In this document: positions 1-64,000 of the stretch, in pieces
Numbering within the stretch: position 1 is the stretch's first letter
Layout of the letters: every line of letters starts with the position of its first letter
Origin: Pseudaminobacter salicylatoxidans
GTDB lineage: Bacteria; Pseudomonadota; Alphaproteobacteria; Rhizobiales; Rhizobiaceae
Reading direction: 5' to 3'
Assembly: GCF_003148475.1 (NCBI RefSeq)
Contig: NZ_QGGG01000006.1
Coordinates: 1 to 64,000 of the forward strand
Length of the DNA stretch: 64,000 bases
The notes under the pieces: model-generated
Told to the model about the DNA's origin: nothing
What the model saw: the letters and a program-made list of their open reading frames with translations, nothing else
Databases searched by the model: none
Made by a program: the position numbers and the translations under genes

Positions 1-115
1 AGCGTTGCCTCGATCGATGCTCCTGCCATCCATGACCTCCAAATCATGGAAACCTATGGATTCAGAAATCGTAAAAATACGCAACTGTAATGCTAGGCGG
101 TAGCAGCAGCACCGC

Positions 116-1237
116 TCACTGCTGCAAGGACGAGATGTCGGCGCCGCGCGTGACCAGGCGCACCAGATCGGCCTGTCCGGTGGCGCCCGTCTTGCCATAG
201 ACATTCTTGAGCTGGGTGCGGATCGTTTCGCGCGAGACGCCGGCTGCAGCGGCGATCTCATCGATCGAGCGCCCGAGCACGATGCCGGTCATGGCGCGCA
301 TTTCGGCTGCCGTCAGGTTGAATGCGTGCGCCAGATGCTCGAAATCGACCGCCCGGCTGCCGGCATGGGGCGGTTCCATCAATACGATCACGGTCGGCCC
401 CTCGAAATAGGCCGATATGCGGTCCTTGCGGACGCGCACGAAGGTCAGCTTGAAGGAGTCGAGGAACAGGCTCTGTACCCTCACGCCCTTGAAGCCGCGC
501 TCCAGCATGGATTGCAGCAATGCGGTGGCTGCGGGCAATGCCAGTGTGAGCTTGCCGAGCGGAGACGTGCGCACCACGCCTCCTTCCGACAGCAGGCGCT
601 GGCCCGTGGTCGATGCGACCTTTATCGTCATGTCCTCGCCGATGATGAGCAGGCCGACATCTATCGCGTCGAACAGCGAGCCGCCGAGTTCCGCGACCGG
701 CTTGAGGTACGGGCTCGCGCGATAGTGCCGGAAGGCGCGCTGCAGATGCGGCGCGAGCTTCGTGAGGCAGTCGGCGGCCTCGCGGTTGCGCTCCGGGTCG
801 GCCCGGTTCGTCAAGGTGCTGAGGAGGAAGGAACATCCTTTCTCGCGATGGATGGTTATGCCCACGGCGCTTTCCAGTCCGAGAGGATGCAGGAAGTCGT
901 TGTAGAATTCGGTTTGCAGCAGACTTTCGCGGGTCAGCATCTGCTCGGCCACCACCCCGACGCCGACCGGCCGTATGGCGGCTTTCTTCATCCATGGGTT
1001 GCGAGCGGCGAAATGGTCCGCATAAGCGTCCGTGATGTTCTCCTTCAGGCCCGACGCGAGCGACCAGCTGCCTGTGTTGCTGATCGCATCATGGAAGAAC
1101 AGGGTGGATGCACCGCCCGGCAGCATCAGGCTCAAACGATCGAGAAACTGCTGCCAGGTGGCTTCACCCAGCAGGGCAGCGTAGATCAGATCGACCAGTT
1201 CGTCCTGGCTGTTACCGGTCAGGCCCATGGGGTGCAC
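116..1237 (-). CDS. LuxR-family transcriptional regulator
   Basis: A 373-residue protein with a C-terminal LuxR/GerE-type helix-turn-helix at about residues 308-368; recognition-helix region VSRETIRTQLKNVYGKTG. The N-terminal two thirds resemble a PAS/GAF-like sensory region, but no ligand can be named. The first possible start is a GTG at 1237 and an ATG lies three codons inside at 1228; neither has a clear Shine-Dalgarno sequence. It is divergent from a second, shorter LuxR-type regulator at 1505, so the two probably share a control region. Family assignment is firm from the HTH. The regulated pathway is unknown, and no autoinducer synthase is seen nearby. Confidence 0.85.
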   Translation of the reverse strand: MHPMGLTGNSQDELVDLIYAALLGEATWQQFLDRLSLMLPGGASTLFFHDAISNTGSWSLASGLKENITDAYADHFAARNPWMKKAAIRPVGVGVVAEQMLTRESLLQTEFYNDFLHPLGLESAVGITIHREKGCSFLLSTLTNRADPERNREAADCLTKLAPHLQRAFRHYRASPYLKPVAELGGSLFDAIDVGLLIIGEDMTIKVASTTGQRLLSEGGVVRTSPLGKLTLALPAATALLQSMLERGFKGVRVQSLFLDSFKLTFVRVRKDRISAYFEGPTVIVLMEPPHAGSRAVDFEHLAHAFNLTAAEMRAMTGIVLGRSIDEIAAAAGVSRETIRTQLKNVYGKTGATGQADLVRLVTRGADISSLQQ

Positions 1238-1252
1238 CGGATTGGAAATCCG
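1238..1252. promoter_or_regulatory. Inverted repeat just upstream of LuxR-type gene
   Basis: CGGATT and AATCCG are separated by three bases and abut the GTG start of the leftward LuxR-type gene. This could be an operator, or an RNA hairpin blocking initiation. No further evidence is available from sequence. Confidence 0.35.
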
Positions 1253-1504
1253 ATTCGCTCAGGCAGGATGCATGTTGACCAGCATCGCACGGGGCAGTCT
1301 CCCTCAACCCACTGAATGATACCCGATACAATGTCAGGTTGACAACGGTGGAGAACGCGCCACGCACGTTTGAATTGCAGAAATTCGTGATATGCATCAC
1401 CCGGGCGGGTGATTTTCTGGATGGCGTCTGGGGCATATTGGACCAGATGATTTTCCAGTGCGAGCGGGATGGGTCCTGCTCGTGAAAGGGTTTGGGGGCA
1501 GGTC

Positions 1505-2131
1505 ATGCCACAGTCGGCTTCGAGTCTTCGAAGCTCCTTCAGCGATATTCCCGACGCAGGCGCGGCCTCGGGGCAGGGAAGCGTGGTTTCCAGTGCCGGA
1601 AGGGCACTGTGCCTGCTCGGTGCCGCGGGGGAATTGTTGGCGGCGACGCCCGAATTCGAGGCGCTGTTCAACAACACCATTTTCGTCTTCAACGGCCGCA
1701 TGCGTGCCGCCCGGCCTGAGGAAAACGCAGCCCTGCAGGCATTGATTTCGTCCCTCCTTGCGCCTTCTGCGCAGCAGTCCAGCCGGAACAAGGTTGTCCG
1801 GCTGACCCGTCCCGACGACACCGTTGTCAGTGCGCACGGCATCTGCGTGAGCGGCGGGCTGTTGCCGGAGGGCGCGCCGGTAGCGATCCTCATGGTGGAC
1901 ATGCCGTCTCCCGCCGCGGCGGCCGAGACTTTGCTGTGCGAGGCTTATGGCCTGACGGTTGCTGAGGCGCGTCTGGCCAGCAGGCTTGCCGCCGGCGCGC
2001 CGCTGAAGGAAGCGGCGGCGGCCGAGAACATCACCTACGAGACCGCGAGAAGCCGGCTGAAGACCATCTTCCGCAAGACCGATACGAGGCGTCAGGCAGA
2101 ACTGGTGCTTCTGCTTTCAAGGTCTCGCTGA
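1505..2131 (+). CDS. LuxR-family transcriptional regulator, short form
   Basis: About 208 residues from the ATG at 1505, which follows a G-rich stretch GGGGGCAGG; an in-frame ATG at 1469 would add 12 residues without an obvious ribosome-binding site. The C-terminal 65 residues form a LuxR-type HTH (YGLTVAEARLASRLAAG, then ITYETARSRLKTIFRKT). The N-terminal part resembles a degenerate PAS-like domain and lacks a recognisable receiver aspartate pocket. It is transcribed away from the larger LuxR-type regulator at 116-1237; the C-terminal domains are similar in layout, which may reflect an old duplication. Target genes are unknown. Confidence 0.8.
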   Translation: MPQSASSLRSSFSDIPDAGAASGQGSVVSSAGRALCLLGAAGELLAATPEFEALFNNTIFVFNGRMRAARPEENAALQALISSLLAPSAQQSSRNKVVRLTRPDDTVVSAHGICVSGGLLPEGAPVAILMVDMPSPAAAAETLLCEAYGLTVAEARLASRLAAGAPLKEAAAAENITYETARSRLKTIFRKTDTRRQAELVLLLSRSR

Positions 2132-2133
2132 CG

Positions 2134-2165
2134 CATGATCCCGAGGCTTTCGGGGCAGGATCATG
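2134..2165. repeat. Palindromic intergenic element / possible terminator
   Basis: CATGATCC and GGATCATG form an 8-bp perfect inverted repeat, enclosing a second stem with CCCGA and TTCGGG, starting 3 bases after the LuxR-type stop codon. It resembles the short palindromic elements common between rhizobial genes and could act as a transcription terminator, although no T-tract follows. Confidence 0.5.
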
Positions 2166-2231
2166 TTTCAGGAACAAAAGCTTGAGCGAGACGCCGTTTC
2201 GCCCCGAAGAATGCGGCCGAAACGACAAGCT

Positions 2232-2585
2232 TCAGGTCCGTTCCGGCTTGAAGAAAGCCGAAGCGAAGACCAGCAGCCAGCCGATGATCAGCAGGCTTCC
2301 GCCAATCGGGGCGGCGTAGGCAAACAGCCGGTCGCCGAGAAAATCGCGCGCCAGCATGTCGCCGACGAACAGGATCAGGCCGGCCAGCAGCACGAAGCCG
2401 GAAAAGCGCAGCAGCCGGGTCGTCGCCAGCAGTCCGATGGCCACAAGTGCGCTCGCGTGCATCAACAGGAAGGACGACGCGGTTTGCATATGTTCGCCGC
2501 CGGCATGCGCGGCCATGGCCGCCAGTGCAACGCCGGCAGCGCCCGCAAGCCCGCCGGCGCCGAGAAGAAAACGATCCTTGTGCAT
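2232..2585 (-). CDS. DUF423 family membrane protein
   Basis: A 117-residue hydrophobic protein with four predicted membrane segments and the family-typical N-terminal region (GAGGLAGAAGVALAAMAAH) and C-terminal 'APIGGSLLIIGWLLV'. Length and layout fit the YgdD/DUF423 inner-membrane family, whose biochemical role is not established. It is convergent with the LuxR-type gene on its left and divergent from tex on its right. Nothing is truncated. Confidence 0.88.
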   Translation of the reverse strand: MHKDRFLLGAGGLAGAAGVALAAMAAHAGGEHMQTASSFLLMHASALVAIGLLATTRLLRFSGFVLLAGLILFVGDMLARDFLGDRLFAYAAPIGGSLLIIGWLLVFASAFFKPERT

Positions 2586-2795
2586 GGTCGGCCTCGTTGC
2601 ATCCGGTTTTCACGATTTTCCTGCGGCTGACTATAACCGGTCGCGGGCTGGCGGACATCGGGCTGTCATCATCCAAAATGTCGCGGAAGCTGTGGACCGC
2701 TTTCCTGTGGACCCTGATTTCGCCGCCATTTTCGGTGATTGGCATGGTGGCGCGATCGGACCTAAGGTCGCCGCCTTATCGACACTGGAAACGAC

Positions 2796-5123
2796 ATGGC
2801 CGCAGACATTCAACGCATTGCCGCGCTCATCGCGCCCGACATCAACGCCAGAGCGGATCAGGCCGCAGCCGCGATCGGGCTTTTGGATGAAGGCGCGACC
2901 GTCCCTTTCATCGCCCGTTATCGCAAGGAAGTGACCGGCGGTCTCGACGATACGCAACTGCGCACGCTGGCCGAGCGGCTGATCTATGTGCGCGAGATGG
3001 ATGCGCGCCGGTCCACCATTCTCGAATCGATCCGCGGCCAGGGCAAGCTGACCGACGAACTGGAAGCGGCGATTGCCGCCGTCACCACCAAGGCCGAGCT
3101 GGAAGACCTGTACCTGCCCTACAAGCCCAAGCGCCGCACGCGCGCCGAGATCGCCCGCGAGCGCGGGTTGGGGGCGCTGGCCGAGGCGATCCTTGCCGAC
3201 CGCGCGGCGGTGCCGGCCGAACTGGCTCAAGCCTACATCACCGGTGACGTGCCGGACGTGAAGACGGCGCTGGATGGCGCCCGCGACATCATTTCGGAGC
3301 AGTTTGCCGAAAACGCCGACCTCGTCGGCCGCTTGCGCAACTACATGAAGGAGCGCGCCTTCCTGCGTTCCAGGGTGGTCGATGGCAAGCAGGAGGCCGG
3401 AGCGAAGTTCTCCGATTATTTCGACCATGTCGAGCGATGGGCCAATGTGCCGAGCCACCGCGCACTCGCCATGCTGCGCGGCCGCAACGAGGAAGTGCTG
3501 TCGCTCGATATCGAGGTGGATGCCGACGACACGTCGCCGGTGAAGCCGGTGGAGCGCATGATCGCCGAAGCCAATACCATCGGCCGGCAGGGCGCTGGCG
3601 ACCAGTGGCTGGCCGATGTCGCCGGCTGGACCTGGCGCGTAAAGCTCTCGCTGTCGCTTTCGCTCGACCTCATGCGCGAGCTGCGCGAAAAATCCGAGGA
3701 AGAGGCGATCCGCGTCTTCGCGCGCAACCTCAAGGACCTGCTTCTGGCAGCACCTGCCGGCTCGCGCGCCACGATGGGCCTCGATCCGGGCATCCGCACC
3801 GGCGTCAAGGTCGCGGTGGTCGACCAGACAGGCAAGCTGCTCGACACCGCCACCGTCTATCCCTTCCCACCGAAGAACGACGTGCGTGGCACGCAGGCCG
3901 AGCTGGCGCGGCTGGCGGTGAAGCACAAGGTGGAGTTGATCGCCATCGGCAACGGCACCGCAAGCCGCGAGACCGAAAAGCTGGTCGCCGACTTGCTGTC
4001 GCCGATGCCTTCGCCCAAGCCGCTCAAGGTGATCGTCAGCGAGGCCGGCGCCTCGGTCTATTCGGCCTCGGAGACGGCGGCGGCGGAATTCCCCGGCCTC
4101 GACGTGTCGCTGCGCGGCGCGGTGTCGATCGCCCGGCGCCTGCAGGACCCGCTGGCCGAGCTGGTCAAGATCGAGCCGAAGTCGATCGGCGTCGGCCAGT
4201 ACCAGCACGATGTCGACCAGTATCGTCTCGCCCGTTCGCTCGACGCGGTGGTGGAAGATGCGGTGAACGCGGTCGGTGTCGATCTCAATACCGCATCCGC
4301 AGCGTTGTTGGCGCGGGTGTCGGGTCTTGGCGCATCGCTTGCCGAGGCCGTGGTGGCGCATCGCGATGCCAATGGCCCGTTTGCCAGCCGCAAGGAACTC
4401 CTGAAGGTCAACCGCCTCGGCCAGCGCACCTTCGAGCAATGCGCGGGTTTCCTGCGCATTCCCAACGGCGCCGAGCCGCTGGATGCTTCCGCGGTGCATC
4501 CGGAAGCCTATGGCGTGGCCAAGAAGATCGTCGCCGCCTGCGGCCGCGACCTGCGCGCGCTGATGGGTGACAGCGCGGCACTCAAGGCGGTCGATCCGCG
4601 CGCCTTCGTGGATGAGCGCTTCGGCCTGCCGACCGTGCGCGACATCATCGCTGAGCTGGAAAAGCCCGGCCGCGATCCGCGCCCTGAATTCAGGACCGCG
4701 ACCTTTGCCGACGGTATCGACGACATCAAGGACCTGAAGCCGGGCATGACGCTGGAGGGCACGGTGACCAACGTCGCCGCCTTCGGCGCCTTCGTCGACA
4801 TCGGCGTGCATCAGGACGGGCTCGTCCACCTGTCGCAATTGGCCGACCGTTTCGTGAAGGACGCGCATGAGGTGGTGAAGGCAGGCGACGTGGTGAAGGT
4901 GCGCGTGCTGGAGGTTGATATCAAGCGCAAGCGCATCAGCCTCACCATGCGCAACCACGACGATGGCGCGGGCGCGCGTCCGGGGTCCGCCTCGCGCGAC
5001 GACCGCGTGCAGCGTGGCGGGGGTGGCGGCAAATCGTTCAAGCCGGCCCCGCAGCAGAAGGGCGGCGGCGCATCGCAAGGTGCGTTTGGCGCTGCCCTTG
5101 CCGAGGCGATGAAGCGCAAGTAA
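2796..5123 (+). CDS. tex: Tex-like RNA-binding transcription accessory protein
   Basis: A 775-residue protein with the full Tex architecture: N-terminal helical Tex domain, YqgF/RuvC-like nuclease-fold domain near residues 325-450 ([14 protein letters not shown]), tandem helix-hairpin-helix motifs around 490-560 ([19 protein letters not shown]), and an S1 RNA-binding domain around 645-715 ([20 protein letters not shown]). The tail is rich in Gly, Arg and Lys, as in many Tex proteins. Tex binds nucleic acids and is linked to transcription and toxin expression in other bacteria. It stands alone and is followed by a strong hairpin at 5158-5183. Confidence 0.95.
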
Positions 5124-5157
5124 CCCCCTTCGGGCATGCGAAAGCAGACCTTATCTG

Positions 5158-5190
5158 CACCGGCCGGAGAAACCCGGCCGGTGACTTTGC
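5158..5190 (+). terminator. Probable terminator of tex
   Basis: A perfect 10-bp stem, CACCGGCCGG against CCGGCCGGTG with a six-base loop, is followed by a T-rich stretch ACTTTGCGTTT. It starts 35 bases after the tex stop codon. Confidence 0.7.
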
Positions 5191-5238
5191 GTTTGGACGG
5201 CCTGTTTTCGAACTGACGTAAGATTCTGTCCTGCGTCA

Positions 5239-5265
5239 TGTCGGCAATTGCGTTACTCATTCGTC
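5239..5265 (+). promoter_or_regulatory. Candidate ECF42-type promoter of the DGPF-sigma pair
   Basis: TGTCGG at 5239-5244 and CGTC at 5262-5265 are separated by 17 bases and lie just upstream of the DGPF gene start at 5289. Published ECF42 target promoters (Streptomyces venezuelae work) have a TGTCGA-like -35 and a CGA/TC-like -10. The match and the location support autoregulation. A small hairpin, CGTCTT/AAGACG at 5262-5278, overlaps the -10 and lies before the ribosome-binding site. Confidence 0.6.
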
Positions 5266-5288
5266 TTCGAGCAAGACGGAGGAGATGA

Positions 5289-5663
5289 ATGCTCTACGCG
5301 ATCCTTTGCTACAATTCCGAAGATGTTGTCGGCTCCTGGAGCAAGCAGGAGGACGACGAGGTGATGGCGCGGCTGGGCGCCGTGCAGGAAAAGGTGGCCG
5401 CGGCCGGCAAGCTCGGCCCGGTCGTGCGGCTTTTGCCCACCACCGCCGCCGCCACGCTGCGCAAGGGCCGCGACGGTCCGCTGGTGATCGACGGGCCATT
5501 TGCCGAAACCAAGGAGCAGTTTCTGGGTTTCTATGTCGTGGATTGTGAAACGCTCGATGAGGCTCTGGAGATCGCGAAGGAGTTGCAGGCCGCCAATCGC
5601 GGCCCCGGCGCTTATGAAGTCCGGCCCATCGGCATCTTCCGGCCCGGAGGCCTGACCGCATGA
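5289..5663 (+). CDS. YCII-related DGPF-domain protein
   Basis: A 124-residue YCII-family (ferredoxin-like fold) protein carrying the diagnostic DGPF motif (VIDGPFAETKEQFLGFY). Translation starts at the ATG after GGAGGAGATGA, a strong ribosome-binding site. Such proteins are nearly always encoded beside ECF42-type sigma factors; the enzymatic or binding role of the DGPF protein is not settled. Its stop region overlaps the sigma factor start by 4 bases (ATGA), so the pair is one translationally coupled operon. Confidence 0.9.
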   Translation: MLYAILCYNSEDVVGSWSKQEDDEVMARLGAVQEKVAAAGKLGPVVRLLPTTAAATLRKGRDGPLVIDGPFAETKEQFLGFYVVDCETLDEALEIAKELQAANRGPGAYEVRPIGIFRPGGLTA

Positions 5664-6928
5664 CCGCAGACCCTTCCTGGATAGACGATGCGCTGACGGC
5701 GGCCCGGCCGCAGGTGGTCGGCGCATTGCTCCGTTATTTCCGCGATCTCGACGCGGCGGAGGAAGCCTTCCAGGAGGCGTGCCTGCGGGCGCTGAAGAAC
5801 TGGCCGCAGAACGGCCCTCCGCGCGATCCGGTTGCCTGGCTGATCTTTGTTGGGCGCAACACCGGCATCGACGCCATCCGCCGCACCTCCCGGCAAGCGC
5901 CGATGCCGGAGGAGGACAGGGTGTCGGATCTCGACGATGTCGAGACGCCGATGGTCGAGCGGCTGGATGGGGCCGATTATCGCGACGACATATTGCGGCT
6001 GATGTTCATCTGCTGCCATCCCGAACTGCCCGCTACCCAGCAAGTGGCGCTGGCGTTGCGTATCGTCTCCGGGCTCAGCGTGAAGCAGATCGCGCGCGCC
6101 TTTCTCGTCAGCGAGGTGGCGATGGAGCAGCGCATCACGCGGGCCAAGGCGCGCATCACCCGTGCCGACGTGCCTTTCGAGGCGCCCGGCGCGGTGGAGC
6201 GGTCGGAGCGCCTCGCGGCAGTCGCGGCGATGATCTACCTGATCTTCAACGAAGGTTATTCGGCCGGCTTCGGTGAGGCGGGCGACCGCGCGCCACTATG
6301 CGACGAGGCGATCCGACTGGCTCGCCTGCTGCTCAGGCTGTTCCCCGCCGAGCCGGAGATCATGGGCCTCACCGCGCTGCTCCTGCTTCAGCATGCGCGC
6401 GCTGCCGCGCGTTTCGACGCCGATGGTGGGGCGATATTGCTGGAGGATCAGGACCGCGGCCTGTGGAACCGCGCCATGATCGCCGAGGGGCTGGCGCTGA
6501 TCGACAAGGCCATGCGTCATCGCCAGCCGGGGCCTTATCTGTTGCAGGCGGCGATAGCCGCGCTCCACGCCCGCGCGGCGAAGCCGGAAGACACCGACTG
6601 GGCCGAGATCGAGCTGCTTTACGCCATGCTGGAGCGGCAGGAGCCGTCGCCGGTGGTGACGCTCAACCGGGCCGTCGCGGTCGCCAAGCTGCGTGGGCCT
6701 GAAGCCGCACTTGCCATGGTCGAGCCACTGGAAGAACGGCTGTCAGGCTATTTCTACCTGTTCGGGCTCAAGGGCTATCTGCTGATGCAGCTTGGCCGCC
6801 GGGCAGAGGCGCGCATGGCCTTCGATCGCGCCATCGCGCTGGCCAACACGCCGGCGGAAGCGGCGCATATCCGCATGCATCTGGACCGGCTGATGAAAGA
6901 AAGCGGCGCACCGGCGCGCACCGGATGA
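5660..6928 (+). CDS. ECF sigma factor with C-terminal TPR-like extension (ECF42-like)
   Basis: A 422-residue sigma factor, about twice the length of a classical ECF factor. Sigma region 2 lies around residues 10-80 (LDAAEEAFQEACLRAL) and region 4 around 115-170 (LSVKQIARAFLVSEVAMEQRI). The remaining 230 residues are helical and TPR-like (YFYLFGLKGYLLMQLGRR). ECF42 factors have no anti-sigma gene; the C-terminal extension takes part in control, as reported for the group. It overlaps the upstream DGPF gene by 4 bases and is followed by three perfect hairpins. It probably drives its own operon from the 5239-5265 promoter. Confidence 0.92.
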   Translation: MTADPSWIDDALTAARPQVVGALLRYFRDLDAAEEAFQEACLRALKNWPQNGPPRDPVAWLIFVGRNTGIDAIRRTSRQAPMPEEDRVSDLDDVETPMVERLDGADYRDDILRLMFICCHPELPATQQVALALRIVSGLSVKQIARAFLVSEVAMEQRITRAKARITRADVPFEAPGAVERSERLAAVAAMIYLIFNEGYSAGFGEAGDRAPLCDEAIRLARLLLRLFPAEPEIMGLTALLLLQHARAAARFDADGGAILLEDQDRGLWNRAMIAEGLALIDKAMRHRQPGPYLLQAAIAALHARAAKPEDTDWAEIELLYAMLERQEPSPVVTLNRAVAVAKLRGPEAALAMVEPLEERLSGYFYLFGLKGYLLMQLGRRAEARMAFDRAIALANTPAEAAHIRMHLDRLMKESGAPARTG

Positions 6929-6990
6929 GGTGCCTTCCCAGCTGGCCGCCGTTTCCCCGGTTTTTGGAAAAGATCATGCTCAAGCAAACA

Positions 6991-7035
6991 GACCGGGCCT
7001 GACGACGCTTCGAGAGAACGTCGTCAGGCCCGGTC
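6991..7035. terminator. 17-bp perfect hairpin between convergent genes
   Basis: The left arm 6991-7007 (GACCGGGCCTGACGACG) is perfectly complementary to 7019-7035, with an 11-base loop. It lies between the 3' ends of the sigma factor and the leftward dehydrogenase gene and can serve as a bidirectional terminator or RNA end protector. No long T-tract follows on either side. Confidence 0.6.
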
Positions 7036-7047
7036 GATCTCATCCTT

Positions 7048-7083
7048 CGCCACGTCGTGGCGACCTCCCCCGTGTGGGGGAGG
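7048..7083. repeat. Two further tandem perfect hairpins
   Basis: CGCCACG-T-CGTGGCG at 7048-7062 and CCTCCCCC-GTGT-GGGGGAGG at 7064-7083. The second resembles the CCTCCCC/GGGGAGG hairpin elements that also occur at 47680-47787 in this window, so this is probably a dispersed intergenic repeat rather than a gene-specific terminator. Confidence 0.5.
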
Positions 7084-7101
7084 CAAGCTTCCTCAGGCTG
7101 T

Positions 7102-8367
7102 TCAGCTCATGAAGAAGTTCTGCGTGCCGTGCGCCTCGATGGCTTCGGCAAGCCGGCTCAGCGCATGCACGTAAGCCGCGGTGCGCATCGTGATGCCCTT
7201 GTCACGCGAGAGCTCCCAGATCGCCTGTCCCTCGCGCTCCATGATGGTGCGCAGGCGCACATGGATTTCCTCGACGGTCCAGTAATAGCCCTGACGGTTC
7301 TGGACCCATTCGAAGTAGGAGACCGTGACGCCGCCGGCATTGGCCAGGATGTCGGGCAGCACGATCACGCCGTTCTTCGCCAGGATCGCATCACCCTCGG
7401 GCGTCACCGGGCCATTGGCGAGTTCCAGCACCAGCTTGGCTTTCACCGAGCCGGCGTTGTCTTCGTCGATCATGTTCTCGAGCGCGGCCGGCACCAGCAG
7501 TTCGCACTCCACGCCGACGAGGTCGTCGGCCGCAAGCGCCGTGTGACCGTGCTGGCCGGCGGTCGTTGCAACCGAGCGACCGTCGTTCTTGGCCGCAAAC
7601 AGGGCATCGAGATTGAGTCCGTCGGTCGCAAAAACCGCGCCTTCGGAGTCGGAAACAGCGACGATCTTGTGGCCGTCCTCCGCAAGCAGGCGGGCGATAT
7701 GCTGGCCGGCATTGCCGAAGCCCTGCACGGCGACGCGCAGGCTGGGAGCAAGGTTGAGGTCCTTGGCCAGATGCCGGACGAGATAATAGCCGCCGCGCGC
7801 CGTGGCATCGCTGCGCCCGAGCGAGCCGCCCAGCGCGATCGGCTTGCCGGTGATGACGGCAGGCTCCGCCTGGCCGACGATCTGCGCATATTCATCGGCC
7901 ATCCAGCCCATGATCATGGAGTTTGTGTAGACGTCCGGCGCGGGAATATCGCGGTCGGGGCCGATGATGCGCGAAAACGCCTGGATGTAGGCGCGCGACA
8001 GGCGCTCGACCTCGGCTTTGGAAAGCTTGCGCGGATCGACCTGCACCGCGCCCTTGCCGCCGCCATAGGGCAGGTTCATGACCGCGCATTTGAAGGTCAT
8101 CCAGAACGCCAGCGTCTCGACCTCGTCGATGGTCGCTTCGGGATGGAAACGGATGCCGCCCTTGGTGGGCCCGCGCGTGTCGTCATATCGGCATCGCCAC
8201 GCCAGGAACGATTTTCGCGATCCGTCATCCATGCGGATCATCAATCGGACTTTGGTGGTTTCTCGCGGGAATTTCAGTTTCTCGATGACATCGGCGTCGA
8301 TGTTCAGGTGTGCTGCGGCCTCGTCAAGGCGGCTGAGTGCGTCATCGAAAAGACTGTCGTCGGACAT
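7102..8367 (-). CDS. Glu/Leu/Phe/Val dehydrogenase (glutamate dehydrogenase type)
   Basis: A 421-residue enzyme of the NAD(P)-dependent amino-acid dehydrogenase family, which interconverts glutamate and 2-oxoglutarate plus ammonia. The substrate-binding glycine-rich region PYGGGKGAVQVDP and the segment PAPDVYTNSMIMGWMADEY are typical, and a Rossmann domain fills the C-terminal half (VQGFGNAGQHIARLLAEDG). I chose the ATG at 8367 because GAAGGA sits six bases upstream on the coding strand; another ATG directly precedes it at 8370. Length suits the GdhA family of about 420 residues. The upstream region is shared with a divergent leader-peptide/EamA unit. Confidence 0.93.
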   Translation of the reverse strand: MSDDSLFDDALSRLDEAAAHLNIDADVIEKLKFPRETTKVRLMIRMDDGSRKSFLAWRCRYDDTRGPTKGGIRFHPEATIDEVETLAFWMTFKCAVMNLPYGGGKGAVQVDPRKLSKAEVERLSRAYIQAFSRIIGPDRDIPAPDVYTNSMIMGWMADEYAQIVGQAEPAVITGKPIALGGSLGRSDATARGGYYLVRHLAKDLNLAPSLRVAVQGFGNAGQHIARLLAEDGHKIVAVSDSEGAVFATDGLNLDALFAAKNDGRSVATTAGQHGHTALAADDLVGVECELLVPAALENMIDEDNAGSVKAKLVLELANGPVTPEGDAILAKNGVIVLPDILANAGGVTVSYFEWVQNRQGYYWTVEEIHVRLRTIMEREGQAIWELSRDKGITMRTAAYVHALSRLAEAIEAHGTQNFFMS

Positions 8368-8811
8368 CATAGTTCCTTCTTCGAGATAAAACTTTTGCGT
8401 TTGTGACGAAACGCGCCCCGCTTCTGCCACAAACTGTCGTGCCAAGCCAACTGGTCAAAAGTGCTGTTTTTGGAGCCGGGTGGCTTTCCCCCGGAAATTG
8501 CCGCGAAAAATGGTCCGAAAACGAGCAATGATTGCAATTGGAAGAGCGATTTCACCGCATAAAGTAACATCCTTGCAACATGGCCGCCATGCGACGACAT
8601 GCACCAGAGCCTCGTGTCGCAAATCGGGCAAACTGCCCTGTGCGCGGTGAACAATCCCCGCGCGAACCATGTGCGTGACGCTGTACTGTACCAGGAGCGG
8701 GGCTTTTTGCCTTGCCTGGGCCTAATCGAATCACTCTTTCCCGGCTAACGAGTATGCCCGCGTGAAAACCCTGCCGCGCGTGGTGGGGCAGGGTATGACA
8801 AGGGAAAAGCC
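8368..8811. other. Divergent intergenic region, no gene seen
   Basis: About 440 bases separate the dehydrogenase start from the small leader ORF. A 7-bp inverted repeat CCCTGCC/GGCAGGG lies near 8770-8795, shortly before the leader ORF. No convincing consensus promoter or additional ORF with a ribosome-binding site was found. Confidence 0.5.
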
Positions 8812-8895
8812 ATGATCGTTTCGCAGGTGGGGATTTCGGTTGCGGGTCGAAGGCAACCGGGTGGTCGTCCGCAAAACCCTTGCCGTTGCGGATAG
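8812..8895 (+). CDS. 27-residue leader peptide ending in a Cys-Arg-Cys-Gly motif
   Basis: ATG at 8812 is preceded by AAGGGAAAAGCC, a good ribosome-binding site. The 27-codon frame ends in RPQNPCRCG and stops at 8893-8895, only three bases before the ATG of the EamA-family exporter. The length, the ribosome-binding site, the tight spacing and the terminal pair of cysteine codons suggest a cis-acting upstream ORF that controls translation or transcription of the exporter, perhaps in response to cysteine availability. This is inference: a chance short ORF cannot be excluded. Confidence 0.5.
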   Translation: MIVSQVGISVAGRRQPGGRPQNPCRCG

Positions 8896-8898
8896 GTC

Positions 8899-9738
8899 AT
8901 GTCCGGATTCGCGCTGGTCATCGTGCTGACCGCCGCCTTGCTGCATGCAAGCTGGAACGCGCTGGTCAAGGCGGCCAGCGACCGCGCGGTGGTGCTTGCC
9001 GCCGTCTCGTCCATGCATGCGCTGCTCGGACTGGCGCTGGTGCTGTTCGCTCCGCTGCCCGCGCGTGAAAGCTGGCCCTATATCGCCGTTTCGACGGTCG
9101 TCCACTACGGCTACTACGTGTTCCTTTTCCATTCCTACCGGCTGGGCGATCTCAGTCAGGTCTATCCGATCTCGCGTGGTCTTGCACCGGTTCTCGTTGC
9201 GATAGGTGCCTATCTGCTGATCGGTGAAACCCTGCCGCCGGCCGGTTGGGCCGGGCTTGTCGCGATTTCCGCCGGCATCGGCTTCCTGGCACTTCAGCGT
9301 GGTGCCGTTCATGCCGATCCGCGCGCGGTGACGACGGCTGCCACCACGGGAATCCTGATCGCCTCCTATTCGGTGATCGACGGCATTGGCGTGCGGGTCT
9401 CGCAGGCCCCCTTCGGCTATATGGGATGGTTGTTCCTGCTCGAATTGCCCGTGACCCTTTTCGTGCTGTGGGGACGTCGCGCCGACCCTCACAATTTCGA
9501 CTGGCGCACCTTCCGCATCGGCATGATCGGCGGTGCCTTTGCGGTGACTGCCTATGGGCTGGTCATCTATGCCAAGACGATCGCGCCGCTCGGGGCGGTG
9601 TCGGCGGTTCGCGAATCCAGCGTCATCATCGCCGCACTGATCGGGCTGCTGCTGTTCGGCGAGCGGCCGTGGTTGGGCCGTCTGGTCTCGGCGGCGATTG
9701 TGGCCGGAGGGGTCGTAACGCTGGCCTTCGCCGCATAA
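8899..9738 (+). CDS. EamA/DMT-family transporter
   Basis: A 279-residue inner-membrane protein with ten predicted helices arranged as two EamA repeats (about residues 1-135 and 145-278). Family members export metabolites such as cysteine pathway intermediates or other amino acids; the substrate here cannot be read from sequence. Typical segments include SWNALVKAASDRAVVLA and YPISRGLAPVLVAIGAYLL. The start lies three bases after the stop codon of a 27-codon leader ORF, so translation is probably coupled. The aldo/keto reductase gene follows at 9844 on the same strand, possibly in the same transcript. Confidence 0.9.
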   Translation: MSGFALVIVLTAALLHASWNALVKAASDRAVVLAAVSSMHALLGLALVLFAPLPARESWPYIAVSTVVHYGYYVFLFHSYRLGDLSQVYPISRGLAPVLVAIGAYLLIGETLPPAGWAGLVAISAGIGFLALQRGAVHADPRAVTTAATTGILIASYSVIDGIGVRVSQAPFGYMGWLFLLELPVTLFVLWGRRADPHNFDWRTFRIGMIGGAFAVTAYGLVIYAKTIAPLGAVSAVRESSVIIAALIGLLLFGERPWLGRLVSAAIVAGGVVTLAFAA

Positions 9739-9843
9739 GCGGGGTTGGGGGGCGTTGTTGCCCGCTCGGGATTGGTCATGACGGCTGGGACCTGTATATG
9801 GTCCGGGTATCTTCCATTTCCTTGAAGGTAACGGGAAAACGTC

Positions 9844-10683
9844 ATGCAGCAGCGCCGCTTCGGCCGTACGGATCGCGCCGTGTCCGTCATCGGACAGGGA
9901 ACATGGTATATCGATGAAGGCGACCGTCGTGCCGCGGTCGAGGCTTTGCGCCGGGGCATCGACCTGGGCATGGGCCATATCGACACGGCCGAAATGTATG
10001 GCGATGCCGAACTGGTTGTCGCCGAAGCGATCGTCGGCCGCCGGGACGAGGTTTTCGTCGTGTCCAAGGTGCTGCCGAGCAACGCTTCATATGCCGGCAC
10101 GCTGGCTGCCTGCGAGCGCTCGCTGAAGCAGCTCGGAACCGACCGGCTCGACTGCTACCTGCTTCATTGGCGCGGCCGCTATCCGCTCGAAGAAACCTTC
10201 CGCGCTTTCGAGGACTTGCGCGAGGCCGGCAAGATCCTCTCCTGGGGCGTCAGCAATTTCGACGTGGACGATCTCGACGAGGCGCTGGCCGTGGCGGGCG
10301 ACGGCAGGATCGCCTGCAACCAGGTTCTTTACCATTTGCGGGAGCGTGCCATCGAGCATGGCGTGCTGCCCTGGTGTGCGGAGCGCGGCGTTGCGGTGGT
10401 GGCCTACAGCCCTTTCGGGCATGACGGGTTTCCTTCCGTCGCATCGGCGGGCGGGCGCGTGCTGGCCGAGATCGGCAAGGCGCATGGCGCCACGGCGCGT
10501 CAGGTGGCGCTGGCGTTTCTCACGCGCGATCCGGCGGTGTTTGCCATTCCCAAGGCGTCGCGCGCTGCGCACACCGCCGACAATGCCATGGCCGGGGATA
10601 TTCGCCTGAGCGAGGTGGAAATCGAACGCATCGAACAGGCGTTCCCGCGTGGCCGATGGCCCGGCAGCCTGCCTATGATCTGA
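9844..10683 (+). CDS. Aldo/keto reductase
   Basis: A 279-residue NADPH-dependent oxidoreductase of the aldo/keto reductase superfamily (TIM barrel). The catalytic tetrad is intact: Asp47 (GHIDTAEMYG), Tyr52, Lys75 (VVSKVL) and His108 (CYLLHW). The C-terminal nucleotide-binding region contains IPKASRAAH. Physiological substrate is unknown. It lies 105 bases downstream of the EamA gene; a ribosome-binding site is not strong (AACGGGAAAACGTC before ATG). Confidence 0.93.
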   Translation: MQQRRFGRTDRAVSVIGQGTWYIDEGDRRAAVEALRRGIDLGMGHIDTAEMYGDAELVVAEAIVGRRDEVFVVSKVLPSNASYAGTLAACERSLKQLGTDRLDCYLLHWRGRYPLEETFRAFEDLREAGKILSWGVSNFDVDDLDEALAVAGDGRIACNQVLYHLRERAIEHGVLPWCAERGVAVVAYSPFGHDGFPSVASAGGRVLAEIGKAHGATARQVALAFLTRDPAVFAIPKASRAAHTADNAMAGDIRLSEVEIERIEQAFPRGRWPGSLPMI

Positions 10684-10864
10684 GCGCGAAGCTCCCGCGA
10701 ATTGTCCCTTGCATAACAGCCTCTGGCAGCGATCAAATGCGCGCTACCGGAGGCTTTTCATCCCAAAGGCCTGCCCTAACTCCGATCTCGTACCCTGGCT
10801 GCACAATCGCGATCCCGGCCCGATGAGCCGGCGGCCGGACACGCCTGCAGCCGGTGCTGGCCGG

Positions 10865-10893
10865 CTTTCCTCCAGATGAAAGGAGTTTTAGCC
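10865..10893 (+). promoter_or_regulatory. SD-masking hairpin before hsp20 (candidate RNA thermometer)
   Basis: CTTTC at 10865-10869 can pair with GAAAG at 10878-10882; alternatively CTCC at 10870-10873 can pair with GGAG at 10882-10885. Either pairing covers the AGGAG ribosome-binding site (10881-10885), and an outer GGCT/AGCC pair can close the structure at 10863-10893. Small heat-shock genes of rhizobia are often preceded by ROSE-type thermometers, so a temperature-sensing role is plausible. Confidence 0.5.
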
Positions 10894-11385
10894 ATGGCGC
10901 GTCGTTCGCTCATGCCCTTCAGCGGCAACAATATGATGAGCAGTGATTCGTTCCTGTCCCTGCAGCAGGGCATGAACAGGCTGTTCGACGAGGTGTTCCA
11001 CGGTTCGAGGCTGCCCCTGATGGAGCGCGACGAAGGCATGATCGTTCCGCAGATCAATGTCTCCGAGACCGAAAACGAGGTGCATATTACGGCCGAACTG
11101 CCCGGTGTGGCCGAAAAGGATGTCGAGGTCATGCTGGATGGCGATGTCCTGACGATCCGCGGCGAGAAGAAGATGGAAAAGAAGGAGGACAGGGAGAATT
11201 ATCACTTTGTCGAACGCTCCTTCGGACAGTTCCAGCGTTCGATCCGCGTGCCGCATTCCATCAATCCCGAGCAGGTCCATGCGCATGTGGTCGATGGCGT
11301 GTTGTCGATCACGCTGCCGAAGAATGCTGCGAAGGAAAAGACCCGGCACATCAAGGTCGGCTCGGGAAGCTCGACCAGTCACTGA
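10894..11385 (+). CDS. Hsp20 family small heat-shock protein
   Basis: A 163-residue small heat-shock protein with a complete alpha-crystallin domain at about residues 45-145 (INVSETENEVHITAELPGV through FGQFQRSIRVP) and the C-terminal strand region DGVLSITLPK. It forms oligomers that hold unfolding proteins in solution. The ATG at 10894 is chosen because AAAGGAG precedes it by 8-9 bases; an upstream in-frame ATG at 10876 lies within the leader. The 3' end overlaps that of the convergent FUSC-type gene by seven bases. Confidence 0.94.
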   Translation: MARRSLMPFSGNNMMSSDSFLSLQQGMNRLFDEVFHGSRLPLMERDEGMIVPQINVSETENEVHITAELPGVAEKDVEVMLDGDVLTIRGEKKMEKKEDRENYHFVERSFGQFQRSIRVPHSINPEQVHAHVVDGVLSITLPKNAAKEKTRHIKVGSGSSTSH

Positions 11386-12395
11386 GACCCGGTAGAGGCC
11401 GTGGCCGCGAAAGTGCACAATGCCGCTTCCACGGCGATGAGGCGGTCCATGCAGGTGCGCCAGCTTTGCGGAAGGGTATCCAGCGGCAAGGCTGGCGCAG
11501 GCGCAAGGTTCTCGGGCGTTGTGCCCGAGGCCAGCGCCGCGCAAAGTCGCGCCGCATCCCGCACGCGCCCTTCCAGCCCTGATGGAATCGGCGCCTCATT
11601 CTTGCGCAGGGCGTTCGCCAGCGCCTCCCCGAACAGCAGCGCGTTCGCGTAAAGCCTGATCGAGCGGCGGTCATAGCGTGCCGCAAGCTCGTTTATCTCT
11701 CCGGCCGAGATGCGTCCACGCAACGACCAGCGCGCCGCATGGCGTGCCCAGCCTATGCTTGAGGCGAGCACGTTGAGGCTCTCATGCGCGGTGGAGAACT
11801 TGTCCATCGCCGCCTGCGCGGCTGACGTGTCGGCTCGCGCCAATGCGTCGGCGCTGGAGGAAAAGCCAGTCCCGAGATCGCGCAGCAGCTTCCGTGCAGC
11901 CTGCTTGATCAGGTTGACCGGATCGGGCGTCACCAGAAGCTGGCTGAACAGCAATGCCACGACGATGCCTATGCAGGAATCCAGCAGCCGCACATAGCCC
12001 GCCGTTTGCGGCCCCATCACCAGCACCAATATGGTCGAGACGCCGGCCTGGATCGGAACCACCGGCCCGAGCCCGAAGGAGGAGGCAAGCATCATGGCCA
12101 CGAAGGTGGCCACCGAACCGCGCAACAGCAGCATGCTGCTGCCGACGGCCAGCGCCAGTTCGCCGATGAGGATGCCCAGCCCGACGCCGACCAGCATGCC
12201 CACTGCCTGCCGCGCGTGGCTGGGCAGGCCCGGAGCCAGGGAGACAAGCGCCACGATGGCGGCGAAGACGGGGTAGGGGTGGCCGAGCAGTTTCTGCGAG
12301 AGCAACCAGGCGACCGCTCCCGCAATCGAGGAAAACAGCACGTCGCGCCAGGCGTTCGACCAGCGTGCGACGATGATGCCGGCGAAACCCCTCAT
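11379..12395 (-). CDS. FUSC-family membrane protein
   Basis: About 338 residues starting at the ATG at 12395 (preceded by GGAAAAGG on the coding strand). The N-terminal half has about six membrane segments (LGILIGELALAVGSSMLLL, GYVRLLDSCIGIVVALLF) typical of the FUSC/aromatic-acid exporter superfamily, and the C-terminal half is a soluble helical domain. Family members are linked to efflux of aromatic acids and other organic anions; the substrate is not known here. An upstream extension to 12521 is possible but its residue composition is poor. The last bases overlap the convergent hsp20 gene. Confidence 0.82.
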   Translation of the reverse strand: MRGFAGIIVARWSNAWRDVLFSSIAGAVAWLLSQKLLGHPYPVFAAIVALVSLAPGLPSHARQAVGMLVGVGLGILIGELALAVGSSMLLLRGSVATFVAMMLASSFGLGPVVPIQAGVSTILVLVMGPQTAGYVRLLDSCIGIVVALLFSQLLVTPDPVNLIKQAARKLLRDLGTGFSSSADALARADTSAAQAAMDKFSTAHESLNVLASSIGWARHAARWSLRGRISAGEINELAARYDRRSIRLYANALLFGEALANALRKNEAPIPSGLEGRVRDAARLCAALASGTTPENLAPAPALPLDTLPQSWRTCMDRLIAVEAALCTFAATASTGSQ

Positions 12396-12595
12396 GACGC
12401 CTTTTCCGTCGCTCCGCTTGCTCGGACAGATGACCGAGCAGATCATTTTCTTCCAGCGGGCGCAAGGCGCTACCTGGCGCGTATGGCGGTCAGCGTCCCG
12501 GCATTGCCCCTTTTTCGCCATCGCCGAGACATTCGCCCGTCATCGAACGCAGGCAGTTTCCGCAGCGTGTTCGGCGGCGCGATTCGGAGGCGAAA

Positions 12596-12766
12596 ATGCA
12601 GGTGCCATATGAGACGACGCTGGAGGAGATCCTCAACGAGCCCATCATCCAGCAGGTGATGGCGCGCGACGGCGTCAGGAGCGACGATATTGTGCGGCTG
12701 CTGCGGCAGGCGCGCATGCGCTCGGTCCGTCGCATGCGCGGGCGCATGTCCTATCCGATCGACTGA
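12596..12766 (+). CDS. Small basic hypothetical protein (56 aa)
   Basis: The frame begins at ATG 12596 behind GGAGGCGAAA and encodes 56 residues with a coherent two-part layout: an acidic helix-like start (MQVPYETTLEEILNEPIIQQ) and a basic tail rich in Arg and Met (SVRRMRGRMSYPID). The ribosome-binding site and codon use resemble those of neighbouring genes. I do not recognise a characterised family; the layout suggests a small nucleic-acid-binding or regulatory protein, but that is speculative. It ends 12 bases from the convergent end of the antiporter operon. Confidence 0.65.
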   Translation: MQVPYETTLEEILNEPIIQQVMARDGVRSDDIVRLLRQARMRSVRRMRGRMSYPID

Positions 12767-12778
12767 GCGGTTTGGGTG

Positions 12779-13144
12779 CTACTCGTCGTCCGATTGCGCT
12801 TTCGCCCGTCCCGGCACTTCGGGATTGCGCTCGGCGCGATCGCGATAGAGCGCGGCGCGCGCCAGCAGCATCAGCGTGACCGGCGTCGTCACGGTCACGA
12901 ATACCGCAATCAGCGCCTCGTGCAGCACGGGGCGCGACTGCAGCACGGAAAAGAAGATGATGGAACCGATCAGCACCCCGGCGGCACCCCAGGTGCTGCC
13001 CAGCGTGGGCGCATGCATGCGCTCGTAGAAGGTTTTCAGCCGCAGCAGGCCGAGCGCGCCGATCACGGTGAAGCCCGCGCCGACCAGCACGAAGAAAGCT
13101 GTCAGCACCGCTGCCCAGACCGGAATATCGGCGGCGTGGCTCAT
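12779..13144 (-). CDS. mrpG: Monovalent cation/H+ antiporter subunit G
   Basis: A 121-residue protein with three membrane helices (VLTAFFVLVGAGFTVIGALG) and the family segment GLLRLKTFYERMHAPT. It is the last subunit of the six-gene Mrp/Pha/Mnh operon, which forms a large inner-membrane complex exchanging sodium or potassium for protons and supporting pH and salt tolerance. It overlaps the F gene by four bases. The charged C-terminal tail is cytoplasmic by prediction. Confidence 0.95.
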   Translation of the reverse strand: MSHAADIPVWAAVLTAFFVLVGAGFTVIGALGLLRLKTFYERMHAPTLGSTWGAAGVLIGSIIFFSVLQSRPVLHEALIAVFVTVTTPVTLMLLARAALYRDRAERNPEVPGRAKAQSDDE

Positions 13145-13422
13145 TCGATCACCTCGCCGCGCATGAGGAATTTCGCCAACGCCACGGTGGACACGAAACC
13201 CAGCAGCGAGATCACCAGCGCCGCCTCGAAATAGAGCGTGCTGCCGGTCCTGATGCCGAACACCAGCAGCAGCAGCATGGCGCTTACATAGAGCGCATCG
13301 AGGCTGAGAATGCGATCCTGCGCGCGCGGCCCGCGCACCATGCGGAAGGTCGCTATTGCCATGGCGACGGCGAGAAGAATCTGTGCGACCAATAGCGACC
13401 AGAACAGGATGACGGCGCTCAT
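13141..13422 (-). CDS. mrpF: Monovalent cation/H+ antiporter subunit F
   Basis: A 93-residue subunit with three membrane helices and the conserved segment MVRGPRAQDRILSLDALYV, characteristic of MrpF. The start ATG at 13422 overlaps the end of the E gene by four bases; an upstream extension would lie wholly within E and is rejected. MrpF is needed for assembly of the antiporter complex in other bacteria. Confidence 0.95.
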   Translation of the reverse strand: MSAVILFWSLLVAQILLAVAMAIATFRMVRGPRAQDRILSLDALYVSAMLLLLVFGIRTGSTLYFEAALVISLLGFVSTVALAKFLMRGEVIE

Positions 13423-13904
13423 TCGAATATCTCCATCAGCAGGCGCTCGTAGCGGTTCTTGATGAGATCGATCCACTCCCCTTCATCGACAAGGTCGAAG
13501 ACATGCAGCAGCAGCGTGCTGCGCGCGGAATCATATTCCACCCACGCCGTGCCCGGCGTGCTGGTGACGATGCAGGCCAGCACCGACAGGCCGGTATGGT
13601 CGCGCAGGTCGAGCGGTATGGTGACGAAGCCGGATACCCGCCGCACATGCTTCTGCCGCAGGATCAGCCGCGCCACCGCGATGTTGGAACGCAATATGTC
13701 GGCCGCCACGATGGCGATGAGCTGGGGAATGGACAACCAGCGTCTTATCCTTGGCTTCTGCGGCTGCAGCCGTGCCATGACGTTGGAGGCCGATATGGCG
13801 ATCACGGCGCCCAGCAGTACATGGCCGGACGTCAGGTCGTTGAGCAACACCCACATGACCAGCAGCGAGGCAGTCAGCAGCGGATAGGGCAGCAGGCGCC
13901 TCAC
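13419..13904 (-). CDS. mrpE: Monovalent cation/H+ antiporter subunit E
   Basis: A 161-residue protein starting at GTG 13904, which follows GAAGGAGG by six bases on the coding strand and overlaps the D stop codon (GTGA). It has two to three N-terminal membrane helices (PLLTASLLVMWVLLNDL) followed by a cytoplasmic domain with the family segment TVTPGTAWV-like 'TSTPGTAWVEYDSA'. Much longer upstream open frame is antisense-like readthrough of subunit D in another frame and is not used. Confidence 0.94.
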   Translation of the reverse strand: MRRLLPYPLLTASLLVMWVLLNDLTSGHVLLGAVIAISASNVMARLQPQKPRIRRWLSIPQLIAIVAADILRSNIAVARLILRQKHVRRVSGFVTIPLDLRDHTGLSVLACIVTSTPGTAWVEYDSARSTLLLHVFDLVDEGEWIDLIKNRYERLLMEIFE

Positions 13905-15517
13905 TGCGCACCTCCTTCCCCCGGCGCGGGAACACGCGGTGCCGACAGCACGTCCTGGATATATTGCGTGGGCGCGCGCAGAGCGTGTGCCGTGTCCTCC
14001 ATATAGCGCATCACCGGCCCGCCCTGGACGGTGAGTGCCAGCGTCAGCACCAGCAGCAGCACGATCGGCACGACCTCGACGATCAGCACGCGCGGCACGA
14101 CCGCCTCGATCGGCGCCCAGAAGACGCGGATGCCGACGCGCGACATGGCCAGCAGCGCCGAGAGGCCCGACAGGATGAGCAGGAGGGTGAAGACCCAGGC
14201 CGTGGTGGAAACGCCCGTCGCGGTTTCGGCCGGATTGAACAGGGCGACCATCATTGCCAGCTTGGCAATGAAGCCCGAAAGCGGCGGCAGGCCGGCAAGC
14301 AGGATGCCGCAGCCGCCGAAGCAAACGCCGAGGATGGCCAGCGTGCCGGGCAGCGCCACGCCGGCCTCGGCTTCCGCCTCGTCCTCGTCTTCGTCGCCGA
14401 AGGCTTCGGCGGTCACGGCCAGGATGCCGGCTGCCGGATCCTGGCCGCGCTCGATCAGTTCGATCAGCAGGAAGAAGGCGCTGACGGTCAGGGTAGAGCT
14501 GACCAGATAGAACAGCGCGCCGCCCGTCACCCCGGTATCGGAAAAGCCGATGGCCGTCAGCAGCGTGCCGGAGGAGACCAGCACGCTGTAGGCGGCCAGC
14601 CGCGCCATCGCCTGCGAGGCAAGCACGCCGATCATGCCGTAGGTCAGGGTGGCCATGCCGCCGATCAGCAGCAGCTTGCTGCCGAAGCCTTCGGAGGTGC
14701 CGGCCTCCGCGCCGAAGAACAGCGGCGACAGCCGCAGCAGCACATAGATGCCGACCTTGCTGAGAATGGCGAAGATCGCCGCCACGGGCGCTGCCGCCAC
14801 CGTATAGGCGTTGAGCAGCGAAAACGACAGCGGCCACATGCCTGCCTTGATCAGGAAGGCGATGCCCAGAACGGCCGCGCCGGCTTCCAGAAGCAGCCGG
14901 TCGTTGCCGGTGACGGCCGGGATCCTGACCGCGAGATCGGCCATGTTCAGCGTGCCGGTGACGCCGTAGATCAGCGCCACGCCGATCAGGAACAGGAACG
15001 AGGCCGACAGATTGACCGCGATATAATGCAGGCCGGCCCTGACGCGTTGCTGGCCAGAGCCGTGCAGCACGAGTCCATAGGAAGCCGCCAGCATCACCTC
15101 GAAGAAGACGAACAGGTTGAACAGGTCGCCCGTCAGAACCGCGCCGTTGACGCCCATCAGAAGCAGCTGGAACAGCGTGTGGAAATAGGCGCCCACCTTG
15201 TGCCAGCGGGCGAGCGAGAACATCAGCGAGGCGATGGCCAGCACGCTGGTCAGCACCAGCATCAGCGCCGTCAGGCGGTCAAGCACCAGCACGATGCCGA
15301 AGGGCGCCGGCCAGTTGCCGAGCTGGTAGACGCCGGTGGTCGAGCCGTCGGCAAAGCGCAGCAGCGTGACCGCCACGCACAGCATCGCCAGGGTCGAGAT
15401 GAGGTTGACGACGCCTTTCAGGAATTGCCGGCGTTCGTCATAGAGCAGCAGCAGCGCGCCCGCCACCAGCGGCAGCAGGATCGGCGCGATGATCAGATGG
15501 TGCGCCCAGCCGGTCAC
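13901..15517 (-). CDS. mrpD: Monovalent cation/H+ antiporter subunit D
   Basis: A 538-residue, about 14-helix membrane protein homologous to complex I NuoL/M/N and to MrpA, carrying the proton-conducting core. Seen are VMLAASYGLVLHGSG, with the conserved glutamate of the preceding helix (FFEVMLA), and IAFLIKAGMWPL with the key lysine. The GTG at 15517 is selected because it overlaps the subunit C stop by four bases (GTGA). An acidic insert (EDEDEAEAEAG, around residue 375) lies in a loop and is unusual compared with the bulk of the chain. Confidence 0.95.
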   Translation of the reverse strand: MTGWAHHLIIAPILLPLVAGALLLLYDERRQFLKGVVNLISTLAMLCVAVTLLRFADGSTTGVYQLGNWPAPFGIVLVLDRLTALMLVLTSVLAIASLMFSLARWHKVGAYFHTLFQLLLMGVNGAVLTGDLFNLFVFFEVMLAASYGLVLHGSGQQRVRAGLHYIAVNLSASFLFLIGVALIYGVTGTLNMADLAVRIPAVTGNDRLLLEAGAAVLGIAFLIKAGMWPLSFSLLNAYTVAAAPVAAIFAILSKVGIYVLLRLSPLFFGAEAGTSEGFGSKLLLIGGMATLTYGMIGVLASQAMARLAAYSVLVSSGTLLTAIGFSDTGVTGGALFYLVSSTLTVSAFFLLIELIERGQDPAAGILAVTAEAFGDEDEDEAEAEAGVALPGTLAILGVCFGGCGILLAGLPPLSGFIAKLAMMVALFNPAETATGVSTTAWVFTLLLILSGLSALLAMSRVGIRVFWAPIEAVVPRVLIVEVVPIVLLLVLTLALTVQGGPVMRYMEDTAHALRAPTQYIQDVLSAPRVPAPGEGGAQ

Positions 15518-15852
15518 TGCTGCTCCCTCCCGTCGACATGGTCCGTGCCGGTCAGGCCGCGCGAGGCCAGTAGCACGACGAGGAAGAGGGCGGTGGTGGC
15601 AAAACCGATGACGATGGCCGTCAGCACCAGAGCCTGCGGCACCGGATCGGCATAGTCGGCGATGTTGCCGGTCTGTCCGGCGAGCACGGGCGGGGCGTTG
15701 GAGCGCAGCCTGCCCATGCTGAAGATGAACAGGTTGACCGAATAGGAAATCAGCGAAAGCCCGATGATGACCTGATAGGTGCGCGGGCGCAGCAACAGCC
15801 ACACGCCCGAACCCGCCAGCACGCCGATGGCAATGGAAAGGATCAGTTCCAT
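15514..15852 (-). CDS. mrpC: Monovalent cation/H+ antiporter subunit C
   Basis: A 112-residue, three-helix protein of the NuoK/MrpC family (SLISYSVNLFIFSMGR, ADPVPQALVLTAIVIGFA). The ATG at 15852 overlaps the stop codon of the AB subunit by one base (TGATG), showing translational coupling. NuoK-type helices supply membrane-embedded charged residues for ion movement; the DPxPQALVLTAIVI motif is intact. Confidence 0.95.
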   Translation of the reverse strand: MELILSIAIGVLAGSGVWLLLRPRTYQVIIGLSLISYSVNLFIFSMGRLRSNAPPVLAGQTGNIADYADPVPQALVLTAIVIGFATTALFLVVLLASRGLTGTDHVDGREQQ

Positions 15853-18770
15853 CACGCACCGTCCTGCTGTTGCGTGGAGGCACGCGCCGCACGCAGGCTG
15901 CGGACCGACTGATGCGCCAGCGCGATCAGCATCAGCACCGTGGCGCCGACCACCAGCGTGAACACGCCGAGATCGAACAGCAGCGCGCTCGCCGCCGGCA
16001 CCTTGCCGATATAGGGAAGCTCCAGATACTGCGAATGCGTGGTCAGGAACGGGTAGCCGAACAGCCAGGAGCCCATGCCGGTCGAAACCGCAGTGAGAAG
16101 CCCGAGACCGATCCAGCTCACCGGCAGGATGCGCAGCCTGTCCTCCACCAGCTTGGTGCCTGCCGCCATATATTGCAGGATGAAGGCCGCCGCCATCGCG
16201 ATGCCCGCCACGAAGCCGCCGCCCGGCAGGTCGTGTCCGCGCAGGAACAGATAGAGCGCCAGCACGATGATGACCGGGAACGCCCACTGCATGATGACCG
16301 CAGGCACGAACAGATAGTCGCTGACGGTATCGCCCGGCTTGCGATCGGGATCGGCTTCATCCAGCTCGTTCTGGATGCGTTGCTGTTCGGGCGAGTCGAC
16401 GCTTTCGGGTGCGGGACGGAAACGGCGCAGCAGCGCAAAGACCGACAGCGCCACGATGGCCAGCACGGTGATCTCGCCCAGCGTGTCGAAGCCGCGGAAA
16501 TCGACCAGGATGACGTTCACGACATTGCGGCCACCGCCCTCGGTATAGGCTCGTTCGAGGAAGAAGGAGGCGATCGTTTCGGACAGCGGCTGGGTCATGA
16601 CCGTGAAGGACAGCGCGGCGATGCCGATGCCTACAAGGACGGCCACGACGAAGTCGTTCTGACGGCGCAGGCGCATCTTCCAGGTAACGCCGATTTCCGC
16701 ATCCGTCTCCTCGATGCGCTTGGGCAGCCAGCGCAGGCCCAGAAGCAGAAGAACGGTGGTGACGATCTCGACCAGCAACTGGGTGAGCGCCAGATCGGGC
16801 GCCGACAGCCAGACGAAGGTGATGCAGGTGGCCAACCCCGCACCGCCGAGCAGGATCAGCGCGGCGAAGCGATGGTATTTCGCCTGATAGGCGGCAGCGA
16901 CGGCGCAGCCCGCGCCCACCAGCCACACCAGCGCCAGTATGGGGTCGACCGCGCTCACCTCCACGACACCCAGGCCGAAGCCGCCGATATAGAGCGGCAG
17001 CAGTGCTGCAAGGAAGGCTGCCAGCACGATCAGCCTGAGTTGCGGCTGCAGCCGGCGCGTGCTGAGATAGCTTTCCACGAAGCGCGCCCATTTCCACGAG
17101 ATCGTGACCAGGATGCGCTCGAAGATGCGGCGGCCCTCGATGAGCCGGAACACGGGCGGCCCCTCCGGGCAGGTCTGGAGATATTTGCGCAGCGCCAGAT
17201 AGAGCAGCGTGCCGGCGACGAGGGCAATCGCGCTCATAGCCAGCGGCAGGTTGAAGCCGTGCCAGACGGAGAGGCTGTATTGCGGCGTTCGCGGTCCCAG
17301 CACGGATTCGACGGCAACCCGCAGATAAGGACCGATCGTGCGGCCGGGCACGGTGCCGACGATGAGGCAGGCAACCACCAGGAACAGCATCGGAAAGAGC
17401 ATCCAGAAGGGCGGCTCATGCGGCTTGCGCGGAAGGTCGGTCGGCTTGGGGCCGAAGAACACCGAATGCACCAGCCGGATCGAATAGGTCACGGCAAAAG
17501 CGCTGGCGAGCACGGCGACGTAAGGGGCGGCGGTGTCGAGCACGGAGAGCGCGTGGGTTTCGATGGCCTCGGCGAAGAACATCTCCTTGGACAGGAAGCC
17601 GTTCAGCAGCGGCACGCCGGCCATCGCCGCACTCGCCACCATGGCAAGTGTCGCGGTGACGGGCATGTAGCGGAACAGCCCGTCAAGCTTGCGCATGTCG
17701 CGCGTGCCCGTTTCGTGGTCGATGATGCCGGCCGCCATGAACAGCGACGCCTTGAAGGTGGCGTGGTTCATCATGTGGAAGATGGCGGCCACCGCGCCAA
17801 GCGGGCTGCCGAGGCTGAGCAGCATGGTGATGAGGCCGAGATGACTGATGGTCGAATAGGCGAGCAGCCCCTTCAGGTCGTGCTGGAAGATGGCGAAATA
17901 CGCCCCCAGCAGAAGCGAGGACATACCCGCGAGGCCGACCAGCCAGAACCATTCGGGCGTGCCCGCCAGAACCGGCCACAGCCGCGCCAGCAGGAAGATG
18001 CCGGCCTTCACCATGGTTGCCGAATGCAGATAGGCCGACACCGGCGTGGGCGCGGCCATGGCGTTGGGCAGCCAGAAATGGAAGGGGAATTGTGCGCTCT
18101 TGGTCAGCGCCCCGAGCAGGATCAGGATCAGCGCGGGAAGATAGAGTTCGCTGGAGCGGATCTTGTCGCCCGAGGCGAGGACTGCGTCGAGGTCGTAGCT
18201 GCCGACGATGTGGCCGATCACCAGGACGCCGACGAGAAGCGCGAGGCCGCCGATGCCGGTGACCGTCAGCGCCATGCGCGCGCCGTCACGGGCGCCGGCG
18301 GTGTGATGCCAGTAGCCGATCAGCAGGAAGGAGAAGATGCTGGTCAGTTCCCAGAAAAACACCAGCAGGATGAGATTGCCGGAAATCACCACGCCGAGCA
18401 TGGCGCCCATGAAGGCGAGGAAGAAGGAGAAGAACCTCGGAACCGGATCTTCCGACGACATGTAGTAGCGCGCATAGAACACGACGAGCAAGCCGATGCC
18501 GGAAATCAGCGTGGCGAACATCCACGCGAAACCGTCCATCCTCAGCGTGAAGGAAAGGCCGAGTTGCGGCATCCAGTCGAACTGCGCGCGCAGCGCGCCA
18601 TGCTCGACGATGGCCGGATAGGCGATGAAAGTCAGGGCCAGGCATGCAAACGCCACGCCGCCGGCCAGCCAGGCCTCGGAATTGCGTGCATTGGGGAGAA
18701 AAGTGGCGGCCAGAAGGCTGCCGGCGAACGGAAGAACGATCAGAACGGTCAGCAGTACGTCGTCGTTCAT
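15852..18770 (-). CDS. mrpA: Fused antiporter subunit A/B (MrpAB, PhaAB type)
   Basis: A 972-residue protein in which the NuoL-like MrpA chain (about residues 1-770) is fused to an MrpB domain (about residues 800-960, ALYLFLRGHDLPGGGFVAG). The proton-channel core shows the glutamate in FFWELTSIFSFLLIGYWHH and the lysine in LTKSAQFPFHFWLP. Fusion of A and B is standard in rhizobial Pha systems. The ATG at 18770 is preferred over one at 18842, which would add a poorly conserved stretch; the ribosome-binding site GACTGAGG is modest. It is the first gene of the AB-C-D-E-F-G operon. Confidence 0.95.
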   Translation of the reverse strand: MNDDVLLTVLIVLPFAGSLLAATFLPNARNSEAWLAGGVAFACLALTFIAYPAIVEHGALRAQFDWMPQLGLSFTLRMDGFAWMFATLISGIGLLVVFYARYYMSSEDPVPRFFSFFLAFMGAMLGVVISGNLILLVFFWELTSIFSFLLIGYWHHTAGARDGARMALTVTGIGGLALLVGVLVIGHIVGSYDLDAVLASGDKIRSSELYLPALILILLGALTKSAQFPFHFWLPNAMAAPTPVSAYLHSATMVKAGIFLLARLWPVLAGTPEWFWLVGLAGMSSLLLGAYFAIFQHDLKGLLAYSTISHLGLITMLLSLGSPLGAVAAIFHMMNHATFKASLFMAAGIIDHETGTRDMRKLDGLFRYMPVTATLAMVASAAMAGVPLLNGFLSKEMFFAEAIETHALSVLDTAAPYVAVLASAFAVTYSIRLVHSVFFGPKPTDLPRKPHEPPFWMLFPMLFLVVACLIVGTVPGRTIGPYLRVAVESVLGPRTPQYSLSVWHGFNLPLAMSAIALVAGTLLYLALRKYLQTCPEGPPVFRLIEGRRIFERILVTISWKWARFVESYLSTRRLQPQLRLIVLAAFLAALLPLYIGGFGLGVVEVSAVDPILALVWLVGAGCAVAAAYQAKYHRFAALILLGGAGLATCITFVWLSAPDLALTQLLVEIVTTVLLLLGLRWLPKRIEETDAEIGVTWKMRLRRQNDFVVAVLVGIGIAALSFTVMTQPLSETIASFFLERAYTEGGGRNVVNVILVDFRGFDTLGEITVLAIVALSVFALLRRFRPAPESVDSPEQQRIQNELDEADPDRKPGDTVSDYLFVPAVIMQWAFPVIIVLALYLFLRGHDLPGGGFVAGIAMAAAFILQYMAAGTKLVEDRLRILPVSWIGLGLLTAVSTGMGSWLFGYPFLTTHSQYLELPYIGKVPAASALLFDLGVFTLVVGATVLMLIALAHQSVRSLRAARASTQQQDGA

Positions 18771-18960
18771 CAGCCTCAGTCGTTGTTGATTCGGAATATG
18801 CGGCGGGCGCAGCAAGTCCATTATGGTGGAAGTTCGGCTCACCTAGCAAGAAATCTGTTGTGCGCGAAGCACTTAATGGGCGCCTGCGTCTTCTGGACAC
18901 ACTCTGTCCACATATGTTGGGCGTGTTTGGCGGCAGTTTCCGAAGCTGCCGCTTGCACAG

Positions 18961-19425
18961 TCAGCCGGTCGCCTCGCTCTCGTCCACCGCTTCCCTGCCG
19001 GTCAGGCTCTCGATGCGGATGCGGTAATAAAGATAGCCGGCTTGGTCGCCATTGGTCCGCTGGACAGGGTATAACACGCCCGGCTCCCACCAGTTGGCCT
19101 GGCGCTGCAGCAATTGCCATGCTTTCTTTCGTTCCAGATGCCACCGCGCGTCGTCTGGCAGTTCCTCGTAGCAGCCATAGGCAACGACGCTGCGCCATTC
19201 GCGACCGTCATGCATCGTGTCCACCTGCAGGCAGACCTGCGGGTTCTGCCGCATCCATGCGACTTTCCTGCCTTCCATGGAGAAGCTGTAAAGGTGATGG
19301 TCGGCAAAGGCGAAATAGATCGGCACGACATAGGGCCGGTCGTCATGCACGCAGCCCAACCTCCCCACCCGCGCCGCCGACAATACCGCCGTGCATTCGG
19401 CCGGCGTCAATTCCCGCAAGAACAT
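18961..19425 (-). CDS. Pyridoxamine 5'-phosphate oxidase-like FMN-binding protein
   Basis: A 154-residue split-barrel protein of the PNPOx-like flavin-binding superfamily. Recognisable are the first strand region (ARVGRLGCVHDDRPYVVPI), the FMN-contact segment YSFSMEGRKVAWMRQNPQV and VDTMHDGREWRSVVAYG. Such proteins bind FMN, F420 or haem; the function of this subgroup is unknown. A strong ribosome-binding site (CAGGAGCGGAAGGAAGCGGC) precedes the ATG. It is monocistronic, divergent from the DUF5996 gene and separated from the antiporter by 190 bases. Confidence 0.88.
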   Translation of the reverse strand: MFLRELTPAECTAVLSAARVGRLGCVHDDRPYVVPIYFAFADHHLYSFSMEGRKVAWMRQNPQVCLQVDTMHDGREWRSVVAYGCYEELPDDARWHLERKKAWQLLQRQANWWEPGVLYPVQRTNGDQAGYLYYRIRIESLTGREAVDESEATG

Positions 19426-19595
19426 GCCGCTTCCTTCCGCTCCTGTGCGAACTGAACCGATAGCTATGGCGCCTTTGCCCGAAGGGCAGAGGCGTGGAAG
19501 CGAAATCGCCCGCCATGAGCGATGTGGACGTGACGCCGCCCGTATCCGCCCTATCTGTCCATAGCGATCATGCGCCGTTTTAAGGAGGGTGACGC

Positions 19596-20537
19596 ATGAA
19601 GGAGGTCTGGCCCGACATTCCCTACACCGCCTGGAACGAAACCTGCTCGGCGCTGCATCTTTATTGCCAGGTCATCGGCAAATATCGCCTGGCCCGCACG
19701 CCCTGGGTCAATCATTCCTGGCACGCGACGTTCTATGTCGATGCGCGAGGGCTCACCACGTCGCTTATCCCCGATGGCCCGGCCTGCGGAATGGAGGTGC
19801 AACTCGATCTGCTTGGCCATGAGGTCGTGGTCATCTCCAGCGATGGCCGTATCGGTCGCCTGCCGCTGCTGGCCGGATCGGTCGCGAGCTTCAACAGGCG
19901 CTTCAAGACGCTGCTCGCCGACATGGGCGCAAACCCGGAATGCAGTTGCGTTCCCAATGAAATACCCGATGGCGTGCCTTTCACAAAGGACGATGTGCTT
20001 CGTCCTTACGATGCCGAAGCCGTTGCACGCTTCTTCCATGCGCTGGTGCAAATCGACCGGGTGTTCAAGCAGTTTCGCACCGGCTTTCTCGGCAAGGCCA
20101 GTCCGGTGCACCTGTTCTGGGGCAGCTTCGATCTGGCGGTGACGCGCTTTTCCGGCCGCAAGGCGCCGCTTCATCCCGGTGGCATTCCTGCACTGCCGGA
20201 CAAGATCACCTGCGAGGCTTACAGTCATCAGGTCTCGTCTGCGGGGTTTTGGCCCGGTGGAGGCGGCGTCGACTTTCCAGCCTTCTATTCCTATGCCTAC
20301 CCCGCCCCGGATGGTTTTTCGCAAGCCGGCGTGCGGCCGGACGCCGCCTGTTTCGACGCCAATCTCGGCGAATTCATATTGCCATATGACGCAGTGCGGA
20401 CGTCGCCCGATCCCGATGGTATGCTGATGGAGTTTCTGGAGAGCTCCTATCGCGCGGCCGCCGATCTGGGAGGCTGGGACAGGCATACCCTGGAATGCGC
20501 GACGGGCAGGCCGCTGCATCCACGCCCGGTGCCGTGA
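19596..20537 (+). CDS. DUF5996 family protein
   Basis: A 313-residue soluble protein beginning MKEVWPDIPYTAWNETCSAL with the family hallmarks HLYCQVIGKYRLARTPWVN and SPVHLFWGSFDLAVTRFSGR. No catalytic motif or signal peptide is visible. The family is widespread in proteobacteria and actinobacteria and uncharacterised. The ATG follows AAGGAGGGTGACGC, an ideal ribosome-binding site. It is convergent with glpD. Confidence 0.88.
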   Translation: MKEVWPDIPYTAWNETCSALHLYCQVIGKYRLARTPWVNHSWHATFYVDARGLTTSLIPDGPACGMEVQLDLLGHEVVVISSDGRIGRLPLLAGSVASFNRRFKTLLADMGANPECSCVPNEIPDGVPFTKDDVLRPYDAEAVARFFHALVQIDRVFKQFRTGFLGKASPVHLFWGSFDLAVTRFSGRKAPLHPGGIPALPDKITCEAYSHQVSSAGFWPGGGGVDFPAFYSYAYPAPDGFSQAGVRPDAACFDANLGEFILPYDAVRTSPDPDGMLMEFLESSYRAAADLGGWDRHTLECATGRPLHPRPVP

Positions 20538-20552
20538 CAGGCGCTTCGCCTG
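20538..20552 (+). terminator. Short hairpin after DUF5996 gene
   Basis: CAGGCG-CTT-CGCCTG starts directly after the stop codon, between convergent DUF5996 and glpD genes. It lacks a T-tract, so it may be a weak terminator or mRNA end stabiliser. Confidence 0.4.
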
Positions 20553-20578
20553 CGCCGCATGATGGGATTGTCTCGACC

Positions 20579-22105
20579 TTATTCGGCTGCGGCGTTGTGC
20601 CGGCCTGTGTCGGCTGACTGCAGGAAGTCCTCCAGCACAGTAACCTGGTCCGGTGTCATATGCAGGCCGCGCTTGGTGCGCCGCCACAATATATCTTCGG
20701 CGGTCTCGGCCCATTCGTGCTGCATGAGGTAGCGGATTTCGGTTTCATGCAACTCGGCGCCGAAATCGCGGCCCAGGTCCTCCAGTCTCGCGGCATTGCC
20801 GAGCAGCGCGCGGGCGCGCGTGCCGTAAAGGCGGATAAGGCGGCGGGAAAGGGCTGAACTGAGAAACGGATAGTCCCGCTGCAATTTCGCCGCTTCGGCC
20901 GCGAAACCGGTCGCAAAGAAATCGCCACCCGGCAGAGGCGCATCGGCGGTCCACGGCTTTCCGCGCTTGCCCAGATGCGTCTCGATCTTTTCGAGCATGG
21001 ATTCAGATAGCCGCCGATAGGTGGTGATCTTGCCGCCGAAGGCATTGATCAGGGGCGCGCCTGCATCCGCATCGGCCTTCAGCACATAGTCGCGGGTGGC
21101 TTCCTGTGCCTTTGAGGCGCCGTCATCATAGAGCGGCCGCACCGCCGAATAGGTCCAGACGATGTCATCATGCCGTACCGGTTCGGCGAAATATTCGCTT
21201 GCGGCGGCACACAGATACTCCGTTTCGGCCTCGCTGATCCTCACATCGTGCGGATCGCCGTCGAAATCGCGGTCGGTGGTCCCGATGAGCGTGAAGTCTT
21301 CCTCATAGGGGATGGCGAAGATGATGCGGCCATCCTTGTTCTGGAAAAAATAGGCGTGCGGATCGGCGAACTTCTTGCGCACGACGATGTGGCTGCCCTG
21401 CACCAGCCGGACATTGTGGACGCCGGGCTTGCCCACCACGTCGGACAGTACGTGATCGACCCACGGCCCGGTGGCATTGATCAGCAGGCGCGTATGCATC
21501 TCCTCGACCTTGCCGGTACGCTGGTCCTCCAGCAGCAGCGCCCAAAGGCCGTTCTCGCGCCGCGCGGCGATCACCCTGGTGCGGGTGCGAATGTCGGCGC
21601 CGCGGTCGGCGGCGTCGCGGGCGTTCAGCACCACGAGGCGGGCATCGTTGACCCAGCCGTCCGAATATTCGAACGCCTTGGCGAACAGGGGCTTCAGCGG
21701 CTTGCCGGCGGGGTCGCGGCGCATGTCCAGCGTGCGCGTGGCAGGCAGCAGCTTGCGCCCGCCGATGTGGTCGTAGAGGAACAGGCCAAGCCTGATCAGC
21801 CAGGCTGGCCGCAAGCCTTTTGCATATGGCAGCACGAAACGCATCGGCCAGATGATATGCGGCGCATTGCGCCACAGCACCTCGCGCTCCATCAGCGCCT
21901 CGCGCACCAGCCGGAACTCGTAATGTTCGAGATAGCGCAATCCGCCATGGATGAGCTTGGTCGAACCCGACGATGTGCCGCTTCCCAGGTCGTTCATTTC
22001 GGCAAGGCCGACCGAAAAGCCGCGGCCGGCCGCGTCGCGCGCGATGCCGCAGCCGTTTATGCCGCCGCCGATGATGAATATGTCGTAGGTTTGCGGTGCG
22101 CCCAC
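20579..22105 (-). CDS. glpD: Aerobic glycerol-3-phosphate dehydrogenase
   Basis: A 508-residue flavoprotein that oxidises sn-glycerol 3-phosphate to dihydroxyacetone phosphate and passes electrons to the quinone pool at the inner membrane. The N-terminal FAD fingerprint (FIIGGGINGCGIARDA) is followed by the family motif SSGSTKLIHGGLRYLE, and the C-terminal DAO_C region contains YLMQHEWAETAEDILWRRTK. Length is typical (about 500). No glpF, glpK or glpR is adjacent. Three phased CGAA repeats at 22167-22195 upstream may be the binding site of a DeoR-type regulator. Confidence 0.96.
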   Translation of the reverse strand: MGAPQTYDIFIIGGGINGCGIARDAAGRGFSVGLAEMNDLGSGTSSGSTKLIHGGLRYLEHYEFRLVREALMEREVLWRNAPHIIWPMRFVLPYAKGLRPAWLIRLGLFLYDHIGGRKLLPATRTLDMRRDPAGKPLKPLFAKAFEYSDGWVNDARLVVLNARDAADRGADIRTRTRVIAARRENGLWALLLEDQRTGKVEEMHTRLLINATGPWVDHVLSDVVGKPGVHNVRLVQGSHIVVRKKFADPHAYFFQNKDGRIIFAIPYEEDFTLIGTTDRDFDGDPHDVRISEAETEYLCAAASEYFAEPVRHDDIVWTYSAVRPLYDDGASKAQEATRDYVLKADADAGAPLINAFGGKITTYRRLSESMLEKIETHLGKRGKPWTADAPLPGGDFFATGFAAEAAKLQRDYPFLSSALSRRLIRLYGTRARALLGNAARLEDLGRDFGAELHETEIRYLMQHEWAETAEDILWRRTKRGLHMTPDQVTVLEDFLQSADTGRHNAAAE

Positions 22106-22166
22106 GTGCTTGGCGCCTTTCGTCTGATACGGATCGAGGATAATCGAAGCTGCAAGCTGATTATTT

Positions 22167-22195
22167 CGAAAATAGAACGAATGTCAAACGAAAAT
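22167..22195. promoter_or_regulatory. Three 11-bp-phased CGAA repeats upstream of glpD
   Basis: CGAAAAT at 22167, CGAATGT at 22178 and CGAAAAT at 22189 begin exactly 11 bases apart. The array lies 62 bases upstream of the glpD start. DeoR-family regulators such as GlpR bind direct repeats of this kind; the identity of the binding protein is inferred. Confidence 0.45.
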
Positions 22196-22760
22196 AAGGC
22201 GCGTGTCGATGCGTCTTGATCGCAATGGGTTCGTTGACGACGTGGCTTGCAACCGCGACGGCCCCGCAAGTGGATGACGGATGCAATGTTGACGGAGAGC
22301 TTCTGAAGGAACGGCTTGGTTGGCAGTGTGCCGAACGCCGCGATCATATCGCGGATGGATGGGTGCGCTTTGGGTATCCCATGTCGCAGGGCTGGGTGCG
22401 CGAGCACGGGGCGTCGCAACTGTTGCGACGGGTCCGGCAACCCGGGTGGGTTTGGGGGAGGTTGCCGGACCCTGACCCGAGTCGGGCAACTCAGGCTGCG
22501 CTGGTCATAGCACTGCCGGCGGCCGCGTCTGCCGGAAGTTGCGCTTTTACCCACGACAGCAGGTTGGGAGCCTTAATGCTTTGTTAATGGAGCAGGAAAA
22601 CTTCGAAGCGATGCCGGGGGCGCCATTCGGCGTACGCTCTATCGCGACCTGTGAGAGCGCGGGCCGCCAACTATCAACGCGGCATTGAAACACCCACTTC
22701 GAATAGACATCCTTGGCGTTTTTGGATAGCGGTCGAAAAACGTACCGGGGGGATTCATTT
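22196..22760. other. Long intergenic region with tandem hairpins
   Basis: About 560 bases between the glpD control region and the surface-protein gene. It contains the two adjacent perfect inverted repeats described separately and an AT-richer stretch near 22575-22590 (CTTTGTTAATGG). A 123-codon open frame at 22216-22587 has no ribosome-binding site and runs through the hairpins, so I do not call it a gene. Confidence 0.5.
22412..22471. repeat. Two abutting perfect inverted repeats
   Basis: CGTCGCAAC-T-GTTGCGACG (22412-22430) is immediately followed by GGTCCGGCAACC (22431-22442) pairing with GGTTGCCGGACC (22460-22471) across a 17-base loop. Both stems are perfect. They could fold as one compact RNA in the leader of the surface-protein gene, or be a repetitive intergenic element. 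Confidence 0.6.
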
Positions 22761-24515
22761 ATGAACGGCTTTCGATCTGCGAAAACCTGCGCCAGTCACA
22801 TCGGATTTCTGGCGTCCACCACATTGCTGGCAGCGTCGCTTTCCGCGACGGCTACCCGTGCCGACAGCTTGGACAGGCGCTGGGGGCCCCGGGTGGAGAT
22901 GGGCGGTCACTTCGGCGACGGCCGCTCGATCGGTGAGACCAATCTTTTTGCGCCGGTCTGGCAGAATCCGGACTCGCTGCTTTTTGTCGACCTGCGTGGC
23001 AGCTTCGACAATCGCTCGGCTGTCGAGGGCAATTTCGGTCTCGGCTATCGCCACATGCTCGACAATGGCTGGAACCTTGGCGCCTATGGCTATCTTGATG
23101 TAAGGCGCACGTCGCTCGACACCACCTTCCATCAGGCAACGTTCGGCGTCGAGGCACTGAGCGAGTATCTGGACCTGCGCGCCAACGCCTACCTGCCGCT
23201 GGGCAACCGCGAGAAGCGGATGGAGATCGGGTCTTGGTCCGCCACCTCCACCACCGGACCCCGGGCCGTGCTGACCGGCACCTCTCTCGCTATTCAGACG
23301 CAGACCTTCACGGCGATTGGCACGAACTATCTGGTGGAGCGGGCGATGGCCGGCTTCGACGCCGAGGTCGGTGTGCGGCTTCCCGTGTTTCCTGACGAGA
23401 TGAAGCTAGACTTCCGCGCCTTCGCCGGAGGGTATCATTTTGAAGCCAGCGGAATGGAAAGCATCTCGGGTCCGCGTGCGCGCCTGGAGCTGGCGGCGCG
23501 CGATTTTGCCGGCCTACCCGGTGTGAAGCTGACCGGCGGCCTGACCTGGCAGCACGACAAGCCACGCGGCGACCAGTTGATCGCGTCGGTCGGCCTGCGC
23601 CTGCCGTTCAGTGCCCCGGCCTCACGTGAAAAGCCACTCACCTATATGGAAGAGCGCATGATGGATGCGGTGGTGCGCGATGTCGATATCGTCACCAATC
23701 ACCGCGGGGAAAGCCAGGCAAGCACGACCGTTTTGACCACCACTGAAGACGCCATCAACACCTGGAACGATGAGTTGGTGACGTCGGTGACACAGATAGA
23801 TGGCGCAGCGGGCCAGTCCGCGCTTCAGGCTGAGTTGGATGCCCAGGGCGCGGGTGCCGTCGTGATCGCAAATGGCGCCTTCACTGGCGCAGTCGCAACC
23901 ACCACGGTAAATGACGGCCAGACCCTGCTCGGAGGCGGCGCCATCCTGCGCGTGCGCGGCGCCGTCTCTGGAGACGAAGTCAATTTCACTGCACCTGGAG
24001 CGGCGGGAAGCATCTCGGGTTCACTGGCTGGCAATGTACCTATCGTACGGATGAGTGACGACAGCGCGCTCATTGGAATGAATATTACACACAGCAACGG
24101 TGCGACATTCGGCTCTAATCCGTTTGGAATATATGCTCTGGGGATTAGTAACGCTTATATTATTGATAATAGCGTTTCGGCGTACTCTAATGTAGGAACG
24201 GCATTTGGAATTCGTTTGGAAAACTCTAGCAATATAACGGTGGTCAATAATAAGATTTTTGCAGAACATTCCACGGCTAATGCGGTTGCTCTTCAGTATG
24301 TGAGTGCGAGTGGAATGGCCTCTGGAAACACGCTCACCGCACACGGTGGCACCCATTCGTATGCCGTATTTTTGGTTGACACATTTGGAAGAGCGCCGGA
24401 AGTCTTGCCGGGCTCAGTCGATAATGTGCTGGTAAGCGGGAGCTGTCTTCTCAACGGACCTCCCGGATCTGCTATTGGATCACTCCATTTTGTAGACGGT
24501 TCGTCTTGCCCATAG
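22761..24515 (+). CDS. Inverse autotransporter-like surface protein with beta-helix domain
   Basis: A 584-residue secreted or outer-membrane protein. A signal peptide occupies about residues 1-35 (LASTTLLAASLSA). Residues about 40-290 look like an inverse-autotransporter beta-barrel domain with many alternating aromatic strands (NFGLGYRHMLDNGWNLGAYG) ending in the characteristic linker YMEERMMDAVVRDVDIVTN. The rest is a right-handed parallel beta-helix of short repeats (NAYIIDNSVSAYSN, SSNITVVNNKIFAEHS). The ATG at 22761 follows GGGGGGA. The last 450 bases are clearly richer in A+T than the rest of the gene. Role in adhesion or glycan binding is inferred. Confidence 0.78.
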   Translation: MNGFRSAKTCASHIGFLASTTLLAASLSATATRADSLDRRWGPRVEMGGHFGDGRSIGETNLFAPVWQNPDSLLFVDLRGSFDNRSAVEGNFGLGYRHMLDNGWNLGAYGYLDVRRTSLDTTFHQATFGVEALSEYLDLRANAYLPLGNREKRMEIGSWSATSTTGPRAVLTGTSLAIQTQTFTAIGTNYLVERAMAGFDAEVGVRLPVFPDEMKLDFRAFAGGYHFEASGMESISGPRARLELAARDFAGLPGVKLTGGLTWQHDKPRGDQLIASVGLRLPFSAPASREKPLTYMEERMMDAVVRDVDIVTNHRGESQASTTVLTTTEDAINTWNDELVTSVTQIDGAAGQSALQAELDAQGAGAVVIANGAFTGAVATTTVNDGQTLLGGGAILRVRGAVSGDEVNFTAPGAAGSISGSLAGNVPIVRMSDDSALIGMNITHSNGATFGSNPFGIYALGISNAYIIDNSVSAYSNVGTAFGIRLENSSNITVVNNKIFAEHSTANAVALQYVSASGMASGNTLTAHGGTHSYAVFLVDTFGRAPEVLPGSVDNVLVSGSCLLNGPPGSAIGSLHFVDGSSCP

Positions 24516-24703
24516 CGTGAGATGAAACTCGCCTTCCGCGCCGCCGTAGAGGCGAAACAGGACCGGGACGTGGCGTCGTCGGGTGGCCGAGGTAAGACAA
24601 AACCCGGAAGCCGGCCATTCTCAGTTGCAATACGAATGCGCCATAAATTGCTGAAGCCGGAGCGACTTCTCTTCGTAACGCTTTGATTTTCTTGAAAGAT
24701 CGA

Positions 24704-24780
24704 TGGCGCGCCCGAAAGGATTCGAACCTCTGACCCCCAGATTCGTAGTCTGGTGCTCTATCCAGCTGAGCTACGGGCGC
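24704..24780 (-). tRNA. tRNA-Arg (anticodon ACG)
   Basis: The minus strand folds into a cloverleaf: acceptor stem GCGCCCG (24774-24780) with CGGGCGC (24708-24714), D-arm region AGCTCAGCTGG, anticodon loop CTACGAA giving ACG, T-loop GGTTCGAATCC, and an encoded CCA at 24704-24706. ACG is normally edited to ICG to read CGN codons. Confidence 0.97.
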
Positions 24781-25134
24781 AACCGACCTGCCGTCTGGCA
24801 GTCGACGCGAACCGGACTGCTCCGGCCGCGATGTGATGTGCTACCTAACGGCTGAAACGACGAATTGCAAGCGCCTCCGGCAAAACTTTTTGTGCATCCG
24901 CAATCATTTGCAAAACCCGTTGATTTCGTTGGGGAAGGCAATCCCATCTGGCGGAAGCGTGTCGACGGATACGGGCGAAGCCGGGGTGGGGAAGGGCCGG
25001 CCGGCCGAATCTGTTGGCATCAGCCGGCCTGCATGGAGCGCTGCCACATAACGGGGCGGTTCGTGCGCGCCGATACTGGCAAAACCCGCGCCCGTGGCCT
25101 GTCCGCTGGACGCTCGGCGCTGGCGCCGCTGTTG
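24781..25134. other. Intergenic region without recognised features
   Basis: About 350 bases between the tRNA-Arg gene and the 3' end of the histidine kinase gene. It presumably contains the tRNA promoter (leftward). I see no supported ORF, terminator hairpin or repeat. Confidence 0.5.
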
Positions 25135-26643
25135 CTATGCGGGCCTGCGCAGGCTGCTGCGGGCCTCGTCGAGCCGCACCGGCTGGTCGGGAATGGTGAT
25201 TGCAAAGACGGTGCGGCCGCCGATGCTTTCCACCAGTTCCAGCGTGCCGCCATGCGCGCGCACGAGTTCATGGGCAATGGCGAGGCCAAGGCCGGTGCCG
25301 CCGCTGCGGGCCGAGCCGCGAAATGCCGAAAACAGGTTTTCGCGTGCCTTTTGCGGCAGGCCGGGGCCGGTGTCGATGACCAGGATGCGGCTGACGCTGC
25401 CGTTGCGCTCGGCCGAGATGGTCAGGCGCTTGACGATGGCGCTTTCGGTGTCCGATGCCATCGCCTGCAGCGAATTGCGGCACAGATTGGTGAGGACGCG
25501 CACGAGCTGTTCCGAATCGGCGTCGATCTCGAAATTGGCGTCCACCACATTTTCGAATTCGACGCTGCCGTCGGGCTCGATGCCCAGCATCCCCTGGACG
25601 TCTTCCACGGTCTGGCGCAGCCGCAGGTGCCGGCGCGAGGGCGGCGCCTCCTGCGTGCGGCCATAATTGATCACGCCCTCCGAATAGGAGACGGCGCGGT
25701 TCAGCGCGCGCACAAGCCTTGGCACCAGCGATTGCGCGGTGGGGTCCTTCACCTCGCCGAGCCGGTCCGACATGAGTTGCGCGGACGCCAGGATGTTGCG
25801 CATGTCGTGGTTGATCTTCGACACGGCCAGTCCGAGATCGGCGAGGTGTTTCTGTTCGCCCAGCGTTCGTTGCAGGCGCTGCTGCATGCCGGCCAGTTCG
25901 CGCTCGGCCACGCCGATTTCGTCCACGCGCGCGCCGGTGGTGATGATGCGGGCGGGGTCGTCGGGCGCCTGCGAGAAGTCGAGCATGGAGCGCGTCATGG
26001 CACGGATCGGGCGGATCATCATCCGGTCGATGGTGTAAAACACCAATATGGCGGTGGAGAGCGCGATCAGCATCGCCAGAATGCCCACATTGCGCGAATA
26101 GGCCAGCATCGCCTTGTGCAGCCTCTGATCGGGAATGATGAGTTCGAATTCCTTGTCGCTTTCGCCGACATGGCCGAAGACGCGCAGCGTGCGATCGCCA
26201 CCGAAGATCAGCGTATCCAGCGCATCGCCCATGGCCGTCAGCGGCCGGGTATTGGCAAGGTCGATATGCTCGTCCACATGCGGCGGCATTTCGGAAACGA
26301 CCAGCAACCGCGAGACGCCGCCGTCACGCACGGCGACGGCCTTGGCGCCGATCGACATCAGCACCTCGTTCTGCACTTCGCGCGGCAGATGCGCGGCGTC
26401 GTCCTGAACCAGCAGCACCGATACGGCCGCCGCCGTGCCCAGCCGTTCTTCCAGCCAGCGCAGGCGGAAATTCGAGATGGAGGGAAGGAAGATCAGGATT
26501 TCGGCGAGCAGCACGAAAATCGCGGTCAGCACCAGCAGCTTGGCTGAAAGCCCGCGGCCGCGCGGCACGGCATGAAGACTGTCCGCACCGGCGTCGATGG
26601 TCGCCTTGTCCGCCATCCGGTTATCCATCACCTGCATTCTCAT
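25135..26643 (-). CDS. Membrane sensor histidine kinase (orphan)
   Basis: Up to 502 residues. One membrane helix at about 30-50 (LLVLTAIFVLLAEILIFLP), a periplasmic sensor region, a second helix near 180-200 (GILAMLIALSTAILVFYTI), a HAMP domain, a dimerisation/phosphoacceptor helix with His in SKINHDMRNILASAQ, and a HATPase domain with N box (VLTNLCRNSLQAM), G1 (VIDTGPGL) and G2 (GGTGLGLAIAHELV). No response-regulator gene is adjacent, so the partner is encoded elsewhere. The GTG/ATG options at 26643, 26637 and 26628 are all close; the first lies one base after the stop codon of the upstream flavin oxidoreductase gene, so the two are probably cotranscribed. Confidence 0.92.
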   Translation of the reverse strand: MRMQVMDNRMADKATIDAGADSLHAVPRGRGLSAKLLVLTAIFVLLAEILIFLPSISNFRLRWLEERLGTAAAVSVLLVQDDAAHLPREVQNEVLMSIGAKAVAVRDGGVSRLLVVSEMPPHVDEHIDLANTRPLTAMGDALDTLIFGGDRTLRVFGHVGESDKEFELIIPDQRLHKAMLAYSRNVGILAMLIALSTAILVFYTIDRMMIRPIRAMTRSMLDFSQAPDDPARIITTGARVDEIGVAERELAGMQQRLQRTLGEQKHLADLGLAVSKINHDMRNILASAQLMSDRLGEVKDPTAQSLVPRLVRALNRAVSYSEGVINYGRTQEAPPSRRHLRLRQTVEDVQGMLGIEPDGSVEFENVVDANFEIDADSEQLVRVLTNLCRNSLQAMASDTESAIVKRLTISAERNGSVSRILVIDTGPGLPQKARENLFSAFRGSARSGGTGLGLAIAHELVRAHGGTLELVESIGGRTVFAITIPDQPVRLDEARSSLRRPA

Positions 26644-26644
26644 C

Positions 26645-28066
26645 TCAGCCGAATTTGCGCAGGATGCCGATCAATCTGCGCGCAAACGGCATGCGTGCTG
26701 CCGCAATAAGGTAGGTTATGGCGGCGTGTTTGCCAATTTCACCCAAGGAGGGATATGGGGCGATATAGGAAGCCATGTCGCGCAGCGTAAGTCCTTTCGC
26801 AAGGGCAAGCGACCAGATGTGGATCATTTCACCGGCCATGGGGCCAGCGATCGAGGCGCCGAGAATGCGCCCGCCCGAGTCCGCAACCACCTTGATGTGG
26901 CCGTGCGTGCTGCGCTCGATATGGGCGCGGTCGCTTTCGGCATAGGGCCAGCGCAGTACACGAAGCCGCCGGTGTTTTGCCGCCGCTTCCGTCTCGGTCA
27001 GGCCGACATGGGCAAGCTCCGGATCGGTGAAGATAATGCGCGGAACCATGGAAGGCCGAACGCGCAGCGGAAGGCGAAACAGGATCGCGCGCACCACGAG
27101 TTCGCCATGGGTGCGCGCGGCGGCCGTCGATTCGCCGGCTCCGGCGGCGTCGCCGATCGCATAGACGCGGTGATTGGTGGTGCGCAGCCGGGTATCCAGT
27201 TTCAGACCCCATTCGCCATGCACGATGCCGGCGCGCCCGAGGTCGAGGCCGTCGAGATCGGGCGCGCGGCCGGTGGCGAGCAGCAGATGACTGCCTTCCA
27301 GCGCGCGATGGCCGGTGGTGAAGCTGACGCGCACGCCGTGCCGCCCCAACCGCGTCAGATGGGTGATGCGCGTGTGCTCGCGTATGTCGATGCCTTCCTC
27401 GCGCAGTTGCCGCAGTATCACCGCGGTCATTTCCGGGTCTTCTGCGCCGAGCGCGTTTGCATCGTCGATCACGCTCACCTGGGAGCCGAGCCGGCGAAAC
27501 GCCTGGGCGAATTCGAGCCCGCGCGCTCCGGCGCCGATAATGATGAGATGTTCGGGCAGGCGTGGAAGGTCGAAGATCGTTTCGTCGGTGAGGCAGCCGG
27601 ATTTGTCGAAACCCGGAATGGGGGGCGGTACCGGCACCGAGCCTGTGGCAATGACGAAGCGGCGGGCGCGCACCGTTGCATCTCCGGCCAGCAGGGTCTG
27701 GCCGTCCGCGAACCGGCCTTCTGCCTTGATGACCTCGACGCCGAAGGCGGTGAAATGTTCGGCGGAATTGTTGGGGGCGAGCGTGGCGATGGTGTCCCGG
27801 ATATGCTGCCGCACGGCGGCGAAGTCGACGTCCGGTTGCGTCGCACCGATGCCGAAGGGCGGGCCGGACTGCGGGGCGTGAGCATGACGGGACGCCGCGA
27901 TCAGCGCCTTCGAGGGTATGCAGCCATGGTGCAGATGGTTGCCGCCCATCCTGCTTTTTTCAACCAGCACCACGCTTGCTCCGTAAGTAACTGCCGCGGC
28001 CGCTGCCGAGAGCCCTGCCGCCCCTGCGCCGATGATGCAAATATCCGGTGTCAGGGTCCTGGCCAT
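26645..28066 (-). CDS. FAD/NAD(P)-dependent oxidoreductase, Lpd/MerA family, lacking the redox disulfide
   Basis: A 473-residue member of the class I pyridine-nucleotide-disulfide oxidoreductase family: FAD fingerprint IIGAGAAGLSAAAA, NAD(P) Rossmann motif IIGAGARGLEFAQAF, second FAD motif VYAIGDAAGAGEST and C-terminal dimerisation domain. The CxxxxC site is broken: the usual GGTCxNxGC reads GGNHLHHGC, with His44 in place of the first cysteine and only Cys49 kept. The C-terminal HPxxxE acid-base motif reads YPSLGE, so the catalytic His is Tyr. It is therefore unlikely to be a lipoamide, glutathione or mercuric reductase. ATG 28066 follows GAGGGGACAAATTT. It is followed directly by the sensor kinase gene. 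Confidence 0.85.
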   Translation of the reverse strand: MARTLTPDICIIGAGAAGLSAAAAAVTYGASVVLVEKSRMGGNHLHHGCIPSKALIAASRHAHAPQSGPPFGIGATQPDVDFAAVRQHIRDTIATLAPNNSAEHFTAFGVEVIKAEGRFADGQTLLAGDATVRARRFVIATGSVPVPPPIPGFDKSGCLTDETIFDLPRLPEHLIIIGAGARGLEFAQAFRRLGSQVSVIDDANALGAEDPEMTAVILRQLREEGIDIREHTRITHLTRLGRHGVRVSFTTGHRALEGSHLLLATGRAPDLDGLDLGRAGIVHGEWGLKLDTRLRTTNHRVYAIGDAAGAGESTAAARTHGELVVRAILFRLPLRVRPSMVPRIIFTDPELAHVGLTETEAAAKHRRLRVLRWPYAESDRAHIERSTHGHIKVVADSGGRILGASIAGPMAGEMIHIWSLALAKGLTLRDMASYIAPYPSLGEIGKHAAITYLIAAARMPFARRLIGILRKFG

Positions 28067-28359
28067 AAATTTGTCCCCTCGCTGCCTATTGGATTTAGCG
28101 CGCTTGCGGTGGAAGTCAGATGCGTCGTGCAAGCATTGCTGCCACCGTGGTGGCCATAGAGGGGATGCGAGGCGCGCCGAATGCTGCGGGCAATGATGCC
28201 GATGCGGCGATTGACTCGATCCACCCTTCTTTTTATAAGCCCCGTCACGCTCGGGCCGTCCGCCCGGCGCGATTTTTATTGCGCTGGAGCAGGCCGGGCA
28301 TAGCTCCTGTTACACAGTGACAGAATCAAGAAGGGCCGCACGCCGCGGTATTAAAACAA

Positions 28360-28494
28360 ATGAAGCGTACCTATCAGCCATCCAAACTCGTCCGTAAGCG
28401 TCGCCACGGTTTCCGTGCGCGCATGGCCACCAAGGGCGGTCGCGCCGTTGTTGCGGCTCGTCGCAACCGTGGTCGCAAGCGTCTTTCCGCTTAA
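28360..28494 (+). CDS. rpmH: 50S ribosomal protein L34
   Basis: A 44-residue, strongly basic protein with the universal L34 sequence start [18 protein letters not shown] and end GRKRLSA. It is complete. It is the first gene of the rpmH-rnpA-yidC group. No good Shine-Dalgarno sequence precedes the ATG; the upstream stretch is AT-rich (ATTAAAACAA). Confidence 0.98.
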
Positions 28495-28510
28495 AGCGAG
28501 AGACGAGACG

Positions 28511-28864
28511 TTGCCGGCTACCGGCAAAACTGAATTTCCGTCTCCGCTGCGTCTTCGCAAGCGAGCTGAGTTTCTGGCCGTCCGGCGTGGTGAAAAACGT
28601 CGCGGGCGGCTTTTCCTCATGGAAGTTCTGGACCGGGGAGGCGACGATGCACCGCGCGTCGGCTTCACGGTCACCAAGAAAGTCGGCAATGCGGTTGTCC
28701 GAAACCGCATTCGCCGCCGCCTGAAAGAGGCGGTTCGCACCCATGCCGCAGGTGACATGCTACCCGGCAGGGACTATGTGATCGTCGGGCGGGAAGATGT
28801 GCTGACGGTGCCGTTCGATCAGCTCTCCGCCGAGCTTTCACGACGAATTCGCGGAACGCGTTAA
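28511..28864 (+). CDS. rnpA: Ribonuclease P protein component
   Basis: About 117 residues from a TTG at 28511, preceded by GAGAGACGAG; the only upstream ATG in frame (28415) lies inside rpmH and would give an atypically long N-terminus. The RNase P signature is intact: [19 protein letters not shown] and [20 protein letters not shown]. It binds the RNase P RNA and aids 5' maturation of tRNAs. It lies between rpmH (16 bases upstream) and yidC (9 bases downstream). Confidence 0.93.
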
Positions 28865-28873
28865 AGGTTTTCG

Positions 28874-30673
28874 ATGGGAAACAACCGGAATTTTTTGATC
28901 ACGATCGCGCTTTCGGTGCTGATTCTCACGCTGTGGCAGGTGTTCTACATGGGCCCGCGCATCGAGCGTGAGCGCGAGGTTGCGCAAATCGAGGCCCAGC
29001 GCACGGAGGCGCAGAAGCAGCAAGGCGCTTCGGGCGAGATTCCGGCTGCACCGCAGGGTGCCGTTCCCGGCAGCAACACGTCGCCCACCGCCGTCGTGGA
29101 AAGCCGCGAGCAGGCGGTCGCCGCCTCGCAGCGCGTCAAGATCGAAACCCCCAGCATTGCCGGCTCGATCAACCTCACCGGCGCACGCATCGATGACGTG
29201 CTGCTGAAGGATTATCGCGTCACCGTCGACAAGAATTCCCCCAATATCGACCTGCTGAACCCGTCCGCCCTGCCCAATGGCTACTATGCGGAGATCGGTT
29301 TCGTCGGCAATGCCGACACCGGCGCCGTGCCGGGTCCGGACACCGTCTGGACGGCCGAGCCCAACGCCGTGCTGACACCCACCACCCCTGTGACGCTGAC
29401 CTATACCAATGAGAAGGGCCTGACCTTCAAGCGCGTCATCGGCGTCGACAGCAATTACATGTTCACCGTCACCGACACGGTGACGAACAGCGGTTCGGCT
29501 CCCGTCTCGCTGTCCAATTACGGCCGCGTCATCCGCTTCGACAAGCCGCTCGTCGCCAGCACCTATGTGCTGTTCGAGGGCCTGATCGGCGTTACCGGCA
29601 CCGAAGGCCTGCATGAGGTCAAATACGCCACCATCGAGAAGGATCGACAGGTCCTTCCCGGCAAGTCCGACGACGGCTGGCTCGGCATCACAGACAAATA
29701 CTGGGCGGTGGCCATGGTGCCTTCGTCCAAGCAGTCCTTCCAGCCGCGCTTCAGCTATTTCGACGATGGCCGCTCGCGTTACCAATCGGATTACATGACC
29801 GATCCGCTCACCGTTGCGCCCGGCCAGTCGAGCACGGTGGAGACGCTGGTGTTCGCCGGCGCCAAGGAAGTGGCCAAGATCAATGCGTATGAAAAGGACC
29901 TCAATATCCGCCAGTTCGACCTGCTGATCGACTGGGGCTGGTTCTATTTCATTACCAAGCCGATGTTCTGGCTGATCGACAATCTCTACAAGCTGCTCGG
30001 CAATTTCGGCCTGGCGATCCTCGCCACCACGGTTCTGGTCAAGGCCATCTTCTTCCCGCTCGCCAACAAGTCCTACAAGTCGATGGCGAAGATGAAGATG
30101 GTGCAGCCGAAGATGCTGGAAATCCGCGAGAAATATGCGGATGACAAGATGAAGCAGCAGCAGGCGATGATGGAGCTCTACAAGACGGAGAAGATCAATC
30201 CGTTGGCGGGCTGCTGGCCGGTGCTGATCCAGATTCCCGTGTTCTTTGCGCTCTACAAGGTGCTCTACATCACCATCGAGATGCGCCATGCGCCGTTCTT
30301 CGGCTGGATCCAGGACCTTGCGGCACCCGATCCGACGTCGCTGCTCAACCTGTTCGGCCTCCTGCCCTTCGCGTCGCCCGACTTCCTGCATATCGGCGTG
30401 TGGCCGATCATCATGGGCATCACAATGTTCCTGCAGATGCGCATGAACCCGACGCCGCCGGACCCGACGCAGGCGATGATCTTCAACTGGATGCCGGTGG
30501 TCTTCACCTTCATGCTGGGCTCGTTCCCCGCCGGTCTGGTCATCTACTGGGCGTGGAACAACACGCTCTCGATCATCCAGCAGGGCGTGATCATGAAGCG
30601 CCAGGGCGCCAAGATCGAGCTTTGGGACAACCTCATAGGCATGTTCAAGAAGAAGCCCAAACCCGCCGAATAG
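28874..30673 (+). CDS. yidC: Membrane protein insertase YidC
   Basis: A 599-residue inner-membrane insertase. The N-terminal helix ([20 protein letters not shown], residues 7-26) is followed by a large periplasmic P1 beta domain (about 60-350) and the conserved five-helix core ([40 protein letters not shown]). The core arginine/hydrophilic-groove region and the C-terminal FKKKPKPAE tail are present. It inserts membrane proteins alone or with Sec. A strong terminator follows, ending the rpmH-rnpA-yidC transcript. Confidence 0.97.
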
Positions 30674-30690
30674 CGGGCATCCGAACCCCA

Positions 30691-30720
30691 AAAAAGCCCC
30701 GGAGCGATCCGGGGCTTTTG
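30691..30720 (+). terminator. Rho-independent terminator of the yidC transcript
   Basis: AAAGCCCCGGA (30693-30703) pairs perfectly with TCCGGGGCTTT (30708-30718) around a GCGA loop; a short T-run ends the stem. Confidence 0.9.
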
Positions 30721-30805
30721 CTTTCCCGGTCTGGACGATCACGAAGGCTGCCGGTAAACAGGAGCCGCACCTGAAGTGGTTTCGATGGTCCGCCAGACCA
30801 CGATG

Positions 30806-30830
30806 CCGAAAAGTGTGAAGCGGTTTTCGG
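30806..30830. repeat. Dispersed CCGAAAA-N11-TTTTCGG element
   Basis: CCGAAAA and TTTTCGG separated by 11 bases, flanked by GATG-like and CATC-like half sites. The same 7-11-7 layout occurs at about 54317-54341, also between genes. It resembles a short palindromic element widespread in rhizobial intergenic DNA. The rest of the 30721-31001 gap shows nothing else that I can support. Confidence 0.55.
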
Positions 30831-31001
30831 ACGACATCATGGTCGATCCAGGTGACTTGCCGCAGTATGCGACATCAAGTGATTCCACTTGGTTGCAAAC
30901 ATGCTCCAAGCAGTATCCGTTTCGTCAGGTGTCGGCACGCCGGCGCGGATCGCATTCTTGAATCCCGCCTTTTCGCGAACATCCCGTGACGGAGCTTGCC
31001 C

Positions 31002-31640
31002 ATGCATGGACCCAATCCCGACACCCGACATCCGATGCCGCTCCACCCGCGCGTCGGCTTCCTGAAACCCCTGGTGCAGGCCGAGAACATCGAGATCGGC
31101 GACTTCACCTATTATGACGACCCGGCCGGGCCGGAGAACTTCGTCGAAAAATGCGTGCTCTATCACTATCCCTTCATCGGCGACCGGCTGCGGATCGGGC
31201 GTTTTTGCGCGATCGCCGAGGGCGTCAAATTCATCATGAACGGTGCCAACCACGCCATGTCCGGCTTTTCGACCTATCCGTTCAATATCTTCGGCCATGG
31301 ATGGGAGAAAGGCTTCGACTCCGCCACATGGTCGAAGGAGTTGCGCGGCGACACGGTGGTCGGCAATGACGTCTGGATCGGCATGGAGGCGCTGATCATG
31401 CCGGGCGTCAGCATCGGCCACGGGGTGATCATCGCCACCCGCGCCGTCGTCACCCGCGATGTGCCGCCTTATGCGATTGTCGCCGGCAACCCCGCCAGAG
31501 AGGTCAAGCTGCGCTTCGGTCCCGATACGGTCGAACGCCTTCTTGACGTCGCATGGTGGGACTGGCCTGTTGACAAGGTGACCCGCAACCTTGATGCCAT
31601 CCGTGGCGCCGACATTTCCCGGCTGGAGCAAGCAGCGTGA
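31002..31640 (+). CDS. Xenobiotic acyltransferase-type (CatB/Vat-like) O-acetyltransferase
   Basis: A 212-residue left-handed beta-helix acetyltransferase with hexapeptide repeats ([59 protein letters not shown]). The catalytic His is expected in the loop [14 protein letters not shown]. The family includes CatB-type chloramphenicol and Vat-type streptogramin acetyltransferases as well as sugar acetyltransferases, so resistance cannot be claimed from sequence alone. The ATG at 31002 follows GGAG by seven bases. Its stop codon overlaps the engB GTG start by four bases. Confidence 0.9.
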
Positions 31641-32308
31641 CCCAACAGACCGAGACGAAAACCGTAGTGCCGCTGGCAGGCAGCCTTTTCACCACGCCGT
31701 GGATTTTCATCCGCGGCGTGCCGGCCATGAAATTCCTGCCGCCGGAGGGGCCGCCGGAGATCGCCTTTGCCGGCCGTTCCAATGTCGGCAAGTCGTCGCT
31801 CATCAATGCGCTTGTAGGCCATAAGGGGCTTGCGCGCACGTCCAACACGCCGGGCCGTACGCAGGAGCTCAACTATTTCGTGCCGGATGGCTACTCCGGC
31901 AAGGACGGCGACCTGCCGCCCATGGCGATGGTGGACATGCCCGGCTACGGCTATGCGAAGGCGCCGAAGGATCAGGTGGATGCATGGACGAAGCTGGTCT
32001 TCGACTATCTGCGCGGGCGCGTCACGCTGAAGCGCGTCTATGTGCTGATCGACTCGCGCCACGGCATCAAGAAGAACGACGAGGAAGTGCTGAGCCTGCT
32101 CGACAAGGCGGCCGTCTCCTACCAGATCGTGCTCACCAAGACCGATAAGATCAAGGCTGCCGGCGTCCCGAAGCTGATTGCCGAGACGCTGGAAAAAATC
32201 CGCAAGCGCCCGGCTGCTTTTCCGTCCGTCATCGCCACCTCCTCGGAAAAGGGACACGGCATGGACGAACTGCGCGAAGCCATCGCCCTTGCCGCGCGTG
32301 GCGGCTGA
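31637..32308 (+). CDS. engB: Ribosome-biogenesis GTPase YsxC/EngB
   Basis: A 223-residue P-loop GTPase of the EngB family required for 50S subunit assembly. G1 is [15 protein letters not shown]2 region [15 protein letters not shown]3 [11 protein letters not shown] and G4 TKTDK. Starts with GTG overlapping the acetyltransferase stop (GTGA), indicating translational coupling. Length is typical for alphaproteobacterial members. It lies in the usual yidC-engB-argB order, but with extra genes inserted. Confidence 0.96.
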
Positions 32309-32404
32309 GCGTTTCGGCCAAACACGCGGCATGGTCATCAATCCGAGTTGATTTGGCATCCATGCCCGTCCGGGCCTAGTCTCTCTCCTGCTGGAGGAGA
32401 CGCC

Positions 32405-32902
32405 ATGCATCGACGCACTGTCCTGTTTGGCGGCGTCGCCGTCGCCGCCATGTTCGCGGGCGGTTTTCTCTCGCGCGCCGGCAAGCCCGGCGAAGCGCGG
32501 GCCGAAAGTTTCGAGATCAAGAAGTCCGACGACGAATGGCGCAAGCTGCTGAGCCCCGAGCAGTTCAACATATTGCGCCGTGAAGGCACCGAGCGTGCCG
32601 GCTCCAGCCCGCTGGATCATGAAAAGAGGAAAGGCATCTATCACTGCGCCGGCTGCGATCTGGCGGCCTATTCATCCGATGCCAAATATGATTCCGGCAC
32701 GGGCTGGCCGAGCTTCTGGGAATCGCTGCCGGGTACCGTGCGCACCAGACGGGACACCTCGCTGTTCATGCTGCGCACCGAGGTGCACTGCCGGCGCTGC
32801 GGCGGCCATTTCGGCCACATATTCGATGACGGCCCGCCGCCCACCGGCAAGCGTCACTGCCTCAACGGCCTCGCCCTGAGTTTCAAACCCGCAACAGCAT
32901 GA
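32405..32902 (+). CDS. msrB: Exported peptide-methionine (R)-S-oxide reductase
   Basis: A 165-residue MsrB that reduces methionine-R-sulfoxide in proteins. Structural zinc ligands are Cys81, Cys84, Cys129 and Cys132; the catalytic cysteine is Cys152 in [11 protein letters not shown]. The first 35 residues form a signal sequence with a twin-arginine-like start ([10 protein letters not shown]) and hydrophobic core, so the enzyme probably acts in the periplasm. The ATG at 32405 follows GGAGGAGACGCC. It stands between engB and argB. Confidence 0.93.
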
Positions 32903-32993
32903 GACTTCCTGCCAATCGGCCGCCCTTGGCGATTGCCCCTTGCTTCCTTTGCCGCTAAGTAACCGCCGGCTTTCATCCGAAGGGGAACCTCTC

Positions 32994-33893
32994 ATGATAT
33001 CGACGGACAGCGCGGCAACCGCCGCAGAGCAGGCAAATCTCCTTTCGGCCGCACTGCCGTTTATGCAGCGCTACGAGAACAAGACCGTCGTGGTGAAATA
33101 TGGCGGCCATGCCATGGGCGACAACGCGCTCGGCAAGGCCTTTGCCCGCGACATCGCGCTGCTCAAGCAGTCTGGCGTCAACCCCATTGTCGTTCATGGC
33201 GGCGGCCCGCAGATCGGCGCCATGCTCACCAAGATGGGCATCGAATCCAAATTCGAGGGCGGCTTGCGCGTCACAGACCAGAAGACCGTCGAGATCGTCG
33301 AGATGGTGCTGGCCGGTTCCATCAACAAGGAGATCGTCGCGCTCATCAATGCCGAGGGCGAATGGGCGATCGGCCTGTGCGGCAAGGACGGCAACATGGT
33401 CTTCGCCGAAAAGGCGCACAAGACCATCAAGGACCCCGATTCCAACATCGAGCGCGTGCTCGATCTCGGCTTTGTCGGCGAACCGGTCGAAGTGGATCGC
33501 ACGCTGCTCGATCTTCTGGCCCGCTCGGAGGTCATCCCGGTCATTGCGCCGGTGGCGCCCGGCCGCGACGGCCACACCTACAACATCAACGCCGACACCT
33601 TCGCCGGCGCCATCGCCGGGGCGCTGAATGCCTCGCGCCTTCTGTTCCTCACCGACGTGCCGGGCGTGCTCGACAAGGACAAGAACCTCATCGATGAACT
33701 GACGGTGGCGCAGGCGCGCGCGCTGATCGCTGACGGCACCATCTCCGGCGGCATGATCCCCAAGGTCGAAACCTGCATCGAGGCCATCGAGCGCGGCGTG
33801 GAAGGTGTGGTCATCCTCAACGGCAAGACGCCGCATTCGGTGCTGCTCGAACTCTTCACCGAGCACGGCGCCGGAACGCTGATCGTTCCGTAA
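32994..33893 (+). CDS. argB: Acetylglutamate kinase
   Basis: A 299-residue amino-acid kinase that phosphorylates N-acetylglutamate in arginine synthesis. Typical segments are [23 protein letters not shown] and [17 protein letters not shown], and the C-terminal [13 protein letters not shown] region. The sequence layout, including the N-terminal helix [19 protein letters not shown]-like stretch, suits the arginine-sensitive hexameric type, though this is inferred. The ATG at 32994 follows AAGGGGAACC. Confidence 0.97.
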
Positions 33894-33916
33894 GGACGAG
33901 ACGAGGACGCTCGATC

Positions 33917-34393
33917 CTACTTTTTCAGATGGCCCAAGGGCACATGGCCCGGGCCTTTGATGTTCTGCAGCACGAGCTGGGTGTGCACGTCGCGCACGCC
34001 CGGCAGACGCATCAACCGATGCATGACGAAGTCGTTGAGGTCGTCCACCGTCGGCACCATCACATGCAGCAGGAAGTCGTGGTCGCCGGTCATCGTCCAG
34101 CAGGCTGAGACCTCGTCCATGCGCTGCACGGCGGCGATGAAACGCTCGGGCGACTCGTCGCTGTGGCTCACCAGCCGCACCTGAATGAACACCTCCACCA
34201 TCAGGCCCACGGCGCGGCGGCTGATGACAGCGCCGAACCCCTTGATCACGCCGGCCTGCTGAAGCGCGTCGAAGCGGCGGGCGCAGGGCGTCGTGGACAG
34301 GCCGATTTCCTGTGCCAGTTCCGATACCGGCTTGCGGCCGTCGCGCTGCAGGATGTCGAGCATCCTGATCTCGAACTGGTCGAATTGAGGCAT
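33917..34393 (-). CDS. Lrp/AsnC-family transcriptional regulator
   Basis: A 158-residue Lrp-type regulator: N-terminal winged HTH (GRKPVSELAQEIGLSTTPCA) and C-terminal RAM/ligand-binding domain (MTGDHDFLLHVMVPTVDDLN). The start at 34393 gives the standard length. It is divergent from phhA with only about 120 bases between, so it very likely controls phenylalanine hydroxylase in response to an aromatic amino acid. It ends convergently with argB. Confidence 0.93.
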   Translation of the reverse strand: MPQFDQFEIRMLDILQRDGRKPVSELAQEIGLSTTPCARRFDALQQAGVIKGFGAVISRRAVGLMVEVFIQVRLVSHSDESPERFIAAVQRMDEVSACWTMTGDHDFLLHVMVPTVDDLNDFVMHRLMRLPGVRDVHTQLVLQNIKGPGHVPLGHLKK

Positions 34394-34514
34394 ATCCGCT
34401 CCAAAAAGCCGTTTCGAAGATGAAACATACCTCAATTGTCGTCAGCAAGCGACGGCTCAAGAAAAAATATCTCGCCTGGCGGCGCTAGAATTCCTGCACG
34501 TGGAGGAATTCGTG

Positions 34515-35348
34515 ATGAACATCAGTGTGGAAAGCTACGCCCGCGAATGCGCGGCTCAAGGGTTGCGCGGCAACTATATGGTCTGCCGTGATGACTTCAC
34601 GGTTCGGCAGGACTATGACTACAGCGCCAGCGAACAGGAAGTCTGGCGCATCCTGTGCGACCGCCAGACCAGGCTGACCAGGCGGCTTGCCCATCGCTCC
34701 TATCTCGATGGCGTCACGGCGCTCGGCCTGCTCGATCGCATCCCGGATTTCGATGATGTCAGCGGCAAGCTCAGGAAGCTCACCGGCTGGGAACTCGTCG
34801 CCGTGCCGGGGCTGATCCCGGCCGAGCCCTTCTTCGTGCACCTGACCAACCGGCGCTTCCCGGTGACAAACTGGCTGCGCACCAGGGAAGAACTCGATTA
34901 CATCGTGGAGCCGGACATGTTCCACGATTTCTTCGGCCATGTGCCGGCGCTGACCCAGCCGGCTTTCGCCGATTTCATGCAGCAGTACGGCGAAAGGGCC
35001 AGTGGCGCGATTGAACTGGGCGGCCACGACATGATCTCGCGGCTCTACTGGTACACGGCCGAATACAGCCTCATCCAGGAGCCCGGCCAGCCGCTGAAGG
35101 CGTTCGGCGCGGGGCTGATGTCGTCCTACAGCGAGTTGCAGTTCTCCGTCGAAAGCTCCGACGCCCATCACGCGCCTTTCGACATCGAGACGGTGATGCG
35201 CACCGGCTACGAGATCGACAAGTTCCAGCGCGTCTATTTCGTGCTGCCGTCCTTCGACGCGCTGCGCGATGCCTTCCTGCATGCGGATCTTGCAACGCTG
35301 ATCGCCCGCCACAAGGACGAGCCTCCGCTTGATCCGGCAACGGTGTGA
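34515..35348 (+). CDS. phhA: Phenylalanine 4-monooxygenase
   Basis: A 277-residue tetrahydropterin-dependent hydroxylase that converts phenylalanine to tyrosine. The iron ligands are visible as His137 and His142 (MFHDFFGHVP) and Glu183 (WYTAEYSL). It lacks the regulatory domain of animal enzymes, as all bacterial forms do. The ATG follows GTGGAGGAATTCGTG. No pterin carbinolamine dehydratase (phhB) gene is seen next to it. The adjacent divergent Lrp-type gene probably encodes its regulator. Confidence 0.96.
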   Translation: MNISVESYARECAAQGLRGNYMVCRDDFTVRQDYDYSASEQEVWRILCDRQTRLTRRLAHRSYLDGVTALGLLDRIPDFDDVSGKLRKLTGWELVAVPGLIPAEPFFVHLTNRRFPVTNWLRTREELDYIVEPDMFHDFFGHVPALTQPAFADFMQQYGERASGAIELGGHDMISRLYWYTAEYSLIQEPGQPLKAFGAGLMSSYSELQFSVESSDAHHAPFDIETVMRTGYEIDKFQRVYFVLPSFDALRDAFLHADLATLIARHKDEPPLDPATV

Positions 35349-35464
35349 GTTGGTTAAGGCGTCGCCGCCGTTCCGACGCCGATTTGCAACCTGCTGGCCC
35401 TATCCCGAAGCGCCTGAGTTTTTCTATAACTGGCGTTGAAGCTTCCTTTTGGAGGTGTGCAACT

Positions 35465-36763
35465 ATGGGGGAAGGGGACGAAATGGCTTTCGATCTGATC
35501 GTCAGGGGCGGCCATCTGCCCGATGGCAACGCGGCCGACATCGGCATCAGCGGCGACAGGATCGCTGCCATCGCACCAAAGCTCGAGGCTGAAGCAGGTC
35601 GCGTGATCGATGCCACCGGCAATCTCGTTTCGCAGCCCTTCGTCGATCCGCACTTCCACATGGATGCAACGCTGTCCTACGGCATCCCGCGCATCAATGC
35701 CTCCGGCACATTGCTGGAAGGCATCGCACTGTGGGGCGAGCTGAAGCCGCTGCTGACGCATGAGGCGGTGAAGGAGAGGGCTCTTGCTTATTGCGACTGG
35801 GCCGTCTCGATGGGCCTGCTTGCCATCCGTAGCCATGTCGATACCTGCGACGACCGCCTGCTTGCCGTCGAGGCGCTGCTGGAGGTGAAGAAGGAGGTCG
35901 CGCCTTACATCGACCTGCAGCTCGTCGCCTTCCCGCAGGACGGCTTCTACCGTTCGCCGACCGCGCGCGAAAACACCATCCGCGCGCTCGACATGGGCGT
36001 GGAGATCGTCGGCGGCATTCCGCATTTCGAGCGCACCATGGCCGACGGTACCCGCTCGGTGACGGAACTGTGCGAGATCGCCGCCGCGCGCGGCCTGATG
36101 GTGGACATGCATTGCGACGAGACCGACGATCCGAACTCGCGCCATATCGAGCAACTGGCCTATGAGACGCAGCGGCTGGGCCTGCGGGGCAGGGTGAACG
36201 GCTCGCACCTCACCTCCATGCATTCCATGGACAATTACTATGTCTCCAAGCTGTTGCCGCTGATTGCCGAGGCGGGCGTTTCGGCCTGCCCCAACCCGCT
36301 CATCAACATTGTCATCCAGGGCCGCCACGATACCTATCCCAGGCGCCGCGGCATGACGCGCGTGCCTGAGATGCTGAAGGCCGGCATCAGGGTCGGCTTC
36401 GGTCAGGATTGCGTGCTCGACCCGTGGTATCCGCTCGGCACCGCCGACATGCTCGATGTCGCCTTCATGGGCCTGCATGTGGCGCAGATGACGAGCCCCG
36501 TCGATATGCGCCAGTGTTTCGACATGGTGACGAGGACCAACGCCGAAATCATGGGTCTGAACGACTATGGCCTCGAAGTCGGCAAGATTGCCAGTCTCGT
36601 GGTGCTCGACGCCGGCAATCCGGTCGAGGCGTTGCGGCTGCGCGCCGAGCGGCTGTGCGTTATCGCGAAGGGCAAGGTGGTGGCCACGCGCCGGAAGCAG
36701 GAGACGCAGCTCGCGCTCGCCGGCCGCCCGGCCAGCGTCAACCGGCGTCACAGAACCGCGTGA
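35465..36763 (+). CDS. Cytosine deaminase-like amidohydrolase
   Basis: A 432-residue metal-dependent hydrolase of the CodA type. The metal site includes DPHFHMDATLSYG near the N-terminus, His in MHCDETDDPN, the histidine in SHLTSMHS and the aspartate in GFGQDCVLDPWY; the fold is completed by the small beta-sandwich at both ends. It may deaminate cytosine or another ring amine such as isoguanine or creatinine; substrate is not certain. GGAGG stands nine bases before the ATG at 35465; a second in-frame ATG at 35483, after AAGGGG, is also possible. No transporter adjoins it. Confidence 0.88.
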   Translation: MGEGDEMAFDLIVRGGHLPDGNAADIGISGDRIAAIAPKLEAEAGRVIDATGNLVSQPFVDPHFHMDATLSYGIPRINASGTLLEGIALWGELKPLLTHEAVKERALAYCDWAVSMGLLAIRSHVDTCDDRLLAVEALLEVKKEVAPYIDLQLVAFPQDGFYRSPTARENTIRALDMGVEIVGGIPHFERTMADGTRSVTELCEIAAARGLMVDMHCDETDDPNSRHIEQLAYETQRLGLRGRVNGSHLTSMHSMDNYYVSKLLPLIAEAGVSACPNPLINIVIQGRHDTYPRRRGMTRVPEMLKAGIRVGFGQDCVLDPWYPLGTADMLDVAFMGLHVAQMTSPVDMRQCFDMVTRTNAEIMGLNDYGLEVGKIASLVVLDAGNPVEALRLRAERLCVIAKGKVVATRRKQETQLALAGRPASVNRRHRTA

Positions 36764-36790
36764 CCTGTGAGGCCGGTCCGGGCCGCTACG

Positions 36791-36818
36791 TTGACATGGA
36801 TTGTCGGTTCGCTATAAT
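36791..36818 (+). promoter_or_regulatory. Consensus sigma-70-type promoter of the ArsR operon
   Basis: TTGACA at 36791-36796 and TATAAT at 36813-36818 are both perfect consensus hexamers, 16 bases apart, 38 bases before the ArsR-type start codon. Confidence 0.85.
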
Positions 36819-36819
36819 T

Positions 36820-36847
36820 AACCGTAAAGTTAAATAACTGAACGGTT
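36820..36847. promoter_or_regulatory. 28-bp palindromic operator
   Basis: Left half AACCGTAAAGTTAA matches the reverse complement of the right half at 11 of 14 positions; the core AGTTA-AA-TAACT (36828-36839) is perfect. It directly follows the -10 hexamer, so a bound ArsR-type repressor would block the promoter. Confidence 0.75.
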
Positions 36848-36855
36848 TAGTTGCG

Positions 36856-37203
36856 ATGTCCACCGACAGGCTTAGCGTCACCTTTGCGGCCCTTGCCGAT
36901 CCCACGCGGCGCGCCATTTTGGCGAGACTGACGCGCGGAGAGGCATCGGTGTCGGAACTGGCCGGGCCTTTCGAGATGAGCCTGCCTGCCGTCTCCAAGC
37001 ATCTCAAGGTGCTAGAAAATGCCGGCCTGATCACGCGCGGGCGCGAAGCGCAGTGGCGCCCCTGCAAGCTGGAGGCAGCACCGCTACGCGACATAGCCGG
37101 CTGGGTCGAGACCTATCGGCGTTTCTGGGAGGCCAGTTTCGATCGGCTGGACGACTATCTGAAGGAAATCCAAGAGGGAGAAGGAAATGGCCCAAGCAGC
37201 TAG
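36856..37203 (+). CDS. ArsR-family transcriptional regulator
   Basis: A 115-residue winged-HTH regulator (LADPTRRAILARLTRGEASV; LPAVSKHLKVLENAGLI). The metal-binding cysteines of ArsR/SmtB sensors are absent, which is the rule for the subgroup cotranscribed with AHSA1/SRPBCC proteins. It overlaps the AHSA1 gene by 17 bases. The 28-bp palindrome just upstream is the likely autorepression site. Confidence 0.94.
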   Translation: MSTDRLSVTFAALADPTRRAILARLTRGEASVSELAGPFEMSLPAVSKHLKVLENAGLITRGREAQWRPCKLEAAPLRDIAGWVETYRRFWEASFDRLDDYLKEIQEGEGNGPSS

Positions 37204-37672
37204 TGCGCGGGGCGAGGAGACGTTCGAACTCCTCATTACCCGGGTTTTCGACGCCCCACGCAGTCTGGTTTTCCGGGTCTGGACAAGCCCCGACCATCTC
37301 TACCGCTGGTGGGGGCCGAAGGATTTCACCACGCCTTCGGTGAAGATGGATTTTCGTCCCGGTGGCGCCTATCGCACGGTCATCCGCTCGCCGAAGGGCG
37401 CTGACCACATCATGGTCGGCACTTATCGGGAAATCGTCGAGCCGGAACGCATTGCCTTCACCTTCTCATGGGAAGGCGAGGATGGTGAGCGTGGTCTGGA
37501 AACCCTGATCACCGTGACTTTCGCCGACGAAGGCGGCAAGACCCGGTTGAGCTTCCATCAGGCGCCGTTCCAGACGGTCGAAAACCGCGATTCGCACGGC
37601 CAAGGCTGGGGCGAGGTTCTGGATCGATTGGCGGGCTATCTGGCTGTCGGCGATCACGCCGGGCTGGAGTAG
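37187..37672 (+). CDS. SRPBCC/AHSA1-domain protein
   Basis: A 161-residue START-like protein with the AHSA1 signatures RVFDAPRSLVFRVWTSPDHL and WWGPKDFTTP, and C-terminal GWGEVLDRLAGYLA. It has a hydrophobic ligand-binding fold; natural ligands are unknown. GGGAGAAGGAA precedes the ATG inside the end of the ArsR-type gene. The ArsR/AHSA1 pair is a common two-gene stress-type operon. Confidence 0.92.
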   Translation: MAQAASARGEETFELLITRVFDAPRSLVFRVWTSPDHLYRWWGPKDFTTPSVKMDFRPGGAYRTVIRSPKGADHIMVGTYREIVEPERIAFTFSWEGEDGERGLETLITVTFADEGGKTRLSFHQAPFQTVENRDSHGQGWGEVLDRLAGYLAVGDHAGLE

Positions 37673-37730
37673 AAGCCCGACGTCTTTCCGGGGAGCCTTC
37701 GACGCGGCCCGTCGAACGCTTCAGGATGCC

Positions 37731-38705
37731 TCAGGCCACGATGTTGCGCGTGAACTGTCCGGCGGTGCGGTAGCGCCACAGGTAGCTCGGCAGGATCGTG
37801 CCGGTGGATTGCGGCGTGATGCCGAGGCTGGCGAAGGTGCGCCCCTCGTGCGCGGCTTCAGCCGACACGACATTGTCCGACTTCAGCAGCGTCACCTGGT
37901 CGCTTGTCAGCAGCTTGCCCGGCAGCATGCCCAGCACCGAACCCTGCAGGCCGGCCAGCCACCAGGGCACTGGCACCAGCAGGCGGCGGCGGCCGATCAC
38001 CTCAAGCATTTCCTCCATGCACTGGCGGAAAGTCATCACGTTGGGGCCGCCCAGCTCATAGGTCTTGCCGTGCTCGATGCTGCCTTCGACCGCGCGGGCG
38101 ACCGCCTCTGCGACGTCGTCGACATAGACCGGCTGGAACTTCGTGTTGCCCCCGCCGATCAGCGGCAGCGCCGGCGAGAAGCGGGCCATGTTGGCAAAGC
38201 GGTTGAAGAACTGGTCCTCCGGGCCGAACACGATCGACGGACGCAAGATGGTCGCGTCGGCAAGCGTCTCGCGCACGGCGCGCTCACCGGCCGCCTTGGT
38301 GCGGGCATAGGAAGAGGGGGAATGTTCGTCGGCGCCCAGCGCCGAGACATGGGTGAAGCCTGCACCGATCGCGCGGGCGGCTTCGGCAACGGCGCGCGCG
38401 CCGAAATCATGTACGACCGGGAATTTCTGGCGGCCGCCTTCGTCCAGAATGCCGACGAGATTGACGACATGATCGGCACCTTCGACCGCGCGATCCACCG
38501 ACCAGCGCACGCGCACATTGGCCTGCACGGGCTGGATCTGCCCGGCATTGCCGAGCGGCTGCAGATGGCCGGCAAGATCGGGCCGGCGGCAGCCGACGCG
38601 AATGCGATAGCCGCGCATGGCCAGCGCACGCACCACATGCCGTCCGATGAACCCGGATCCACCGAAAACGGTGATGAGCTTGGGGATCTGGAGGATTTCG
38701 GTCAT
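37731..38705 (-). CDS. NDUFA9-like NAD(P)H-binding protein (complex I-associated SDR family)
   Basis: A 324-residue atypical short-chain dehydrogenase with nucleotide-binding motif ITVFGGSGFIGRHVVRALA at residues about 10-28 and the segment YARTKAAGERAVRE, in which the SDR Tyr-x-x-x-Lys pair is kept. It is similar to the NDUFA9 accessory subunit of mitochondrial complex I and its alphaproteobacterial relatives. The ATG at 38705 is preferred; a long upstream in-frame extension has no coding character. The gene stands alone. Confidence 0.9.
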   Translation of the reverse strand: MTEILQIPKLITVFGGSGFIGRHVVRALAMRGYRIRVGCRRPDLAGHLQPLGNAGQIQPVQANVRVRWSVDRAVEGADHVVNLVGILDEGGRQKFPVVHDFGARAVAEAARAIGAGFTHVSALGADEHSPSSYARTKAAGERAVRETLADATILRPSIVFGPEDQFFNRFANMARFSPALPLIGGGNTKFQPVYVDDVAEAVARAVEGSIEHGKTYELGGPNVMTFRQCMEEMLEVIGRRRLLVPVPWWLAGLQGSVLGMLPGKLLTSDQVTLLKSDNVVSAEAAHEGRTFASLGITPQSTGTILPSYLWRYRTAGQFTRNIVA

Positions 38706-38985
38706 GTCTGGCTCCGCTCGTACCCTTCTGGCTTGGCTAGGCCCGTTCATAATGATTTTCGCAGGAAAGGCAAAGGGCGCGCGCCGTTGCCTCGCAGGCC
38801 AGGCGCATTTTCCCGTCACACGGACACGCCTGGCGCCGCACATCCGGTTAAAACAGCGAGATAAAGCGGAACAAGAATATTCGTCCGGATGATCGCGCGC
38901 TCTGTTGCGCAAAGGAAAACACCCGCCGGCAGGGCGCGGCGGGTGTATGGCAGGGCGTGGAGTTTCCGGCGTGTCCGCCAGGGCG

Positions 38986-39438
38986 TCAGAATTCCTTGCC
39001 GATCCTGGCGTCCACCGAATGGCGGTTGCCGCCGCGAATGGCGAAGAAGAGGAAGATCGCTGCCCACAGGATCGACTTCTCCGCGCCCGAATAGCCCTGG
39101 CCCACAGTGATCCAGTGGAACCAGACGGTGACCAGCAGCACGATCATTGCGGCAAACGAGGCCGGGCGGGTCAGCAGCCCGATGGCGATGAGGATGCCGC
39201 CAAAGAATTCGGTTGCCGAAAGCAGGGGCGACCAGAACGCGCCGGGATAAAAGCCCAGCCCCTCGACCATCTCCACCGCGCCGAAAGGGTTGACGATCTT
39301 GGAGGCGCCGTGCGTCACCAGCGCCAGGCCGGCGACCACGCGCAAGATGGTTTCGGCAAGATCATGCAGCCCCGAATAAAGGCCGCCCAAGGCGGGAATG
39401 ATCAGGCGGCGGCTGGAAGGGGTAGGGACGTCGGTCAA
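38986..39438 (-). CDS. DoxX family membrane protein
   Basis: A 150-residue protein with four membrane helices and DoxX-type signatures (ILRVVAGLALVTHGASKI; GFYPGAFWSPLLSATEFFGG). I place the start at a TTG (39438) because CAGGAG lies nine bases upstream; no suitable ATG exists nearby. DoxX proteins support quinone-linked or redox stress functions in other organisms; the specific role is unknown. It is divergent from csbD. Confidence 0.88.
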   Translation of the reverse strand: MTDVPTPSSRRLIIPALGGLYSGLHDLAETILRVVAGLALVTHGASKIVNPFGAVEMVEGLGFYPGAFWSPLLSATEFFGGILIAIGLLTRPASFAAMIVLLVTVWFHWITVGQGYSGAEKSILWAAIFLFFAIRGGNRHSVDARIGKEF

Positions 39439-39541
39439 GATTCTCTCCTGTTGTTGCACCGCACAGGGCAAAGCGGGCCACACACGGTCAAGTCAACAAT
39501 CTTTGATAAAAAGTTGAAGTTACTATTCATGTTTTTGTCGG

Positions 39542-39566
39542 GGAACCATCTCCGCAAGCAGCCGTT
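39542..39566 (+). promoter_or_regulatory. EcfG-type general stress promoter of csbD
   Basis: GGAAC at 39542-39546 and CGTT at 39563-39566, 16 bases apart, match the alphaproteobacterial EcfG/SigT consensus (GGAAC-N16/17-CGTT). It lies 58 bases upstream of the csbD start. Confidence 0.8.
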
Positions 39567-39624
39567 GACCGTGCGGATGGCGCATGGCGCTGCCGTGAAC
39601 CTCAATGAAATCAAGGAGATTCGG

Positions 39625-39822
39625 ATGAACTGGAATCAGGTTGAGGGTAACTGGGAAAAGTTCAAGGGCCAGGTCCAGCAGAAGTGGGGCAAGCTCACCA
39701 ATGACGATCTGGACGTCATCCAGGGCAAACGCAGGGAACTCGCCGGTCGCCTTCAGGCCCGTTATGGCAAGGCGTCCGAGGATGTCGAACGCGACATCGA
39801 CGACTGGCTTTCCCGCCATTGA
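39625..39822 (+). CDS. CsbD family stress protein
   Basis: A 65-residue hydrophilic protein with the CsbD signatures MNWNQVEGNWEKFKGQ and VQQKWGKLTNDDL. Family members are among the most strongly induced general-stress proteins; molecular role unknown. AAGGAGATTCGG precedes the ATG. An EcfG-type promoter at 39542-39566 and a good terminator at 39855-39880 make it a monocistronic unit. Confidence 0.95.
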   Translation: MNWNQVEGNWEKFKGQVQQKWGKLTNDDLDVIQGKRRELAGRLQARYGKASEDVERDIDDWLSRH

Positions 39823-39854
39823 GCCGGCCTGACATCGGGTCGACCGCAGACCGG

Positions 39855-39880
39855 AAGCCCCGCCGCGTGCGGGGCTTTTT
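39855..39880. terminator. Terminator between csbD and the leftward Ldh2-family gene
   Basis: AAGCCCCGC (39855-39863) pairs with GCGGGGCTT (39869-39877) and is followed by a T-run; the A-rich left flank is weaker, so it mainly serves the rightward csbD transcript. Confidence 0.85.
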
Positions 39881-39890
39881 GTGCCGGCTG

Positions 39891-40895
39891 TTACCGTGCC
39901 GGCCAGTTGGCGATGCGCTCGTAGACGTTGCGGGCAATGATGAGGCCCTGCTTTTGCGATTGCTCGCGCGCCGTACCCTTGGCGATGCCGGGTATGTGGA
40001 TGCCGTAGTCACCCGCCAGCCGCTTCACCTGCCCGGCCATGCGTTCCGAGAAATCCGGATCGAACAATTTGGGTTCGATTGCCAGAACGAACAGGCCGCT
40101 GCCGGGGTTTTGCGCGCCGCTGGTGAAGGAGGGCGCGTCGAGCGACCAGTTGGCGTTGCCAAGTCCGGCCGCCAGCACTTCCACCATCAGTGCAATGTTT
40201 GCGCCGCGCGCGCCGCCGAAGGCAAGCAGGGCACCTTTCACCGCGGCCTTTGCATCGGTGGTCGGGTGGCCATCGGCATCGAGCGCCCATCCCTCGGGAA
40301 TGGCGCGCCCTTCGGCGGCTGCTTTGCGGATATTGACGAAGGCGGTGGCGCTCGAAGCCTGGTCGATGACCAGCGGCGCGCTGCCCGCAATCGGTGCGGC
40401 AAACGCCAGCGGATTGGTGCAGAACACCGGGCGCGTCGAGCCGGAGCCGGCAAGCAGCGCCGGCCCGTTGGTGGCGGCCAGCGCAACCAGCCCCGCTTCG
40501 GCGAGCCGCCCGGCGAAGTAGCCCAGCGCGCCGCAGGTATAGGCGTTCTTCTGGGCGAAGGCGGCGAGGCCGAATTGCTGCGCGGTCTGTGCGAGATCGT
40601 CGAAGGCGCGGTCGAAGCCGAGATGCGCCGATCCGCCCATGGCGTCGGAAAGGATGATGGCCCCTGCCGGCCGCGACAGTTCGGGCTCAGCCGCGCCCTT
40701 GATGCGGCCTGCTTTGAGCGCCTCCAGATAGTCGAGAAAATGTGCCATGCCGACGCTGGGCTGGCCGTCACGCTCGGCGGCGACGGAGGCATTCGCCAAC
40801 GCCCGAGCGGTTGCGGCGCTTGCCCCGGCACGCATCGCCGCGGCTCGGCACAGGGCGGCCGCGTCGGAGAGAGCGAGTGTGACGGTTTCCGTCAT
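39891..40895 (-). CDS. Ldh2-family oxidoreductase (malate/L-lactate dehydrogenase fold)
   Basis: A 334-residue NAD(P)-dependent enzyme of the Ldh2/DpkA/YiaK family (TNPLAFAAPI, VDQASSATAFVNIRKAAAEG). The segment usually reading RDG-x-x-SHG reads RDGQPSVGMAHF, so the catalytic histidine of characterised members is Val; the NS-x-H motif reads NAYTCG. It is therefore a divergent subfamily. Relatives reduce 2-oxo acids or cyclic imino acids such as pyrroline-2-carboxylate. It is the last gene of an amino-acid ABC operon; its ATG lies two bases after the permease stop codon. Confidence 0.85.
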   Translation of the reverse strand: MTETVTLALSDAAALCRAAAMRAGASAATARALANASVAAERDGQPSVGMAHFLDYLEALKAGRIKGAAEPELSRPAGAIILSDAMGGSAHLGFDRAFDDLAQTAQQFGLAAFAQKNAYTCGALGYFAGRLAEAGLVALAATNGPALLAGSGSTRPVFCTNPLAFAAPIAGSAPLVIDQASSATAFVNIRKAAAEGRAIPEGWALDADGHPTTDAKAAVKGALLAFGGARGANIALMVEVLAAGLGNANWSLDAPSFTSGAQNPGSGLFVLAIEPKLFDPDFSERMAGQVKRLAGDYGIHIPGIAKGTAREQSQKQGLIIARNVYERIANWPAR

Positions 40896-40897
40896 GG

Positions 40898-41710
40898 TCA
40901 GCCGAGCCGCGTGGGTATGCGCGCTTCCAGCCTGCGGAAGAGGAAGACGATGATGCCGGTGATGCACAGATAGACCAATGCGAGCAGAAGCAGCGGCTCG
41001 TAGACAATATAGGTGTCCTGCCGCACGCGCGATGCGACCGCATAGATGTCGACGACGGTGATGGTGGCCACCAGCGGCGTTGCCTTGAGCTGCAGCACGG
41101 TTTCGCCCGCCAGCGTCGGCAGCGCGCGGCTCACCGCCTGCGGCAGCCAGATGCGCCGGAATATCTTCCAGCGGCGCATGCCGAAGGCGCGTGCCGCCTC
41201 GATCTGGCCGCGCGGCACGCCGGCAAAGGCGCCGCGCATCACCTCGCCTTCATAGGCGGCAAAGGAGAGCGTCAATGCCAGTACGCCGTAAGGCCATGCC
41301 TGACGCAGATATGGCCACAGCTCGGACTGCCTGATCCACGGAAATTGCGGAAACAGCGAGCCGAGGCCGAAATAAAGCAGCCACAGTTGCAGCAGCAGCG
41401 GTGTGCCGCGGATCACCGTGCAGAAGGCTTTGGCAGGCCATGCCAGCCAGATCGGCCCGGCGGCCTGCGCGAGGCCGAGCGGTACCGCGAACATGAAGCC
41501 GATGGCGCATGTCAGCACCAATATCCAGATGGTGCGCCAGAGCCCGGCCGCGATCAGCCCATAATAATTGGGCAGCCAGTCCCAGCGCATGAAGATGGCC
41601 GCAGACAGCACCAGCGCCAGCCCCACGGCCATCAGGCCGATACGGTGCGGTTGCAGCCAGCCCCGAGGGCGGCGCTGCGGCTTTGCAGGGTCGGCGAGGC
41701 TGATGGTCAT
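40898..41710 (-). CDS. Polar amino-acid ABC transporter permease
   Basis: A 270-residue permease of the His/Glu/Gln/Arg type with five to six membrane helices and the EAA loop VPRGQIEAARAFGMRRWKIF. The conserved loop contacts the ATPase. It overlaps the other permease by four bases; together they form a heterodimeric channel. Substrate is predicted to be a polar or basic amino acid from family and neighbours. Confidence 0.93.
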   Translation of the reverse strand: MTISLADPAKPQRRPRGWLQPHRIGLMAVGLALVLSAAIFMRWDWLPNYYGLIAAGLWRTIWILVLTCAIGFMFAVPLGLAQAAGPIWLAWPAKAFCTVIRGTPLLLQLWLLYFGLGSLFPQFPWIRQSELWPYLRQAWPYGVLALTLSFAAYEGEVMRGAFAGVPRGQIEAARAFGMRRWKIFRRIWLPQAVSRALPTLAGETVLQLKATPLVATITVVDIYAVASRVRQDTYIVYEPLLLLALVYLCITGIIVFLFRRLEARIPTRLG

Positions 41711-42522
41711 GCCGCGCCCTCCGTGACCGATGGCAGGCCGCGCCGCGCCCAGCGTTCGATGCGCCCGATGATGGTGTTGGAAAACAGTGTCAGCAGCAGA
41801 TAGAGCATGCCGGCGGCGACGAAGAAGGTGAAATAGGCCTTCGTCGCGCCTGCCGCCTGCCGCGTCACCAGCGTCAGCTCGTTGAAGCCGACGACGGCCA
41901 GCAGGGCAGTGTCCTTGGTGGCGATCAGCCAGAGATTGGCCAGCCCCGGAATGGCATAGGGCAGCATCGCCGGCAGCGTGATGCGCCGCAGCATCTTGCC
42001 CGGCGACATGCCATAGGCGCGCGCGGCCTCGATCTGGCCTTGCGGCACGGCGAGGATCGCGCCGCGCAGAACCTCCGTCGCATAGGCGCCCTGCACGAAG
42101 CCGAGCACGACGATGCCGGCGACCAGCCCGTTGATGTCGATGCGCGCATAGCCCATGGCTTCCAACGCGCGGTTCACGAGGTCGGTGCCCGCATAATAAA
42201 GCAGCAGGATCAGCACCAGTTCGGGCACCGCGCGCACGACCGTGGTGTAGATTTCCGCCAGATCGCGCAGGATGGGCCCGCCATACAGCTTGGCATAGGC
42301 GCCGGCCGTGCCGATGGCGAGGCCAAGCCCGAAGGCGCCGATGGCGATCTGGACGGAGTTGGCGAGGCCGCGCAACAGATTGCCGCCCCAGCCCGGCGGC
42401 GTCGGCGAAAGAAGTTCAAGCGTGCCGCTTTGCAGCAGAGGCGTGAGGAATGTCGAAATCGGTGCGGCCCTCGATCTGGCGCCGTCCGCCAGCCTGCACG
42501 GAAAAGACAGGCGGATCGGCAT
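41707..42522 (-). CDS. Polar amino-acid ABC transporter permease
   Basis: About 271 residues from the ATG at 42522; the true start could be somewhat downstream because the first 35 residues are not typical. The core has the EAA loop VPQGQIEAARAYGMSPGKML and the segment GLANLWLIATKDTALLAVVG, typical of HisQ/M-like permeases. It pairs with the permease encoded next to it. A 10-bp stem-loop in the gap to the binding-protein gene may protect the upstream message. Confidence 0.9.
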   Translation of the reverse strand: MPIRLSFPCRLADGARSRAAPISTFLTPLLQSGTLELLSPTPPGWGGNLLRGLANSVQIAIGAFGLGLAIGTAGAYAKLYGGPILRDLAEIYTTVVRAVPELVLILLLYYAGTDLVNRALEAMGYARIDINGLVAGIVVLGFVQGAYATEVLRGAILAVPQGQIEAARAYGMSPGKMLRRITLPAMLPYAIPGLANLWLIATKDTALLAVVGFNELTLVTRQAAGATKAYFTFFVAAGMLYLLLTLFSNTIIGRIERWARRGLPSVTEGAA

Positions 42523-42631
42523 GATGGCAGCTTCGCCGCGCCTGGGGCGGCAGGTCAAAAAGCCTGCGACGGCTTTCGATCAGACCCGGTGCCCGGTCAG
42601 CGGATAGGCGCAGCGCAGCAACCCGTTTGAG

Positions 42632-42658
42632 CCCGCGCCTGGCAGTGACAGGCGCGGG
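42632..42658. repeat. Intercistronic stem-loop between binding-protein and permease genes
   Basis: CCCGCGCCTG (42632-42641) pairs perfectly with CAGGCGCGGG (42649-42658), seven-base loop. It lies just after the binding-protein gene and before the permease genes on the minus strand. No T-tract follows in the reading direction, which suits an RNA-stabilising or partial-attenuation role that yields excess binding protein. Confidence 0.6.
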
Positions 42659-42674
42659 GGGAGCGGAACTTGCG

Positions 42675-43457
42675 TCAGCCGCCGAAGATGTCGAAGTCGA
42701 AATATTCCTTCGAAATCTCGTCATACTTGCCGCTGGCGCGGATGCCCTTGATGGCGGCGTTGATCTTGTCCTTCAGCTCGGAGTCTTCCTTGCGCAGGCC
42801 CACGCCGACGCCGGGGCCGAGCACTTCCAGGTCTTCCGCGACGTCGCCCTTCATGTCGCAGCATTCCTTGCCCTGATCGGTGGCGAGGAAATCGTTGAGC
42901 GCGATGGCGTCGGCCTGCACCGCATCGATGCGGCCGGCGGCGAGATCGGCATTGGCCTCGTCCTGGGTCTGGTAGATCTTGATCTCGGACGCGCTGTCAC
43001 CGAAATGTTTCTTGGCGTAGACCTCATGCACGGTCGAAACCTGCACGCCGAGGATCTTGCCTTTCAGCCCTTCGGGGGTGGCGTCGAAGGTCTCGCTCTT
43101 CGGCCCGATGATGCCGGTCGGCGTGTTGTAGTATTTGTCGGAGAAGGCAATGGTCTTCTGGCGCTCGGCCGTGATCGACATGGAAGCGACGATCATGTCG
43201 ATCTTCTTGGTCGTCAACGCCGGAATGATGCCGTCCCACGAGATCGGCGTGATCTCGCATTCGAGCTTGGCCTCACCGCACAGCGCATTTGCGATCCGGA
43301 CTTCCCAGCCGTCCCACTTGCCCGAAGCGTCGGGCGAGGCGAAGGGCGGGTAGGGCTCGGCGGCGATGCCCACCTTCAGCGTGTCGGCCTGTGCGGTCGC
43401 CATGCCGGCAACGCCCAGCAGCAGCGCCGCCGCGGCGATCTTCAAACCTTTCAACAT
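42675..43457 (-). CDS. ABC transporter substrate-binding protein, polar amino acid type
   Basis: A 260-residue periplasmic binding protein. The signal peptide covers about residues 1-25 (IAAAALLLGVAGMATAQA). Signature segments are AEPYPPFASPDASGKWDGWEV and MSITAERQKTIAFSDKYYN, placing it in the lysine/arginine/ornithine-histidine (SBP_bac_3) family. The start at 43457 follows GGGAGAC. It is encoded after the ATPase gene in the operon ATPase - binding protein - permease - permease - Ldh2. Confidence 0.93.
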   Translation of the reverse strand: MLKGLKIAAAALLLGVAGMATAQADTLKVGIAAEPYPPFASPDASGKWDGWEVRIANALCGEAKLECEITPISWDGIIPALTTKKIDMIVASMSITAERQKTIAFSDKYYNTPTGIIGPKSETFDATPEGLKGKILGVQVSTVHEVYAKKHFGDSASEIKIYQTQDEANADLAAGRIDAVQADAIALNDFLATDQGKECCDMKGDVAEDLEVLGPGVGVGLRKEDSELKDKINAAIKGIRASGKYDEISKEYFDFDIFGG

Positions 43458-43510
43458 ATGCAAGTCTCCCGTTTTATCGTTGAGTGTTCCCGTTGTTTCG
43501 TCCGCTTGCA

Positions 43511-44326
43511 TCAGCCGATGTTGCGGATGAATTGTTTGAGGCGCTCCGATTTCGGCGCGCCGAATATCTGTTCGGGCGGTCCCTCTTCCTCGACCTGCCC
43601 GTTGTAGAGATAGATGACGTGGCTCGCGACCTCGCGCGCGAACTTCATTTCGTGGGTGACGAGGATCATGGTGCGGCCCTCGCGCGCCAGATCGCCGATC
43701 ACCTTCAAGACTTCACCCACCAGTTCCGGGTCGAGCGCCGAAGTCGGCTCGTCGAACAGCATGACGCGCGGCTGTATGGCGAGCGCGCGCGCAATCGCCG
43801 CTCGCTGCTGCTGGCCGCCCGACAGGAAGGCCGGGTAGACGTCGCGTTTTTCGGCAAGCCCCACGCGCGCCAGAAGCTTTTCGGCGGTAGCGATCGCTTC
43901 GTCGCGCCTGATGCCCAGCACGTGCACCGGAACCTCGATGACGTTTTCCAAGAGCGTCATGTGGCTCCACAGGTTGAAGCTCTGGAACACCATGCCGAGC
44001 CGCGAGCGGATGCGCTCGATCTGGCGGCGGTCGGCGGGCACGCTGTGGCCGTGCCCATCCTGCTTCAGCCGGATTTCCTCGCCATTGACGCGGATGAGGC
44101 CGCTGGTCGGATTCTCAAGGCAGTTGATGCAGCGCAGAAGGGTGGACTTGCCCGAACCGCTGCCGCCGATGATGGCGACCACGTCGCCGTCGCGCGCCGA
44201 CAGCGACACGCCCTTCAGAACGTGCAGTTCGCCGAATTTCTTGTGCAGGTTTTCGATGTGGATGGCTTCGGCCGCGCCGTTCGGCGCTAGGCCCCGTGCG
44301 ATGCTCGCGGCACCCTCGACGCTCAT
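43511..44326 (-). CDS. Amino-acid ABC transporter ATP-binding protein
   Basis: A 271-residue ATPase with Walker A GGSGSGKSTLLRCIN, signature LSGGQQQRAAIARALA, Walker B VMLFDEPTSALDPE and switch His in VTHEMKFAREV, typical of HisP/GlnQ-type polar amino-acid importers. GGAG stands eight bases before the ATG at 44326. It is the promoter-proximal gene of the leftward operon, opposite the DDAH-like gene. Confidence 0.95.
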   Translation of the reverse strand: MSVEGAASIARGLAPNGAAEAIHIENLHKKFGELHVLKGVSLSARDGDVVAIIGGSGSGKSTLLRCINCLENPTSGLIRVNGEEIRLKQDGHGHSVPADRRQIERIRSRLGMVFQSFNLWSHMTLLENVIEVPVHVLGIRRDEAIATAEKLLARVGLAEKRDVYPAFLSGGQQQRAAIARALAIQPRVMLFDEPTSALDPELVGEVLKVIGDLAREGRTMILVTHEMKFAREVASHVIYLYNGQVEEEGPPEQIFGAPKSERLKQFIRNIG

Positions 44327-44460
44327 CGGCGACGCTCCGCGTGGCGCCTGGCGATCCATCGGATGCTTGTGCTGCTACTCATCATACGTCACGAAACCCT
44401 GCCCTGATGCCAGCATGGACCTACTGGCGCAAGCCCGTCAATCCCCGTTCATTACGGCAC

Positions 44461-44488
44461 TTGCGGCGTTGTTATGCAAGTGTATAAG
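44461..44488 (+). promoter_or_regulatory. Promoter with overlapping palindromic operator, divergent region
   Basis: TTGCGG (44461) and TATAAG (44483), 16 bases apart, form a plausible rightward promoter. The palindrome TTATGCA-AG-TGTATAA (44472-44487, 6 of 7 arms match) covers the -10. It lies between the leftward ABC operon and the rightward DDAH-TetR-decarboxylase operon, so the TetR-type protein is the natural candidate to bind it. Confidence 0.55.
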
Positions 44489-44536
44489 TAGCGGCATGTG
44501 AAATTTTGATCGCTTTTTTCAGCGAAGGAGGCGCCC

Positions 44537-45409
44537 GTGAATGCATTCGGCTCCCAGTCCATGGCCGCCCCGCTGCGGCGGGTCCTGATGCGTTCCGCAA
44601 CGAACTCCATGCGCGACGCCGACAGGGCCGCGTGGCACTATGGCCCCGGTTTCGACCCCTCGCGCGCGGCCATGCAGCATGCTGCCTTCGCCGATCTTGT
44701 CGCGGCTTCGGGTGCGACGGTCGAATGGGTTGGAGACCGCGAGGATGGCCTTTCGGATTCGGTGTTCACGCACGACCCGTCGCTGATGACCGATCACGGC
44801 GCGCTGATCCTGTCGATGGGCAAGGATCTGCGCAAGGCCGAGCCCGCGCTGCATGAGGCCACCTATCGGCGGCTCGGCATTCCCATTCTCGGACGTGTCG
44901 AGGCGCCTGGGCAAGTGGAGGGCGGGGACTGCGTCTGGGTAGACAAGCACACGCTGGCCGTCGGGCGCGGCGTGCGCACCAATCAGGAAGGCATTCAGCA
45001 GCTTGCCAACATCCTCGGGCCTCATGGCGTGCTGGTCTATGGCTTCGATCTGCCGCTGTGGCAGGGCGAGGAAGCCTGCCTGCATCTGATGTCGGTGATC
45101 AGTCCGCTGGCGGACGATCTGGCGCTGGTCCATGCGCCGTTGCTGCCTGCGGCCTTCTACCAGATGCTGTGCGGCCGGGGAATCACGCTGGTTCATGGAG
45201 ATGCCGACGAGTTTCATGCCTCCAACGGCCTCAGTCTCAACGTGCTGCCGACCGCCCCGCGCGAAGTGATCGCGGTGGCCGGCTTCCCGAAGACCCAGGC
45301 CGCGATGGAAGCGGCCGGCTGCGTGGTCAGGACCTTCGAGGCCGATGCGCTGTGCATCGCCTGCGAGGGTGGCCCCACCTGCCTGACCCGGCCGATTCTG
45401 CGGCAATGA
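44537..45409 (+). CDS. DDAH/amidinotransferase-superfamily hydrolase
   Basis: A 290-residue protein of the guanidine-modifying superfamily. Visible are the substrate loop VEGGDCVWVD (residues 128-136), the segment GRGVRTNQEG, the catalytic His183 (EACLHLMSV) and the nucleophile Cys282 (EGGPTCLTRPI). Relatives hydrolyse dimethylarginine or arginine to citrulline, or transfer amidino groups. The GTG start follows AAGGAGGCGCCC. The stop codon overlaps the TetR-type start by four bases (ATGA). The substrate is probably a guanidino amino acid imported by the divergent ABC system. Confidence 0.88.
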   Translation: MNAFGSQSMAAPLRRVLMRSATNSMRDADRAAWHYGPGFDPSRAAMQHAAFADLVAASGATVEWVGDREDGLSDSVFTHDPSLMTDHGALILSMGKDLRKAEPALHEATYRRLGIPILGRVEAPGQVEGGDCVWVDKHTLAVGRGVRTNQEGIQQLANILGPHGVLVYGFDLPLWQGEEACLHLMSVISPLADDLALVHAPLLPAAFYQMLCGRGITLVHGDADEFHASNGLSLNVLPTAPREVIAVAGFPKTQAAMEAAGCVVRTFEADALCIACEGGPTCLTRPILRQ

Positions 45410-46053
45410 CCGTATCTTCCCGCCGCAAGTTTCGCCGTGAGGGCGAGGGGCGGCGGCGCCAGGACCTGATCGAGGCGACGCTGGATTGCGTTGCCGAGAA
45501 GGGTTTGCAGGGCGCCACCGTGCGTGCCATTGCGCTGCGCGCCGGCGTGACCGGCGGGCTTATCCGGCACTATTTCCCCGGCAAGGAAGAGCTGTTGCAG
45601 GCGGCCTATGCCACCATCGTCGGGCGCATGACCGAGCAGGCCAAGGCCGCCCTTGCCATGGAGGGCGCGGGGCCGCGCCGCCGGCTTGCCGCCTTCGTGG
45701 CCGCCAATCTCGGGCCGCCGGTGGTGGACACGCGCGTGTTTTCGCTCTGGGCGGGCTTCATCGGCCGGGCGCATTCCGATCCGGCCCTGTCGGTCGCGCA
45801 TCGCGAAGGCTATCTCGGCTTTCGCAACGAGGTCGAGGCGCTGGTGGCCGAGGTGCTCGAAGCCGAGGGCCGTGTGGCCGGCAAGGCCGAGCTGCGCCGC
45901 CATGCCATCGCCATCAACGGCATCATTGATGGGCTGTGGATCGAGGGTTGCCTGGCCAGCGACATTTTCGAGCCGGGAGAACTTGCCGATATCGGCATCG
46001 CCACGGTCGAGGCGCAGCTCGGCCTGAATTTACGTGAGGAGGAAAAGACATGA
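45406..46053 (+). CDS. TetR-family transcriptional regulator
   Basis: A 215-residue regulator with an N-terminal HTH (GATVRAIALRAGVTGGLIRHYF) like that of BetI and a C-terminal ligand-binding helical domain (AINGIIDGLWIEGCLA). It starts inside the DDAH-like stop codon and its own end overlaps the decarboxylase start (ATGA), so all three genes form one coupled operon. It likely controls the divergent promoter region at 44327-44536. Confidence 0.92.
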   Translation: MTVSSRRKFRREGEGRRRQDLIEATLDCVAEKGLQGATVRAIALRAGVTGGLIRHYFPGKEELLQAAYATIVGRMTEQAKAALAMEGAGPRRRLAAFVAANLGPPVVDTRVFSLWAGFIGRAHSDPALSVAHREGYLGFRNEVEALVAEVLEAEGRVAGKAELRRHAIAINGIIDGLWIEGCLASDIFEPGELADIGIATVEAQLGLNLREEEKT

Positions 46054-47639
46054 CCACCGTGGGGGAGGCGCTGATCTCGTTGCTCGAGGCGCATGGGGTC
46101 GATACCGTTTTCGGCATTCCGGGCGTTCATACCGTTGAGCTTTATCGCGGGCTGGCGGGATCGAATATCCGCCATGTAACGCCCCGCCACGAACAGGGCG
46201 CGGGCTTCATGGCCGACGGCTATGCGCGGGTGACGGGAAAGCCGGGCGTCGCTTTCGTCATCACCGGGCCGGGGCTCACCAACACGCTGACGGCGATGGG
46301 GCAGGCAAGGGCCGATTCCATCCCCATGCTGGTGATTTCCGGCGTCAACGCCATGCCGACGCTGGGCAAGGGGCTGGGCTTCCTGCACGAACTGCCCGAC
46401 CAGCGCGGTATGATGGAAAAGGTTGCGCTGTTCTCGCAGCGCATCGAGCATGGCCACGAACTGCCCGAAGTACTGGCGCGCGCCTTTGCGCTGTTCGCCT
46501 CGGTTCGTCCGGGGCCGGTGCATATCGAGATTCCGACCGACATCATGGGCAAGGCCGTCGAAGGGCTTGCGCCGCATCCGGTCGAGGCCACGGCACCGCA
46601 GGCCGATCCTGCCACTTTGGCCGAAGCGGCACGCATGGCCGGCGCGGCCCGGCGTCCGCTCATCCTTGCCGGTGGCGGTGCCAAGATGGCGGAAGCGCCG
46701 TTGCGCAGGCTCGCCGAGCTCATCGATGCGCCTGTGGTTGAAACCGCCAATGCGCGCGGACTTCTGCATAAGCACCCGCTTGGCGTGCCGGCAAGCCCCA
46801 GCCTGAAGGCGGTAAGGGCGCTGATGGCCGAGGCCGATCTGGTGATCGCCGCCGGTACCGAATTCGGCCCGACCGACTACGATATGTACGGCGACGGCGG
46901 TTTCGTGAAGCCGGATAACCTCATCCGCATCGACATCGACGGCAAGCAGATCGGCCGGCATCCGGCCACGCTGGGCGTCCGCGCCGATTGCGGTTCGACG
47001 CTGGCGGGAATGGCGGACCTGCTTGCCGCCGCGCGCCGCAACGCCTCCGAGGAAGGTTGGGGTGCGGCACGGGCCGGGAAGGCACGCGACGAGGCGCTAG
47101 AGGAAATCGGCCCAGTCCTGCGCGGTCAGGTCGAGGCGGTGGAGATGATCCGCGACGCGCTGCCGGGCGCGATCATCGTGGGCGATTCCACGCAGCCCAT
47201 CTATGCGGCCAATCTCTATTACGATCACGACCGCCCGTCGGGCTGGTTCAACGCCGCCACCGGTTTCGGCGCGCTGGGTTTCGGCCCGCCCGCGGCCATC
47301 GGTGCCGCGCTTGCCGTGCCGGATGCGCCGGTCGTCTGCCTGTCGGGCGATGGCGGCTTCCAGTTCACCCTGCCGGAACTGGGCGCGGCCCTCGATGCCG
47401 ATGCCCCGGTCATCTTCGTGGTGTGGAACAATCGCGGCTACCGCGAAATCGAAACCTCGATGCGCGATGTCGGCGTCGAACCGGTCGGCGTGTCGCCCGC
47501 TCCGCCGGATTTCTGCAAGCTCGCCGAGGCCTACGGCATGACGGCCGAAAAGCTGGAGGCGCTCTCCGATCTTCCCGAAACGCTGAAGCGGGCGCGGGAA
47601 ACGGGCAGAGCGTGTCTGATAGAGATTACGGTGGAGTAG
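46050..47639 (+). CDS. Thiamine diphosphate-dependent 2-oxo acid decarboxylase (AruI-like)
   Basis: A 529-residue enzyme of the acetolactate synthase/benzoylformate decarboxylase superfamily. Catalytic Glu48 is in PRHEQGAGFMADGYARV, and the ThDP/Mg motif is GDGGFQFTLPEL followed by VVWNNRGYRE. The sequence type resembles 5-guanidino-2-oxopentanoate decarboxylases (AruI) of the arginine transaminase pathway, which make 4-guanidinobutanal and CO2. The neighbouring guanidine-modifying hydrolase and amino-acid transporter support that reading. Domain order (Pyr, central, PP) and length are complete. Substrate remains inferred. Confidence 0.85.
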   Translation: MTTVGEALISLLEAHGVDTVFGIPGVHTVELYRGLAGSNIRHVTPRHEQGAGFMADGYARVTGKPGVAFVITGPGLTNTLTAMGQARADSIPMLVISGVNAMPTLGKGLGFLHELPDQRGMMEKVALFSQRIEHGHELPEVLARAFALFASVRPGPVHIEIPTDIMGKAVEGLAPHPVEATAPQADPATLAEAARMAGAARRPLILAGGGAKMAEAPLRRLAELIDAPVVETANARGLLHKHPLGVPASPSLKAVRALMAEADLVIAAGTEFGPTDYDMYGDGGFVKPDNLIRIDIDGKQIGRHPATLGVRADCGSTLAGMADLLAAARRNASEEGWGAARAGKARDEALEEIGPVLRGQVEAVEMIRDALPGAIIVGDSTQPIYAANLYYDHDRPSGWFNAATGFGALGFGPPAAIGAALAVPDAPVVCLSGDGGFQFTLPELGAALDADAPVIFVVWNNRGYREIETSMRDVGVEPVGVSPAPPDFCKLAEAYGMTAEKLEALSDLPETLKRARETGRACLIEITVE

Positions 47640-47662
47640 GGGGCGGCGAATACGCCCGATCG

Positions 47663-47787
47663 GGTACCCCCACTCCTGACCCCTCCCCACAAAGCGGAGG
47701 GGTACCTTGCTGCGCGCCCGCCAACGCCAACCCCAACTCGTGGGTGCGAATGGCGATGAAGTCATATCCTCCCCTCGTGGCGAGGGG
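47663..47787. repeat. CCTCCCC/GGGGAGG hairpin-type intergenic repeat
   Basis: CCCCTCC (47680) pairs with GGAGGGG (47696), with an outer GGTACCCC/GGGGTACC pair at 47663/47699; a second stem CCCCTCG-TGG-CGAGGGG lies at 47771-47787. It occupies the gap between the decarboxylase and the convergent MFS gene, resembling the element at 7064-7083 and typical rhizobial intergenic repeats. Confidence 0.55.
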
Positions 47788-47846
47788 CGGGGGTATGGCC
47801 GGTCAACCTGTTCCAAAGCCTTGCCGTCGAAGCTGGCTTGAGCCCC

Positions 47847-49496
47847 TCAATGATGCAGGTCGATGATCGGCTTGGGCTGCACCAGTTCCACCGACCAGTC
47901 GGTCGGCCGCTCGATCATGCGGTGTACGCGCGGCGGCTCGGTGCCGCTGTGCAGCTTGCGGATGCGCTCGCTGATGAAGGCGTCGGCATGGGTCATGCGC
48001 TGGTTGTGGCGTATATATTCCACCCAGGTCGGCGTGTGGTAGGTTTCCATCCACAATTCCGGGTTCTCCATGTCGCGTGACAATGTCCATTGCCGCGCGC
48101 CGTCGCGGCGGCGGATGCGCCGGCGCTCCGCCATCACGTCGAGGAATGCCGAAACGTCTTCCTCGCGGATGGTGTATTCGATCATGATGGTGATCGGGCC
48201 GCTGCGCGGTTTCACGTCCAGCGCCAGATGGGGTTCCTTCCAGCGGTTGAGCGGGTCGAGATTGAGCGCGGTCTGCTCCGGCAGGGTGAACCATTTGAGC
48301 CCGAGTGCCGCGCCTGCGATCATCAGGGCCGCCGAGATCAAAAGCGCCTGTCCCGGGCCATATTCCTCGGCCACGAGGCCCCATATCCAGCTTCCCAGCG
48401 CCATGCCGCCGAAGGTCGCCGTCTGGTAAATGGAAAGCGCGCGGCCCACCACCCAGCGCGGAGTGGACATCTGCACGGTGACGTTGAACAGCGACAGCGA
48501 AATCACCCAGCTTGCGCCGCCGATCAGCAGCGCCGTGCAGGTCAGCCATGACATGGTGCTGACGCCGGCAATGGCCGCGCAGGCCGCGAAGCCGACGAAG
48601 CCCAGCCGCACGATCCATTCGGTGGTCAGCACCTGCCGCAGCCGTGCGCTGATCAATGCCCCGCCGACCGCGCCGATGCCGAAGGCGCCGAACAGCACAC
48701 CGTAGAGCAGCGGGCCGCCCTGCACGATGTCGCGCGCCACCAGCGGCAGCATCGCCATCATCGAAATGGCGGTGAAGCCGAACACGAAGCTGCGTAAAAG
48801 CACCTTTTCGATGTTGGGCGACATGGCCACGTAGCGCAGCCCCGCCGTCATGGCGATGCCGATGGTCTCGCGCGGCAGGGTGTTCTGCGTTTCCGGCGTT
48901 TTCCAGCGCAAAAGCACGAAGATCAGCGCGAAATAGCTGACCGTGTTGACAGCGAAGGCCGCCGCCGCCCCCGCTGCCGCCACGATGACGCCGCCGATAG
49001 CCGGACCGACCGAGCGGGTCAGGTTGAAGCCCATGCTGTTGAGCGCCACCGCCGCCGGCAGGTCCGAACGCGGCACCATGTCGCCCACCGAGGCCTGCCA
49101 TGAAGGGCTGTTCAGCGCGCTGCCGCAGCCGATCAGGAAGGTGAAGGTCAAAAGCAGCCAGGGCGTCATGACGCCGAGATAGGAGGTGAATGTCAGCACC
49201 ACCGAAACCGCCAGCATGAAGCACTGCGCCGTAAGCATCACCTTGCGCCGGTTGAAGCTGTCGGCGATGGCGCCCGAGGCGAGTGAAAACAGCATGATGG
49301 GCAGGGCGGTGGAAGCCTGCACCAGCGCCACCATGTCCACAGAGTTGGAAATGGCAGTCATCATCCAGGCCGCGGCGACGCTCTGGATCAGGCCGCCGAA
49401 ATTCGATGCCAGGCTCGCGGTCCATACGGAGCGGAAGATGCGGTGCTTGAAAGGGGCCAGTGGTGAAGTGCGCTCGATCGCGGCGTGATTTTTCAT
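47847..49496 (-). CDS. MFS transporter (EntS-like) with C-terminal extra domain
   Basis: A 549-residue protein: 12 membrane helices (about residues 15-415) of the MFS_3/EntS type (SLASGAIADSFNRRKVML), then a soluble domain of about 130 residues (MIEYTIREEDVSAFLDVMAE; LSRDMENPELWMETYHTPTW) that looks like an antibiotic-biosynthesis-monooxygenase-type ferredoxin-like fold. EntS-type carriers export siderophores or other small molecules; no siderophore gene is near. No Fur box was found upstream. The extra domain has no known catalytic role in this setting. Confidence 0.9.
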   Translation of the reverse strand: MKNHAAIERTSPLAPFKHRIFRSVWTASLASNFGGLIQSVAAAWMMTAISNSVDMVALVQASTALPIMLFSLASGAIADSFNRRKVMLTAQCFMLAVSVVLTFTSYLGVMTPWLLLTFTFLIGCGSALNSPSWQASVGDMVPRSDLPAAVALNSMGFNLTRSVGPAIGGVIVAAAGAAAAFAVNTVSYFALIFVLLRWKTPETQNTLPRETIGIAMTAGLRYVAMSPNIEKVLLRSFVFGFTAISMMAMLPLVARDIVQGGPLLYGVLFGAFGIGAVGGALISARLRQVLTTEWIVRLGFVGFAACAAIAGVSTMSWLTCTALLIGGASWVISLSLFNVTVQMSTPRWVVGRALSIYQTATFGGMALGSWIWGLVAEEYGPGQALLISAALMIAGAALGLKWFTLPEQTALNLDPLNRWKEPHLALDVKPRSGPITIMIEYTIREEDVSAFLDVMAERRRIRRRDGARQWTLSRDMENPELWMETYHTPTWVEYIRHNQRMTHADAFISERIRKLHSGTEPPRVHRMIERPTDWSVELVQPKPIIDLHH

Positions 49497-49624
49497 TTTG
49501 TCCGGCGGGCCACCCTGTCAGATCGCGGCGATTGTCGATCACGTGAGTCGGTCGGTTTTATGTCAGCCTAGAGCAATGTTTGCCGGGATGGAATTTCGTT
49601 CCGTGCTTTCCGCTTCTGGCCCAA

Positions 49625-49656
49625 ACAAAAACCCCGCCGGATCGCTCCGGCGGGGT
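49625..49656 (-). terminator. Rho-independent terminator of rpsA
   Basis: On the coding strand ACCCCGCCGGA pairs with TCCGGCGGGGT around a GCGA loop (49631-49656 on the plus strand) and is followed by a T-run (plus-strand AAAAA at 49626-49630). It begins 30 bases after the rpsA stop. Confidence 0.92.
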
Positions 49657-49686
49657 CGCTGTGTGCTTGCAGTGCAAGACAGACGA

Positions 49687-51390
49687 TCAGTCTTCCTTGC
49701 TCTGCTTCTTGAGGGCCGCGCCCAGGATGTCGCCGAGCGAAGCGCCGGAGTCGGTCGAGCCGTACTGTGCGACTGCTTCCTTCTCTTCGGCAATTTCCAG
49801 CGCCTTGATGGAGACCTGCAGCTTGCGGGTCTTCTTGTCGAAGGCGATGACGCGGGCGTCCACCTTCTGGCCGACGGTGAAGCGCTCGGGGCGCTGCTCG
49901 TCGCGGTCGCGCGACAGGTCGGAACGCTTGATGAAGGTCTCGATGTCGTGGTCCACCAGACGCACGTCGATGCCGCCATCCTTGATGCCGGTCACTTCGC
50001 AGGTCACGACGGCGTTCTTGCGCAGTTCGCCCGAAGAGGCGGCCTCGCCGACGGCGTCACGCGAAAGCTGCTTGATGCCGAGCGAGATGCGCTCCTTGTC
50101 GATGTCCACGTCGAGAACCTGAGCCTTGACCACGTCGCCGCGGTTGTACTCTTCGATGACCTGCTCGCCCGGACGGTTCCAGTCGAGGTCGGACAGGTGC
50201 ACCATGCCGTCCACGTCGCCTTCCAGGCCGATGAACAGGCCGAACTCGGTCTTGTTCTTGACCTCGCCCTCGACGGTCGAGCCGGTCGGGTGGTTGCGGG
50301 CGAAGGCTTCCCACGGGTTTTCCAGCGTCTGCTTGAGACCCAGCGAGATGCGGCGCTTGGCCGGATCGACTTCCAGCACGACCACATCGACTTCCTGCGA
50401 GGTCGAGAGGATCTTGCCGGGGTGCACGTTCTTCTTCGTCCACGACATTTCCGAAACGTGGATCAGGCCCTCGATGCCCGGCTCCAGCTCGACGAACGCG
50501 CCGTAGTCGGTGATGTTGGTGACCGTGCCGGTGATCTTCTTGCCGAGCGGGAACTTGGTGCCGATGTCGGACCACGGATCGCTCTCGAGCTGCTTCATGC
50601 CCAGCGAGATGCGGTGCGTCTCCTGGTTGATGCGGATGATCTGCACCTTGACCGTCTGACCGATGTTGAGGATTTCGGTCGGATGGTTGACACGGCGCCA
50701 GGCCATGTCGGTGACATGCAGCAGGCCGTCGATGCCGCCGAGGTCAACGAAGGCACCGTAGTCGGTGATGTTCTTGACCACGCCCTCGACCACCTGGCCT
50801 TCCTCGAGGTTCTGCACGATTTCCGAACGCTGTTCGGCGCGCGACTCTTCCAGAACCGTGCGGCGCGAGACGACGATGTTGCCGCGGCGCTTGTCCATCT
50901 TGAGGATTTCGAAGGGCTGCGGGTTGTGCATGAGCGGGGTGACGTCGCGGATCGGACGGATGTCGACCTGCGAACGCGGCAGGAAGGCAACGGCGCCGTC
51001 CAGATCGACGGTGAAGCCGCCCTTGACCTGATTGAAGATGACGCCTTCGACGCGCTCACCCTTGCTGAACTTCTCTTCGAGCTTGACCCAGCTCTCCTCG
51101 CGGCGGGCCTTGTCGCGCGACAGCATGGCTTCGCCCAGCGCGTTTTCGATGCGCTCGACATAGACCTCGACGGTGTCGCCGACCTTCAGCGTGCCGTCCT
51201 TGGCCTTGGCGCCGAATTCCTTCAGCGGGACGCGGCCTTCGACCTTCAGGCCGACGTCGATGATGGCCATGTCCTTCTCGATCGCGGTGATGAAGCCGCG
51301 AACGACCTGGCCTTCGCCCGAATGACCATCCGCGAAGGATTCTTCGAGCATGCTCGCGAAATCGTCGCGAGTGGGAGTTGCTTCTGACAT
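49687..51390 (-). CDS. rpsA: 30S ribosomal protein S1
   Basis: A 567-residue protein with six S1 repeats, the strongest being GVVKNITDYGAFVDLGGIDG, GTVTNITDYGAFVELEPGIE and GEVKNKTEFGLFIGLEGDVD. S1 brings mRNA to the ribosome and unfolds structured leaders. The ATG at 51390 follows AGGAGATCAT; an upstream in-frame extension to 51564 has no coding character. It is the last gene of aroA-cmk-rpsA and ends at a strong terminator. Confidence 0.98.
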   Translation of the reverse strand: MSEATPTRDDFASMLEESFADGHSGEGQVVRGFITAIEKDMAIIDVGLKVEGRVPLKEFGAKAKDGTLKVGDTVEVYVERIENALGEAMLSRDKARREESWVKLEEKFSKGERVEGVIFNQVKGGFTVDLDGAVAFLPRSQVDIRPIRDVTPLMHNPQPFEILKMDKRRGNIVVSRRTVLEESRAEQRSEIVQNLEEGQVVEGVVKNITDYGAFVDLGGIDGLLHVTDMAWRRVNHPTEILNIGQTVKVQIIRINQETHRISLGMKQLESDPWSDIGTKFPLGKKITGTVTNITDYGAFVELEPGIEGLIHVSEMSWTKKNVHPGKILSTSQEVDVVVLEVDPAKRRISLGLKQTLENPWEAFARNHPTGSTVEGEVKNKTEFGLFIGLEGDVDGMVHLSDLDWNRPGEQVIEEYNRGDVVKAQVLDVDIDKERISLGIKQLSRDAVGEAASSGELRKNAVVTCEVTGIKDGGIDVRLVDHDIETFIKRSDLSRDRDEQRPERFTVGQKVDARVIAFDKKTRKLQVSIKALEIAEEKEAVAQYGSTDSGASLGDILGAALKKQSKED

Positions 51391-51587
51391 ATGATCTCCT
51401 GGAGTGTCCCGCTGTGCAGGGACTGGCGCCGTGGGTTCGTGTTGCGTTGGCCTCCCTGCGTTCCGGGCTTTTGAGCCCTGTTGCCGCCTGTGGCGGTCTA
51501 TCGGCGCATGGAATGCTGGCAGGCCGGTTCTTGTCCGATATGGAGGTTTTCGCGGCTTCCGCAAGGGAAGGATCGTGAAATTCCGGC

Positions 51588-52244
51588 TCAGACTTTGCTT
51601 CTCTTGGCCAAAACGTCGTCAACGACTGCTTTTGCCGCCAGAAACGCGGCTTCTATATCCATTTCGGACGTGTCGAGCAAGTGCGCATCGGCAGCGGGCC
51701 TGAGCGGAGAATCGGCGCGCCCCATGTCGCGCTCGTCGCGACGCTGGATGTCGGCCAGGATTTCGGAAAACTCGGCATGGCCGCCCTTTTCCTCGATCTC
51801 GTTGAGACGCCGGCGCGCGCGCACCTGCGCACTTGCGGTCACATAGAGTTTCACGTCGGCATCGGGACAGACCACCGTGCCGATATCGCGCCCGTCGAGC
51901 ACTGCCCCCTCGGGCTTGCGGGAAAATGCGCGCTGCTTCCCGACAAGGATGCGCCGAACCTCCGGGATGACGGCGACCTTGGATGCAGCCTCGCCCACCG
52001 CATGCGCTGACAGCACCGTGCGGTCGAGATGGCCGAGGTCCACGAGACGCGCGGCTTCGATGGCGTGGCCGGCGTCGTCCAGCGGCCAGCCCTTTTCGAT
52101 AAGCTTGTGCGCGACCGCGCGGTAGCTCAGCCCTGTGTCGAGTTGGGCCAGATGGTAATAGTCGGCAAGCCGCCGCGCCAGCGTGCCCTTGCCCGCGCCG
52201 GCAGGGCCGTCGATGGCGATGAGGAGGGGCCGCGCTTGCGTCAT
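51588..52244 (-). CDS. cmk: Cytidylate kinase
   Basis: A 218-residue nucleoside monophosphate kinase converting CMP/dCMP to diphosphates. P-loop [20 protein letters not shown], the CMP-binding segment [11 protein letters not shown] and [13 protein letters not shown] are typical. It lies between aroA (19 bases upstream) and rpsA, a gene order shared by many proteobacteria. Confidence 0.97.
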
Positions 52245-52263
52245 GGTCTGGGCTCCTGGCTTG

Positions 52264-53703
<1,440 letters not shown>

Positions 53704-53770
53704 TCATCCCCTTGCGGGAAGGCCGGTTGAAAGGGCTGCTGCAGCGCGGAAAAATCGCGACTTTTTGGCT

Positions 53771-53798
53771 TTGACAGCGTCCGAAACTGTGGTTAAGG
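53771..53798 (+). promoter_or_regulatory. Candidate promoter of the TIGR02300-type gene
   Basis: TTGACA at 53771-53776 and TTAAGG at 53793-53798 with a 16-base spacer, 29 bases before the GTG start. The -35 is perfect, the -10 is weak. Confidence 0.5.
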
Positions 53799-53827
53799 GG
53801 ACCGAAACTTGAAAACGAGGATCCACG

Positions 53828-54217
53828 GTGGCTAAACCAGAACTTGGCACGAAGCGCATTGATCCTGAAACGGGCCGTAAATTCTACGACCTCAATAAGG
53901 ATCCGATCGTTTCTCCCTACACGGGAAAGACCTATCCGAGGTCCTTCTTCGAGACGACGACAAGCATCAAGTCTGCCGAAGAGGACGAGGAAGAGGTCGA
54001 GGAGCGCAGCGTCGATACGGAAGAAGAGGGCGCGGAAGTCGTGTCGCTCGAGGATGCCGACGACGAAATCAAGGGCAACGACGATCTCATCTCCATCGAT
54101 GACGAAGAAGATGTCGATCTCGGCGATGATGACGACGATACCTTCCTCGAGGACGAAGAGGACGAGGACAACGACGTTTCCGGAATCGTCGGCGTCGGGG
54201 ACGACGACGAAAGCTGA
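53828..54217 (+). CDS. TIGR02300 family acidic protein
   Basis: A 129-residue protein with a conserved N-terminus (KPELGTKRIDPETGRKFYDL; DPIVSPYTGKTYPRSFF) and a long tail made almost wholly of Asp and Glu. The family is confined to alphaproteobacteria and is often found beside aroA; function unknown. It begins with GTG. The tail is probably disordered and could bind metals or basic proteins, which is speculative. An 11-bp hairpin follows. Confidence 0.9.
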   Translation: MAKPELGTKRIDPETGRKFYDLNKDPIVSPYTGKTYPRSFFETTTSIKSAEEDEEEVEERSVDTEEEGAEVVSLEDADDEIKGNDDLISIDDEEDVDLGDDDDDTFLEDEEDEDNDVSGIVGVGDDDES

Positions 54218-54224
54218 TGTTTTG

Positions 54225-54252
54225 CTGATGCGCCGCATGGTCGGCGCATCAG
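54225..54252 (+). terminator. Hairpin after the acidic protein gene
   Basis: CTGATGCGCCG (54225-54235) pairs perfectly with CGGCGCATCAG (54242-54252), six-base loop; no T-tract, so termination is probable but not certain. Confidence 0.6.
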
Positions 54253-54316
54253 ATTGCCGGCGTCCGTTCGGATGCACCAGGGACGATCCGGCACCTCGAA
54301 CGAGCATCGGAATATT

Positions 54317-54341
54317 CCGAAAACCGGTTTCCATTTTTCGG
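54317..54341. repeat. Dispersed CCGAAAA-N11-TTTTCGG element, second copy
   Basis: CCGAAAA and TTTTCGG separated by 11 bases, as at 30806-30830; coordinates are approximate to a few bases. It lies between the acidic protein gene and tRNA-Ala. Confidence 0.55.
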
Positions 54342-54483
54342 TCCGATGCCCGGCTGTGAGAAAAAGCTCGAAAGAGGCTTGATCTTCTCAAAAGGCGGCG
54401 CTAGAAGCCGCCTCACGGTCGGTGCGGGCGAAACGCCTGAACGACCTTCCCGCCGGAAACGGCACCCGGTTTCGCCGGTTTGT

Positions 54484-54559
54484 GGGGCCATAGCTCAGCT
54501 GGGAGAGCGCCTGCATGGCATGCAGGAGGTCAGCGGTTCGATCCCGCTTGGCTCCACCA
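54484..54559 (+). tRNA. tRNA-Ala (anticodon GGC)
   Basis: Acceptor stem GGGGCCA (54484-54490) with TGGCTCC (54549-54555, one G-U pair), D-arm AGCTCAGCTGGGA, anticodon loop ATGGCAT giving GGC, T-loop GGTTCGATCCC and encoded CCA at 54557-54559. Confidence 0.97.
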
Positions 54560-54668
54560 AATTTCACAACTCCCCGATCTGGTGGTTTTTGAACGCTCGA
54601 AAGAGCGGTTCCATTCATATTTCCGTCTGTCGCGCTTTCGCGTGTCGGGGTCGACGCGTGGAAACCGC

Positions 54669-54696
54669 CGCATCGGCGCGCTTTTTCGCCGATGCG
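54669..54696. terminator. Hairpin between tRNA-Ala and the leftward flavoprotein gene
   Basis: CGCATCGGCG (54669-54678) pairs with CGCCGATGCG (54687-54696), eight-base T-rich loop. It may serve as a terminator for either neighbour; no clear T-tract follows. Confidence 0.5.
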
Positions 54697-54727
54697 AGGC
54701 TGTTTTCCGCCCCGGCGGATTGCGGCG

Positions 54728-56056
54728 TCAAACCCCTGTCGTCGGCCTCGGCTTGGTGCCGTCGATGAAGCGCTCGTAGCGGAACGGTTTCGGATCGACG
54801 ATCGGCGAATCACCCGTGGCGAGATTCGCCGCCAGCCGCCCCGCGGCGGGGCCGATGCCGAAGCCGTGGCCGGAAAAGCCGGTGGCGATCACCAGGCCGG
54901 GCAGCGATTGCACAGGCGAGATGACCGGAACCGCATCGGGCGTGGTGTCGATGAAGCCTGCCCAGCGCTGCAGCACAGGCGCCCCTTTCAACAAGGGGAA
55001 AACCTCCTCCATCTTCCGGTGCACCTCATCGAGACGCGCCGTCGCAGGCATGGGGTCGAGCGTGCGATGCTGTTCATAGACCGTCTGGTCGGGGTCGGTA
55101 GACGGCTTCAGGCCGAACGGGCCTGTGAAGAAATCCATCCCGGCGCGCAGGCGCACCATGCGCCAGTCCTGCATCAGCATCGGCAGGAAATCGGACAAAT
55201 AGCGGAAGCTGCCGGGCACGATGTGGTGATAGTTGAGCATTCCGTCGGCAATCGTGTAGCCGCCGTCCAGTCTCTTGCGGTAGGCGAGGTTCCTGCCCCA
55301 TGCCGCATTGTCGGGCCCGCCTTCCACCGGCCCGGTGCGCATGACGGACGCCCGCACCACCAGTTGCGGCAGCCTGATTCCGAGCGAGCCGCACAGATGG
55401 CTCGACCATGCGCCGCCAGCGATGATCACCGTGCCGGTACGAATCGCGCCCTTCTCCGTCACCACGCCGCTGATGCGCCCGCCCGTGGTTTCGATTTCCC
55501 GCACCGCGCAATTGGCAAGGATATGCGCGCCCGCGCGACGGGCGGCCCGTGCGATGGCGGGAGCGGCCTTCTGCGGTTCGGCGCGCCCGTCGCTCGGGGT
55601 GTAAAGTGCCGCGCGATAGCTGCGCGTTGCGCCCGGCATCAGGGCCGATAACGCCGCGCCATCGATGATATGGGTGTCGAGCGCATGGTCGCCGGCTATT
55701 TTCAGCCAGTTTTCCTGATGCGCGATGTCCGCATCGTTCTCGCACAGATAGAGGATGCCGGAGCGCCGGAAGCCGACATCCGTGCCGGTCAGTTCCTCCA
55801 TCTGCGGCCAGAGCTTCAGCGCCTCGACGATCAGCGGCAGTTCGCGCGGATCGCGGCCCATGCGCCGGCACCAGCCCCAGTTGCGGCTTGATTGTTCGCC
55901 GGCGATATAGCCTTTCTCGCACAGCGCGACCGAAACACCGCTCTTCGCCAGGAACAGCGCCGCGCTGACGCCGATGATGCCGCCGCCGATGATGACGACG
56001 TCGGCGCTGTCGGGGCGGCTATCGTCCTCAGGAACCGGATCGACTTGCGGACCCAT
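54728..56056 (-). CDS. FAD-dependent oxidoreductase, D-amino-acid oxidase/DadA superfamily
   Basis: A 442-residue flavoprotein with the FAD-binding motif VVIIGGGIIGVSAALFLAKSG at about residues 20-38 and the C-terminal signature GFSGHGFGIGPAAGRLAAN. It belongs with DadA, sarcosine and hydroxyglutarate-type dehydrogenases and oxidises an amine or hydroxy acid; substrate is unknown. The ATG at 56056 follows GGGAGAAGAAAAGC; the 73-codon upstream extension is rejected. It is divergent from a D-2-hydroxy-acid dehydrogenase gene, so the two may serve a common pathway. Confidence 0.9.
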   Translation of the reverse strand: MGPQVDPVPEDDSRPDSADVVIIGGGIIGVSAALFLAKSGVSVALCEKGYIAGEQSSRNWGWCRRMGRDPRELPLIVEALKLWPQMEELTGTDVGFRRSGILYLCENDADIAHQENWLKIAGDHALDTHIIDGAALSALMPGATRSYRAALYTPSDGRAEPQKAAPAIARAARRAGAHILANCAVREIETTGGRISGVVTEKGAIRTGTVIIAGGAWSSHLCGSLGIRLPQLVVRASVMRTGPVEGGPDNAAWGRNLAYRKRLDGGYTIADGMLNYHHIVPGSFRYLSDFLPMLMQDWRMVRLRAGMDFFTGPFGLKPSTDPDQTVYEQHRTLDPMPATARLDEVHRKMEEVFPLLKGAPVLQRWAGFIDTTPDAVPVISPVQSLPGLVIATGFSGHGFGIGPAAGRLAANLATGDSPIVDPKPFRYERFIDGTKPRPTTGV

Positions 56057-56301
56057 GCTTTTCTTCTCCCAAATGGCCGGATGATGCGGCACCGTCGCGG
56101 ATGCTCTTTTGAAGCGTATTCGCTCCGGCGGCGCATTGTGCCTGCCGGGGCTATGCATAGGGCCTGAGCACCCGGCAATTTCGATGACGATGCGGCGGCT
56201 TTGCCACGCTTCAAAAACCGGGGTAACCGCCGCAAGCCCCACATTGCAAGCGAAATTGCCTCGTCTATAAGGCACGTGAGGAAACCGGACGACATGGCAT
56301 C

Positions 56302-57690
56302 ATGGCACAACAGATCGAACAGCTAATCTTGGCCCTTCAGGGCAAACTGGACAGCGCGGCCATCCTTGTTGGAGACGCGGTCGATCCGCGCTACAGCGAC
56401 GATCTTTCCCACGAGGTTTCGCATCGCCCGGAAATCGTCCTGCGCCCGCGCAACACCGGCGAGGTCGCCGAGATTCTCAAGGCCTGCAACGCTGTCGGCC
56501 AGAAGCTGGTGACGCAGGGCGGGCGCACGGGTCTTGCAGGGGCTGCCCGCGTGCAGGCCGGCGAGGCGGTGTTGACGCTTGAGCGCATGACCGCGCTTTC
56601 GCCGGTCGAGCCGGCCACCGCTACGGTGATTGCCGAAGCGGGCGTGCCGCTGCAGATCGTGCAGGAGCATGCCGATGCCGCCGGCTTCATGTTCGCGGTC
56701 GATATCGGCGCGCGTGGCACCGCCACCATCGGCGGCAACATCTCCACCAACGCAGGCGGCATCCGTGTGCTGCGCTATGGCAATTTCCGCGCGCAGGTGC
56801 TGGGCGTGGAAGCCGTTCTGGCCGATGGCAGCGTGGTTTCCTCGCTCAAGGGCCTCGCCAAGGACAATAGCGGCTATGATCTGAGCCAGCTTTTCATCGG
56901 CAGCGAAGGCACGCTCGGCGTGGTCACCCGTGCTTGCCTGCGGCTGCATCCCAGGCCGGTAACGCAGTCGGTTGCCTTTTGTGCGCTGCCGTCGCTGGAC
57001 GCGGCGATGGAACTGCTGAAATTCCTGCGCGCGCGTCTCGGCACGTTGCTGTCGGGCTTCGAGGTTATCTTCGATCCACTGATGAGCGAGATGGCCGGTG
57101 CGCTCGGCCTGCAGCCGCCGGTTGAACTCAACGCGCCGGTCTATGTGCTGACCGACATTCAGGGCATGTCGCCCGAAACCGACGAGACCGTCTTTGCCGA
57201 GGCGCTCGGACAGGCGATCGAGGACGGACTGGTGGCCGATGCGGTGCTGTCGCAGTCGGAGCGTGAATTCCAGACGCTGTGGGCGCTGCGCGACGACTGC
57301 AACACCTATCTCTTCGGGCTGGAGCCGATGCTGAGCCTCGATGTCAGTCTGCCGCTGCCGCGCATGGGCGAATTTCTGGCTCTGGCCAGGGAAGCGCAGA
57401 GAAAGGCCGATCCGTCGGGACGGGACTATATCTTCGGCCATCTCGGCGATGGCAATCTGCACTATTGCGTCAAGACCGACGCGCCGGACGCCGTGGCCAG
57501 GGCCGTGCTCGATTGTGTCGCCCGGACGGGCGGTTCGATTTCCGCCGAGCATGGTATCGGGCTGGACAAGAAGTCCTATCTGCATCTGTCGCGCAGCGCG
57601 GTCGAAGTCGCGGCCATGCGCCGGGTGAAGGCCGCGCTCGACCCCAACAATATCCTCAATCCGAGCCGCATATTCGACATGACGGCCTGA
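56302..57690 (+). CDS. FAD-binding D-2-hydroxyacid dehydrogenase (GlcD/D2HGDH type)
   Basis: A 462-residue flavoprotein of the vanillyl-alcohol-oxidase fold. The N-terminal FAD domain shows VTQGGRTGLAGAARV and GNISTNAGGIRVLRYGNFR; the C-terminal cap has the metal-ligand segment FGHLGDGNLHYCV and SAEHGIGLDKKSYL, typical of D-lactate, glycolate and D-2-hydroxyglutarate dehydrogenases. It oxidises a D-2-hydroxy acid to the 2-oxo acid, probably feeding electrons to an electron-transfer flavoprotein or quinone. Substrate is not determined. Confidence 0.92.
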   Translation: MAQQIEQLILALQGKLDSAAILVGDAVDPRYSDDLSHEVSHRPEIVLRPRNTGEVAEILKACNAVGQKLVTQGGRTGLAGAARVQAGEAVLTLERMTALSPVEPATATVIAEAGVPLQIVQEHADAAGFMFAVDIGARGTATIGGNISTNAGGIRVLRYGNFRAQVLGVEAVLADGSVVSSLKGLAKDNSGYDLSQLFIGSEGTLGVVTRACLRLHPRPVTQSVAFCALPSLDAAMELLKFLRARLGTLLSGFEVIFDPLMSEMAGALGLQPPVELNAPVYVLTDIQGMSPETDETVFAEALGQAIEDGLVADAVLSQSEREFQTLWALRDDCNTYLFGLEPMLSLDVSLPLPRMGEFLALAREAQRKADPSGRDYIFGHLGDGNLHYCVKTDAPDAVARAVLDCVARTGGSISAEHGIGLDKKSYLHLSRSAVEVAAMRRVKAALDPNNILNPSRIFDMTA

Positions 57691-57707
57691 CGGTCGCTTA
57701 CGCGACC

Positions 57708-58589
57708 TCACATCGAATAGCGTACGCGACCGGCTTGCGAGGTGTCGTAGCCGGTCAGTTCGGCTGCGCGGCGGGTAGGGTTGTCACCGGCGAGGAAAGC
57801 CGCCAGGGCCTGGAACGGTGGCTGGAAATAGCTGCGCTGGCGCAGCAGCAGGTCGAAATTCTCCCATACCAGCGGCACGAAATCGAGCCCGGCGCCGCGC
57901 GCCGCCGCGCGCGTGGCAAGGCCACAATCGGCCGCGCCGGTGCGGATGGCGACCGCAAGGTCAGGGCCGGTCAGGCAGGGCGGCTCCAGCCGGTTGACGT
58001 CCGCGGGGGTGGCGCCAAGCCGTGCCAGCAGGGCCTCCAGCAGCATCTGCGCGCCGGCTCCTTTCTGGCGCATGGCGATCCTTGCGCCGGCAGCCAGTGC
58101 ATCGGCCAGCGAGGCCAGCCCCAGCGGATTGCCGGGCGGCACCAGCAATCCTTGTTCGCGCCGGGCAAAAGCGATCAGTACGGCGTCATGCAGCCGCGGC
58201 ATCGCCGCGACCGTCGCCACATTGGCGTCCTCGTCTTCGCTTGCCCCATGATAGTGGATTGCGGCGGCCAGCGCCTCGCCGCGCAGCAGGCGCTCGACGC
58301 CATTGGCCGACCCCTCGGCCAGCGTCGCGAGACCCGAGCCGGATTGCCGCAGGCACCATTCCAAAAGGTCGTCCTGGCTGCCCGCGACGATGGGCGGCGG
58401 CTCTCCCGCAATCATGCCGGCGGGGCGCATCAGGCCCGAAAGCACCCAGCGGTCGAGCTCACCGCGCGGAAACAGCCATTTGCCCGCAACCTTGCTGCAG
58501 GGAACCGCGCCCTCGGCGATCAGCTCGTAGAGCTTGCGCTCGCCAATGCGCAGATAGTCCGCAGCCTCGCTCGTGGTCAGGAAATCCAT
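57708..58589 (-). CDS. HTH regulator with fused periplasmic-binding-protein-like domain
   Basis: A 293-residue cytoplasmic protein: an excisionase/MerR-type HTH at residues 3-50 (TTSEAADYLRIGERKLYELI) and a binding-protein-like domain (PBP_like, about residues 75-285; DCGLATRAAARGAGLDFVPL). There is no signal peptide, so the domain senses an intracellular ligand, presumably tungstate, molybdate or a cofactor intermediate. It is divergent from the Tup-type transporter by 89 bases, so it probably represses that operon. The same kind of domain ends the MoeA-like protein at 62134. Confidence 0.9.
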   Translation of the reverse strand: MDFLTTSEAADYLRIGERKLYELIAEGAVPCSKVAGKWLFPRGELDRWVLSGLMRPAGMIAGEPPPIVAGSQDDLLEWCLRQSGSGLATLAEGSANGVERLLRGEALAAAIHYHGASEDEDANVATVAAMPRLHDAVLIAFARREQGLLVPPGNPLGLASLADALAAGARIAMRQKGAGAQMLLEALLARLGATPADVNRLEPPCLTGPDLAVAIRTGAADCGLATRAAARGAGLDFVPLVWENFDLLLRQRSYFQPPFQALAAFLAGDNPTRRAAELTGYDTSQAGRVRYSM

Positions 58590-58678
58590 TCTGCATTCTT
58601 ATGCATATTTCTGCGTATGTTCAAGAATTTGACAGATATGGAAACCTTGCCGTCAAATGATGAAAAGGGAGGGCGAAA
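58590..58678. promoter_or_regulatory. Divergent control region of the tup locus
   Basis: AT-rich 89-base gap containing CATA-N8-TATG-type imperfect dyads (GCATATTTCTGCGTATG, about 58602-58618) and a TTGACA hexamer near 58630. The exact promoter and operator are not resolved; ribosome-binding site AAGGGAGG precedes the permease start. Confidence 0.4.
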
Positions 58679-59374
58679 ATGCCGGAAGGCCTGGATGCCT
58701 GGCAGCTTATTGTCAGCGGCGATGCGACATTGTTCGCCATCGTGCGCCTGTCGCTGGCCGTCAGTCTTTCAGCGGTGCTGATCGCCACGATCACTGGCCT
58801 GCCGCTCGGCGCGGCGCTGGCGCTCACCCGCTTTCCCGGCCGCACCGGGCTTATCGTTATCCTCAACGGTTTCATGGGCCTGCCGCCGGTGGTGGTGGGC
58901 CTTGCCGTCTATCTGCTTTTGTCGCGTTCCGGCCCGCTCGGCTTCCTCGGCATTCTGTTCACGCCGCTTGCCATGGTGGTGGCGCAAGCGCTGCTGGTGC
59001 TGCCCATAATCGCCGCCCTCGCGCGCCAGACCATCGAGGACCTGTGGCGCGAATATCGCGACGAGCTCGCGGCCATGGATGTCGGCGCGGCGGGGCGCGT
59101 GGCCACGCTGCTGTGGGACAGCCGCATCAGCCTGTTGACCGTGCTGCTGGCGGGCTTCGGCCGCGCGGCGGCGGAGGTCGGCACCGTGATGATCGTGGGC
59201 GGCAATATAGACGGCTTCACCCGCACGATGACGACAGCGATCGCACTGGAGACATCCAAGGGCGACCTGCCGCTCGCCATGGGCCTCGGCATCGTCCTCA
59301 TAGCCCTGATATTGCTGATCAATGCGGGGGTATGGGGCCTGCGCGTGTGGTCCGAGCGCCGGGTGGGTGCATAA
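58679..59374 (+). CDS. tupB: Tungstate-type ABC transporter permease
   Basis: A 231-residue permease with five to six membrane helices and the segment EYRDELAAMDVGAAGRVATLL (EAA loop; quoted region slightly divergent) of TupB/WtpB-like importers, as well as ALALTRFPGRTGLIVILNG. It starts behind GGGAGGGCGAAA. Its stop codon shares one base with the ATPase ATG. Tungstate rather than molybdate is inferred from the TupA-type partner at 60119. Confidence 0.88.
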   Translation: MPEGLDAWQLIVSGDATLFAIVRLSLAVSLSAVLIATITGLPLGAALALTRFPGRTGLIVILNGFMGLPPVVVGLAVYLLLSRSGPLGFLGILFTPLAMVVAQALLVLPIIAALARQTIEDLWREYRDELAAMDVGAAGRVATLLWDSRISLLTVLLAGFGRAAAEVGTVMIVGGNIDGFTRTMTTAIALETSKGDLPLAMGLGIVLIALILLINAGVWGLRVWSERRVGA

Positions 59375-60096
59375 TGCGCGCGCCCCACAGCGATTTGCCA
59401 CTGGCGCTCGACGAGGTTTCGTTGCGCGCCGGCGAGACGGGCATTCTCGACCGGATCAGTCTGACGATCCGACCCGGTGCGCCAACCCTCATCGTTGGTC
59501 CCAACGGTGCGGGAAAGTCGTCGCTGCTGCGCGTCTGCATGGGATTGCTGGCGCCCACTGCCGGGGGCGTGTCGTGGGGCGGGCGCAGGGATGCGCGGCC
59601 GTTGCGGCGCGCATTCGTGTTCCAGCGCCCGGTCATGCTGCGTCGCTCGGTTGCGGCCAATGTCGCCTATGCTCTTGCGCAGGCGGGCTGCCCGCGCCGG
59701 CTGCGTGCCCTGCGGGTCGAGGAATTGCTGGACAGCGTCAGCCTTTCCGGCCTGGCCGCCCGCCCGGCGCGTTCGCTGTCGGGTGGCGAGCAGCAGAAGC
59801 TGGCGCTTGCCCGCGCCCTGGCGCGCGATCCCGAACTCTTGTTTCTCGATGAGCCCACCGCCAATCTCGATCCCGCCGCCACCCGCGGCGTCGAGGAGAT
59901 CGTGCGTGCGGCCGCTGGCGCGGGCATCAAGATCGTCATGGCTTCGCATGATCTCGGCCAGGTGCGGCGGCTGGCCGGCGAGGTGCTGTTCATGGTGCGC
60001 GGATGTCTGCGCGAGCAGAGCGAGGCCGATGCCTTTCTCGACCGCCCTTCAACACCTGAAGCCGCTGCCTTCCTGCGCGGCGACATTGTCCTTTAG
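59374..60096 (+). CDS. tupC: Tungstate-type ABC transporter ATP-binding protein
   Basis: A 240-residue ATPase: Walker A GPNGAGKSSLLRVCMGLL, signature LSGGEQQKLALARALARDP, Walker B LLFLDEPTANLDP and switch histidine in MASHDLGQVRRL. It lacks the C-terminal regulatory (TOBE) domain of ModC, in keeping with TupC proteins. Its ATG overlaps the permease stop by one base (TAATG). TupC energises uptake of the oxyanion. Confidence 0.93.
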   Translation: MRAPHSDLPLALDEVSLRAGETGILDRISLTIRPGAPTLIVGPNGAGKSSLLRVCMGLLAPTAGGVSWGGRRDARPLRRAFVFQRPVMLRRSVAANVAYALAQAGCPRRLRALRVEELLDSVSLSGLAARPARSLSGGEQQKLALARALARDPELLFLDEPTANLDPAATRGVEEIVRAAAGAGIKIVMASHDLGQVRRLAGEVLFMVRGCLREQSEADAFLDRPSTPEAAAFLRGDIVL

Positions 60097-60118
60097 ACGC
60101 TGAAACGGAGTTTCCCCG

Positions 60119-60952
60119 ATGTTACGCAGACACTTTCTTTTCTGCCTTTCCGCGCTGCTTGCGCTGGCTGCAGGAACGGCCGCGACTTTCGCCGAGGACC
60201 GCTCCATCGTGGTCGCCTCGACCACCTCGACGCAGGATTCGGGCCTGTTCGGCCACATCCTGCCGATCTTCAAGGACAAGACCGGCATTGAGGTGAAGGT
60301 GGTGGCGCTGGGCACCGGGCAGGCGCTGGACCTTGCCCGCCGCGGCGATGCCGATGTCGTCTTCGTCCACGCCAAGGCGCAGGAGGAAAAATTCCTTGAG
60401 GAAGGCCATGGCGTGAAGCGCTTCGACGTCATGTATAACGACTTCGTGCTGATCGGCCCCAAGAGCGACCCGGCAGGCGTGGCCGGCACCAGCGACATCG
60501 TCGCCGCGCTCAAGGCGATCCAGGAAAAGCAGGCGCCCTTCGTCTCGCGCGGCGACAGGTCCGGCACGCATGTGGCCGAGCTGAAGCTGTGGAAGGATGC
60601 CGGCATCGACATCGATGCGGCCAAGGGTCCCTGGTATCGCGATATCGGTCAGGGCATGGGTGCGGCGCTCAACACCGCCGGTGCCATGAACGCCTATGTG
60701 CTGTCCGATCGCGGCACATGGCTGTCGTTCAAGAACCGTGGCGACCTTGAGGTCGTGGTCGAAGGCGACAAGCGCCTGTTCAACCAGTACGGCGTCATGC
60801 TGGTCAGTCCCGACAAGCATCCGAACGTCAAGGTGGACCTCGGGCAGGCTTTCATCGACTGGCTGATCTCGCCCGAAGGGCAGCAGACGATCGCAAATTA
60901 CAAGGTTGACGGCCAGCAGCTCTTCTTCCCCAACGCATCGCAGGGAAGCTGA
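60119..60952 (+). CDS. tupA: Tungstate-binding periplasmic protein
   Basis: A 277-residue binding protein with signal peptide (residues about 1-25, FCLSALLALAAGTAATFA) and the TupA oxyanion-site motif STTSTQDSGL (residues 34-43). Other typical parts are RGDRSGTHVAELKLW and GAMNAYVLSDRGTW. TupA proteins bind tungstate in preference to molybdate. ModA-like features are not seen. It is followed by two MoeA-like genes, pointing to uptake linked to cofactor assembly. Confidence 0.92.
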   Translation: MLRRHFLFCLSALLALAAGTAATFAEDRSIVVASTTSTQDSGLFGHILPIFKDKTGIEVKVVALGTGQALDLARRGDADVVFVHAKAQEEKFLEEGHGVKRFDVMYNDFVLIGPKSDPAGVAGTSDIVAALKAIQEKQAPFVSRGDRSGTHVAELKLWKDAGIDIDAAKGPWYRDIGQGMGAALNTAGAMNAYVLSDRGTWLSFKNRGDLEVVVEGDKRLFNQYGVMLVSPDKHPNVKVDLGQAFIDWLISPEGQQTIANYKVDGQQLFFPNASQGS

Positions 60953-60981
60953 GCCCGCGACCATTGCCAAGCCGCGTTCAC

Positions 60982-61000
60982 ATGGCCCATCATGGGCCAT
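60982..61000. repeat. 19-base perfect palindrome at the start of the first moeA-like gene
   Basis: ATGGCCCAT-C-ATGGGCCAT is a perfect inverted repeat whose right arm contains the first bases of the proposed ATG at 60999. It could be an internal operator or an RNA hairpin limiting initiation. Confidence 0.5.
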
Positions 61001-62129
61001 GATGTTTGCCCGTCCCAATGGTTTTGCGCTGACCGGTGTCGAGGCGGCGCTGGCGCTGCTGCTCGACGGCCTGGAGCCGGTCGCGCCGGTCGAAGTGCCG
61101 CTGATCGAAGTTGCCGGCTGCGTGGCGGCCGGGCAGCCGCCGTTGGCGCAGGCGCTGCCCACCGCCGACGAGGCCGTGATCGATGGCTGGGCCTTTGCGG
61201 CCGCCGACCTTGCCGGCGCATCCGCCTATTCGCCTTTCGTGCCGGTCTCGCCGCCTTCCTGGGTGGAGGTCGGTCAGCCCATGCCGGTCGGCTGCGACTG
61301 CGTGCTGGAGCCGGGACTGGTGGAGGAAATCGGGCCGCTGGTTCAGGTGCTGGCCGAAGCGGTTCCAGGACAGGGCGTGCGCCGTGCCGGAACCGACCTG
61401 CCTGCCGGCCATCCGCCGGTTGCTGCCGGGCGCCCGGTTTCACCGGCCGACCTGTTGCCCGCCCGTCGCGCCGGCGTGATCCGCTTGCAGGTGCGCCGGC
61501 CTTCCTTGCGCATCATCGATATCGCCGCGAGCGACGGCGCCAGTTCCGCATCCGAAACGGTTGCGGAACTGGCGCGGGCGGCGGGTGCGTCTATCCCGGC
61601 AGGCATCGAAACGACCGGCCGTGCCGTAGCGGATATCGTCGCGGCGCTGGATGCCGGATCGGCCGACCTTGTCGTGCTGGTGGGCGGCACGGGTGCCGGC
61701 CGTTCCGATGAGGTGGCTGCGGCTCTGGCCGCACATGGCGCGCTTGGTGCCCACGGCATTGCGATGGCGCCGGGCCGCACCACGGCCATCGGCCGGCTGC
61801 GCGGCATACCGGCGATTGCCTTGCCGGGAGCGCCGGATCAGGCGCTTGCCGGCTTTCTCGTGCTTGTTCTGCCGGTGATCGACCGCCTGACCGCACGATG
61901 CCCCCGGCAGGCCGAAACCTTGCCGCTGGCGCGCAAGATCGCGTCGTCCATCGGCGTCACGGAACTTGTCCTTCTGCGGCGCGGGGACAGGTCATGGATG
62001 CCGCTTGCCGCCGGGACGCTGCCGTTGCAATGCGTCGCGGCTGCCGATGCCTGGCTGACTGTCGGGGCCAACAGCGAAGGATTTGCGGCCGGCGCGGAAG
62101 TTTCCGCGTTTGCGCTGCGCAATGGGTGA
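60999..62129 (+). CDS. MoeA-like molybdopterin-binding protein (divergent)
   Basis: About 376 residues from ATG 60999 (a second ATG follows at 61002; no clear ribosome-binding site). It has the MoeA N-terminal layout (LPTADEAVIDGWAFAAADLAG, the counterpart of the usual SAMDGYA segment) and a MoCF/MogA-type domain at about 190-300 (LVVLVGGTGAGRSDEVAAAL), then a C-terminal beta domain. Key acidic and Gly motifs are weaker than in true MoeA, so it may be an accessory or regulatory paralogue. It stands between tupA and the second moeA-like gene. Confidence 0.82.
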   Translation: MMFARPNGFALTGVEAALALLLDGLEPVAPVEVPLIEVAGCVAAGQPPLAQALPTADEAVIDGWAFAAADLAGASAYSPFVPVSPPSWVEVGQPMPVGCDCVLEPGLVEEIGPLVQVLAEAVPGQGVRRAGTDLPAGHPPVAAGRPVSPADLLPARRAGVIRLQVRRPSLRIIDIAASDGASSASETVAELARAAGASIPAGIETTGRAVADIVAALDAGSADLVVLVGGTGAGRSDEVAAALAAHGALGAHGIAMAPGRTTAIGRLRGIPAIALPGAPDQALAGFLVLVLPVIDRLTARCPRQAETLPLARKIASSIGVTELVLLRRGDRSWMPLAAGTLPLQCVAAADAWLTVGANSEGFAAGAEVSAFALRNG

Positions 62130-62133
62130 ATGA

Positions 62134-64000
62134 ATGAACAATGCTTCTCCCCGCCCGGATGCCGCGACGGTCGCGGGCATCGAGCAGGAACAGTTTCTGG
62201 CGATCCTGTCGCGAGAGGAGGCACTGGCGCGCTTCGAGGCGGCGCTGTTTCCGCGCCCCATCGCTCTTGATGAACGGTTGCTGGGCGAAGCGCTCGGATC
62301 GGCGCTCGGCGCGGATGTGGTCGCACCTATCGACGTGCCGCCCTTCGACCGCGCCAATGTCGACGGTTTTGCCGTTCGCTCGGCCGATCTTGCCCAGGCC
62401 GGCGAGGCGCACGCCGCCCTCCTCGCCCTCAATGACGAACGCATCGCCTGCGGCACGCTGCCCGGCCTTGCCGTGTCGCCGGGCACCGCCACGCCGATCT
62501 CCACCGGCGGCCCGATCCCGCGCGGCGCCGACGCGGTGATCATGGTCGAGCACACCGAGCCGGCGGGCGAGGGCATCGAGGTTCGCCGCGCCGCGGGGCC
62601 CGGCCAGTTCATTTCCTATGCCGGTTCCGACATGGCGCGCGGCGAAACCCTGCTGCGGGCCGGAACCGTCATTGGCGCGCGTGAGGTGGGCATGCTCGCC
62701 GCTTGCGGCATTGCCGTCGTGACGGTGGCGCGCAAGCCGAGGGTGGCGGTGCTGTCCACCGGCGACGAACTGGTTCAGCCCGGCGCGCCGCTGCCGCCGG
62801 CCGGCATCTACGACACCAACGGCGCCATCGTTTCGGCGGCCATTGCTGAAAATGGCGGCGAGCCTGTCTTTCTGGGCGCCTTCCCGGACGACGAAGCGAA
62901 GCTGGAAGCGGCGATGCGCGCCGCCCTTGCGCAACACGACATGCTGATCCTGTCGGGCGGCACCTCGAAGGGGGCGGGCGACGTTACCCACCGCATCATC
63001 GCGCGGCTGGGCAAGCCCGGCATCGTGGCGCATGGCGTGGCGCTGAAACCCGGCAAGCCGCTGTGTCTGGCGGTCTGCGACGGCAAGCCGGTGGTCATCC
63101 TGCCGGGGTTCCCCACCTCGGCAATGTTCACCTTCCACGACATGATCGTGCCGGTGCTGCGCCGCATGGCGGGTTTGCCGCCGCGCACCGATGCCCATGT
63201 CGCGGCAACCGTGCCGTTGCGTGTGCCCTCCGAGCTTGGCCGCACGGAATTCGTCATGGTCTCGCTGGTCGAGGGGCGGGAAGGGCTGGTCGCCTATCCC
63301 ACGGGGAAAGGCTCCGGCGCGATAACGTCCTTCACGCAGGCCGACGGTTTCGTCCGCATCGAGGCGCTGGCCGACCACCTGCCGGCGGGCACGCAAGTCG
63401 AGGTCACGCTGTTTACCCCGCAGGTTCATGTGCCCGACCTCGTCATCATCGGCAGCCATTGCACCGGGCTAGACCGTGTGCTGGCGCCATTGGCGCGTCA
63501 GGGTCTCTCGCTGCGTTCGCTGTCTGTCGGCAGCCTTGGCGGTCTGGCGGCCGCGCGGCGCGGCGAATGCGACCTCGCGCCCATCCACCTGTTTGACGAC
63601 AAGACGCGGAGCTACAACGAGCCTTTCCTGTCGCCGGACCTCGAACTGGTGCCGGGCTGGCGACGCATGCAGGGTTTTGTCTATCGCAAGGGCGACGCGC
63701 GCTTCGAGGGTCTGTCGGCGCAGGCCGCCGTTGAGGCAGCACTTGCCGATCCCGCCTGCCTGATGGTCAACCGCAATCAGGGTGCGGGCACGCGCATTCT
63801 CATCGATGCGCTGCTCGCCGGCGCACGGCCAGACGGCTACTGGAACCAGCCGAAATCGCACAACGCCGTGGCGGCCGCCGTGTCGCAGGGCCGGGCGGAT
63901 TGGGGCGTCACCATCGCGCCTGTGGCAGATGCGGCTGGGCTGGGCTTCATCGCGCTCACCGAGGAGCACTACGACTTCGCGCTTGTGTCGGCGCGGCGCG
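62134..64000 (+). CDS. MoeA fused to periplasmic-binding-protein-like domain (cut by window end)
   Basis: At least 622 residues from ATG 62134; the gene runs past the window edge. Residues about 20-425 form a full MoeA (PPFDRANVDGFAVRSADLA, VAVLSTGDELVQPG, LSGGTSKGAGDVTHRII, KPGKPLCLAVCDGKPVVILPG), the enzyme that inserts molybdate or tungstate into adenylylated molybdopterin. Residues 435 onward (VPDLVIIGSHCTGLDRVL, MVNRNQGAGTRILIDALLAG) form a binding-protein-like domain of the same kind as in the regulator at 57708. The start lies five bases after the first MoeA-like stop. Confidence 0.93.
   Translation, partial: MNNASPRPDAATVAGIEQEQFLAILSREEALARFEAALFPRPIALDERLLGEALGSALGADVVAPIDVPPFDRANVDGFAVRSADLAQAGEAHAALLALNDERIACGTLPGLAVSPGTATPISTGGPIPRGADAVIMVEHTEPAGEGIEVRRAAGPGQFISYAGSDMARGETLLRAGTVIGAREVGMLAACGIAVVTVARKPRVAVLSTGDELVQPGAPLPPAGIYDTNGAIVSAAIAENGGEPVFLGAFPDDEAKLEAAMRAALAQHDMLILSGGTSKGAGDVTHRIIARLGKPGIVAHGVALKPGKPLCLAVCDGKPVVILPGFPTSAMFTFHDMIVPVLRRMAGLPPRTDAHVAATVPLRVPSELGRTEFVMVSLVEGREGLVAYPTGKGSGAITSFTQADGFVRIEALADHLPAGTQVEVTLFTPQVHVPDLVIIGSHCTGLDRVLAPLARQGLSLRSLSVGSLGGLAAARRGECDLAPIHLFDDKTRSYNEPFLSPDLELVPGWRRMQGFVYRKGDARFEGLSAQAAVEAALADPACLMVNRNQGAGTRILIDALLAGARPDGYWNQPKSHNAVAAAVSQGRADWGVTIAPVADAAGLGFIALTEEHYDFALVSARR

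Follow-up and report, generated by a model that had tools for sequence, protein, structure and literature searches.

The selection of tungsten instead of molybdenum by aerobic bacteria is an open question of relevance to CO2-reducing formate dehydrogenases (FDHs), and it is raised by a locus at the end of the window, i.e. the whole stretch of 64,000 nucleotides analysed here (part of contig C6). Together with the genes that follow it, this locus unites a tungstate-type transporter, a sensor, three MoeA variants and FdhD. The original prediction had described an HTH-PBP regulator, a TupBCA-type transporter and two MoeA-like proteins within 6.3 kb (57708–64000), and all six reading frames indeed proved to be intact, with the regulator divergent and the last frame crossing the window edge. 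We consider it probable that they belong to a tungsten-cofactor locus, in which uptake, sensing, MoeA1-type insertion and an accessory MoeA pair serve the formate dehydrogenase FDH1. This explanation is built on what was observed: the genes with their domain architectures and surroundings, the residues lost, and patterns of co-occurrence. The features in the window are as follows:

57708–58589, minus strand: regulator of TaoR-type architecture, HTH_17 (excisionase-like) plus PBP_like (Pfam and neighbourhood counts)
58592–58616, minus strand: predicted operator between regulator and tupB, three TGCA-like units (58592, 58602, 58612) at 10-bp spacing
58629–58634, plus strand: TTGACA, a possible −35 element towards tupB (sequence)
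58679–59374, plus strand: tupB, ABC permease (NCBIfam; below the TupB model cut-off)
59374–60096, plus strand: tupC, ABC ATPase (Pfam; start 59374 picked to follow tupB directly)
60119–60952, plus strand: tupA, tungstate-type substrate-binding protein (Pfam, NCBIfam, PDB alignments)
61002–62129, plus strand: degenerate MoeA-like protein of 375 aa that probably corresponds to M. extorquens MoeA5 (Pfam, residue losses)
62134–64000, ending at contig position 64089, plus strand: MoeA-PBP fusion of 651 aa that probably corresponds to M. extorquens MoeA3 (Pfam, NF011068)

Beyond the MoeA-PBP gene, and all outside the window, lie mobA, fdhD and a canonical moeA (C6:65942–67198). No mobB was seen among the genes read in C6:57001–77000, where mobA and fdhD are present, and a search of 57600–64000 against Rfam yielded no match at or above a family's gathering score.

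The identity of the transporter is suggested by its substrate-binding protein. TupA matches PBP_like_2 (E = 5e-50), can be aligned almost end to end with 3lr1, at 257 bits, and with 5my5, at 217 bits, and retains the ligand positions Arg118, Thr124, Asp170 and His59 of Desulfovibrio alaskensis TupA; the TupA motif singled out by the original prediction is upheld in this respect, yet it reads STTS, not TTTS. TupC matches ABC_tran (E = 7e-28) and carries GPNGAGKS, LSGGE and LFLDEP, bearing out the claim of complete Walker motifs. TupB scores 238 bits against ABC_perm1 of NCBIfam (cut-off 100) and 167 bits against the TupB model (cut-off 320), with no Pfam match at 0.001, and TupA reaches 242 bits against the NCBIfam TupA model (curated cut-off 400). 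Because TupA and TupB both fall below the curated cut-offs, we file the system as TupABC-type by homology rather than as an NCBIfam equivalog. Homology and the conserved ligand positions nonetheless point to a putative tungstate importer.

The regulator begins directly with its HTH (HTH_17, PF12728, E = 1.4e-13), continues with a ligand domain (PBP_like, PF12727, E = 5e-48) and shows no signal peptide by eye, all of which suits the earlier suggestion that an intracellular sensor regulates tungstate import; its binding of tungstate over molybdate, and the direction of its control, are what we infer. Within the order, the regulator was matched in 82 genomes, 80 of which encode TupA as well; of the 84 matches, 59 are no more than 6 kb away from TupA. 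Searching the PDB with a profile of 26 regulators returned nothing credible (best E = 0.081), nor did a single-sequence search, and a single-sequence structure model was useless (mean pLDDT 44) and dropped.

The operator that we predict for this regulator consists of three TGCA units at 10-bp intervals. Across 26 regulator loci (duplicates and the most distant regulator loci left out), the period-10 score was 255, compared to 189 on average after shuffling (sd 4.5), for a TGCA unit picked after inspecting the sequences. A matrix built from 19 of these loci (omitting L085, L086, L088, L097, L100, L104 and L105) found a strong site in 7/21 held-out loci and none in the other 14, as compared to 0 for the reversed matrix and a mean of 0.12 for column-shuffled ones, which partly supports the prediction. 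A single genus accounts for four of the seven hits, and another hit (L177) falls within the coding region of the regulator. At three regulators distant from tup (L086, L088, L100), the repeat is absent. In the genome itself, a scan with the pattern, not the full matrix, gave 15 matches, while the reversed control gave 5; its FDH genes showed no site resembling the operator, and a promoter scanner reported no promoter in 58400–58900. Several candidates were set aside: the best non-tup match (19.7, on C4, beside a permease-like and a proline-racemase-like gene, both named by eye) made an unconvincing case for a wider regulon, and operator-like scores in L077 (17.9) and L080 (16.8) were dropped as their sites fall inside the first part of a reading frame, ferredoxin-like in L077 and judged by eye in L080. 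The operator is possibly new: a search of the open literature found no paper with one like it, although one may be described in the TaoR paper itself.

Which protein would then insert the metal? Both MoeA-like proteins of the window are present as predicted, but they are of unlike kinds, and the intact MoeA core ascribed to the locus applies to the second. This is a MoeA-PBP fusion with MoeA_N, MoCF_biosynth, MoeA_C and PBP_like in one chain (754 bits against NF011068, cut-off 534), whose MoeA positions, where examined, are intact, with the canonical Lys and Ser where MoeA1 has Arg and Ala. The first matches MoeA_N and MoCF_biosynth in Pfam and lacks a MoeA_C match. Of the E. coli MoeA residues that we take to be the catalytic positions, degenerate MoeA proteins including that of the window retain T100 in 0/29, E188 in 1/29 and D228 in 6/29; the first protein, having no MoeA_C match and having lost catalytic positions, does not look like a functional molybdotransferase MoeA. 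For its gene, an alternative start is possible at an upstream TTG (60906). Degenerate MoeA adjoins MoeA-PBP in 30 of 32 genomes, the other two (G089, G137) being unchecked: 21/21 come from the neighbourhood map (20 fetched neighbourhoods plus this locus, leaving out G123 and lower hits that look like ordinary MoeA) and nine further from coordinates (gaps of 21–569 bp). No paper reporting this pairing was found in the open literature, and the observation is possibly new.

The genetics of Methylorubrum extorquens shift attention to the canonical moeA downstream. According to the accessible text of PMC13197769, moeA3 and moeA5 are dispensable and moeA1 is essential there: deletion of moeA3 left an activity of 41 versus 50 U/mg and tungsten of 0.33 versus 0.48, whereas deletion of moeA1 abolished both. 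We infer that MoeA-PBP is the probable counterpart of MoeA3, and degenerate MoeA that of MoeA5, from a comparison that does not include the AM1 sequences. Arg and Ala occupy the positions of M. extorquens MoeA1 R291 and A312 in the canonical MoeA of 22/22 alphaproteobacterial cluster loci having one, compared to only 2 among the MoeA proteins of 20 TupA-less genomes (best hit per genome, orthology unproven). By this analogy, the gene at C6:65942–67198 is the likelier insertase. Gene order upholds the proposed link between tungstate import and the pterin cofactor, but insertion by the two MoeA-like proteins of the window does not follow, given the lost catalytic positions of the first and the dispensable counterparts. 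As far as the available part of PMC13396061 goes, E. coli with its own MoeA can produce M. extorquens FDH1 that is active to some extent; in that host, then, an insertase of its own is not an absolute need of the enzyme.

The enzyme served had been placed beyond the window. Past 64000 come mobA, fdhD and moeA, and the candidate customer, FDH1, is encoded on C16, not on the cluster contig in this assembly, with its alpha gene truncated by the contig end. Its alpha subunit scores 1064 bits against 7vw6, the tungsten FDH of M. extorquens, versus 482 against 6tg9, its beta subunit is a fused protein of 563 aa, and by sequence it is of the MeFDH1 type. The genome also encodes a respiratory FDH (C1) and an fdsGBA-type FDH; an AOR was rejected as customer here, there being no AFOR_N match. 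Among 249 genomes of the order (raw counts, relatedness ignored; four loci with two AOR or TupA copies kept unsplit), TupA is present in 88/89 with FDH1, 39/41 with AOR, 87/87 with respiratory FDH and 32/32 with MoeA-PBP, and at least one of the three enzymes occurs in 118/122 TupA genomes versus 3/127 without TupA. Where MoeA-PBP and FDH1 occur together (17 genomes), the distance between them is at most 25 kb in 12; in three genomes MoeA-PBP is a neighbour of AOR. At the cut-off applied, FDH1 is missing from 15/32 genomes that encode MoeA-PBP. FDH1 is most likely the enzyme fed by the cluster.

Other assignments of these parts deserve consideration. MoeA-PBP could itself be the tungstate insertase, its PBP domain catching the anion and passing it to the MoeA active site while the canonical MoeA makes molybdenum cofactor. 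This was proposed from the co-occurrence of such fusions with TupA in 86% of cases, in the same locus in 28% (PMC11733289, in its accessible portion), and would fit their constant company with TupA here and their intact positions. Yet the Lys and Ser in place of Arg and Ala, and the activity and tungsten mostly kept without moeA3, its probable counterpart, but abolished without moeA1, make it rather doubtful. As for the customer, the locus might mainly serve the membrane-linked respiratory FDH, one of which is present on C1. On Sinorhizobium meliloti pB the first six cluster genes adjoin such an enzyme, which is also found in 11/12 MoeA-PBP genomes without FDH1 or AOR (in eight of these within 15 kb), and TupA accompanies it without exception. 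Its metal was not found in the literature searched, however, and Mesorhizobium sp. INR15 as well as the 12/17 genomes mentioned above link the module to FDH1, so that we think this unlikely.

Very unlikely, in our view, is a molybdate system, in which the anion imported, sensed and passed to the MoeA proteins would be molybdate, destined for molybdenum FDHs. TupA proteins also bind molybdate, if less strongly than tungstate (PMC5517513, accessible part), TupA and TupB stay below their model cut-offs, and the fdsGBA-type FDH is at hand; against this stand the retained ligand positions of a tungstate-selective TupA, the tight co-occurrence with FDH1 and AOR, and M. extorquens FDH1, which contains tungsten with molybdenum below detection (PMC13197769, accessible text).

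The tungsten-cofactor locus of this bacterium, whose named relatives suggest a Hyphomicrobiales-type organism, might then work as follows. TupABC would import tungstate. The PBP domain of the regulator would sense the intracellular oxyanion, its HTH binding the three TGCA units between regulator and tupB. In the work of Rajeev and colleagues, TaoR is said to repress tupABC and activate aor when tungsten is plentiful; here, plentiful tungsten would probably lower expression of tup and of the regulator itself. Tungsten would enter the pterin mainly through the canonical MoeA1-type protein encoded just past the window beside MobA and FdhD, with MoeA-PBP and degenerate MoeA as an accessory pair for oxyanion capture, filtering or hand-over, and the finished cofactor would go to FDH1, perhaps also to the respiratory FDH. 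More tentatively, and with more doubt than confidence in the joint claim, degenerate MoeA may be a non-catalytic subunit that pairs with MoeA-PBP in a complex for selecting tungstate and handing it on, required chiefly under tungstate shortage or molybdate excess, and tup in aerobic alphaproteobacteria may be controlled by the excisionase-like regulator on a triple 10-bp TGCA direct repeat. Such a conditional need would explain the strict linkage of degenerate MoeA despite the mild deletion phenotypes in M. extorquens. Both the pseudo-MoeA and the predicted operator are directly testable.

Clusters of this kind are already known, with TaoR-type regulators, TupABC, TupA-linked MoeA-PBP and the M. 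extorquens tungsten cluster all in print. Like the TaoR family (Rajeev et al. 2019, as cited in PMC11980592), the regulator combines HTH_17 and PBP-like domains and is associated with tungstate transport genes, but here it adjoins tup and FDH-type cofactor genes. TupA shares the fold region and the four ligand residues of its D. alaskensis counterpart (PMC5517513, accessible part; PDB 5my5), differing in STTS and in its sub-threshold NCBIfam scores, and tupBCA of M. extorquens PA1 gave active FDH1 in E. coli BL21 (PMC13396061, available part). MoeA-PBP agrees with published fusions (PMC11733289; NF011068) in domain order, above-cut-off score and TupA co-occurrence, except that degenerate MoeA precedes it, which the accessible portion of that paper does not mention. 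The maturation cluster of M. extorquens AM1 comprises moeA1, mobB and tupBCA, with moeA3 and moeA5 adjacent (PMC13197769, accessible text). Common to both are tupBCA, a canonical MoeA with Arg/Ala, fdhD in the pathway, FDH1 as customer and two further MoeA paralogues; here, however, the cluster includes fdhD and mobA, showed no mobB and has a TaoR-type regulator next to it, and FDH1 sits on another contig. Closest is plasmid unnamed3 of Mesorhizobium sp. INR15 (NZ_CP045499.1), where regulator, tupBCA, degenerate MoeA, MoeA-PBP, mobA, fdhD, moeA, tusA and FDH1 beta and alpha form one run. Its proteins are 49–84% identical to those described here and gene order is the same from regulator through canonical moeA, but tusA and FDH1 follow directly there, whereas here FDH1 is found on a separate contig.

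The original prediction of a tungstate gene cluster is borne out: six reading frames fill the final 6.3 kb of the window, where it had been placed. The last of them encodes a MoeA with a PBP_like domain fused to it (MoeA-PBP) and runs past the window edge to contig position 64089. The enzyme served was predicted to lie outside the window. The DNA past 64000 holds cofactor genes (mobA, fdhD and a canonical moeA, named from sequence and from annotated counterparts on a plasmid of Mesorhizobium sp. INR15), and past moeA the same contig continues with genes without a visible cofactor link.

57708-58589, minus strand: regulator gene, divergent from tupB
From there to 64089, in order away from the regulator: tupB, tupC, tupA, a MoeA-like gene, MoeA-PBP
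64278-64910, minus strand: mobA
64903-65793, minus strand: fdhD
65942-67198, plus strand: canonical moeA

Ahead of the cluster, window positions 54728-57690 encode a DAO-type FAD oxidoreductase and a GlcD-like FAD oxidase, for which we saw no tungsten link.

TupA aligns at near full length to solved tungstate-binding proteins (3lr1, 257 bits; 5my5, 217 bits) and retains the D. alaskensis TupA residues named in PMC5517513 (excerpt), the sole change being TTTS to STTS, while TupC has its Walker A, signature and Walker B motifs. Neither TupA nor TupB reaches the NCBIfam cut-off of its own model, which counts against a tungstate-transporter identity. E. coli can make active FDH1, a formate dehydrogenase of the M. 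extorquens tungsten type, to some extent when given tungstate uptake via ModABC or M. extorquens TupBCA (PMC13396061, excerpt). This result supports TupBCA as the tungstate route and speaks against E. coli strictly requiring a dedicated insertase. Three genomes of one genus (G035:C1, G112, G143) carry two TupA genes each, one in the MoeA cluster, without tupB or tupC matches beside it, and the other elsewhere.

The regulator shares its HTH_17 plus PBP_like architecture with TaoR, which, when tungsten is plentiful, reportedly represses tupABC and activates aor, as the original TaoR paper is said to describe. TaoR regulates a tungsten aldehyde oxidoreductase (PMC11980592, excerpt). Upstream regions of the regulators hold three TGCA-like units at 10 bp spacing. 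At period 10, the summed best score across 26 regions was 255, whereas 100 shuffles averaged 189.0 (sd 4.5) and peaked at 203; no other period between 7 and 14 exceeded a z of 3.6. The TGCA unit had been picked post hoc from sequences already seen, and the regions are related. Outside the set used for the operator matrix, a site scoring at least 18 occurs in 7 of 21 loci (115,799 bases), the other 14 having none; in the same loci, the reversed matrix gave 0 and 40 column-shuffled matrices a mean of 0.12 (maximum 1). Four of the seven loci, all of a single genus, have the regulator at the far side of tup and convergent with it, and the site 40-70 bp ahead of tupB, which fits tup as the target. 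Of the remaining three sites, one is upstream of the regulator (locus L173), one is between tupB and the regulator (Rhodobacterales plasmid pSMR1-3) and one is inside the regulator gene. The window has a predicted operator of its own:

58592, 58602, 58612: TGCA-like units, 13 bases before TTGACA at 58629

A promoter scanner called no promoter in this region. The stretches carrying this genome's formate dehydrogenase genes hold no comparable site (best score 10.5), so the regulon looks local.

Two MoeA-like proteins had been predicted and both are present; they do not form a like pair, however, as the two differ greatly. MoeA-PBP retains the main MoeA positions examined (D59, T100, D142, E188, D228, D259, K279 and S303, E. 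coli numbering), whereas the first protein has no MoeA_C match. Among 29 such degenerate sequences including that of the window, T100, E188, K279 and S303 are retained in 0, 1, 1 and 0, D228 in 6, and D59 and D259 in 27 each, with a loose alignment for the most distant rows (e.g. L049, L052). Catalytic roles are ascribed to these positions. Because none of the 29 stretches contains a stop, the degenerate gene looks maintained rather than decaying. It directly adjoins MoeA-PBP in 21 of 21 mapped loci and lies within 600 bp of it in nine further genomes, which makes all 30 genomes checked out of the 32 with MoeA-PBP.

Uptake and cofactor insertion were proposed to be coupled. This stands for the locus as a whole; the essential insertase, by analogy with the M. 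extorquens deletions, is probably the canonical moeA just outside the window. In that species, tungsten in FDH1 requires moeA1, mobB and fdhD, and moeA2 to moeA5 are dispensable, deletion of moeA3 or of moeA5 giving somewhat lower activities (41 and 40 vs 50 U/mg; PMC13197769, excerpt). The same excerpt places MoeA5 (META1p3047), MoeA3 (3048), MobB (3049) and MoeA1 (3050) side by side, with 26.7, 36.3 and 40.6% identity to E. coli MoeA for MoeA5, MoeA3 and MoeA1; the degenerate MoeA, MoeA-PBP and canonical MoeA of M. oryzae are alike in this respect (23.9, 36.5 and 40.5%). We infer that the window pair are counterparts of MoeA5 and MoeA3. Their linkage to TupA suggests a role under other conditions, e.g. 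scarce tungstate or excess molybdate. The canonical moeA has Arg and Ala at the MoeA1 R291 and A312 positions, whose reversal in M. extorquens admitted some molybdenum with, as its authors point out, MoeA2 still present (PMC13197769, excerpt). All 22 alphaproteobacterial cluster loci having a canonical moeA share Arg and Ala, compared with 2 of 20 MoeA proteins of TupA-less genomes (the other 18: Lys and Ala in 6, Lys and Ser in 12).

As to the enzyme served, the aldehyde oxidoreductase (AOR) marker AFOR_N has no match in this genome. Among eight PF00384 matches, sequence and gene order point to three formate dehydrogenases (FDH):

Contig C6 (L023): fdsGBA set with fdhD and fdsD
Contig C1 (L024): respiratory FDH
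End of contig C16: FDH1

The FDH1 alpha reading frame runs for 738 residues to the contig end and scores 1064 bits against the M. extorquens tungsten enzyme 7vw6 versus 482 bits against 6tg9, a molybdenum enzyme. Ahead of it lies a TusA-like gene (61% to INR15 TusA over 74 residues).

Matches in 249 genomes of the order: E threshold; genomes with a match; of these, with TupA (relatedness uncontrolled)
TupA: up to 1e-40; 122
FDH1: 1e-200; 89; 88
AOR: 1e-20; 41; 39
Respiratory FDH: 1e-200; 87; 87
MoeA-PBP: 1e-120; 32; 32
Regulator: 1e-30; 82; 80

One or more of FDH1, AOR and respiratory FDH occur in 118 of 122 TupA genomes vs 3 of 127 without TupA. TupA lies within 6 kb of 59 of 84 regulator matches and within 25 kb of MoeA-PBP in 21 of 32 genomes; FDH1 and MoeA-PBP lie within 25 kb of each other in 12 of the 17 genomes that have these two. 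Relatedness is uncontrolled in these counts as well. Twelve MoeA-PBP genomes have neither FDH1 nor AOR; 11 have respiratory FDH (8 within 15 kb), and the sole exception, G123, is 56% complete. Three genomes carry an AOR gene beside MoeA-PBP, and AOR seems to be served by the same tungsten module in genomes without FDH1. In L077 2609-4952 (G165) and L080 near 4518-6839 (G027), an AOR-family gene and a 4Fe-4S ferredoxin-like gene neighbour MoeA-PBP, and a ModE-like winged-helix protein is encoded between them. Two respiratory FDH alpha matches (G112:C103:3498-6461, G157:C285:6577-9465) have one in-frame TGA each, which could be selenocysteine or error. The locus is patchy in the window's own family, as no other member among the nine listed has TupA.

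A single INR15 plasmid stretch carries, in this order, the regulator, tupBCA, degenerate MoeA, MoeA-PBP, mobA, fdhD, moeA, tusA, FDH1 beta and FDH1 alpha, and the window genome matches the set at 49-84% identity per protein (twelve proteins). Methylobacterium oryzae groups tupBCA, both MoeA-like genes, FDH1, mobB and canonical moeA; on Sinorhizobium meliloti pB, respiratory FDH adjoins the first six cluster genes; in Mesorhizobium sp. AR07 the MoeA pair is accompanied by FDH1, moeA, fdhD and mobA, with tup absent from the stretch read. The cluster of the betaproteobacterium Variovorax has an intact MoeA where the degenerate one stands elsewhere, and lacks the Arg and Ala signature. On a plasmid of V. 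paradoxus VAI-C (L114 8609-8860), a small hypothetical gene within an FDH operon bears a doubtful predicted beta-lactamase label. Two Mesorhizobium plasmids encode small substrate-binding-domain proteins (255 aa; L115 13959-14726, L111 24547-25314) beside the MoeA pair or FDH1.

Taken together, the tungstate locus for uptake, sensing and cofactor synthesis is genuine. Three additions are worth pursuing: the degenerate partner of MoeA-PBP, the MoeA1-type residues shared between clusters, and the predicted operator. Its main parts are of a kind already described, namely a TaoR-type regulator, TupABC, a MoeA-PBP linked to TupA (PMC11733289, excerpt) and the tungsten pathway of M. extorquens.
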